A stretch of 35,928 nucleotides of DNA. Source: Nitrosopumilus sp. H13 (lineage in GTDB: Archaea; Thermoproteota; Nitrososphaeria; Nitrososphaerales; Nitrosopumilaceae). Shown here piece after piece: positions 1 to 35,928 of this stretch. Position 1 is the stretch's first letter, and every line of letters begins with the position of its first letter. The stretch lies in assembly GCA_003724285.1 (NCBI GenBank), contig RHFB01000061.1, positions 1-35,928 on the forward strand, written 5' to 3'. The position numbers and the translations under genes are program-made. Below the pieces are notes generated by a model. It was not told where the DNA came from. It was given only the letters and a program-made list of their open reading frames with translations, and did no database searches.

Positions 1-25
1 CATAATACGCCCAAGACCTTTTTTC

Positions 26-39
26 AAATACATAAATAG
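26..39 (+). promoter_or_regulatory. TATA box of first PEFG surface protein
   Basis: The element AAATACATAAATAG lies 37 nt (first base) before the ATG at 63. The identical 14-mer sits exactly 37 nt before the ATG at 968. In archaea the TATA box is centred about 26 nt before the transcription start, so transcription should begin at or next to each ATG, giving a leaderless mRNA. This placement is the main reason for preferring the ATG at 63 over the one at 42. Confidence 0.7.
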
Positions 40-62
40 TAATGATCTGTTGGTCAAGTAGG

Positions 63-905
63 ATGAATACAAGGCGCACGGCAACATCAGCGGCACTAGT
101 ACTCGTTGCATTGACGCTAGTCGCAGTGACTCTTCCCGGAGCCCATGCCCAGGCCCAAGGAATGGCCATCACGGTCACAGCCGAGCAGGGATCTGACACA
201 ATCACAGTAACTGGAAAGACGACCTCGGATAGGACCGATGTCACATTCACGATAACATCACCAAGCATATCCACAATAGACATTGACCAAGTGACGCCAG
301 ATGCCAACGGCGAATTTCAAGTGACATTCAAGGTGGGTCCTAGGTGGACTGAGAACGGGTTCTACGAGATAGAGGCAAAGCAGGCAGAAAACGCATTATA
401 CACGCTTCAGACCCTAATCGAGATAAATGATGGAGCTACAGCTCAGACCTCCATAACAGAGTCCAATCTGCCAAGAGGAATACTTGTTGCCGGGCCAAAC
501 GTTGCAATTGACGCAGGGATGACTATGAATGCAGACGCAGTCATAGGCTCTACCACCATCATGATTACCGGGACTACTGACAGATTGCGTGAGGACATTA
601 CGATGAGTGTGACCAATCCAAATGGCAATGTCGTATCAGCACGCCAGATATCCCCAGATGCTGACGGCACATTCTCCGCTATAATTACCACCGGGGGACC
701 CCTGTGGAGCAAGGACGGATTTTACACCGTGACCGGGCAGCAAAATGACAGCCCCCTGTACAGAGCCTCGGCCGAGGTGGATATCAAGGACGGGATCATA
801 GTACCAGAGTTTGGAGCCATAGCTGCAATGATTCTGGCAGTGGCAGTCATTTCGATAATTGCCGTATCTGCAAGGTCAAGGCTGAGCATCATGCCAAGAT
901 ACTGA
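63..905 (+). CDS. Secreted PEFG-CTERM surface protein with two Ig-like modules
   Basis: The reading frame opens at an ATG at 42, but the ATG at 63 gives a clean signal peptide (MNTRR, then a hydrophobic run ending near AHAQAQ) and fits the TATA spacing. The mature part holds two similar beta-rich modules of roughly 85 residues, each running from 'TITVTGKT/TIMITGTT' through 'ITSP/VTNP' to 'GPRWTENGFY/GPLWSKDGFY'. The C-terminus has the PEFG motif, a hydrophobic segment and a basic end (ARSRL), the layout of the PEFG-CTERM sorting signal known in Thaumarchaeota. The protein is probably exported, then anchored or processed at the cell surface. No enzymatic motif is visible and its exact role is unknown. 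It is the first of three tandem relatives. Confidence 0.85.
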   Translation: MNTRRTATSAALVLVALTLVAVTLPGAHAQAQGMAITVTAEQGSDTITVTGKTTSDRTDVTFTITSPSISTIDIDQVTPDANGEFQVTFKVGPRWTENGFYEIEAKQAENALYTLQTLIEINDGATAQTSITESNLPRGILVAGPNVAIDAGMTMNADAVIGSTTIMITGTTDRLREDITMSVTNPNGNVVSARQISPDADGTFSAIITTGGPLWSKDGFYTVTGQQNDSPLYRASAEVDIKDGIIVPEFGAIAAMILAVAVISIIAVSARSRLSIMPRY

Positions 906-914
906 AAAATACAG

Positions 915-929
915 CTTTTTTCGTTTTTT
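915..929 (+). terminator. T-tract terminator after first surface gene
   Basis: Two runs of six T (916-921 and 924-929) follow the stop codon within 25 nt and come directly before the TATA box of the next gene. Archaeal RNA polymerase terminates at such T-runs without needing a hairpin, so this would separate the two near-identical transcription units. Confidence 0.5.
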
Positions 930-930
930 A

Positions 931-944
931 AAATACATAAATAG
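931..944 (+). promoter_or_regulatory. TATA box of second PEFG surface protein
   Basis: This is the same AAATACATAAATAG 14-mer as at 26-39, with the same 37-nt offset to the ATG at 968. The flanking GTG at 944, which also opens the frame, lies at the box itself and so cannot be the start of a transcript driven by it. Confidence 0.7.
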
Positions 945-967
945 TGAGTATCTGTAGGCGCAACAGG

Positions 968-1852
968 ATGAACAACCGCACGTCGTTTGCGCTACTAGCC
1001 ATTTTGGCGGTAGCAGGCACCATGACTGCCTCGGCATATGCTCAGGTTCTACCCGAATGCATAGATTGCTCCATGGAGGAGATCAAGGAAGAGGCAAACA
1101 GGATCCTGCTTGGAGACTTGCCCATAGTGGTCTGGACAGATGCAGAGGGATACGGCCACAGCGATACAATCACGCTGACAGGCAAGATAGCAAATATCGA
1201 TTCCGTCTCCCCCGTCCTAGTCAGAGTCACAAGCCCGCTAAACTCCATCGTCACAATCAAACAGATTAGTCCTGACGATATTGCAGACGACGGCAGTTTC
1301 GAGGCATCCTTGAACACTGCAGGATCAAAGTGGAAGTATGATGGAACCTACACAATTCAGGTAAACTATGGCAGCTCTAATGACAAGATCAAGGTGGAAC
1401 TGACCGGCGGAGTCGCGTACGAGCCAAAGTTCGCAACGCCTGCGCAAAAACCGATATCATGCGGTGACAACGAGCTAATTGCAAGCGAGCAGTGCATACC
1501 GTATACAATCTCGGGTGGAATTGTGACTGGCGCATTCATCAACACAAAGGACACGTCAGTCGTCATCAACATTGAATCTACAGACGACGGCATACTGACC
1601 ATAAACCCTGCAAAGTCAGTTCAGGACGGCATATTTGCGGTGCTAGTTGACGGACAAGAGTCGGACGACGTCGAGTATGACGGAAACATGGTGACTGTAA
1701 TGTTCCCGGCAGGCACCGAGCAGATAGAAGTATTTAGCACCTTTGTAATCCCAGAGTTTGGAGCCATAGCTGCAATGATTCTGGCAGTGGCAATCATATC
1801 AATAATTGCCGTATCTGCAAGGTCAAGGCTGAGCATCATGCCGAGATACTAG
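968..1852 (+). CDS. Secreted PEFG-CTERM surface protein, paralogue 2
   Basis: The ATG at 968 gives a signal peptide (MNNRTSF, hydrophobic core, cleavage near ASAYAQ). A beta-rich module follows ('DTITLTGKI' to 'GSKWKYDGTYTIQVNY'), related to the modules of the upstream gene and to the N-terminal domain of the protein at 9728-10705. A second region with two cysteines (CGDN and EQCIPY) comes before the tail. The last 102 nt, encoding the PEFG motif, membrane segment and basic end, differ from the first gene at only six positions although the bodies have diverged. Likely a cell-surface protein of unknown function. Confidence 0.85.
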   Translation: MNNRTSFALLAILAVAGTMTASAYAQVLPECIDCSMEEIKEEANRILLGDLPIVVWTDAEGYGHSDTITLTGKIANIDSVSPVLVRVTSPLNSIVTIKQISPDDIADDGSFEASLNTAGSKWKYDGTYTIQVNYGSSNDKIKVELTGGVAYEPKFATPAQKPISCGDNELIASEQCIPYTISGGIVTGAFINTKDTSVVINIESTDDGILTINPAKSVQDGIFAVLVDGQESDDVEYDGNMVTVMFPAGTEQIEVFSTFVIPEFGAIAAMILAVAIISIIAVSARSRLSIMPRY

Positions 1853-1919
1853 GCCACAACCGGTCATTTTCTCATTGTTAATAGTAAAGGAAATATAGAA
1901 ACGCGCAATTTGAGAATTT

Positions 1920-2696
1920 GTGAGAATCGAGATAGCAGGCATGATCCTAGCACTGGTTCTGTTCCCGGCAGCTTTTGCACAAGAGCCGCTGGCCATCGAG
2001 ACAAACAGCGGCACCTATTTTGAGGGCGACACCATAGTGGTGTCAGGCAGTGTGGGCATCAGGTTCTCTGACGGGACGCCGGTCATAATACGCATTCTAA
2101 GCGAGGGCAGCCAGGTGGACGTATACCAGGGTCCGCCAGCCCTAGACAACGGGTTTGCCGCTCATTTTATCGCAGAGGGGCCGCAGTGGAAAAAATCCGG
2201 CACGTATGAGATAAGGGCATCCTATGGCGAGTACACGAAAAACATCATGTTTGAGTTCTCGACGGACCATACCTCCCGCAGTACAGAGGATACTTTTGAG
2301 GTGGATGCCGGCAGCAGGGGGACGTTTGACATAAAGTACTCGATCAGCGGCGGCACCATAAAAGACATGAGAATAGTCCCGAAAAACCTCGGAATGATAG
2401 TAGAGATAGAGGCGACAGACGGAGGCAGTATGACGCTTGATCTTCCAAGGGAGTTTATAGGAGCAGAGGCGCAAGACTCCAAGGACATCCCGTTCATAGT
2501 GCTAGTTGACGGGATTGAAGTGGATGCGATAGAGGCCCCCGTCCACTCTGAGTTTCGTACCATAACAATCGACTTTTTTGAAGACGACGCGGTAGTTGAC
2601 ATAATCGGCACGTATGCGATCCCGGAGTTTGGGGCAGTCATGCTCATAGTGATAGCAGGCACTGCCGCAATGGTTGCAGCATCCCGCAGGATCTAA
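1920..2696 (+). CDS. Secreted PEFG-type surface protein, paralogue 3
   Basis: The GTG start at 1920 lies about 20-25 nt after a TATA-like element (AAATATAGAAA, 1891-1901), consistent with a leaderless mRNA. The N-terminus is a short signal peptide ending near AAFAQE. The body has one Ig-like module ('DTIVVSGSV' to 'GPQWKKSGTYEIRASYG') and a second beta-rich half ending in 'DIIGTYAIPEFG', a hydrophobic stretch and SRRI. The tail keeps PEFG but differs in sequence from the two upstream copies. The 3' end overlaps the convergent cysteine desulfurase gene by 4 bp. Confidence 0.85.
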   Translation: MRIEIAGMILALVLFPAAFAQEPLAIETNSGTYFEGDTIVVSGSVGIRFSDGTPVIIRILSEGSQVDVYQGPPALDNGFAAHFIAEGPQWKKSGTYEIRASYGEYTKNIMFEFSTDHTSRSTEDTFEVDAGSRGTFDIKYSISGGTIKDMRIVPKNLGMIVEIEATDGGSMTLDLPREFIGAEAQDSKDIPFIVLVDGIEVDAIEAPVHSEFRTITIDFFEDDAVVDIIGTYAIPEFGAVMLIVIAGTAAMVAASRRI

Positions 2697-3838
2697 AACG
2701 AGTACTTTTCCCGAAACGGCGAGACTGCGCGCAGCTCCGATACCACCCTGCCCAGCACGGCTGCCGCCTGTCCCATCTCCTCTTTTGTGTTAAAGACGCC
2801 GACTGTCATGCGCAGCGAGCCGGTAATCTGCTCGAGTGAGAACCCCATCGCCTGCAGGACGTGCGATGCCTTTTGCGTGTGCACAGAGCACGCAGAGCCA
2901 GTCGACGCGGCTATCCCGTGCTCGTCAAGCTTTATTATCAAATCCTCCCCGTTGACCCCTAGAAACGTAAAGTGGGCGCTGTTTGGCAGCCGGGACTCGG
3001 GGTGCCCGTTGAGCGCAGATCCCGGGATCTCCATCACCTGCCGTACAAGATCGTCCCGGAGATCCCGCATGTGGGACGCGTTTGCCTCTAGATTCTCCCG
3101 GGCAATCTCGCACGCCCTGCCAAACCCCACCACTCCTGCCACGTTCTCGGTGCCAGAGCGCATCCCGTCCTCCTGGCCGCCGCCTAAAATCACGGGATCC
3201 AGCCTGATGCCGCTGCGCACATAGAGAGCTCCTGCCCCCTTTGGGCCGTACAGCTTGTGGGAGGATACTGACAGCATGTCAACTCCCAAATCCCCCACAT
3301 TGATTGGAATCTTGCCTGCCGCCTGGACTGCGTCCGTGTGAAACAAGACGCCGCGGCTGCGGCACATCCTGGCAAGCTCTGCTATCGGCTGGATGGTTCC
3401 CACCTCGTTGTTCCCAAACATGACAGACACGAGGCAGGTCTCATCGGTAATGCTCTTCTCCAGATCCCTCGGGCTTATCATGCCGAGTTTGTCGGGGGCA
3501 AGATACACCACGTCAAGGCCGTCCCGCTCAAGCCTCCTGCACGGCTCTAGCACCGCGTCGTGCTCTATGCTGGTGGCAATCACCCGTCCTTTGGAGGCTG
3601 CCCCCAGCAGGGCCGTGTTGTTTGACTCTGTGCCGCCAGAAGTGAGCAGAATCTCAGAGGGGTCTGCCCCTATCAGCGACGCCACCTGCCGCCGGGCACG
3701 CTCCACTGCCTTGCGTGCAAGCCTGCCGTACCTGTGAATCGAGGACGGGTTGCCGTACCGTTCTGCCATGTATGGCGCCATCGACTCGATCACGTCAGGG
3801 TGCACCCGCGTAGAGGCGGCATTATCAAGGTATATCAA
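2693..3838 (-). CDS. Cysteine desulfurase (NifS/IscS class)
   Basis: This is a PLP-dependent enzyme that takes sulfur from cysteine as a protein persulfide. Its 381 residues are a full-length class V aminotransferase fold. Visible motifs are the N-terminal YLDNAAST, the GGTESNN cofactor loop (68-74), His93 in SIEHDA, the PLP lysine Lys195 in SVSSHKLYGPKG, and the persulfide Cys317 in STGSACS. The TTG start overlaps the larE stop as TTGA, indicating translational coupling in a larC-larE-desulfurase operon. In this setting it may supply sulfur to LarE, or to an Fe-S cluster on LarE (inference); a general Fe-S or tRNA-thiolation role is equally possible. Confidence 0.93.
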   Translation of the reverse strand: MIYLDNAASTRVHPDVIESMAPYMAERYGNPSSIHRYGRLARKAVERARRQVASLIGADPSEILLTSGGTESNNTALLGAASKGRVIATSIEHDAVLEPCRRLERDGLDVVYLAPDKLGMISPRDLEKSITDETCLVSVMFGNNEVGTIQPIAELARMCRSRGVLFHTDAVQAAGKIPINVGDLGVDMLSVSSHKLYGPKGAGALYVRSGIRLDPVILGGGQEDGMRSGTENVAGVVGFGRACEIARENLEANASHMRDLRDDLVRQVMEIPGSALNGHPESRLPNSAHFTFLGVNGEDLIIKLDEHGIAASTGSACSVHTQKASHVLQAMGFSLEQITGSLRMTVGVFNTKEEMGQAAAVLGRVVSELRAVSPFREKYSF

Positions 3839-4626
3839 TCCGCAATCACGTTTATCTTTCCCTGTCTGTAGCCCTGCCTGTCTATCTCTACCTTGTCAAA
3901 GCCGATGGTGAGCAGGCGCTCTGATATCTGGTGCAGCGCGGCATCAAGCGCAGGTATCGCTTCTGGCTCGACTTCTATCCTGGCAGAGCCGTCCATGTCG
4001 CGCACCCTGACCTGGCGCACGCCTGCATGCCTCCTCACAATGTCCTCCCCAAGCTCGATTCGCGCAAGCCTCTCTGCAGTAACCCTCTGCCCCCACGGAA
4101 TCCGGGACGCAAGGCACGAGTTTGATGGCCTGTCATGTATGGAGAGGCCCGCATGCCCTGCCGCCTTGCGCACATCTGCCTTTGTAAACCCGGTCTCTGC
4201 AAGCGGGCTGAGGACTCCGCTGTCCTTCATGGCTGCGATCCCGGGACGATAGTCCCCGAGATCATCGAGGTTGGTCCCATCCACTATGAGCGCGCCGTGT
4301 CTTTTTGCAAGCCCTGCAAGGCGCCCTCCAAGCTCCGTCCTGCAGTAAAAGCACCGGTCCGAGTCATTCCTTGCAAAGTCCTCGTTTTGAAGCTCGTCAT
4401 AGCGTATGGTCATGCTGGGTATTCCTATCTCAGAGCAGATGCGCCCTGCAGACTCGAGCTCCTCCCGGGACAGCGTCTTGTAATCTGCAGTCACTGCAGT
4501 GGCCAGCCCGCCGAGCTTTTGGTATGCCGCATATGCCACAAGTGCGCTATCCACCCCCCCGGAGAGGGCCACAAGCACCCTGCCCCTGCCTTCAAACCAG
4601 CCGATCAAACAGTCAAGCTTGTCCAT
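3835..4626 (-). CDS. larE: LarE-type sulfur transferase (nickel-pincer cofactor synthesis)
   Basis: LarE is an adenylating PP-loop enzyme that turns the two carboxylates of pyridinium-3,5-biscarboxylate mononucleotide into thiocarboxylates. The 263-residue product has the PP-loop SGGVDS at 22-27 and the family stretch SNSCLASRIPWG at 168-179, whose Cys171 matches the sulfur-donor position. Cys92 and Cys95 (RCFYC) add two more cysteines. Single-cysteine LarE proteins sacrifice their own sulfur, while three-cysteine homologues are reported to carry a 4Fe-4S cluster; the cysteine count here favours the second type (inference). The start overlaps the larC end by 14 bp and the stop overlaps the cysteine desulfurase start. 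Confidence 0.88.
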   Translation of the reverse strand: MDKLDCLIGWFEGRGRVLVALSGGVDSALVAYAAYQKLGGLATAVTADYKTLSREELESAGRICSEIGIPSMTIRYDELQNEDFARNDSDRCFYCRTELGGRLAGLAKRHGALIVDGTNLDDLGDYRPGIAAMKDSGVLSPLAETGFTKADVRKAAGHAGLSIHDRPSNSCLASRIPWGQRVTAERLARIELGEDIVRRHAGVRQVRVRDMDGSARIEVEPEAIPALDAALHQISERLLTIGFDKVEIDRQGYRQGKINVIAD

Positions 4627-5827
4627 TCTCGATCTCCCTTCTTAGCAGCGACTCGGTCTCCTTTACCGGCATGCCAGTCTCTTCTGAGACGCGCACTATA
4701 TCATCAAACTCTATCTTAAAGTCGCGCCTTCCCTTGAACTCGGATCTCTTGTAGGACACCTCAAAGGCCCTGTCTCCCAGGCGTATGGTGGCGCGGTGCT
4801 CTGTCCTTGGAACTACAAACCTTGCAGACTCGGAGATGCGGACCCCCAGCGTGCCGGTCTCAAGCACCAGGGTATCAACTATATCCTCTACCGTGTCATC
4901 ATCGCACATTACAGAGACGAGGTTTGTCGGCCTCCCCTTTTTTGTAATGCCGTGAAATATGGACACGTCTCTGGCGCCTACTGCCATTACCTTTTCTATC
5001 AGGTTGCCAAGTATCTCGCCGGAGACGTCATCCACGTTTGTCTCTAGGATCTTTACAGAGTCGGTCCCAATGGAGTCTGTGCCGCGCACCATCTTTAGCA
5101 CGTTTGGAGACTCTGTCTCCTTTTGCCCGGCGCCATACCCTATCGACTCGACCCTCATCGAGGGATAGTACTCTGCAGGCTCTGCTTTCAGGCCCACCAG
5201 GATGCAGGCGCCAGTGGGAGTCGCAAGCTCCTCGCCTGCGCCGCTTCCCCGGATCATTATATTTGTGCCGCGAAATATCTCCAGTATCGCGCCGGCCGGG
5301 TTTGACATTGTTCCGTGCGAAAAGCTCACCGTGCCTCCGCCTACGGACACGGGAAGGCATACAATCCTCTCGCCAAACAGCCCCAGATCATCGAGCGCTA
5401 TTGCGGCGCCTATAATGTCTGCAAGCGTGTCAATGCCTGCCGCCTCGTGAAAGTGCACAGAATCCTCCGGCACCCCGTGCACCCGGGACTCGGATGAGAC
5501 AAGTATCTCAATGCAGGATGCGGCAAACTCTTGCGCCCTTTTGGAGAGGGACAGTTCTGCGGCAGAGTCGCGCACGGCCTTCTTCATGTCCGTGCCCTTT
5601 CTGCTGCTTGTGTCCTCGTCTGCCTCTAGCATCAGCTGGAATGCATCCAGTCCGCTCCGCTGCACGCGCCCAAAGTCAAGCCTGGTTATCCTCGAGCCGC
5701 TGAGGAACTTTTCGCACCTCCTAATCCCGTCAGTTATCTTGGTCCTGTCTGCGCCCAGCCCCACAAGCGAGCACAGGAACATGTCGCCGGAGACTCCGGC
5801 CACCTGCGGATCAATTACCAGTACCAT
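4613..5827 (-). CDS. larC: LarC nickel insertion protein (cyclometallase)
   Basis: LarC inserts nickel into the thiolated pyridinium nucleotide, using CTP, to finish the nickel-pincer cofactor. The 404 residues match the former DUF111 family: IDPQVAGVSGDMFL at the N-terminus, VHFHEAAGIDTLADI in the middle, GGGTVSFSHG, and ETNVDDVSGE followed by ARDVSIFHGITKKGRP in the C-terminal half. In Lactobacillus plantarum the two halves are joined by a programmed frameshift; here both are in one open frame. An ATG at 5827 lies 24 nt after a TATAAAT-like box on the minus strand, so larC is probably the first gene of a leaderless operon with larE and the desulfurase. Confidence 0.9.
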   Translation of the reverse strand: MVLVIDPQVAGVSGDMFLCSLVGLGADRTKITDGIRRCEKFLSGSRITRLDFGRVQRSGLDAFQLMLEADEDTSSRKGTDMKKAVRDSAAELSLSKRAQEFAASCIEILVSSESRVHGVPEDSVHFHEAAGIDTLADIIGAAIALDDLGLFGERIVCLPVSVGGGTVSFSHGTMSNPAGAILEIFRGTNIMIRGSGAGEELATPTGACILVGLKAEPAEYYPSMRVESIGYGAGQKETESPNVLKMVRGTDSIGTDSVKILETNVDDVSGEILGNLIEKVMAVGARDVSIFHGITKKGRPTNLVSVMCDDDTVEDIVDTLVLETGTLGVRISESARFVVPRTEHRATIRLGDRAFEVSYKRSEFKGRRDFKIEFDDIVRVSEETGMPVKETESLLRREIENGQA

Positions 5828-5850
5828 GGACTAGTGGGCATCAAAAATGC

Positions 5851-5860
5851 TTATAAATTC
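5851..5860 (-). promoter_or_regulatory. TATA box of the larC-larE operon
   Basis: Read on the minus strand the element is GAATTTATAA, ending 24 nt before the larC ATG at 5827. This is the same spacing seen at other genes in the window. Confidence 0.6.
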
Positions 5861-5958
5861 GCCTAATTGGCCCGCCACTCAAGGCGTGTCATCTGGCATG
5901 ATGCATGAAAAGCGCAGGTACCAAGACACGGGATCACATTCCGGATTCCTCAGACCAG

Positions 5959-5986
5959 GTGCATGGTTTTGATCAAGATCATGCAC
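5959..5986. promoter_or_regulatory. Long palindrome between larC and mdh, candidate operator
   Basis: The 28-bp palindrome has perfect 7-bp outer arms (GTGCATG at 5959-5965, CATGCAC at 5980-5986) and a perfect TGATCA core at 5970-5975; only two symmetric positions are mismatched. A related CATGATGCATG stretch lies at about 5900-5910. Both sit in the 233-bp divergent region between the larC operon and mdh, away from any coding sequence. A dimeric regulator acting on both promoters is a reasonable guess. A hairpin in RNA is possible but the element lies upstream of both predicted start sites. Confidence 0.5.
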
Positions 5987-6029
5987 TGCTCCAAGACATC
6001 CCGGGATCGGCGCCACAATTTTTCACTAG

Positions 6030-6037
6030 ATTTAATT
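6030..6037 (+). promoter_or_regulatory. TATA box of mdh
   Basis: TTTAATTA ends 23 nt before the GTG at 6061, fitting a leaderless mdh transcript. It uses nearly the same hexamer as the TTTAATAA boxes of the binding-protein genes at 24.3-29.2 kb. Confidence 0.6.
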
Positions 6038-6060
6038 ACTGATATCAAAAAGCGTCACTT

Positions 6061-6975
6061 GTGATTACAATAATCGGCTCCGGCAAGGTGGGTGGAGATG
6101 CCGCCATGTTCTCTGCGCTAAAGCGCCTAGACGACCACATCTTGCTGCTAGATGTTGCAAAGGGCCTCCCGCAGGGCGAGGCAATGGACATAAACCACAT
6201 GCTTGCAGAGCAGGGAATCGACGTGCATGTCAAGGGCTCCAACAACTTTGAGGACATGAAGGGCTCTGAGATCGTGGTGATCGTGGCAGGCTCTGGAAGA
6301 AAACCCGGAATGACCAGGATGGATCTATTAAAGACAAACGCGACAATAGTAAAGAGCGTGGTGGAGAACGTGAAAAAATACGCACCCGACTCGATGATAA
6401 TCCCCGTCACAAACCCGCTTGACCCGATGGCCCACATCACATACAAGGTGTCTGGCTTTGAGAGGGGCAGGGTCTTTGGAATGGGCGGCATGCTTGATCT
6501 CTCCAGGTTTAGGCAGTTCATCTGCGAGGCAACAGGGCACTCCCGTGACTCGGTTCGCGCCCTCGTAATAGGCGAGCACGGCGAGAACATGCTGCCGCTT
6601 GCAAGATTCTCATCAGTGTCTGGCATCCCGCTCCCCTCGCTGCTTTCAAAGCCGGAGCTTGACGAGCTGGTGCAAAATACAAAGCAGGTGGCAGCAAAGG
6701 TCATAGAGCTAAAGGGCGCCACGGTCCACGCTCCCGGAAACGCGATATCTGCCATAATCGAGTCAGTCACAAGAGACAGAAGGCAGGTGATCCCGGTATC
6801 GACGTGCCTTGACGGCGAGTACGGCCAGTCAGGCGTCTCAATCGGCGTTCCGGCAGTGATTGGAAGGGGCGGCGTTGAAAAGATAATAGAGCTGGAGCTT
6901 GACGATGAAGAGAGGCAGATGTTTGAGCGGGGCGTTGCAAGCGTAAAGGACGCAGTCTCTGGCGTCGAGATCTAA
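6061..6975 (+). CDS. mdh: NAD-dependent malate dehydrogenase (LDH-like family)
   Basis: The enzyme interconverts malate and oxaloacetate with NAD(H). The 304 residues carry the Rossmann motif IIGSGKVGG (4-12), an Asp at 31 after the second strand that fits NAD preference, Arg80 and Arg86 in [15 protein letters not shown] at 118-121, the Asp146/Arg149 pair in LDLSRF and the catalytic His173 in GEHGENM. Arg80 stands where lactate dehydrogenases usually have Gln, so malate is the more likely substrate. GTG start after a TATA box. It lies between larC and larB, which may reflect 2-hydroxyacid metabolism (inference). Confidence 0.92.
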
Positions 6976-7008
6976 GCATTTTTTTATCAAGGCACCCCGC
7001 ACCATACC

Positions 7009-7806
7009 GTGGAACTAGACGAGATTCTCGAGTCGCTAAAGTCCGGGAAAACAACCGTGGCCTCGGCAAAAAAGCTGCTCTCGCTTTACTCCATAGAGGA
7101 GATAGAAGGCATTGCAAAGATAGACGTGAACAGGCAAAAGAGGAGGGGCGTCCCAGAGGTGATACTTGCAGAGACAAAGGAGCTCGGCGAGTTGAAAAAG
7201 ATAATAAAAAAGACGCTTGAAAAGTCAGACCGCGTGGTGGTATCCAGGATAAAAAAGGGCGACTATTCCAAGATTGTCGCGCTTGCAAAGAGCCTCAAGA
7301 TGCGCACAAGGACCGGCAGGAACTCGTCTACCATACTGATCTTTAAGAAACCCCCCAGGCCGCGCGGAGCGGTGGGAATACTTGCGGCAGGCACGTCTGA
7401 TGTCGGGGTCGCAGAGGAGGCAAGGCTCATGTGCGAGGCGATGAACTGCAGATGCGTCACAAGCTATGACGTGGGGGTTGCCGGAATCCAGAGGATGTTT
7501 CCCGAGCTAAAAAAGATGGTGAGCGAGGACGTGGGATGCATGATAGTTGTAGCCGGAATGGAGGGCGCGCTTGCCACGCTGGTATCTGCGCTTGTGGACA
7601 TTCCGGTGATTGGGGTTCCTGTATCAGTCGGGTACGGGTACGGAAAAGGGGGGGTGGCAGCGCTTGCATCCATGCTCCAGAGCTGCTCGCTTGGGCTCGC
7701 GGTGGTAAACATTGACGGCGGGATTGCCGCAGGCGGGATTGCCGCAAACATTGCAAACAGAACTGCCAGAAACGCTCGCAAATCCAGCAAACGATATATA
7801 CCATAA
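7009..7806 (+). CDS. larB: LarB, nicotinate adenine dinucleotide carboxylase/hydrolase
   Basis: LarB starts nickel-pincer cofactor synthesis by carboxylating the pyridinium ring of NaAD and cleaving it to the mononucleotide. The 265-residue protein has a helical N-terminal part of about 125 residues and a PurE-like core: GILAAGTSDVGVAEEA, the SYDVGVAGIQR stretch, VVAGMEGALATLVSALVDIPVIGVPVSVGYG split over two strands, and a Gly/Ala-rich end with NIDGGIAAG. The GTG start at 7009 follows a T-run ending in TTTATCA (6979-6989), which may act both as mdh terminator and larB promoter. Together with larC and larE it completes the known three-protein pathway in one locus. No LarA-type racemase is in the window. 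Confidence 0.88.
   Translation: MELDEILESLKSGKTTVASAKKLLSLYSIEEIEGIAKIDVNRQKRRGVPEVILAETKELGELKKIIKKTLEKSDRVVVSRIKKGDYSKIVALAKSLKMRTRTGRNSSTILIFKKPPRPRGAVGILAAGTSDVGVAEEARLMCEAMNCRCVTSYDVGVAGIQRMFPELKKMVSEDVGCMIVVAGMEGALATLVSALVDIPVIGVPVSVGYGYGKGGVAALASMLQSCSLGLAVVNIDGGIAAGGIAANIANRTARNARKSSKRYIP
7791..7801 (+). promoter_or_regulatory. TATA box of radical SAM gene, inside larB 3' end
   Basis: CGATATATACC ends 24 nt before the TTG at 7825. It overlaps the last codons of larB and supports the TTG as a genuine leaderless start, which matters because the frame opened there is later interrupted. Confidence 0.55.
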
Positions 7807-7824
7807 TCTGACCAAGCTGTACAG

Positions 7825-9373
7825 TTGGCTGGAAAACGTATCGTACTTACTGCTGATCGGAGCCTGACGACAAACTACAGGGGCAACTTTTTGTACGGGT
7901 TCATAGCATGCGGCCCCTACGAGGTGCTTCCCGAGTGGGTCTTTGACAAGGTGTTTTGCCGTAAAGGTGGCGCAGGTAGGCCTGCGCAGGGTCGAGAGCT
8001 CGCTGATTCAGGGCGGATACAAGAGAGACGAGGTGTTCATGGCCCACCCGGAGATGCTGAAAAAATCAATCGGACCGGACACAAAGGTCGTGGGGATAAA
8101 CGTGATGGATCCGCTCGGAATGGCGCCGGTAACTACCACAATGTCTCCTGAAAAGCTATCCTATGTAGCCATGAAGTTCAAAAAGATGTGCGCCGAGATC
8201 ATACAGCTAAAGAAAAAGTACGACTTTAAGGTGGTAGTCGGCGGCAATGGCGCCTGGGAGCTTGCAAAGTCAGACAGGATGAAGATTCACGGTTTGGATA
8301 CGGTGGTAGTCGGCGAGGCAGACGAGCTGGCAGTAGACTTGTTCCGCGACCTTGAAAAGGGGGACGCGCCAGAGATGATGCACTGCTTTGTAAGGAATCT
8401 GGAGAACATTCCGGTGATAGAGGGCCCCACGATAAACTCGCTCATCGAGGCCATGCGCGGGTGCGGGCGCGGGTGCGACTTTTGCGACGTGAACAAGAGG
8501 TCAAAAAAAGATCTTCCGCTTGAGAGACTGCAACAAGAGGCAAAGATAAACCTCGACTATGGGTTTGACTCTGTCTGGCTGCACTCCGATGAGATGCTGC
8601 TGTACGGGTGCGACAACAGGGACTTTATCCCAAACAGTGACGCGATAACAGATCTGTGGAAGGGGCTAAAGGGCCTGGGGGCAAACTTTGTAGGGACCAC
8701 ACACATGACGTTTTCTGCAGTGGCAGCAGACCCGGATTTGATGCGCCAGATATCCCACATAAACAAGCAAGACGAGACGGGAAGGTGGCTTGCGACAAAC
8801 CTCGGAATCGAGACCGTGTCGCCGTCAATGGTCAAAAAGCACCTGGGCGTCAAGACAAAGCCGTTTTCGACAGACGAGTGGGGCAGCGTCGTGCGCGAGG
8901 GGGCAAGGATTCTCAACGAGAACCACTGGTTCCCGGCAGCCACCATAATCATAGGCTGGCCAGACGAGACGCCTGACGACGTCCAGTATACCATAGACAT
9001 GATGACGGACTTTAGGGCCATGGACTTTAGGGGGCTGGTAGCTCCGCTGCTATACCAGGACTTTAGCGAAAAGAACTCGATGCACTTTGGCAACCTCAAC
9101 GAGGCCCAGTTCACGCTCTTTTGGAAGTGCTGGGAGAACAACTTGCGCGTAATCAACGACATCATTCCCATAATCCTCAGAAACAAGACGTACGGGCCCC
9201 CCATGAAGATCTTCATGTACGGGATTCTAAAGGCCGGAACGTGGGCGATTATGAGGTATCTGCGCGGCCTGTGCAAGGATCTCTTCAACGGCAGGACGCC
9301 AGACGAGATTGTGGAAAAGTATGCAAGAAGCAGGTCCGTGTCGGCCCCGCGAATTCAGACAAAAAAGCTATAA
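7825..9373 (+). CDS. B12-binding-type radical SAM protein, with an apparent frameshift
   Basis: Two overlapping frames encode one protein. The TTG at 7825 opens MAGKRIVLTADRSLTTNYRG and runs through 'EWVFDKVFC' (to about 7965); the sequence then makes sense only in the +1 frame, from 'VKVAQVGLRRVESS' to the stop at 9373. The second frame alone is open from 7943 (476 residues). Its first part resembles a cobalamin-binding Rossmann-like domain ('TKVVGINVMDPLG', 'FKVVVGGNGAWE'), and the cluster motif CGRGCDFC is encoded at 8462-8485. The substrate is unknown. The break may be a real mutation, a sequencing error or a small deletion. I infer the joined protein from continuity of sense, not from an alignment. 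Confidence 0.8.
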
Positions 9374-9691
9374 ACCTGCAATCGCCACATCTGCAATGGT
9401 GTTGCGTTTTGGGGTAAGCGATACAAAATATACCTTGTCTGCGCGCTCGATTCCCTCTACCTTTTTGTATGACTTTGATGTCACGTCAAACTCGTAGATC
9501 CCGGGTTCAATTGAGCCCTTTGCATATATCATCAGGTACACGTCCCCCGTGGTAGGGCTGAGGGGTACAAACGCAGTAACATACCCCTTGTACGAGTGTA
9601 TCGGCAGTGTGTTCTTCATGGGCGGGGCCGCTGTTGCCATGTACATAAAGACGTCTTCAATGCTGTCAAACTCTTCGTACTCGATCTTCAC
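9368..9691 (-). CDS. Small conserved-looking protein of unknown function
   Basis: The 107-residue product has no signal peptide or membrane segment and no motif I recognise. It reads as a compact beta-rich domain ('KGYVTAFVPL', 'GDVYLMIYAKG', 'GIYEFDVTSKSYKKV'). The ATG at 9691 lies about 24 nt after a TATA-like TTATTATATTG on the minus strand (9712-9722), so it has its own promoter. Its end overlaps the convergent radical SAM gene by 6 bp. The promoter, start and codon pattern support a real gene. Confidence 0.7.
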   Translation of the reverse strand: MKIEYEEFDSIEDVFMYMATAAPPMKNTLPIHSYKGYVTAFVPLSPTTGDVYLMIYAKGSIEPGIYEFDVTSKSYKKVEGIERADKVYFVSLTPKRNTIADVAIAGL

Positions 9692-9727
9692 AGATTAGGG
9701 TGGAAGGTTTTCAATATAATAACCTAA

Positions 9728-10705
9728 TCAGTTCATTCTGGACTTTATGTGCCTGTGCACCTTGAACCCAATCATGGCAGGTGCTGCAATATACATTCCA
9801 AGGTTTAGCGCAATTACTGTAATTCCAAGACCCAGCACATGGGATTCAGAGCCGTCCTCTGCAAGCGACATTATTGCAAGCGAGGATATCATCGGGGTGA
9901 TAAACGCCTTTACCGCCTCCCGGAAAGCCGGGTTTTCACGCTCTAGATCCGCCACATACGGGGAGAACGAATAGTAGACATCGTTGAATACGGTCATAAA
10001 TGACGCCCCGGATCCCGTGCTCATCACCGTGTTGTCCCTTATCTCACGGAGCATCTGCACCTGCGGGGCAAGCTCCGTTCCGTACGTTGCAGTGGCTATG
10101 AGGCACCCCTGCTTTGGGGCTGGATCAGCTGCCGGGGCATCCACTACGCAAATGCCGCCCTTTAGTACGGTTCCTGCACCGCATGTCGGCTGAGGCTCGG
10201 GTGTTGGTTCTGGTTCCGGCTCGGGCTCTGGTTCGGGTTCAGGTTCTGGCTCGGGCTCTGGTGTTGGTTCTGGGGCTGGGGGTGGAGGCGGGGGTGGCGC
10301 AGCAGATCCGCCTACATATTCAAACGTAATGCTTACTTTACTTGAACTCTTTTGGTGATTTACCTCAATAATATATTCTCCGCCACTCTTCCACACCGGA
10401 CCTCCCGCCTTTACAACATCCTTGAACGAGCCGTCCTCTGCAATATCTGCAGGAATAATATGTCCTGCCCCTACATAACTGCCCAATGGCGAGATGATTC
10501 GATAGGTAATCCCGGCCTCCAAAGTAGAATTGGAAGAGTAATTTCTGATCTTGCCTTCAATCGTGATATCAGAGCCGTCAGAGTACAGATTCAGATCAGT
10601 CTTTACCGAAAGCGGCAGGTGCGTGTCGGCAGATGCGTTAGTCATTCCATAAGACAGGATTGACACGGATAGTATAGCAAATGCAAGAAAGCCTCTGACT
10701 TTCAT
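9728..10705 (-). CDS. Secreted protein: Ig-like module, Pro-Glu linker, C-terminal ATATYG domain
   Basis: An in-frame GTG at 10717 exists, but the ATG at 10705 gives a standard signal peptide (MKVRGFLAFAIL..., cleavage near NASADT) and lies 24 nt from a TTTATAGATT-type TATA box (10729-10740). The mature N-terminal module ('SDITIEGKIRNYSS' to 'GPVWKSGGEYIIEVNH') is related to the PEFG proteins at the start of the window. A proline run and an alternating Pro-Glu linker follow, then CGAGTVLKGGICV, then 'GCLIATATYGTELAPQVQMLR', which resembles the 'CFIATAAYG' domain found at the C-termini of many exported proteins. A hydrophobic segment near 'VLGLGITVIALNLGMYIAA' precedes a basic end and probably anchors it. 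Confidence 0.82.
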   Translation of the reverse strand: MKVRGFLAFAILSVSILSYGMTNASADTHLPLSVKTDLNLYSDGSDITIEGKIRNYSSNSTLEAGITYRIISPLGSYVGAGHIIPADIAEDGSFKDVVKAGGPVWKSGGEYIIEVNHQKSSSKVSITFEYVGGSAAPPPPPPPAPEPTPEPEPEPEPEPEPEPEPEPTPEPQPTCGAGTVLKGGICVVDAPAADPAPKQGCLIATATYGTELAPQVQMLREIRDNTVMSTGSGASFMTVFNDVYYSFSPYVADLERENPAFREAVKAFITPMISSLAIMSLAEDGSESHVLGLGITVIALNLGMYIAAPAMIGFKVHRHIKSRMN

Positions 10706-10762
10706 TATCCACTCCACAGATCAAAGGTATTTATAGATTAAATCAAATAAAAATTGACCTGA

Positions 10763-13700
10763 TCATACCCTAATGATGCCTTTTTTGACTAGATACTGTA
10801 TCGACTCGACAAAGTCCTCATCGGAGATCAGGTCATCGGCCCACCATCTTGCGCCGTTTTTGACCCAGTCTGGAACGTTCTCCCCCTCATGATCAGAGGG
10901 AGTAATCAGGCCAGACTCGACTAGGTGCCTTACTCCCCTAGCAAACTCGTCATCAGGTATGAGCCCTGATGACCACTTTCTGGCGTCTGCCTTTACCCAG
11001 TCCGGAATTCCGGGAATTGACACCTCAAAGGAGACAGAGCCCACCTGCGTGCCGCCATGCGAGAGGCTTACCTTGTATGTGCCCGGCAGCGAGTTCTCGT
11101 TTATCGCAATTATTGATTTGTACTTGCCGCCCGGGATTGCCGACTCGAAGCTTCTCATACTACCGTCGGGATCCGTTATTGCAACTGCAAGCGGCACTCC
11201 CGGAACATGCGAGCCCAGTCTGCCAGAGAGTGTTATCTCTGTCACATCTCCGGGGGGCGGCCTTGTCACATCATGGGAGCTCAGCTGCGGCGCAACGTCG
11301 CGCGGCGCCGGCGCAGGCGAGCGCGCAATCAGGCTGGCAACCCTGGCATCACCAGAAGAGTCCCGGGCGTCATGATACTTTACATCAAGGCTCCCCCCTG
11401 CCGGCGACATCAGGCCGGTCCCGTCCCTGTTGCATATCTGCGAGGGCATCTTAAAGCTGCCCTCAAATATTCCCGTGTCCGGCCCCGTCTCCACTAGTGA
11501 AAAGCCCGCAGAGCCAAGGCCGCCGTGTGTTACGCCGCCAACCATACATCGCTTGTAGCGCACGTCCTTGAGCAGCACCTCTAGCAGGATCACGCCGTCA
11601 CGGCCCACAGTGTCTACAATCTCCGAGTTCGGATCATTTACCGCCGTGTAAATGTCTGAAATGTCGTTTCTCAGGTTCAGATCCGGATCATTTACCGTGA
11701 TTACGACTGCCTGCCCAAAGCGGAACGACTTTGAATTTGAAGATACCGTCCCCGTATGCGTCGAGACCGCCGGTTGCGATGATATTGTGGTGCGCACGCC
11801 GACTGCGTCAAGATCAGAGTACGATATGAACAGCCCGTCCTTGCCTGTCAGTCCACTTGTAACTATGAACCGCACGCGGTCATCAATAGTGGACATGCTG
11901 CCTATGAATTTTGGATCAAAGATGTTTATCTGGTTTGCAACAGAGTACTCGATGGTTCCCTCAAACGTCGACGAGTCGCGCGACGTCTCCTCAAGCTCAA
12001 AGCGGTATATCGCGTTGTTTACGTCCCGGGAGCCGGCCATTCCAAGCGAGACAAAGTCTGCAACAAGCGGCAGCATCCCTGTCCCCGGTACAGTCACTTC
12101 CATATCTATGACAAGCCGGGCAGTCCCGCTCATGCCTGCGATCTGCGAGACGGTATCTGGCCCAAGCTGCACGAGCGCCTGCCGCTCGAGTCCCGGGCCT
12201 GCAAGCAGCACCGACCCTCCCCCAAACTCCAGGGACATGGACGCGTCTGCAAGGCCGCCTTCGAGTTTTGCAAGCGATCTGATGTCATAGTTGAGCCAGT
12301 TCGTCCCGTCATAGCTGGGCTGCGACGTATCCACAAGTACGGAGGCAAGCTGTGCGGCGCTTGTCCCCGTATCAATGGACAGGCCGTCATAGCTTCCAGA
12401 GATCCCCGATGTGTCAACAAACAGCCTCTCAGAGTGCCTGTCAGGTACGGAGACCTGTGCAGGGGCGGCAGCCCCGCCGTCCACGTAAAACTCGGCCCCC
12501 GTCGATCCTGCAAGGGTTATGGGGCTGCCTATCTTTAGCGTGGGAATTGTGGATGCCGGATCCGAGACATCAAGCAAGTCACCCCTGTCAGAGTTGAGGT
12601 TTTGATCCGGATCATGCAGTATTACCTGGTTTCTGGTTCCAGGCCTCAGGGCCCCGGCATCCCCTACTGACAGCGTCGCATCTGCAGAGAATGTGGCAGT
12701 GGTAGAGCCTGCCAGGATGCCCGTCTTTTTGTCATTGTACTCGAGATATCCTACAAGCCCCCTCTGCGAGCCCCCGATTACCCCAAGTACTGACTTGTTT
12801 CTCGCATCTGTCGCATCAAAGACGCCCGAGTTGCGCGACGTCTCTACAAACGTAACAATACCAGAGAACACATCAGAGCCGTCAGTAACTGTGAGATCCG
12901 GCTGGTAGCCGTTTGTCCTTATCTCAAGGAGTGATCCCAAGTCCACCTGCAGCCTGCCATTGTCTGCAAAGCCGATGCCTGAGAGATGCGGCAGGATGTT
13001 TGTCAGTCCCGGGCCACCTGCAGCCGATGCAGAGCCGCGGTCGTCATAGGCGCGGTAAAATACAGAGTTTGGCCCGAACGTCCACGAGTCCTCGTCTGTC
13101 GGATCCTGGTTTAGCTGCGCATCTGAGATGGTTACAAACACCTCTGCGCCGCTAGGATAAGTCTCGCGGTCAGTACTAAGGGAGATGTCTGGAATCTTGT
13201 CGTACTCGAGCTGTACCTGCTGCGAGGAGCCGCCGGGGTTGTACGATATCGTGACGGATCTAAACGTGTACAGCTGTATCAGCGGCCACGCCCCGGGATC
13301 CAGCCCCGTCTGCCCCGTGGGAACCGCAGAGTTCTTGTTGAGTGACTTTGCATTGCGTACCACGTTGTTTGTATTGTCCCCACCCGGCTCTCCCGTGCAG
13401 GCGCCCGCGGATCCCGTCCCGTCTGCAAAGCCGGACAGTCCGCCGGATCTTGGAACCGCAAAGCCGTCAGTGCCTGAAAAAGACACGCCAAACGTCTCTT
13501 CTGGCGTATCCCTGCCGCAGAACACGCCAAAGTCAAGCCCCTCGCCTGCAAGCCCCACGGTCGCGTCTGCCGCCCGCGCCGCGTCTGCGTGCGCAAAGTA
13601 TGCAAACCAGCTGCCGCTTGATGCCTGCGTCATGCGCAGGCTCTGTCCGTTTATGGTCACATCCGGCTCGCCCTTTGCCGAGTTCGTATCTGAGAGGCTC

Positions 13701-13861
13701 GGATCGTTTACCACCACCTCTACTACCATCGAGCCGGCAAAACGGTTCCCAAACGCGTCGTTTTCAGCAGACACGGACAGGTTGGGGTTTGCCGCCTCTG
13801 CGTCATACATGGGAATCAGCGCCACTACAAGCGATATCAGGCACAGCCATCTCAGGTTCAA
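10763..13861 (-). CDS. Very large secreted multidomain surface protein
   Basis: The open frame extends upstream to 14071, but that would overlap the CDF gene. The TTG at 13861 (or GTG at 13870) gives a signal peptide ('NLRWLCLISLVVALIPMYDAEA') and fits a TATA-like TTATTTG at about 13883-13891. The product is then about 1032 residues. It contains several beta-sandwich-like repeats marked by phrases such as 'VTISDAQLNQDP', 'VILHDPDQNLNSDRGD' and 'VITVNDPDLNLRNDISD', whose Asp-rich loops could bind calcium. The end has two copies of a module (IPDWVKADARKWSS... and VPDWVKNGARWWAD..., each closing with 'LV..GII/LI') common in thaumarchaeal exported proteins. An S-layer or matrix role is plausible but unproven. 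Confidence 0.82.
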   Translation of the reverse strand: MNLRWLCLISLVVALIPMYDAEAANPNLSVSAENDAFGNRFAGSMVVEVVVNDPSLSDTNSAKGEPDVTINGQSLRMTQASSGSWFAYFAHADAARAADATVGLAGEGLDFGVFCGRDTPEETFGVSFSGTDGFAVPRSGGLSGFADGTGSAGACTGEPGGDNTNNVVRNAKSLNKNSAVPTGQTGLDPGAWPLIQLYTFRSVTISYNPGGSSQQVQLEYDKIPDISLSTDRETYPSGAEVFVTISDAQLNQDPTDEDSWTFGPNSVFYRAYDDRGSASAAGGPGLTNILPHLSGIGFADNGRLQVDLGSLLEIRTNGYQPDLTVTDGSDVFSGIVTFVETSRNSGVFDATDARNKSVLGVIGGSQRGLVGYLEYNDKKTGILAGSTTATFSADATLSVGDAGALRPGTRNQVILHDPDQNLNSDRGDLLDVSDPASTIPTLKIGSPITLAGSTGAEFYVDGGAAAPAQVSVPDRHSERLFVDTSGISGSYDGLSIDTGTSAAQLASVLVDTSQPSYDGTNWLNYDIRSLAKLEGGLADASMSLEFGGGSVLLAGPGLERQALVQLGPDTVSQIAGMSGTARLVIDMEVTVPGTGMLPLVADFVSLGMAGSRDVNNAIYRFELEETSRDSSTFEGTIEYSVANQINIFDPKFIGSMSTIDDRVRFIVTSGLTGKDGLFISYSDLDAVGVRTTISSQPAVSTHTGTVSSNSKSFRFGQAVVITVNDPDLNLRNDISDIYTAVNDPNSEIVDTVGRDGVILLEVLLKDVRYKRCMVGGVTHGGLGSAGFSLVETGPDTGIFEGSFKMPSQICNRDGTGLMSPAGGSLDVKYHDARDSSGDARVASLIARSPAPAPRDVAPQLSSHDVTRPPPGDVTEITLSGRLGSHVPGVPLAVAITDPDGSMRSFESAIPGGKYKSIIAINENSLPGTYKVSLSHGGTQVGSVSFEVSIPGIPDWVKADARKWSSGLIPDDEFARGVRHLVESGLITPSDHEGENVPDWVKNGARWWADDLISDEDFVESIQYLVKKGIIRV

Positions 13862-13948
13862 TGTATACACATGCGCCTGCCCACAAATAACAATGTCGTC
13901 TAAATCCTCCTTGGAACCCGTAATATGTGAGGAATCATACCGTACTGT

Positions 13949-15298
13949 ATGCTCAAGCACAGGACCAGGGTGCTGCAGATATCGTTTGTTGCCATATTCT
14001 CGGCGTTTGTAGTAGAGCTTGGATTTGGCATTGCAGAAAACAGCCTTGCGTTGCTCACTGACAGCATTCATGCTCTGCTAGATGCAGTGGTGACCCTCGT
14101 GCTGCTGCTTGCCGTCAGGCTTGCCCTGAGGCCGCCTGATGCGGGCCACACGTACGGCCATGGGAAGATCGAGTCGCTAGGCGGGATGATCGGCGGCATT
14201 GCCATATTCATGATTGCGTGCTTTTTCATCTACGAGTCCGTAACAAGGCTTCAGAGCCCGCCTGCAGTCCTGCCCGGACTGGTCGCAATAGTCGGCGGCA
14301 TGTACACAATCGGGGTGGACGTCTTTAGGATAATACTGCTTGGCAGATCCATGCGCAATGCCGGGGGAGTCGCCGTCAGGGCGGACTTTTATCACGCGCT
14401 CATGGATCTTGGCTCCACCGTAATAGCAATAGCGGGCATTGTCCTGGTGTCGTACGGGTTTTACCACGGCGACTTTGCAGCCGCGCTGGTACTGGGCGCG
14501 CTGCTAGTGGTACTGAGCGCAAAGCTAGTCTACAGGACCGCGCTGGACCTGACTGACAGCATATCGCCGGCGCTTGTAAGGGATGTCAGAGGTGCCGCCA
14601 TGGCCACAGATGGCGTGATGGACGTCGGCGCGGTGCTGATGCGCAGATCCGGCGAGACGTACTTTGCAGACGTCACCGTGTCGCTCCGGGGCGACACTAG
14701 CTTTGAGAGGGCGCACGAGATAAGCACCGGTGTGGAGGCGAGCATCAGGGGCGCGATTTCGGGATCCTCTGTGACCGTTCACTTTGAGCCCGACTGGAAG
14801 GACGTGCCCCTAGACTCGCGGATACACGAGGTTGCGGCAGGCACGGACGGGGTCAGAGGGGTGCACAACGTCAGCACCCACAAGACTGGCGGCAGGACTT
14901 TTGCAGACCTGCATGTGATGGTGGACAGGGATGCGGATCTGCTCTCTGCGCACCGCATATCAGAGGCAGTGGAGGGCCGCATACGCAAGGAGATCCCGGA
15001 TATCGAGCACGCCACCATACACCTAGAGCCGTTTGTGAGCGTGCCAAAAGAGTTCAAGATAAAGGACGCAGAGGCAGAAGAAAAGATACGCGGCATGCTA
15101 GATGGGCACCCGCAGGTCAGAAAGATAGGCAGGATAGTCCCGCTCAACTTTGGCAACATGCTCAAGATAGACATCGACTGCTCCTTTGATGGCTCCATGT
15201 CAATAGAGGATGTGCACGATCTTACGTCGGAGATCGAGCACGAGATAAGAGCAGAGATACAAAACTCTGTAATCACCATACACCCAGAGCCTGCCTAG
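13949..15298 (+). CDS. Cation diffusion facilitator with three C-terminal domains
   Basis: This is a proton-coupled metal efflux transporter. About six membrane segments span residues 8-195. The metal site is visible as His41/Asp45 (TDSIHALLD) and His149/Asp153 (DFYHALMD), with HTYGHGKIE at 67-75 in the loop after the second segment. Usual family members end with one cytoplasmic ferredoxin-like domain; this one has three in tandem (about 203-275, 283-365 and 378-449), each closing with a similar strand, 'VTVHFEP', 'ATIHLEP' or 'VITIHPEP'. The ATG lies about 24 nt after a TAATATG box, in an 87-bp divergent region shared with the large surface protein. Substrate is uncertain (zinc, iron, cobalt or nickel). 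Confidence 0.88.
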   Translation: MLKHRTRVLQISFVAIFSAFVVELGFGIAENSLALLTDSIHALLDAVVTLVLLLAVRLALRPPDAGHTYGHGKIESLGGMIGGIAIFMIACFFIYESVTRLQSPPAVLPGLVAIVGGMYTIGVDVFRIILLGRSMRNAGGVAVRADFYHALMDLGSTVIAIAGIVLVSYGFYHGDFAAALVLGALLVVLSAKLVYRTALDLTDSISPALVRDVRGAAMATDGVMDVGAVLMRRSGETYFADVTVSLRGDTSFERAHEISTGVEASIRGAISGSSVTVHFEPDWKDVPLDSRIHEVAAGTDGVRGVHNVSTHKTGGRTFADLHVMVDRDADLLSAHRISEAVEGRIRKEIPDIEHATIHLEPFVSVPKEFKIKDAEAEEKIRGMLDGHPQVRKIGRIVPLNFGNMLKIDIDCSFDGSMSIEDVHDLTSEIEHEIRAEIQNSVITIHPEPA

Positions 15299-16443
15299 AC
15301 CAGTATGCTAGTCAGGTACATCACCAGCATGCCCGATGCCAGACCCAGTGTTACAGAAGGGCTTGAGAATCTGCCGCCCTCGTTGCGAATCCACCGCAGC
15401 ACCACCAGCACCACCTGGAGTATGGCCCCCGCCCCCACTCCCAGGAATATCGCAGAGGCCATAGGCGAGTATGCAAAGCCGCCGGTCCACGCCCCGAGTA
15501 TCGCGGGCGCGCCCGCGATCATTGCAAGCGCCGCCAGCACCGGCAGCGCAGGCCTCCTGCGGGATACGGACGCGGCGATTGCAAGGCCCTCTGTCACGTT
15601 GTGGAGTGTGAATCCCACTATGAGAAACGTGCCAAACGCAAGCGAGCCGATTCCAATGGCAGCCCCTATTGCAAGGCCCTCGCCAAAGTTGTGCAGCCCA
15701 ATGCCGACAGATATCATCAGACCCGCCGCTGCCGGGCCGGTCCTGCCTGCAAGCCGCTCCCCCGAATAGTACAGCGCCAGAAACGACAGCGCTATTGCAG
15801 TCGCTACAAGCAGCGCGCCATTAAAGGCGCCGGCCAGATCATTCCGGGATATATCCAGGGCCTCCTCTGTCGCATCTATGGCAAGAAACAAAAGCAGTCC
15901 TGCCGTGAGCGCCAGAAAAAAGTGGTATCTGGCAGAGCTCATACCCCGGAGAAACGGGAGCCACAGCATCCCTATTACAACCGGAACCACCCCTACGAAC
16001 GTGCCTACCAGGGCAAAGAACGCGGCAAGATCCCACGTGGGGCGCGTCGCGGGGGCTGCCGCATCCACCATCTTTTCAAACCGCGTCCCGTCATCCGTGG
16101 TTATGCCTATCGCGTACGGCTCTGCCACATTCCACTCAAACGGGATGCGCACCAGCGCCGACTCGAGCCTCTCAAGATGCCGGTCCGGCTCTACTGCGGC
16201 AGGCTGGATGCGGTCATTCACATCTGCTAGCGCCACATCAACTGGCACGGGACCGGTGTTCCTTACTGTGGCAAGTATCTCAGACCCTACAAAGTCCACC
16301 CTCTCAATGCTTATCTCTGGTAATGGAACCCCCAGTCTGAGCATCTCAGAGCCGGGCCCGAGCATGTATGCCAAGAGTACTGCCACTAGTACCAGCGGCA
16401 CGATCCCGCCTGCAACGGCCCTGCCCCGGGATCTAGCTTCCAT
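15295..16443 (-). CDS. ZIP family metal transporter with extracellular N-terminal domain
   Basis: The ATG at 16443 (MEARSRG) overlaps the multicopper oxidase stop by 11 bp; the frame continues upstream to 16470. An N-terminal membrane segment is followed by about 90 residues of beta-rich sequence ('FVGSEILATVRNTGPVPVDVALADV') that would lie outside, then a ZIP core of seven or eight membrane segments. The transport-site motifs are HNFGEGLAIG and HNVTEGLAIA. The C-terminal end overlaps the convergent CDF gene by 4 bp. Translational coupling with the copper oxidase suggests a link to copper or iron handling. ZIP proteins mostly import divalent metals, so the true substrate is open. Confidence 0.87.
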   Translation of the reverse strand: MEARSRGRAVAGGIVPLVLVAVLLAYMLGPGSEMLRLGVPLPEISIERVDFVGSEILATVRNTGPVPVDVALADVNDRIQPAAVEPDRHLERLESALVRIPFEWNVAEPYAIGITTDDGTRFEKMVDAAAPATRPTWDLAAFFALVGTFVGVVPVVIGMLWLPFLRGMSSARYHFFLALTAGLLLFLAIDATEEALDISRNDLAGAFNGALLVATAIALSFLALYYSGERLAGRTGPAAAGLMISVGIGLHNFGEGLAIGAAIGIGSLAFGTFLIVGFTLHNVTEGLAIAASVSRRRPALPVLAALAMIAGAPAILGAWTGGFAYSPMASAIFLGVGAGAILQVVLVVLRWIRNEGGRFSSPSVTLGLASGMLVMYLTSILV

Positions 16444-17464
16444 AGCCTTCCCCGCCGTCGCCGCGCACAAGGAATATGCCTACCCATCCCTTCTCCGAGA
16501 ACTCTACCTTGTGGGCGTGAAACAGGTACTTGCCGGGATGCTCGTATGTGAACTCCATTATGCCGCGCTCTGTCTGCGAGAGGGTTATCATGTCGGTGTA
16601 AAATGACGGGACCACATCCGTGCCGGTGGGATAGTACTTGTACAGGTTGCCGTGCAGGTGAAAGTTGTTGATGGGATCAAACTCGACCATGTTTGCCACG
16701 TATATCCGCACAAGATCCCCCGCGTCTATCTGGATCGGGTGGTGCTGGTAGTAAAACGGGATTGTATTTGCCGCGTAAAAGTTGTTCTCGCCGTCAAAGT
16801 CCGTGTCAAGGCCGTTGAGCACCATTACCATCTCGTCGGCAGGCTCGCGTCCCTCCCTGGGATCCACTATGAACATCCCGTAGAGGCCGTGGACGATGTG
16901 CTCCTCTAGCGGCATTATATGGCAGTGGTACGGATGCACCCCGACTGGGCCTGCCTCAAACTCGTAGACAAAGCGCCCGCCGCTGCCGACCGGCTCAAAG
17001 ACGCCGTCCATTCCTGCGGGATGAATGCCGTGAAAGTGGATCGTGTGCGCCTTGGAGCCGTTGTTGATAAAGTTGATGCGCAAAAGATCCCCCTCTGTGG
17101 CGCGCAGCGTCGGCCCCGGAACGGTCCCGTTAAACGTCCACACGTTATAAAACACGCCGGGCGAGACCTCTTGGATCAGGTCGTCCCGGGCTATTATGGT
17201 AAAGTCCCTGACTGTCTGCCCCGTCTCAGATATGGACACGCGGCCGTACTCGAAATTCCTGAGAAACTCGTCTGGGTCAAACTCGACAGTCGAGGGGGTA
17301 TAAAGCGGGTCAAGCACGTCCCCGGACGTCTTTACTATGGCCCCGTTGTGGGTGACAAACGTGCGCACCTCTGTCTGGGCGTCTGAGATCATGGGGAGCG
17401 CGATGACTGCCGAGAGCCCGGCAACTAGTACGGCTGCAAGCACTGCCCTTGAGCGGCTAATCAA
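16433..17464 (-). CDS. Two-domain multicopper oxidase (type 1 copper in domain 1)
   Basis: The 343-residue protein has a signal peptide or anchor (residues 8-29) and two cupredoxin domains. All four His-X-His pairs of a trinuclear copper centre are present: His143/145 (HFH), His180/182 (HCH), His269/271 (HLH) and His316/318 (HAH). Cys181, His192 and Met197 supply type 1 copper in domain 1; domain 2 has Ala317 in place of the Cys. This pattern fits a small two-domain laccase-like oxidase better than a NirK nitrite reductase, which lacks the extra histidines. The TTG start follows a TTTAAATT box at 17489-17496. Possible roles are extracytoplasmic oxidation of metal ions, N-oxides or phenolics. 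Confidence 0.88.
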   Translation of the reverse strand: MISRSRAVLAAVLVAGLSAVIALPMISDAQTEVRTFVTHNGAIVKTSGDVLDPLYTPSTVEFDPDEFLRNFEYGRVSISETGQTVRDFTIIARDDLIQEVSPGVFYNVWTFNGTVPGPTLRATEGDLLRINFINNGSKAHTIHFHGIHPAGMDGVFEPVGSGGRFVYEFEAGPVGVHPYHCHIMPLEEHIVHGLYGMFIVDPREGREPADEMVMVLNGLDTDFDGENNFYAANTIPFYYQHHPIQIDAGDLVRIYVANMVEFDPINNFHLHGNLYKYYPTGTDVVPSFYTDMITLSQTERGIMEFTYEHPGKYLFHAHKVEFSEKGWVGIFLVRGDGGEGYGS

Positions 17465-17488
17465 GATACGGTTGGCTGGTTTTTTTGG

Positions 17489-17496
17489 AATTTAAA
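17489..17496 (-). promoter_or_regulatory. TATA box of the multicopper oxidase-ZIP operon
   Basis: TTTAAATT on the minus strand ends 25 nt before the TTG at 17464. A GTTTAAAC stretch at about 17550-17557 is the matching box for the divergent gene at 17581, so the two units share a region of about 115 bp. Confidence 0.55.
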
Positions 17497-17580
17497 CCAA
17501 GCTAAGTTTCTTAGTCCTGTCTAACTTTGTTACATCTGGCTAAAACTAGGTTTAAACAAAGGGGGCGCGACCTCTGACCT

Positions 17581-18066
17581 GTGAGGATTGGAGTCATGCT
17601 TGCAGTATCAGGCGTGCTGATAATAGCGGGGCTGGGCCTGCTTGTAGTTGGAAGCCAGGTGGTGCTAGAGGGGATAGTCCAGAATAGCGGGCCCGTCGGA
17701 GAGGGCATGGAACTGTCGGCGTCTGCAGACCTTGGACGGGACGTCGCATCCGGGGTGTTTGCAGTGCAGGTTGCCGAGTTTCAGGCAGGGGCGTTTCATG
17801 CCGAGCTGGCAGGGCCTTCCGGGATAGTTGCAAGTGTCGAGCTTGAGAAGAGTGCGCTCGAGGAAAAATTCGAGGCAGAGACCGGAACATATACGCTGAC
17901 TGTGAGCGGTTCTGGAGATCAGACGCATGTGATTGCCGCAGTCGGGCAGTCGCCTGATGCGGGCAAAAAGTCGCTTGGATTCACATCCGTGTACGTGCTA
18001 GTAGTCGGGATGGCGCTGTTTGGAGGAACCTGCGTATACGGCGTCTGGAAGCGGAGATCAGTTTAG
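17581..18066 (+). CDS. Small membrane protein with an extracytoplasmic domain
   Basis: The GTG start lies about 24 nt after a TTTAAACA box. The 161-residue product has an N-terminal membrane segment (about 4-24), an external domain of about 105 residues that looks beta-rich and has no cysteine ('VFAVQVAEFQAGAFHAEL', 'AETGTYTLTVSGSG'), a second membrane segment (about 135-153, 'VYVLVVGMALFGGTCVYGVW') and a short basic cytoplasmic end. I do not recognise the family. Its divergent placement beside the copper oxidase suggests a role at the cell envelope. It overlaps the convergent downstream gene by 9 bp. Confidence 0.75.
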   Translation: MRIGVMLAVSGVLIIAGLGLLVVGSQVVLEGIVQNSGPVGEGMELSASADLGRDVASGVFAVQVAEFQAGAFHAELAGPSGIVASVELEKSALEEKFEAETGTYTLTVSGSGDQTHVIAAVGQSPDAGKKSLGFTSVYVLVVGMALFGGTCVYGVWKRRSV

Positions 18067-18369
18067 GTAGCTGTCCATCTTTTCAAGGCCGCTTACTGCC
18101 GCGTCAAAGTTGGCTCCGTCTGCCACCACCGAATCGAGCTTGTCCGGGTCGGCTGCAAGCGTGTCCCGATCGCCGCTCCGGGTTACAAAGCCGTGCTCGA
18201 TGAGATAGGAGAGCCTTTCAAGAACTTCGGACTCTGGGATGGACTCTTTTTGGGCCAGATGCGAGCATTCTTTTGGCCCGTCTTCAAGCTCGGCAAGCAG
18301 CTGGGACGTCACTGGATCAAACATGCAATCTACTAGCTTGTCGCGGTCAAAAGAATCGCCCATTTTCAT
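18058..18369 (-). CDS. Winged-helix-like small protein, possible regulator
   Basis: The 103-residue product has a helix-turn-helix-like central part: 'FDPVTSQLLAELEDGPKECSHLAQKES' followed by 'SEVLERLSYLIEHGFVTRSG', the layout of ArsR/MarR-type winged helices with the wing near 'VTRSGDRDTL'. A short acidic C-terminal region follows. There is no metal-binding Cys-X-Cys motif of the classic ArsR type, only Cys15 and Cys35. Starts at 18369 (ATG) or 18363 (ATG); the TATA-like GTTATAAATC at 18387-18396 favours 18363 by spacing. It is near metal transport genes, which makes it a candidate local regulator, but that is only context. Confidence 0.7.
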   Translation of the reverse strand: MKMGDSFDRDKLVDCMFDPVTSQLLAELEDGPKECSHLAQKESIPESEVLERLSYLIEHGFVTRSGDRDTLAADPDKLDSVVADGANFDAAVSGLEKMDSYLN

Positions 18370-18399
18370 GTGTCAGCTGGGCCTGAGATTTATAACTTT

Positions 18400-18414
18400 A
18401 CACACACACACACA
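18400..18414. repeat. AC dinucleotide repeat in a divergent promoter region
   Basis: Seven AC units plus one A form a simple repeat directly upstream of the TATA box of the winged-helix gene, in the place of the TFB-recognition element. It also lies just upstream of the small gene at 18446. Length changes here could alter promoter strength. Confidence 0.8.
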
Positions 18415-18445
18415 AGATAAGTAGGAAGGGGGAATACCAGACCAC

Positions 18446-18598
18446 ATGCAAAAGATGTGCGGCAGGGATCCGTCAGGCAAGGGGGAGCACTGCTTTTGCT
18501 CTGACATTGACGCCCAGCGCGGCGTCAAAAAGTGCTGCAGATGCGGCCAGTGGAATGTCGGGGGAAGCAACTGGACTAGTGACGAGGATTTCAGATAA
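18446..18598 (+). CDS. 50-residue Cys-rich protein, putative zinc-binding
   Basis: The ATG at 18446 opens a 50-codon frame ending at TAA 18598: [11 protein letters not shown]..., then CFCSDI, then [10 protein letters not shown] and a polar end (TSDEDFR). It has six cysteines at positions 5, 16, 18, 30, 31 and 33, plus His15, enough for one zinc site. The spacing of CRCGQW resembles half of a zinc ribbon. A weak AT-rich element (AAGATAAGTA) lies about 24 nt upstream. The frame is too short to be sure from composition alone, but clustered cysteines and a fitting start make it more likely real than not. It lies between the divergent regulator-like gene and rps13. Confidence 0.5.
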
Positions 18599-18734
18599 GC
18601 CTTGGGGGCTGCCAGATACATGCCATACATCATGCAAAAATACTTCAATGCCGGCTCTTGACATTGCACATATTCCGAGATCTTATTTTACGCCTAGCAT
18701 GGTTTTTATCGGGGGTTTTTGGATTTTGGAATAC

Positions 18735-19331
18735 TTGAGCAGTCAGGAATACAGGCACATAGTGAGGATCGTGGGAAACGACATTCCCGGAGAGAAAAAG
18801 CTGCTTGTGGGACTGACCCAGATAAAGGGTGTGGGATTCAACTTTGCAACCGCCGTCTGCGACTCGCTAAAGATCAACACGAATTCAAGCATTGGCAATC
18901 TCTCAGAGGAGAACGTCCAGTCCATTGAAAAGATAATTACCGATCCGATCGGGGGAAACTTTCCTACATGGTTTCTCAACAGGCAAAAGGACATAGAGAC
19001 CGGCAAGGACATCCACCTGCTGACATCAGACATTCCATTTACGCTTAGAAACGACATAGAGAGGGAGAGGATTACTGCCAGCTGGCGCGGTTACCGCCAT
19101 CTCAGCGGACTCAAGGTCAGGGGACAGAGGACGCGCACAAGCGGCAGAAAGGGCGGCGCCGTTGGAGTCGCAAAGGGCGGACTGGTAGCTCCAAAGAAGG
19201 ATGGCGCAGCAGCAGAGCCTGTAGCAGATGCGGCAGCAGATCCTGCGGAGAAAAAGGACGCGCCTGCGGACGGGAAAAAGGAAGCTCCTGCAGAGGGGAA
19301 AAAGGAAGCTCCTGCGGAGAAGAAAAAGTAG
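18735..19331 (+). CDS. rps13: Ribosomal protein S13 (archaeal uS13) with Lys/Ala/Pro-rich tail
   Basis: This small-subunit head protein contacts tRNA and the large subunit. The body matches archaeal S13: '[29 protein letters not shown]', '[20 protein letters not shown]', and '[26 protein letters not shown]'. The frame is open far upstream, so the start must be chosen: TTG at 18735 gives [12 protein letters not shown], the usual length, and fits a TTTTTATC box at 18702-18709; TTG 18726 and ATG 18699 are alternatives. The last 45 or so residues are an extension with three tandem eight-residue units ([24 protein letters not shown]). The stop lies 9 bp before rps4. Confidence 0.9.
19248..19322 (+). 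repeat. 24-bp tandem repeat in the S13 tail
   Basis: About three copies of a 24-bp unit encode the eight-residue Lys-Lys-Glu/Asp-Ala-Pro-Ala-Glu/Asp-Gly pattern at the end of rps13. The last two units are almost identical in DNA. Confidence 0.7.
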
Positions 19332-19340
19332 GCGTGTAAG

Positions 19341-20093
19341 ATGGGAGATCCGAAATATCCGCGCAGAGTCTGGAGAAAGCCAAAGAGACCTCTTAATTAT
19401 GATCTAAAGATGGAGGAGCTAAAGACCCTTGGCACGTTTGGACTCCGGACAAAAAGAGAGCTGTGGAAGGCGCACACAGAGCTGTCCCGCGTGAGGCACC
19501 AGGCGCGCTCGTTGCTTGCACTAAGGCAGGAGGTCAGGGAGGAGAAAGAGCCGATACTCATGAAATCGCTTGAAAGAATAGGGCTGGTAAGCTCTGGTTC
19601 CACGCTTGATGACGTGCTGAATCTCAACGTATACGATCTGCTTGCACGCAGGCTTCAGACCATAGTTACAAACAAGCTCGGATTCAAGACGCCGTACCAG
19701 GCAAGACAGGCAGTCATACACGGACACATCATGATAGGTGAGAGAAGGGTGGACATTCCGTCATACACTGTTACAGTTGATGAAGAGCCCAAGATTCACT
19801 TTACGGCAGAGTCCAAGATACCGCAGATGCTAGAGGCAGAGGCGTCTGCAAAGCAGGCCAAAGATTCTGAATCCGCGCAGGCAGATGCGGCGGCAGAGTC
19901 TGAATCTACGCCGGCAGGCACACCAGCAGAGTCAAAACCTATGCAGGCAGATACGCCAGCTGCACCAGCAGAGTCTGAATCCACGCCGGCAGAGTCAAAA
20001 CCTACGCAGGCAGATACGCCAGCTGCACCAGCAGAGTCTGAATCCACGCCGGTCGAAGATCCAAAAGCCCCTGACGCGGCTCAGAACCCATAG
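19341..20093 (+). CDS. rps4: Ribosomal protein S4 (archaeal uS4) with disordered tail
   Basis: S4 is a primary 16S rRNA binder in small-subunit assembly. Residues 1-165 form the normal protein: MGDPKYPRRVWRKPKRP, 'ELWKAHTELSRVRHQARSLLAL', and the S4 RNA-binding domain 'LARRLQTIVTNKLGFKTPYQARQAVIHGHIMIGERRVDIPSYTV' (split here across its loops). From about residue 166 onward it carries an Ala/Pro/Glu/Ser tail of some 85 residues, acidic and clearly low complexity, unlike the basic body. It follows rps13 by 9 bp in the usual archaeal order, but rps11 and rpoD do not follow; glmS does. Confidence 0.92.
   Translation: MGDPKYPRRVWRKPKRPLNYDLKMEELKTLGTFGLRTKRELWKAHTELSRVRHQARSLLALRQEVREEKEPILMKSLERIGLVSSGSTLDDVLNLNVYDLLARRLQTIVTNKLGFKTPYQARQAVIHGHIMIGERRVDIPSYTVTVDEEPKIHFTAESKIPQMLEAEASAKQAKDSESAQADAAAESESTPAGTPAESKPMQADTPAAPAESESTPAESKPTQADTPAAPAESESTPVEDPKAPDAAQNP
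19926..20051 (+). repeat. 63-bp tandem duplication in the S4 tail
   Basis: Two adjacent 63-bp units (19926-19988 and 19989-20051) differ at one position only and encode a 21-residue unit rich in Ala, Pro, Glu and Ser. A partial related unit precedes them. Near identity at DNA level points to a recent duplication and likely length variation between strains. Confidence 0.85.
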
Positions 20094-20133
20094 ACATATC
20101 AGTAAATAACCCCTTTCAGATACACGATATAAC

Positions 20134-21891
20134 ATGTGTTCTATAATCGGCTATCGCGGAAAAGGAGCCGCCGCCCCGGTAATCGTAAGCGGACTCGGCA
20201 GGATGGAGTACCGCGGGTACGACAGTGTCGGAGTTGCCACAGAGTCCGAGAATAAGATAAATCTCAAAAAGGGCGCCGGCAGGGTGGCAGAAGTCAACCT
20301 CAAGATCGGACTTGATGCGCTTCCCGGAACCACGGGAATAGGTCACACACGGTGGGCCACACACGGCAAGGTGACAGACGCCAATGCCCACCCACATTCA
20401 AGTAATTCCGGCAGCATTGCAATAGTGCACAACGGAATCATCGAGAACTTTGAGGAGCTAAAGAGCAGCTTGGGCGCGCAAGGGTACACATTTGAGAGTG
20501 AGACTGACACGGAGGTGATTGCAAACCTGCTGCAAAAAAACCATGACGCATCAGGCAGTGTCAAGGAGGCAGTGATGAAGACGGTCTCGGAGATAGAGGG
20601 CCATTATGCCTTTGTGGCGATGTTCGAAGACGGCCAGCTTGCAGCCGCCAGATTCCACGAGCCGCTCATACTGGGAATAGGACAAGACGACTTGTTCCTG
20701 TCAAGCGACGTCCTCGGATTCATCGAGTATACCGACGATGCCGTATACATGAAGGACGGCAGCTTTGCAATGCTGGAGGGCGGCAAGTTCCAGATATTTG
20801 ACTTTGATGGGACCGATGCAAGCTACGAGGTCACAAAGGTATCAAAGGAGTTCGGAGACGCGTACAAGGGCGACTATGCCCACTTTACGCTAAAGGAGAT
20901 CTACGAGCAGCCAGAGACCGTCATGAGGGCAGGCGAAAAGACCGCAGATGCAATCAAGGCAGCCGCATCCCGCATCCGGGACACAAAAAGCATCTATGTG
21001 ACTGGAAGCGGCACCAGCTACAACGCAGCCCTGCTTGCAAAGCAGATCCTCTCAAGGTATGCAAAGATAAAGGTAGAGCCCATCATCTCAAGCGAGCTCC
21101 CGTTCTCACCTGATATCATCGAGTCCGGCTCTGTCCTTGTCGCAATGTCGCAAAGCGGCGAGAGCGCCGACGTGCTAGAGGCAGTCAGGATTGCAAAGCA
21201 GGCAGACTGCAGTATCATATCCATAGTAAACCTCACATCCTCGTCGCTTGCGCGCGAGTCCGACGTGGTGATAGGCATGAACTGCGGCCCGGAGATAGGG
21301 GTGGCCGCCACCAAGAGCTTTACTGCACAGCTTGCAATACTGTACAAGCTTGCAGAGCAGCTTGGCGGCAAGACAGGCGCGGACTTTGGCGGCATCTCCG
21401 AGTCCATGCTAGAGATGCTGGAGAATCCGACTACCATACAGCAGATAGCAGGCAAGCTGCGCGACGTCTCGGACATATACGTGCTAGGCCGCGGCATCCA
21501 CTATCCGATTGCAATCGAGGCCGCATTAAAGCTCAAGGAGCTCACATACATACACGCCGAAGGCATTGCAGGCGGCGAGCTAAAGCACGGGCCGCTTGCC
21601 CTGATGGACTCGAGCGCGTTTGTAATAGTCATCAACCCAGACGACACGACCTATTCGGACACGCTTACCAGCGCGCGCGAGATCAGGGCCCGTGGCGCAA
21701 AGATAATCGGCATCTCTGATCTCCAAAGCGACGTGTACGACTATTGGATAAAGATTCCAGACTCTGGGGAAGAGGCATACCCCATACTTGAGATGGTCCC
21801 AATCCAGCTGCTCTCATACTATGCGGCGCTTGAAAAGGACACGGATCCCGACTATCCGAGAAATCTGGCAAAATCAGTCACCGTAAAGTAA
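20134..21891 (+). CDS. glmS: Glutamine-fructose-6-phosphate aminotransferase
   Basis: GlmS makes glucosamine-6-phosphate from fructose-6-phosphate and glutamine, feeding UDP-GlcNAc and surface glycans. The 585 residues are full length. The glutaminase domain starts at Cys2 (MCSIIGYRG), with RMEYRGYDSVGVAT and HTRWATHG. Two SIS sugar-isomerase domains follow, with 'VTGSGTSYNAALLAKQ', 'SQSGESADVLEAV', and 'LGRGIHYPIAIEAALKLKELTYIHAEG' near the C-terminus. The ATG follows an AT-rich element (AAATAAC) about 24 nt upstream. The 3' end overlaps the convergent cobT gene by 14 bp. With many exported, probably glycosylated proteins nearby, supply of amino sugars is a sensible context. Confidence 0.95.
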   Translation: MCSIIGYRGKGAAAPVIVSGLGRMEYRGYDSVGVATESENKINLKKGAGRVAEVNLKIGLDALPGTTGIGHTRWATHGKVTDANAHPHSSNSGSIAIVHNGIIENFEELKSSLGAQGYTFESETDTEVIANLLQKNHDASGSVKEAVMKTVSEIEGHYAFVAMFEDGQLAAARFHEPLILGIGQDDLFLSSDVLGFIEYTDDAVYMKDGSFAMLEGGKFQIFDFDGTDASYEVTKVSKEFGDAYKGDYAHFTLKEIYEQPETVMRAGEKTADAIKAAASRIRDTKSIYVTGSGTSYNAALLAKQILSRYAKIKVEPIISSELPFSPDIIESGSVLVAMSQSGESADVLEAVRIAKQADCSIISIVNLTSSSLARESDVVIGMNCGPEIGVAATKSFTAQLAILYKLAEQLGGKTGADFGGISESMLEMLENPTTIQQIAGKLRDVSDIYVLGRGIHYPIAIEAALKLKELTYIHAEGIAGGELKHGPLALMDSSAFVIVINPDDTTYSDTLTSAREIRARGAKIIGISDLQSDVYDYWIKIPDSGEEAYPILEMVPIQLLSYYAALEKDTDPDYPRNLAKSVTVK

Positions 21892-22939
21892 GGCGCAGGT
21901 ATTCTTTTTCTGCCGCGTCCCGGAACTCTTTTGGGCCGTTCCCGGTACGCAGCATGTATGACATGATGCTGCCTCCCGCGCCCACGCCCTCTTTTGCAAA
22001 CCCCTCTGCAAACGCACGGAGTCCGGCATGCCGTGACTTTTCCAGTCCGGGATCCACTGCCACTGCCGGAATGTCTGCCACGCTCTGCACCAGCTCGCCA
22101 AAGTTTGCAGTCGGGTCGTCTGCCACATACGCAGTAGTCACGACTGCCGCATTCTCCTTGCGAAACCCCATGCTTGATGCAAACGCCAGGACTGCCGCCA
22201 TCTGCGTCCCTCCTGCCAGCACAACGCGCGAGACCTCTGATGCGGAGCAGAGCATTCCCGCGACAAGCGGGATCATCGGATCCCCTACTGTTGCAACCAC
22301 GTCGCCGGGCTTTTCAGAGTCAAGTCTTTCTAGCGCGGCGCCTGCGGTCTTGTTTTTCAGGTCCACCGGGTTTTCAGGGATGCTAGAGCTGACGCGCGCC
22401 TCGAATCCGAGCGCCCGCAGCACTGCTAGCGCCGTGGTGGTGCCTGCAGGAATGCTCTCGCCGATTACCAGACAGTCGGCAAGCGATGCAAGGCGTCTGC
22501 CAAGTATCATTCCATAATCCACAGCGCGGGTGAGCTGATCTCTTGTCATGGCATCCTCAGTTGTAATGTCCCGGCCCGGCTGCAGTCCCGTCTCTACAAA
22601 CGGAAGCTGCGGGACTATCTTGCCTCCCGCGTTTATGGCCAGGTGCGGTATGCCGGCAGACTCGAGCGCCGTCCTTGTCAGCAGTCCGGGAGTCGGCTTG
22701 CCGTCGGGAGTCATGGGAATCTGGTCTATCACCTTGCAGTGGCCGTAGTGGAGGTATTCGGCATCTGCTGGCGGCGTAAACTGCATTGTATCCGGGCTTG
22801 CTCCAGCTATGGTAATCCCGGGAATGCGGCACGTCTCCGTGTACGACATTACAAGCGAGAAGAGAAACCTTCCCGGGCGCACGGCATCCAAAAAGTCGCG
22901 GCCCCTTCCGTCGTCTGCAAGCATCCTGATACCTTCCAA
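21878..22939 (-). CDS. cobT: Archaeal CobT-family phosphoribosyltransferase
   Basis: The family acts on nicotinate mononucleotide and the lower-ligand base in cobamide nucleotide-loop assembly. The 353-residue product reads well against the archaeal branch, with 'ITIAGASPDTMQFTPPADAEYLHYG', 'PTPGLLTRTAL', 'LADCLVIGESIPAGTTTALAVL', 'GDVVATVGDPMIPLVAGML' and 'VLAGGTQMAAVLA', typical of this group. The TTG at 22939 lies 2 bp after the stop of the hydrolase gene; an in-frame ATG at 22924 is an alternative start. It is last in an nnrE-hydrolase-cobT operon. A cobalamin supply would serve B12-dependent enzymes such as the radical SAM protein at 7.8-9.4 kb. Confidence 0.85.
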   Translation of the reverse strand: MEGIRMLADDGRGRDFLDAVRPGRFLFSLVMSYTETCRIPGITIAGASPDTMQFTPPADAEYLHYGHCKVIDQIPMTPDGKPTPGLLTRTALESAGIPHLAINAGGKIVPQLPFVETGLQPGRDITTEDAMTRDQLTRAVDYGMILGRRLASLADCLVIGESIPAGTTTALAVLRALGFEARVSSSIPENPVDLKNKTAGAALERLDSEKPGDVVATVGDPMIPLVAGMLCSASEVSRVVLAGGTQMAAVLAFASSMGFRKENAAVVTTAYVADDPTANFGELVQSVADIPAVAVDPGLEKSRHAGLRAFAEGFAKEGVGAGGSIMSYMLRTGNGPKEFRDAAEKEYLRLTLR

Positions 22940-22941
22940 GA

Positions 22942-23553
22942 TTACTGCCCCATCATCTGGATGAACTGCTGTTCTGTGCGCCTTTGCATCACGTGATTTG
23001 TCGCCTTTTCGCCGCCGATCGTAGACGTCGGAGAGCCGCCATAATTGTGCCCCGGATACAGCACGAGCGAGTCATCAAGATCATACAGCACGTCAAAGAG
23101 GCTGCGGTACAGATCCTTTGCGCTTCCTCCGGGCAGGTCCACCCTGCCGCAGTTTCCTACAAAGAGCGTGTCGCCAGAAAATATCTTGCCGTCCCCCACG
23201 AGGCAGATGCTGTCAGCAGAATGCCCCGGAGTATGGAGCACCAGCAGCTTGGAGCTGCCAAACCCGATGCTGTCGCCGTCTTTTACCGCCATGTCGTGTT
23301 CTAGCTCCGAGGATTTGTGCTGTATAATTTGAGCCCCGGTGGATTCCTTGATCTCCTTGTTTCCAAGCGTGTGATCAAAGTGGTGGTGCGTGTTTACAAT
23401 GTACTTTACATTCAGGCCGTCTTTTTTGATCACCTCTGCAAGCCCCTCGAGATCCCAGGAGGGATCAATTACTATTGCCTCGTTTGTGTCCTCATCTGCA
23501 ACCACGTATGCAAAGTTCTGCATCGAACCCACCTGTATCTGGTGCACCCTCAC
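22942..23553 (-). CDS. Metallo-beta-lactamase-fold hydrolase (glyoxalase II/ETHE1-like)
   Basis: The open frame starts at 23673, but the GTG at 23553 overlaps the nnrE stop as GTGA and gives a standard 203-residue domain starting MRVHQIQVGSMQNFAYVV. Metal ligands are His56, His58, Asp60 and His61 (THHHFDH), a His in LHTPGHSADSI, an Asp in FSGDTLFVG, and a His in LYPGHNYGG. The CGRVDLPGG stretch and the short C-terminus resemble hydroxyacylglutathione hydrolases and persulfide dioxygenases. Archaea of this type lack glutathione, so the true thioester or persulfide substrate is unknown. Confidence 0.88.
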   Translation of the reverse strand: MRVHQIQVGSMQNFAYVVADEDTNEAIVIDPSWDLEGLAEVIKKDGLNVKYIVNTHHHFDHTLGNKEIKESTGAQIIQHKSSELEHDMAVKDGDSIGFGSSKLLVLHTPGHSADSICLVGDGKIFSGDTLFVGNCGRVDLPGGSAKDLYRSLFDVLYDLDDSLVLYPGHNYGGSPTSTIGGEKATNHVMQRRTEQQFIQMMGQ

Positions 23554-24191
23554 AGGACTCCCTCCTCTGCCTCTGGCGGAATTCCTATTCTTTCTGCAAA
23601 CAGGCTGCCTGTCAGATCTGGCCTCTTTGGAATTCCCTGCTTTGTCCTGTGAAACGTGACTGTCATATCGCATTTTGTGTATACGTTGGCCGTATCGCCG
23701 GTCTGCGGATCAAGGCCTGACGGCACGTCGACTGCAAGCTTGTAGCAGTCAGTGCTGTTTACGTACTTTATTGCAGATGCGTACGGCTCGCGGATCTCGC
23801 CTGTGATGCCGGTGCCAAGCATCGCGTCAATTATGATGTCCGGCATTACCCTGTCCCCTGGGCTCCACGATTCCAGACGTACGGACGGCATCTTTTGGAG
23901 TATGGACCAGTTCCAAGAGCTCTCCTCTGTCTTTATGTCCCCCGGGTCTCCCATGAGGGAGACCGTTACCTCTGCCCCCCGGCCCGCCATGTGCCTTGCC
24001 ATGACAAGTCCGTCACCGCCGTTGTTGCCAAGCCCGGCAAGAACCAATACTGTTTTGGAGTCAATATTTGTCTCATCTGCCAGGCGCCTGACTGCCGCAG
24101 ATCCCGCGTTTTCCATCATGAATTTTTTTAAAAAGCCCATTTCGTGACCGCGGTTCTCTATCTGATACATCTGATCCACCGTGATCTCCAC
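23550..24191 (-). CDS. nnrE: NAD(P)H-hydrate epimerase (YjeF N-terminal domain)
   Basis: The enzyme epimerises damaged R-NAD(P)HX so it can be repaired. The 213-residue single-domain protein has MENAGSAA at 26-33, GLGNNGGDG at 53-61, DAMLGTGITG, and the VDVPSGLD motif followed by late 'VTFHRTKQG'. The kinase-type dehydratase partner domain that is often fused is absent. The GTG at 24191 lies about 23 nt after a TTATTTTG element (24214-24222, minus strand), so it probably heads the operon with the hydrolase and cobT. Confidence 0.9.
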   Translation of the reverse strand: MEITVDQMYQIENRGHEMGFLKKFMMENAGSAAVRRLADETNIDSKTVLVLAGLGNNGGDGLVMARHMAGRGAEVTVSLMGDPGDIKTEESSWNWSILQKMPSVRLESWSPGDRVMPDIIIDAMLGTGITGEIREPYASAIKYVNSTDCYKLAVDVPSGLDPQTGDTANVYTKCDMTVTFHRTKQGIPKRPDLTGSLFAERIGIPPEAEEGVL

Positions 24192-24250
24192 AAGTATGAT
24201 GCCCGATCATGTTCAAAATAAGGGCTTTGAAAACTGCCTATGTGAACGGG

Positions 24251-24268
24251 TCATTTGATACCAAATGA
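24251..24268. promoter_or_regulatory. Inverted repeat abutting the first binding-protein TATA box
   Basis: TCATTTG (24251-24257) and CAAATGA (24262-24268) form a perfect 7-bp inverted repeat with a 4-bp spacer, ending at the base before TTTAATAA. That is the position of the TFB-recognition element, so a protein bound here would probably block or modulate initiation. The other two binding-protein promoters do not show it. Confidence 0.5.
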
Positions 24269-24276
24269 TTTAATAA
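24269..24276 (+). promoter_or_regulatory. TATA box of first binding-protein gene
   Basis: TTTAATAA ends 23 nt before the ATG at 24299. The same octamer with the same spacing occurs at 25640-25647 and 29209-29216. Confidence 0.7.
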
Positions 24277-24298
24277 CCATTGTCAAAAGCCACTAGCA

Positions 24299-25630
24299 AT
24301 GGCGTCAGGCAAGTACATAGGAATTGGTGCTGGAATAGTGATCATTATAGCTGCCATACTGATAGCAGTAAGCCAGGCTCCAGAAGATGCGATATCCCCC
24401 ATTGACACGCCAGAGGCGCCAGAGCCAGTTGATATAGAACCAGCAGAGGTAGAGCCCGCAGATGCACCAGAACCCGCAGAGACAGCAGAGATGGAGCTGT
24501 CAGGCGAGATTGAGATAGGATCACTTCTTCCCCTGTCTGGACGACTCTCAGGACACGGAGAGGAGAACTTGGCAGGTACTGAGTTTGGAGTAATAAAGTT
24601 CAACGAGCACCTTGAGAGCATTGGAGCCACATGGAGCATAAAGCTCGTATCAGAAGATACGGCAACAAACCAGCAGGTTGCACTTGATAAAATTACCACG
24701 CTTAATGCAAAGGGAGTCAAGATGATCATCGGTCCCGAGACTAGCGCAAACACAAAACATGTAAAGCCGTATGCAGACAGCAACGGAATGTTGCTTGTCA
24801 GCTGTTGCTCTACTGCCCCAGCGCTTGCAATTGCAGACGACAGCGTATACCGCCTTGTTGCAGACGACACCAACCAGGGCCCGGCTCTGGCAGCATTGAT
24901 GGCCGGAGAGGGAATGGAGGTAATGGTACCCATCTGGAGGAGTGACACGTACGGCGACGGCCTGCAAAAGACGGCAACAGAGGCATTTGTGGCAAATGGA
25001 GGTACAGTCGATGAGGGAATCCCATATAGCCCTGACACGCAAGAATTCTCAGTTTCCACATCACTACTTGCAGACATAGTGCTAGGGCATGTTGACAGGG
25101 TTGGAGCAGAAAAGGTCGGGGTGCTATACATTGGATTCAGCGAGATACAGCAGTTTGCCCAGTCTGGATCAGACCACGAGGTGCTCAACCAGGTAAGATG
25201 GTTCGGGCCTGACGGCGCCACAAAGCAGAAGAGCCTGACAACAGACCCGCTCGCATCAGAGTTTGCAGAGACAGTAAAGTTCACATCACTCCAGATTGCA
25301 GCCGCGGAGAATCCGGTTTATGTGAGCGTACAAGAGTTCGTAGAGGAAAAGCTGGGCAGGGAGCCCTCGACATTTGCTCACTCGTCATATGACGCCGTAT
25401 GGCTCATCGGGCTTGCAATGCTAGAGACTGACAGTACGGATGTGGATGCGATAAAGGCAGAGCTGCACGGAGTGGCAGAAGACTATGACAACGCCGCCCT
25501 AGGCAGCATAAAACTCAACGAGGCAGGCGATCTGGCAGAGGCAGACTATGAGATATGGGGCGTCAGGGACGGCGAGTGGAAGCTCTTGGGAGTATACGCG
25601 TTCAGCGACGGCTCGATAACTTTCAACTAG
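24299..25630 (+). CDS. ABC transporter substrate-binding protein, single domain (LivK-type)
   Basis: This is an extracytoplasmic type I periplasmic-binding fold of the amino-acid/amide group. It is anchored by one N-terminal membrane segment (about 5-24), with no lipobox cysteine, and a Pro/Glu/Ala-rich spacer of about 40 residues. The binding domain runs from 'GEIEIGSLLPLSGRLSGHGEENLAG' to the end, with 'GPETSANTKHVKPYADSNGMLLVSCCSTAPALA' and 'FAHSSYDAVWLIGLAMLE' as landmarks. Two adjacent cysteines sit in the loop that normally contacts the ligand. It is the only intact single-domain copy of six related domains in this locus. Ligand unknown. Confidence 0.88.
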   Translation: MASGKYIGIGAGIVIIIAAILIAVSQAPEDAISPIDTPEAPEPVDIEPAEVEPADAPEPAETAEMELSGEIEIGSLLPLSGRLSGHGEENLAGTEFGVIKFNEHLESIGATWSIKLVSEDTATNQQVALDKITTLNAKGVKMIIGPETSANTKHVKPYADSNGMLLVSCCSTAPALAIADDSVYRLVADDTNQGPALAALMAGEGMEVMVPIWRSDTYGDGLQKTATEAFVANGGTVDEGIPYSPDTQEFSVSTSLLADIVLGHVDRVGAEKVGVLYIGFSEIQQFAQSGSDHEVLNQVRWFGPDGATKQKSLTTDPLASEFAETVKFTSLQIAAAENPVYVSVQEFVEEKLGREPSTFAHSSYDAVWLIGLAMLETDSTDVDAIKAELHGVAEDYDNAALGSIKLNEAGDLAEADYEIWGVRDGEWKLLGVYAFSDGSITFN

Positions 25631-25639
25631 ATCAGGATA

Positions 25640-25647
25640 TTTAATAA
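25640..25647 (+). promoter_or_regulatory. TATA box of the three-domain binding-protein unit
   Basis: TTTAATAA begins 10 nt after the stop of the preceding gene, which ends at 25630. It ends 21 nt before the ATG at 25668 and 24 nt before the in-frame ATG at 25671; the second fits the other promoters better. Confidence 0.65.
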
Positions 25648-25667
25648 CAGGCTCATAAAACACAAAC

Positions 25668-27263
25668 ATGATGAAATCTGGCGCCGCAGTTGGAATTGGT
25701 GTTGCCATAGTAGTAGTGGCCCTGATAATATACGCAATATCAGGAATCGGGGCAAAACCTGCAGAGCCGGCTCTTGAAGGCGAGATAAATGTGGGACTGC
25801 TTGTCGCAACATCTGGAGACTTTGGCGCGTACGGCCGGGAGAACATAGAGGCGGCAATGCTTGCAGAGTCCGAGTTCAACAAGTATCTGGAGGAGGAAGG
25901 CGAAAAGTGGAGCATAAAGCTGGTAACAGAGGACACGCAGAGCGACCCCGAGATCGCGCTAGAAAAGATAATGGCGTTTAATGAGAAAGGGATAAAGCTG
26001 GTGTCCGGTCCTGAAACCAGTGCGAGCATCATAAGCGTCAAAGAATACGCAGGCAATAACGACATGCTGCTGTTTAGCTGCTGCTCTGTAGCGCCGTCGC
26101 TGTCCGTACCTGGCGATAACATATTCAGGCTCATTACCGATGACACAAAGCAGGGGGCAGTGTTTGACCTGCTCTTTGAGCACGAGGAAATAGAGGCAGT
26201 GGTCCCGGTGTGGAGGGGCGATGTGTGGGGTGACGGCCTCAGCCAGTCTGTAAAAAATGACTTTGCAGGCGGCGTGATGGATGCGGGAATAAGATATGAC
26301 GTTGATGCAGAAGAGTTCTCTGCGCAGGCAGAAGACCTTGCCGGCAGGGTGCAGAAATATGTAGACGAGTACGGCGCAGAAAAGGTCGCCGTGCTGTACA
26401 TTGGATTCGGAGAGATGGTAAAATTCATAGAGGCGGCATCTGCCCACGAGATACTCGGCGATGTGAGATGGTTTGGTTCTGACTCGAACACAAACGACGA
26501 GGCGCTCGTCATGGAACCGACCGTAGAGTTCACGGAAAAGACCAAACTTACGACCGTGCAGGTCTCTGCATCCGGCGGATCCGCGTTTTACAAGGTAAGG
26601 GACCATGTCGAGGAGGCGCTTGGAAAAAAGCCAAACTCGTTTGCACATTCTACATATGACACCATATGGCTCATCGGGCTTGCAATGCTAGAGACCCGAA
26701 GTATAGAGGCGGGTCCCGTTGCAGCCGCGCTGCCAGTGATTGCCGCAGAGCACGAGGGCGCAATAGGCAGCACCGAGCTCAACGAGGCAGGAGATCTGGC
26801 AGATGCGGACTATTCCATATGGGGTGTGAGGGACGGCCAGTGGGCGAGGCTTGGGAATTTTGACTATATCGACAGGGCCATCACGCTTGATGAGTCCGGG
26901 CTCGGAGAGGTGCGGATAGGAATGATCATACCGGAGACTGGCAGTCTCGAGTACTTTGGCGAGGAGGCAATGCTTGCAACGCAGCTCGGAGTGGCAGACT
27001 TTAACGACCACCTAGAGGAGACGGGCGCCACGTGGAGCATGTCCCTTGAGACAAGGGACACAAAGAGCAATGCGCAAGACGCGCTTGCAGGACTAGAGTC
27101 ACTCAATGAAAAAGGGATAAGTCTGGTGCTGGGGGCCTCAAGCAGCGCCACGATTACCGGCATCAAGGACTATGCAGACAGCAATGACATGCTGATTCTC
27201 GGATGCTGCTCGTCTGCGCCGTCGCTTGCCATACCCGGGGGGCGGCGCTCGGAAAGCTGCTAG
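25668..27263 (+). CDS. Multi-domain binding protein, N-terminal part (frame broken)
   Basis: The product has a membrane anchor (about 5-25), a full LivK-type domain (nt about 25776-26890; 'GEINVGLLVATSGDFGAYG' to 'YDTIWLIGLAMLET') and the first part of a second domain starting 'GEVRIGMIIPETGSLEYFG'. It ends out of frame soon after 'GCCSSAPSLAIPG'. The rest of the second domain continues in the -1 frame as the next entry. Compared with intact copies, about 13 residues (the DNIFRL..DDTKQ segment) are missing at the junction, equal to a deletion of about 40 nt. If joined, the protein would be about 1150 residues with three binding domains. Probably a damaged gene, or a sequence error. Confidence 0.8.
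   Translation: MMKSGAAVGIGVAIVVVALIIYAISGIGAKPAEPALEGEINVGLLVATSGDFGAYGRENIEAAMLAESEFNKYLEEEGEKWSIKLVTEDTQSDPEIALEKIMAFNEKGIKLVSGPETSASIISVKEYAGNNDMLLFSCCSVAPSLSVPGDNIFRLITDDTKQGAVFDLLFEHEEIEAVVPVWRGDVWGDGLSQSVKNDFAGGVMDAGIRYDVDAEEFSAQAEDLAGRVQKYVDEYGAEKVAVLYIGFGEMVKFIEAASAHEILGDVRWFGSDSNTNDEALVMEPTVEFTEKTKLTTVQVSASGGSAFYKVRDHVEEALGKKPNSFAHSTYDTIWLIGLAMLETRSIEAGPVAAALPVIAAEHEGAIGSTELNEAGDLADADYSIWGVRDGQWARLGNFDYIDRAITLDESGLGEVRIGMIIPETGSLEYFGEEAMLATQLGVADFNDHLEETGATWSMSLETRDTKSNAQDALAGLESLNEKGISLVLGASSSATITGIKDYADSNDMLILGCCSSAPSLAIPGGRRSESC
27139..27238 (+). repeat. 100-nt block identical to 30755-30854, copy A
   Basis: The block matches 30755-30854 at all 100 positions, while sequence on either side differs at many positions. 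It ends at CCCGG, exactly where the reading frame breaks in both paralogues. Confidence 0.9.
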
Positions 27264-29110
27264 AGCACGAGGGAATAGAGGCAGTGGTCCCGGTGTGGAG
27301 GAGCGACGTGTGGGGCGATGGTTTGCGCGAGGCAGGCCAGAAAGAGTTTGTAGGAAGCGTGATGGATGCGGGAATAAGGTATGACGTCGATACAGAAGAG
27401 TTCACTGCGCTGGCAGAAGACCTTGCCGGCAGGGTGCAGAAATATGTAGACGAGTACGGCGCAGAAAAGGTAGCCGTATGGCACCTGGGATTCAGCGAGA
27501 TGCTGCAGATCGTGCAGGATGCTTCTATTCATGAGATATTAGGGGACGTGAGGTGGTTTGGCTCTGGTCCAAATACAAAAGAGATCAATCTGATCAATGA
27601 CGCGATCGGAAAGGAGTTCCTTACCGGCGTGCAGTTTACCATGATCCATGCGGCCCCGTCAAAGGGCCCCGTTGCAGACAGGGTCTTCAAACACGTGGAG
27701 GGGGAGCTTCGAAGGGAGCCAAACTCGTACTCGCACGCCGCATATGACGCCGTGTGGATAGCGGGGCTTGCGATATCAGAGATTCAAGATACGGATGCCC
27801 TGAAGATCCGGGAGATACTGCCAGATATCGCAGCAGAGTACAGCGGCGCCCTTGGCAGCATTACGTTCAACGAGGCAGGAGACGGCTCCAGCATAGACTA
27901 TGACGTGTGGAGTGTCAGGGACGGCATGTGGAACCAGATCGGGCGCTATTCGCAGGCAGATGACGCGGTGGAACTGGCAGGATCCGCCCCGGGGATCTCA
28001 GGGGAGATAACGATAGGAAGGCTGGCAGACGAGGACAGCACGTCAAGCCACTATGCAGAGAACGTCGAGGCCACAGAGCTGGCGCTAGTAGAGTTCAACA
28101 GGCACCTAGATGAGATCGGCGAGGGATGGAGCCTTGTGATGAAAGGCGCAGATTACGATCCCAGTACGGCGCTCGTGGAGATCAAGAAGTTTGACTCTGA
28201 GGGCATCAAGATCATAATAGGTCCGGAGAACAGCGCGGCAGTAAAAGAGGTAAAGGAATACGTGGACTCTAACGGCATGGTGATCCTCAACTGCTGTTCC
28301 ACTGCGCCAGAGCTTGCAGTAAAGGACGGCATATTTCGTCTGGTAACAGACGATACAAAGCAGGGCGCGGCACTAGCAGGCATACTAGAGCACGAGGGCA
28401 TAGAGGCAATAGTCCCGGTGTGGAGGGGTGATGTGTGGGGTGACGGCCTCATCGAGTCGCTGCAGGCAGAGTACGTGGAGCTTGGGGTTATGGATGACGG
28501 CATAAGGTATGATGCCGATGCGTCAGAGTTTGCAGGGCATGCGGAGGAACTTGCGTCAAGGGTGCAGGAGTATGCGGACTTGTATGGCGCAGAAAAAACG
28601 GCAGTCATGTATGCCGGGTTTGGGGAGATTGCGGACTTTGTCAGGGCGGCGGCATCGCATGAGATACTCGGGGACGTGAGGTGGTTTGGCTCTGATGCGA
28701 GCACAAAGGAGGTAAGCATCATAAACGAACCGGCATTGGCGGAATTCTCGCAAAAGATACTGTTTACTGCCATACAGGTCGGAACCCAGAAAAACCCCAC
28801 AAGGGAGCTAGTAGAGCGCCACGTGATGGACGTCTTGGGCAGATCGCCGAGCACGTATGCAAGCTCGGCGTATGATGCCGTGTGGATTGCGGGGCTTGCC
28901 ATATCAGAGGCCCGTAGCAGCGATGCTGCAGCAGTCAGGGATGTAATTCCGCTAGTTGCAGAGATGTACAGCGGCGCAATCGGAAGCACAAAGCTCAACG
29001 AGGCAGGGGATCTAGAGCAGGCCAACTATGACATATGGGGCGTGCGGGACGGGCAGTGGGTTCTGCTTGGCCGGTACGTGCATACAGGCGACGTTATAGG
29101 GCTCGGCTAA
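27203..29110 (+). CDS. Multi-domain binding protein, C-terminal part (frame broken)
   Basis: The meaningful sequence starts at about 27240 ('GAALGKLLEHEGIEAVVPVWRSDVWGDG'), continuing the second binding domain of the preceding frame, followed by a complete third domain (nt about 27999-29110; 'GEITIGRLADEDSTSSHYAENVEATEL' to 'YDIWGVRDGQWVLLG'). The first dozen residues read from the ATG at 27203 are an overlap in the wrong frame and not homologous. No TATA box or signal peptide is visible for separate expression, so this half would not be exported on its own. The coding pattern remains intact to the end, which suggests a recent break. Confidence 0.8.
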   Translation: MLLVCAVACHTRGAALGKLLEHEGIEAVVPVWRSDVWGDGLREAGQKEFVGSVMDAGIRYDVDTEEFTALAEDLAGRVQKYVDEYGAEKVAVWHLGFSEMLQIVQDASIHEILGDVRWFGSGPNTKEINLINDAIGKEFLTGVQFTMIHAAPSKGPVADRVFKHVEGELRREPNSYSHAAYDAVWIAGLAISEIQDTDALKIREILPDIAAEYSGALGSITFNEAGDGSSIDYDVWSVRDGMWNQIGRYSQADDAVELAGSAPGISGEITIGRLADEDSTSSHYAENVEATELALVEFNRHLDEIGEGWSLVMKGADYDPSTALVEIKKFDSEGIKIIIGPENSAAVKEVKEYVDSNGMVILNCCSTAPELAVKDGIFRLVTDDTKQGAALAGILEHEGIEAIVPVWRGDVWGDGLIESLQAEYVELGVMDDGIRYDADASEFAGHAEELASRVQEYADLYGAEKTAVMYAGFGEIADFVRAAASHEILGDVRWFGSDASTKEVSIINEPALAEFSQKILFTAIQVGTQKNPTRELVERHVMDVLGRSPSTYASSAYDAVWIAGLAISEARSSDAAAVRDVIPLVAEMYSGAIGSTKLNEAGDLEQANYDIWGVRDGQWVLLGRYVHTGDVIGLG

Positions 29111-29208
29111 GCACCATATGCATCCCCGTATGATCCCATCTGCGCTGGCAGTCTAGATATCCTCAAAGACGCGCCTGCAACTTGTCACGCCATCGGCTCT
29201 AGATTATA

Positions 29209-29216
29209 TTTAATAA
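29209..29216 (+). promoter_or_regulatory. TATA box of the two-domain binding-protein unit
   Basis: TTTAATAA ends 23 nt before the ATG at 29239. This supports 29239 rather than the GTG at 29221 or the ATG at 29281 as the start. Confidence 0.65.
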
Positions 29217-29231
29217 GGTAGTGCGCGACAC

Positions 29232-29310
29232 AGGTGTGATGAAACCGCGCGTGATGATTGGAATCGGCAACATAGGTGTGATGAAACCGCGCGTGATGAT
29301 TGGAATCGGC
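29232..29310 (+). repeat. 42-bp tandem duplication at the start of a binding-protein gene
   Basis: A 37-nt sequence (29232-29268) recurs perfectly at 29274-29310, a period of 42 bp, so the frame is kept. It duplicates 14 residues before the membrane segment (GVMKPRVMIGIG twice) and creates two alternative starts, ATG 29239 and ATG 29281. Confidence 0.9.
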
Positions 29311-30885
29311 GGCGCAGTTGCGGCAGCCGTCATAATACTTGTACTGTCAGGATCGTCTGCGCCTCCGCCCGAGGAGCCCGTAAAAGCCGGGCTTGATGGG
29401 GAGATAAAGATCGGATTGCTTGCCGCCGCGTCAGGAGACTTTGACGCGTACGGCCGGGAGAACATAGAGGCGGCAATGCTTGCAGAGTCCGAGTTCAACA
29501 AGTACCTGGAGGAGGAAGGCGAGCAGTGGAGCATAAAGATCGTACAAAAGGACACGCAGAGTGATCCTGAGATCGCGTTAGAAATGATAACGGCGCTTGA
29601 CGAGGAGGGAATAAAGCTGGTGTCCGGTCCTGAAACCAGCGCAAGCATTAATAGCATCAAAGAGTACACCGCAGAAAACGACATGCTGTTGTTTAGCTGC
29701 TGTTCCACTGCGCCGACGCTGGCCGTACCTGGTGATAACATATTCAGGCTCATTCCGGACGACACAAAGCAGAGCATAGTCTTTGCCAAGCTCTTAGAGC
29801 ACGAGGGCATAGAGGCAATAGTCCCGGTGTGGAGGGGTGACGTGTGGGGTGACGGCCTGGTCACGGCCACCAGGAAGAACTTTGATGGCAAGATGGACTA
29901 TGGAATAAGATACTATACCTATACGGAGAGGTTTACCTCCCATACGGACGACCTTGTAGGAAGGGTGCAAAAGCTCATAGACGAGTACGGCGCAGAAAAG
30001 GTAGCCATACTATACCTGGGATTCGGGGAGATGCCAAAATTCATAGAGGCGGCAACTGCCCACGAGATACTCGATGACGTGAGGTGGTTCGGCTCTGACT
30101 CGAACACAAACGACGAGGCGCTCGTCATGGAGCCGACCGTAGAGTTCACGGAAAAGACCAGACTTACGACCGTGCAGGTGTCAGCGTCTGGCGAGTCGTC
30201 GTTTTACAAGGTAAGGGATCACATAAAAGAGTCGTTTGGAAGGGAGCCGAGCGCGTTTGCATACTCGACATACGACACCATATGGCTCATCGGGCTTGCA
30301 ATGCAGGATGTCCAGAGCGCCGAGACTAGTTCGGTTGCCGTGGCACTGCCCACAGTCGCCCTGTCATACGAGGGCGCCATTGGCGATACGGGGCTCAACG
30401 GGGCAGGGGATCTGGCAGATGCGGACTATTCCATATGGGGCGTGAGGGACAGACAGTGGGAGAGGCTTGGAAGCTTTGGCCACAGAGACGGCTCCATCTC
30501 ATTTGACGAGTCTGGATTGGGAGAGGTAAAGATAGGCCTGCTCATACCGGAGACGGGCAGCCTCGAGTATTTCGGAGAGGACATCATGCTTGCGACGCAG
30601 ATTGGAGTGGCAGAGTTCAACGAGTATCTGGAGGGGGCGGGCCAGACATGGAGGATGACGCTTGAGACAAGGGACACAAAGAGCAATGCGCAAGACGCGC
30701 TTGCAGGACTCGAGGATCTGGACAAGAGGGGAATAGGAGTGGTACTGGGGGCCACAAGCAGCGCCACGATTACCGGCATCAAGGACTATGCAGACAGCAA
30801 TGACATGCTGATTCTCGGATGCTGCTCGTCTGCGCCGTCGCTTGCCATACCCGGCAGCACGCAGCGGCACTTGCAAGGCTCCTAG
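29239..30885 (+). CDS. Two-domain binding protein, N-terminal part (frame broken)
   Basis: The start at ATG 29239 is set by the TATA box. After a duplicated N-terminal stretch and a membrane anchor ('GGAVAAAVIILVLSG') comes one complete LivK-type domain (nt about 29392-30510; 'GEIKIGLLAAASGDFDAYG' onward), nearly a copy of the first domain at 25.7 kb, then the start of a second domain ('GEVKIGLLIPETGSLEYFGED'). The frame ends shortly after 'GCCSSAPSLAIPG', at the same point as in the other paralogue. Joined to the next frame it would be a protein of about 790 residues with two binding domains. Relative to intact copies about 37 nt are missing at the junction. Confidence 0.8.
   Translation: MKPRVMIGIGNIGVMKPRVMIGIGGAVAAAVIILVLSGSSAPPPEEPVKAGLDGEIKIGLLAAASGDFDAYGRENIEAAMLAESEFNKYLEEEGEQWSIKIVQKDTQSDPEIALEMITALDEEGIKLVSGPETSASINSIKEYTAENDMLLFSCCSTAPTLAVPGDNIFRLIPDDTKQSIVFAKLLEHEGIEAIVPVWRGDVWGDGLVTATRKNFDGKMDYGIRYYTYTERFTSHTDDLVGRVQKLIDEYGAEKVAILYLGFGEMPKFIEAATAHEILDDVRWFGSDSNTNDEALVMEPTVEFTEKTRLTTVQVSASGESSFYKVRDHIKESFGREPSAFAYSTYDTIWLIGLAMQDVQSAETSSVAVALPTVALSYEGAIGDTGLNGAGDLADADYSIWGVRDRQWERLGSFGHRDGSISFDESGLGEVKIGLLIPETGSLEYFGEDIMLATQIGVAEFNEYLEGAGQTWRMTLETRDTKSNAQDALAGLEDLDKRGIGVVLGATSSATITGIKDYADSNDMLILGCCSSAPSLAIPGSTQRHLQGS
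30755..30854 (+). repeat. 100-nt block identical to 27139-27238, copy B
   Basis: This is the partner of the block at 27139-27238. Downstream of CCCGG the two copies differ (the B copy is 6 nt longer up to the shared GAGGGAATAGAGGCAGTGG), so the junctions are not identical although the block is. Confidence 0.9.
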
Positions 30886-31604
30886 ATCACGAGGGAATAG
30901 AGGCAGTGGTCCCGGTGTGGAGGGGTGACGTGTGGGGTGACGGCCTGTACGAGGCAGGCCAAAAGGAGTTTGAAGGTACTGTGATGGATCCGGGCATAAG
31001 GTACAAAGTCGATACGGAAGAGTTCTCTGCGCCGGCAAAAGACCTTGCCGGCAGGGTGCAGGGGTATGTAGACGAGTACGGCGCAGAAAACGTAGCCGTG
31101 TGGTATATGGGGTTTAGCGAGATGATCCAGTTCGTGCAGGATGCTTCTATTCATGAGATACTCGGGGACGTGAGGTGGTTTGGCTCTGGCTCGAACACAA
31201 AGGAGATCGAGCTGATTAACGACGCGGTGGGGACGGAATTCCTTTCTGACGCCAGGTTTACAATGGTTCATGCCGCACCATCTCAGGGACCGGCGGCAGA
31301 CAAGCTGTTCAGGCATGTCAAGGACGATCTCGGAAGGCAGCCAAGCTCGTACGCCCACACCGCATATGATGCCGTGTGGATCACAGGGCTTGCGATATCA
31401 AAGCTGCAAGATACGGACGCCCTGAAGATCCGGGAGATACTGCCGGATGTCGTGTCAAGGTACAGCGGCGCCCTTGGCAGCATTACGTTCAACGAGGCAG
31501 GAGACAACGCAAAGGCCGACTACGAGGTGTGGGGTGTGAGGGACGGCCAGTGGGGATATCTGGGGATATACCTGAATGATAATGATTCCATAACGCTTGA
31601 CTGA
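30819..31604 (+). CDS. Two-domain binding protein, C-terminal part (frame broken)
   Basis: Homology starts at about 30860 ('HAAALARLLDHEGIEAVVPVWRGDVWGDG') and runs to the end of a LivK-type domain ('YDAVWITGLAISKLQD', 'YEVWGVRDGQWGYLG'). It supplies the second half of the domain begun in the preceding frame. The residues read before that from the ATG at 30819 are an out-of-frame overlap. No signal peptide or promoter of its own is visible. The stop lies 5 bp before the end of the convergent livF gene. Confidence 0.78.
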   Translation: MLLVCAVACHTRQHAAALARLLDHEGIEAVVPVWRGDVWGDGLYEAGQKEFEGTVMDPGIRYKVDTEEFSAPAKDLAGRVQGYVDEYGAENVAVWYMGFSEMIQFVQDASIHEILGDVRWFGSGSNTKEIELINDAVGTEFLSDARFTMVHAAPSQGPAADKLFRHVKDDLGRQPSSYAHTAYDAVWITGLAISKLQDTDALKIREILPDVVSRYSGALGSITFNEAGDNAKADYEVWGVRDGQWGYLGIYLNDNDSITLD

Positions 31605-31609
31605 GGGCA

Positions 31610-32335
31610 TTACGGGGTTTGATTGAGACCCAGGTACATGCGCCCGAGATCCGGCTGGGCAAGCAGCTGGTCTGGCTTGCCCTCAAAGACGCGCTTTCCC
31701 CCCGCCACAAGGTACACGTGGTCTCCAACATCCAGGGCGCGCCTCGTGTTCTGCTCTACTAGTATTATGGCAATTCCAAACTCGTCGCGCATCTCTTTTA
31801 TCTTTTCGAGCACCTCGTCTGCAAGCTTGGGCGAGAGGCTGGCAGTCGGCTCGTCAAAGAGCATCAGCTGAGGGCGCCGTATCAGCGCCATGGACATTGC
31901 AAGCATCTGCCGCTGCCCGCCGCTGAGTATTCCCGCCTTTTGCTTTTCATACTCTTTGAGTATTGGAAAGGTCTCAAACATCTCCGGCACCCTCTCTGCC
32001 TGAATCTTTGAATCAAGGGTGTATCCTGCCATGGTAAGGTTCTCCCGGATCGTGAGATCTGCGAAGACGTTGTTTGTCTGCGGGAGAAACGCGATCTTTT
32101 TTCGCGCAATGGCGTGGGGCGCAAGGCCGGTAATGTCCTCCCCCGCGTATGTTATCTCGCCCGAGTACACGCTGCACAGCCCGAAGATGCTCTTTAGCAA
32201 CGTGCTCTTGCCGCTGCCGTTCGGGCCGACGATCACGGTAATGTCTTCCTTTTTTGCCTCAAAGTCAATGCCGAATATGATGTGGCTTGCGCCATACCCT
32301 GCATACAGGTTGCTTGTCTGTATTATGGCGCCCAT
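31610..32335 (-). CDS. livF: ABC transporter ATPase, LivF type
   Basis: This is a cytoplasmic ATPase that powers amino-acid/amide uptake. The 241 residues have Walker A GPNGSGKST (37-45), Q-loop LPQTNN, the signature LSGGQRQML, Walker B LMLFDEPTA and the switch His replaced by Gln in LVEQNTRRAL, which is normal for LivF. It starts 1 bp after the stop of livG, so the two are cotranscribed. It faces the binding-protein genes tail to tail. The permeases LivH and LivM are not in the window. Confidence 0.92.
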   Translation of the reverse strand: MGAIIQTSNLYAGYGASHIIFGIDFEAKKEDITVIVGPNGSGKSTLLKSIFGLCSVYSGEITYAGEDITGLAPHAIARKKIAFLPQTNNVFADLTIRENLTMAGYTLDSKIQAERVPEMFETFPILKEYEKQKAGILSGGQRQMLAMSMALIRRPQLMLFDEPTASLSPKLADEVLEKIKEMRDEFGIAIILVEQNTRRALDVGDHVYLVAGGKRVFEGKPDQLLAQPDLGRMYLGLNQTP

Positions 32336-32336
32336 C

Positions 32337-33089
32337 TCATCCCCCCAGATACGACTCGACGACTGTCGGATGCCGTATCACCTCGTCGGGATCGCCCTGC
32401 ACGATTATCCTGCCGTTGTTCATCGCAAAGACCTTTTCCACGTACTGCAGCGAGATGTCCAGCCGGTGCTCCACTATGAGAAACGTTATGTTCCGGTTCT
32501 TGCAGATTTCTGCAATCTTTTTGAATATCTCGTGCGCTAGCGTGGGGTTGACTCCTGCGATCGGCTCGTCCATGAGTATCATCTTTGCGCCAGACATCAT
32601 GGCGCGGCCTAGCTCCAGCAGCTTTTTTTGCCCGCCGCTCAGGTTCTTTCCGAGCTCGTCTGCGCGCTCGTGAAGGTTCACATCCTCCATCACGCCCAGA
32701 GCCGTGTCGAGTATTTTTTTTTCGTCGTTCTTCCATCCGGGGGTGGGGGCAAGGAGGAACGATTCGCCAGAGTTGCCTGCCGCTGCCACCATAAAGTTCT
32801 CAAGCGTGGTGAGACTCTCAAAGGGCTGCGGGATCTGCCAGGTGCGGACCAGGCCCGCGCCGTGCGTCTTGTACAGGCCCAGCTTTGTAATGTCCTTTTT
32901 GTCAAAGAGTATAGAGCCCTCATCGGGCGGGAACATGCCAGATATGGCATTGATCAGCGTGGTCTTGCCGCTTCCGTTTGAGCCAATCAGCTGGGAGATG
33001 GTGCCCTCTTTTACCTCCATGTCCACGCCGTCAAGGACCCTGTTGCCGCCAAAGCTCTTTTTGACGCCGGAGACGGTAAGAATTGCCAT
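32337..33089 (-). CDS. livG: ABC transporter ATPase, LivG type
   Basis: The second ATPase of the same transporter class. The ATG at 33089 (MAILTVSGVKKSFGG) lies 24 nt after a TTTAAT box at about 33113-33119 on the minus strand; the frame opens earlier at 33104. Motifs are Walker A GSNGSGKTT (36-44), signature LSGGQKKLLELG, Walker B MILMDEPIAGVNP and the His in LIVEHRLDI. 'GLVRTWQIPQPFESLTTLENFMVAA' is the LivG-specific region. Length fits the family. Heads a livG-livF operon. Confidence 0.92.
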   Translation of the reverse strand: MAILTVSGVKKSFGGNRVLDGVDMEVKEGTISQLIGSNGSGKTTLINAISGMFPPDEGSILFDKKDITKLGLYKTHGAGLVRTWQIPQPFESLTTLENFMVAAAGNSGESFLLAPTPGWKNDEKKILDTALGVMEDVNLHERADELGKNLSGGQKKLLELGRAMMSGAKMILMDEPIAGVNPTLAHEIFKKIAEICKNRNITFLIVEHRLDISLQYVEKVFAMNNGRIIVQGDPDEVIRHPTVVESYLGG

Positions 33090-33137
33090 CATTATGTAGA
33101 TCACATGACGGGATTAAAGGGTTTAAGATTTAGCTCT

Positions 33138-34802
33138 TCAGAGGTCTTCTAGCGAAGGTCCCCAGTCCAGAGTGTCTCCGCTTGTAGCAATCCCCCCAGA
33201 AGACTTTTCATTTCCGGGCTTTGCTGCATTCCCGCTTGTAATCAGAGGCTCTTCAGCCGGAGCATCATCCATACTTGCAGGCTCGGCATCTGTGTCTTTT
33301 GTTTTGTCATCTGCAGGCTCTGCAGTCCCCGCCTCTAGATTTCGGAGGACAATCCCAAGCGCCCTCTTCATCAGCTTGGGCGTTGGATGCGGGTCGTGCC
33401 CTATCTCCACTGCCTTGTCATAGATTACCCCCTGCTCTGCATTCCTGCAGTCCTGGCATAATCCGTCAAGGTATGTGTCCATATTGTCAGGCTCTTTCTT
33501 GCCATAGTCAAGCTCGCCCGTGCCGTCAAACCGCTCCAGCTTTAATGGCACGTTGACGCACGGCCCCGGGTCAGAGAGCGTCCTGCCCTTGCATATCCAC
33601 ATGCCGCGCGGGTATGCGCGAATGCTGTTCTTTGCACCCTCTGGAGGGGGGCGCTTTGCGCACGGGTATTTTTTCCACCTGGCATAGTGGGTGGCGCAAA
33701 GCCAGCCGGACTCGATGGGCGTCTCCTCGTCCCCTATGAGGGTGGTGATGTTGGGCTTTGTCCCATAGTACGGCTTTTGCCAGAGCCGTTCCGCCCACGT
33801 CCGGGGTTCGATGGTGCATCCGTTCACGCAGGCGTCCTTTTGCCTCCTGTCACTCTTGCTGGTGCGCGTGCGCGCGCCCTCTGGATTCCGCTCTTTGCCG
33901 TGCATTCTAAAGTATTGGTAGCATGCGGCGCACCTTCCCTTCGAGGTGACCTGCTCCTTGTGGCAGTTAGAGCAGCGCCTCTTTGGGGGCAGTAGTGACC
34001 GCTCGTACAGCTGGCGCACGCGCTCCGGGTCGCGGTCCTCTCCGTGCTTGTTAAAGTACTGGTAGCATGACGAGCACCTGTCCTTGGATACGACCTGGTT
34101 TCTGTTACATATGATGCACTGTCTCTGGAGCGGCCTCAGGGCCCTTGCAACTATCATGCGCGTCCTCTCCTTGCTGCGGTCCTCTCCGTGCTTGTTAAAG
34201 TGCTGGTAGCATGACGAGCACCTGTCCTTGGATACGACCTGGTTTCTGCCGCAGATGATGCACTGTCTCTGGAGCGGTCTAAATGCCCTCTCGTACAGCA
34301 TGCGGGCATGCTCGGGGTCGCGGTCCTCTCCGTGCTTGTTAAAGTGCTGGTAGCATGACGAGCACCTCTCCTTGGATACGACCTGGTTTCTGCCGCAGAT
34401 GATGCAGCTTTTCTGCGTCTCTGGCTCTTGGAAGGACTGGCGCACCGCCCTTTTGGATCTTGCACGCGCCTTTTCGGGGTCTATGTCCATTTTGTGCAGT
34501 CTGAAATACTGGTAGCATGCAGAGCACCTGCCCTTTGATACGACGCTTGCCACGCCGCAGTTTGAGCACTGTTTTGCAGAGTCCCCTCCCGCATCAAGCT
34601 TGGTTCTCAGCACCCGGTCAGCCCCGTGCTTTCTGTAATACTGGTAGCAGGTGGAGCACCTGCCTATGGACACGATCTTTTCTCTGCCGCAGTTTGAACA
34701 GCCGCCTGTTTTTGCATGAATTGTGATTCCAGAATCAAGACATGTTTGGCACAGCATGTCGCGCACAATATTTCGTTTGTAACAACTTTTACATAGTCCC
34801 AT
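33138..34802 (-). CDS. Protein with seven tandem zinc-ribbon-like modules
   Basis: The frame opens at 34901, but MGLCKSCYKRN from the ATG at 34802 is a better start (554 residues); ATG 34817 is possible. Seven modules each have two Cys-X-X-Cys pairs, at 4/7+18/21, 35/38+49/52, 79/82+93/96, 133/136+147/150, 181/184+195/198, 229/232+243/246 and 277/280+291/294. The consensus is C..CGR.QVVSK.RCSSCYQ.F.KHG.DR with a basic linker. The second half has further Cys/His pairs, including 'GWLCATHYARWKKY', like the 'GLC..HY.RW' elements of phage and HNH-type proteins. The last 90 residues are acidic and disordered. No nuclease active site is evident. Nucleic-acid binding is an inference. Confidence 0.85.
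   Translation of the reverse strand: MGLCKSCYKRNIVRDMLCQTCLDSGITIHAKTGGCSNCGREKIVSIGRCSTCYQYYRKHGADRVLRTKLDAGGDSAKQCSNCGVASVVSKGRCSACYQYFRLHKMDIDPEKARARSKRAVRQSFQEPETQKSCIICGRNQVVSKERCSSCYQHFNKHGEDRDPEHARMLYERAFRPLQRQCIICGRNQVVSKDRCSSCYQHFNKHGEDRSKERTRMIVARALRPLQRQCIICNRNQVVSKDRCSSCYQYFNKHGEDRDPERVRQLYERSLLPPKRRCSNCHKEQVTSKGRCAACYQYFRMHGKERNPEGARTRTSKSDRRQKDACVNGCTIEPRTWAERLWQKPYYGTKPNITTLIGDEETPIESGWLCATHYARWKKYPCAKRPPPEGAKNSIRAYPRGMWICKGRTLSDPGPCVNVPLKLERFDGTGELDYGKKEPDNMDTYLDGLCQDCRNAEQGVIYDKAVEIGHDPHPTPKLMKRALGIVLRNLEAGTAEPADDKTKDTDAEPASMDDAPAEEPLITSGNAAKPGNEKSSGGIATSGDTLDWGPSLEDL
34000..34420 (-). repeat. 144-bp tandem repeats within the zinc-ribbon gene
   Basis: Matching points such as CGAGCACCT recur at 34071, 34215 and 34359, an exact period of 144 bp (48 codons). 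The three middle modules are close to identical in protein and DNA, with outer modules more diverged, the pattern expected from recent internal duplication. Confidence 0.85.
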
Positions 34803-34817
34803 TTTTCTAATTATCAT

Positions 34818-35040
34818 TGTATAGATGAAACAAATAAGCCTTTTGTAAAAGAGAACTTGTGTGGCTGGCAGATCCCGGCAAAAGGCGCTCAAAACTAACA
34901 TTTTGGCGCCTAGATCAGAAACATTGACGGTCAGGCGGCTTGATTAAAAGAAGCTCAGACGCATGACCGGGGCAGTCGCCGCCGCGTGATCTTTGCAGAA
35001 GATTAGATGTGTCTCTGCAAGAGTCTGCCTCGCATAGTCA
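34818..35040. other. Noncoding stretch with a stem-loop near the 3' end of the last gene
   Basis: No open frame of note, tRNA or clear C/D-box RNA is seen here. AGGCGC (34884-34889) and GCGCCT about 17 nt later form a short inverted repeat. TTGCAGA (34993-34999) and TCTGCAA (35014-35020) make a perfect 7-bp stem with a 14-nt loop, flanked by GGCAG and CTGCC that could add an outer stem. Read on the minus strand this lies just after the stop of the gene at 35041-35898, so it may be a 3' structure. The AT-rich bases near 34817-34840 belong to the promoter of the zinc-ribbon gene. Confidence 0.4.
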
Positions 35041-35898
35041 TCAGCGGCTCTCCAGGTATTCTAGCGCGGCAAGCTCTGCTATTCGCAGCTTTTCAAGTAT
35101 TATGGGGTCTTTAAGCTTGTCAATTTTTACCGGGGCATCGTGACTGAATGACTCACCTACCGTGCTCTTTATGGATTCTGCATCAAAGACCTGTCTTGCC
35201 TTTTCTTTTTCCTTTTCCACCAGGTCTTCAAAGCTGCTGTGGGATCGAGTCATTACGTTTGCATGGGTGTCCTGTAATCTCTCAAAGTCTGCATGGGTAA
35301 TCTGGAACCACGAGCCGTACGAGTTCTTCATCCACGTGAATCCGTGCTGGTCAGACCACAGATTGTACCTCCTGTCTGGCTGCGTTAGATGTGTTATCTC
35401 TACCGGGTGCTGGTTGCCCTTTTTGGAGAATATCGTATGCGTGAGTAGTGGGAGTAGCGGCTCCCCCTCAAAGTCGACTCCGTCGTTGATGTATGTGGTG
35501 GTGACTCTTCTGTCCGTATCCATTGCAGATACTGCCAGCACGTCATGGATTAGCGGGGCCATTATACTGAATGAGATAGTGATCTCGTGGCACTGTCTCT
35601 CAGAGTCTGGCATGCATGGAACCTTTTCAATCGATATTGTAGTGTCTGATTCCTCTACCAGCTTTTCTTTTTGCTCGTGTATAATGTCTATAATGTCGTA
35701 TTCGGCGGGACTTTGATAGTTTCTATTCATCTTTATCATTATCTGCGCCTCTGCATCAGAGACGCGCGAGGGCTCTGGCACCCCGAGGGATATAGTAATG
35801 GTATCAAGGGACATGTCAGTGTATACTCTTGCCTTTGCGGTGTTTAGCTGCCCGATTGTAGCCGTGACTTTATCAAACTCTGTGTGAAAGTTGTCCAC
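35041..35898 (-). CDS. Unknown protein, start near the window edge
   Basis: The GTG at 35898 gives 285 residues, and an ATTAAAT element about 19 nt before it could be its TATA box. The frame is, however, open to the window edge, so the true start may lie outside. There is no signal peptide. Visible parts are a mixed alpha/beta N-terminal half with a single cysteine-containing patch ('VPCMPDSERQCHEITISF'), a Trp-rich patch ('NLWSDQHGFTWMKNSYGSWFQI') and a charged helical C-terminal region from about residue 205 ('SFEDLVEKEKEKARQVFDAE'), possibly coiled coil. I do not recognise the family. Confidence 0.72.
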   Translation of the reverse strand: MDNFHTEFDKVTATIGQLNTAKARVYTDMSLDTITISLGVPEPSRVSDAEAQIMIKMNRNYQSPAEYDIIDIIHEQKEKLVEESDTTISIEKVPCMPDSERQCHEITISFSIMAPLIHDVLAVSAMDTDRRVTTTYINDGVDFEGEPLLPLLTHTIFSKKGNQHPVEITHLTQPDRRYNLWSDQHGFTWMKNSYGSWFQITHADFERLQDTHANVMTRSHSSFEDLVEKEKEKARQVFDAESIKSTVGESFSHDAPVKIDKLKDPIILEKLRIAELAALEYLESR

Positions 35899-35928
35899 AA
35901 CATCTACTGTCCTTCCATTTAATGCAAA

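Follow-up and report, generated by a model that had tools for sequence, protein, structure and literature searches.

Introduction

LivK-type branched-chain amino acid binding proteins (arCOG01201) are expanded in sponge-associated Thaumarchaeota, as described for a set of thaumarchaeal metagenome-assembled genomes (MAGs) that was recovered from Hexadella sponges, includes Nitrosopumilus sp. D6 and shows 85.7% identity between its two Hexadella species (PMC6697440). The assemblies of that set were generated with IDBA_UD, with k raised from 20 to 100 by increments of 20 (PMC6697440). The length by which IDBA-UD scaffolds overlap perfectly is often n, the largest k, and local assembly errors are suspected to be especially common in the output of this assembler (PMC7111523). 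The COBRA study instead gives the overlap of IDBA_UD contigs as maxK-1, and it discourages the use of IDBA_UD scaffolds, since scaffolding may introduce errors (PMC10914622). The present study examines two neighboring LivK-like genes of the sponge-dwelling ammonia-oxidising archaeon Nitrosopumilus sp. H13 that appear broken at the same position, and compares them with their intact relatives and with the repeat structure of the assembly in which they were deposited.

Results

Gene content of the LivK-like array

The window, that is, the whole stretch of DNA analysed (35,928 nt), is the entire contig C46 of a 92-contig MAG of 1,176,375 bases and 84% completeness. It carries three adjacent LivK-like binding-protein genes in tandem, namely a single-domain gene, gene A and gene B, with the following parts:

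24299..25630, + strand, single-domain LivK-like paralogue, intact, used as comparator (ORF list, Pfam)
25668..27263, + strand, gene A 5' part as assembled, domain A1 and the first part of A2 (ORF of 531 aa; Pfam Peripla_BP_6 / ANF_receptor)
27203..29110, + strand, gene A 3' part in a shifted frame, the rest of A2 and A3 (ORF of 635 aa)
29221..30885, + strand, gene B 5' part, domain B1 and the first part of B2 (ORF of 554 aa; Pfam)
30819..31604, + strand, gene B 3' part in a shifted frame, the rest of B2 (ORF of 261 aa)

The Peripla_BP_6 and ANF_receptor matches exceeded the curated cut-off, with the gene B 3' part matching ANF_receptor only, and on this sequence basis genes A and B are LivK-type periplasmic binding proteins with a putative role in branched-chain amino acid binding. 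The listed ATG of the gene A 3' ORF falls within a 100-nt block shared by both genes, while the true frame enters at 27239, where the homology to a three-domain protein of the related genome IBTHAUMO2 also begins. The gene B 3' part shares 80% amino acid identity with the intact gene of D6.

Several other features were observed around the array. LivF/LivG-like ATPase genes adjoin it at 31610-33104. The start of gene B contains a 42-nt tandem duplication (29225-29308) by which the N-terminal MKPRVMIGIG is doubled, giving two possible starts. Farther along, the minus strand at 33138-34901 encodes a 587-aa protein that matches zinc ribbons weakly and whose DNA is internally repeated with a 144-nt period, and its D6 counterpart likewise has 144-nt repeats.

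Two frame breaks at the end of one shared block

The initial annotation had reported that both fused genes leave their frame at the same place in the second domain, directly after 100 nt of perfect identity with diverged flanks. Both points were borne out, with the identity measuring exactly 100 nt and the frame being lost at its last base, as seen in the following features:

27139..27238, + strand, 100-nt block, gene A copy (domain A2), ending at the probable false junction; maximal exact match to 30755-30854
30755..30854, + strand, 100-nt block, gene B copy (domain B2), ending at the probable false junction; maximal exact match to 27139-27238
27238..27239, + strand, gene A junction, with 40 nt fewer than homologous domains
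30854..30855, + strand, gene B junction, with 34 nt fewer than homologous domains

The flanks of the block are mostly identical at 10-18 of 20 positions and the paralogues outside it are ~78-84% identical, so that 100 identical nucleotides lie far beyond expectation by chance. Measured against A1, B1 and the domains of the relatives, the missing length in gene A agrees with the earlier estimate of about 40 nt, but gene B lacks 34 nt rather than the proposed 37 nt. The offset between the two genes is 3616 before the junction and 3622 after it. In gene A the 5' frame stops at 27263 and the other frame continues to 29110, and in gene B the stop lies at 30885 and the continuation reaches 31604; the ORFs and the alignment agree that the frame shifts in the same direction in both, as had been claimed. 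Past the junction, both genes resume a frame homologous to the relatives. The lost 34-40 nt are not marked by a run of N, and the break lies inside the contig in both copies. The segment was also found, as annotated, in the other four domains of the window, and the observation as a whole is accurate for the deposited sequence.

Exact repeats in the assembly

Exact repeats were surveyed across contig ends and sampled stretches totalling 554 kb (47% of the MAG). Seven exact repeats of at least 96 nt were detected, each of exactly 100 nt; the remaining exact repeats in this sample reach 95 nt, and none is longer than 100 nt. Six of the seven join one contig end to another, and the A2/B2 block is the seventh and the only one inside a contig. 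Two of these contig-end overlaps are the one between the last 100 nt of C18 and the first 100 nt of C14, and the one at the right end of the window:

35829..35928, + strand, last 100 nt of C46, identical to the first 100 nt of C34 (reverse complement); exact match

The gene at this right end (35041-35928) is 94% identical to a paralogue at C34:1-890, with divergence beyond the shared 100 nt, and this end represents the same type of break in the assembly graph. In addition, an exact 80-nt overlap between the end of C31 and the start of C7 fits a lower step of the 20-40-60-80-100 k series. A hard stop of this kind, together with the pile-up of repeats at 100 nt, is the trace of a de Bruijn graph with k = 100, and the assembly is shown to behave as one. 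Within this assembly, the contig-end overlaps and the A2/B2 block have one and the same length. For k = 100 the maxK-1 rule would give 99, so that the overlaps of 100 found here differ from the value of PMC10914622 and agree with that of PMC7111523.

The MAG itself fits the Hexadella set of PMC6697440, because C46 is syntenic with D6 at ~85% protein identity (a rough estimate from matched genes), and we infer that it belongs to that set and hence derives from an IDBA_UD assembly with k of 20-100. The one contig end of D6 that was tested showed no exact 100-nt overlap, and a 74-nt match detected there did not lie at a contig end.

Relatives and selection

LivK-like domains were surveyed in the window, in contig C60 and in five related genomes. 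The segment is kept at the same place in all 17 other domains (17/17), and only A2 and B2 are without it. Versions carrying the missing segment, which the initial annotation had proposed to look for, were present in relatives, with D6 and IBTHAUMO2 intact at the site. Specifically, the gene B counterpart in D6 (Nitrosopumilus sp. D6, RHFD01), the closest relative found, is one open two-domain frame of 806 codons that retains the segment, and the gene A counterpart in IBTHAUMO2 is one open three-domain frame of 1156 codons. In D6, the counterpart of gene A (C87:15468-16718) ends after domain 1 and the linker, so that A2 and A3 are apparently absent from D6 at this place. No copy of the missing segment was found elsewhere in the assembly, where family matches occur only on C46 and C60, the C60 copy being a separate, intact paralogue. 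The plasmid collection searched gave no match.

Reading frames on either side of the break look maintained under purifying selection. The dN/dS values were 0.14 (B vs D6) and 0.24-0.27 (A vs B) before the break, and remained close to these after it, at 0.18 and 0.29, respectively. Relaxed selection downstream of the break was not seen by dN/dS, a measure that a very recent break would escape.

A further patch of near identity was observed in D6, where 159 nt of domain 2 of the gene B counterpart match the neighboring A1 counterpart with one mismatch (C87 14836-14994 and 16098-16256; 73 + 85 nt exact). This patch is likely to be genuine gene conversion, and conversion probably occurs in the LivK-like family, which makes a naturally identical stretch in A2 and B2 plausible.

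Discussion

The two breaks are considered, with a probability of about 0.92, to be an assembly artefact at a repeat common to the two paralogues, both genes being intact in the cell. A repeat-assembly error was among the explanations listed in the initial annotation, and it is favoured because the block length equals the k of the short-read assembler, which is also that of the six contig-end pairs; the gene conversion, recombination hotspot and switching mechanism listed beside it are not needed and have no independent support. Points against the artefact reading are the 99-nt overlap that the maxK-1 rule implies, the D6 contig end lacking an exact 100-nt overlap, and the probable gene conversion within the family. 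In the proposed sequence of events, the real A2 and B2 would share an exact stretch of more than 100 nt that holds the missing segment completely or for the most part. On entering this shared repeat, each upstream contig would halt after 100 nt, like the ends of C46 and C34, and paired-end joining, a modelled step, would then attach the downstream contig as if the overlap equalled k, with the rest of the repeat being lost. Such joining would account for the length of the block, for its ending at the break and for the same site being affected in both genes. Should A2 naturally have two codons fewer than B2, a single loss of 34 nt would fit both copies and their common shift; alternatively, two joins may have lost 40 and 34 nt separately. 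In the cell, gene A would then encode a single LivK-like binding protein of three domains and gene B a single one of two domains.

A real double lesion would require a 34-nt loss in one copy, its transfer to the neighbor by a gene conversion of about 100 nt and an extra 6-nt difference at the edge, leaving split genes or pseudogenes. Conversion-like patches among the array paralogues and an identical block amid diverged flanks speak for such a history, but its tract would have to stop within a few nucleotides of the deletion, and the tract length is exactly the assembly k of 100 nt rather than independent of it. Moreover, the relatives are intact and selection downstream is not relaxed, and we regard this history as very unlikely. 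The same low standing is given to the biological consequence that it would carry, namely that recombination placed one frame-breaking deletion into both neighbors, silencing them together or splitting their chains.

Deletions that arose independently in the two genes at a hotspot, whether in the cell or in the population, would agree with the differing implied lengths of 40 and 34 nt. This scenario, however, leaves the 100-nt block and its length unexplained and has no parallel deletion in the 17 other domains, making it extremely improbable. Equally little credit is due to programmed frameshifting or on/off switching at a conserved site, which is suggested by the two genes shifting alike after the same codon: the relatives have the segment and read through it in one frame, and the downstream ORFs begin out of frame within the block with no obvious signal sequence. 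Furthermore, frameshifting would not restore the coding bases that are absent, and programmed frameshifting was rejected on the grounds of these missing bases and the open frames of the relatives.

An assembly artefact at the shared repeat, the preferred reading, means that apparently convergent pairs of gene breaks can be products of the assembler, for which a quick test is to ask whether the shared block is as long as the exact contig-end overlaps within the same MAG. For counts of transporter genes in sponge archaea, A and B should be taken as intact fused binding proteins.

The locus resembles the IDBA-UD local errors of previous studies (PMC7111523; PMC10914622) in that exact shared sequence equals the largest k at graph breaks and in that errors at repeat sites give false broken genes, whereas it differs from them in that both copies are broken within a contig here and lack bases with no run of N. 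Likewise, genes A and B are similar to known LivK-type proteins in their Pfam matches, their LivF/LivG-like ATPase neighbors and their multi-copy occurrence in sponge symbionts, but differ from them in having two to three domains fused per chain, as is also the case in D6 and IBTHAUMO2.
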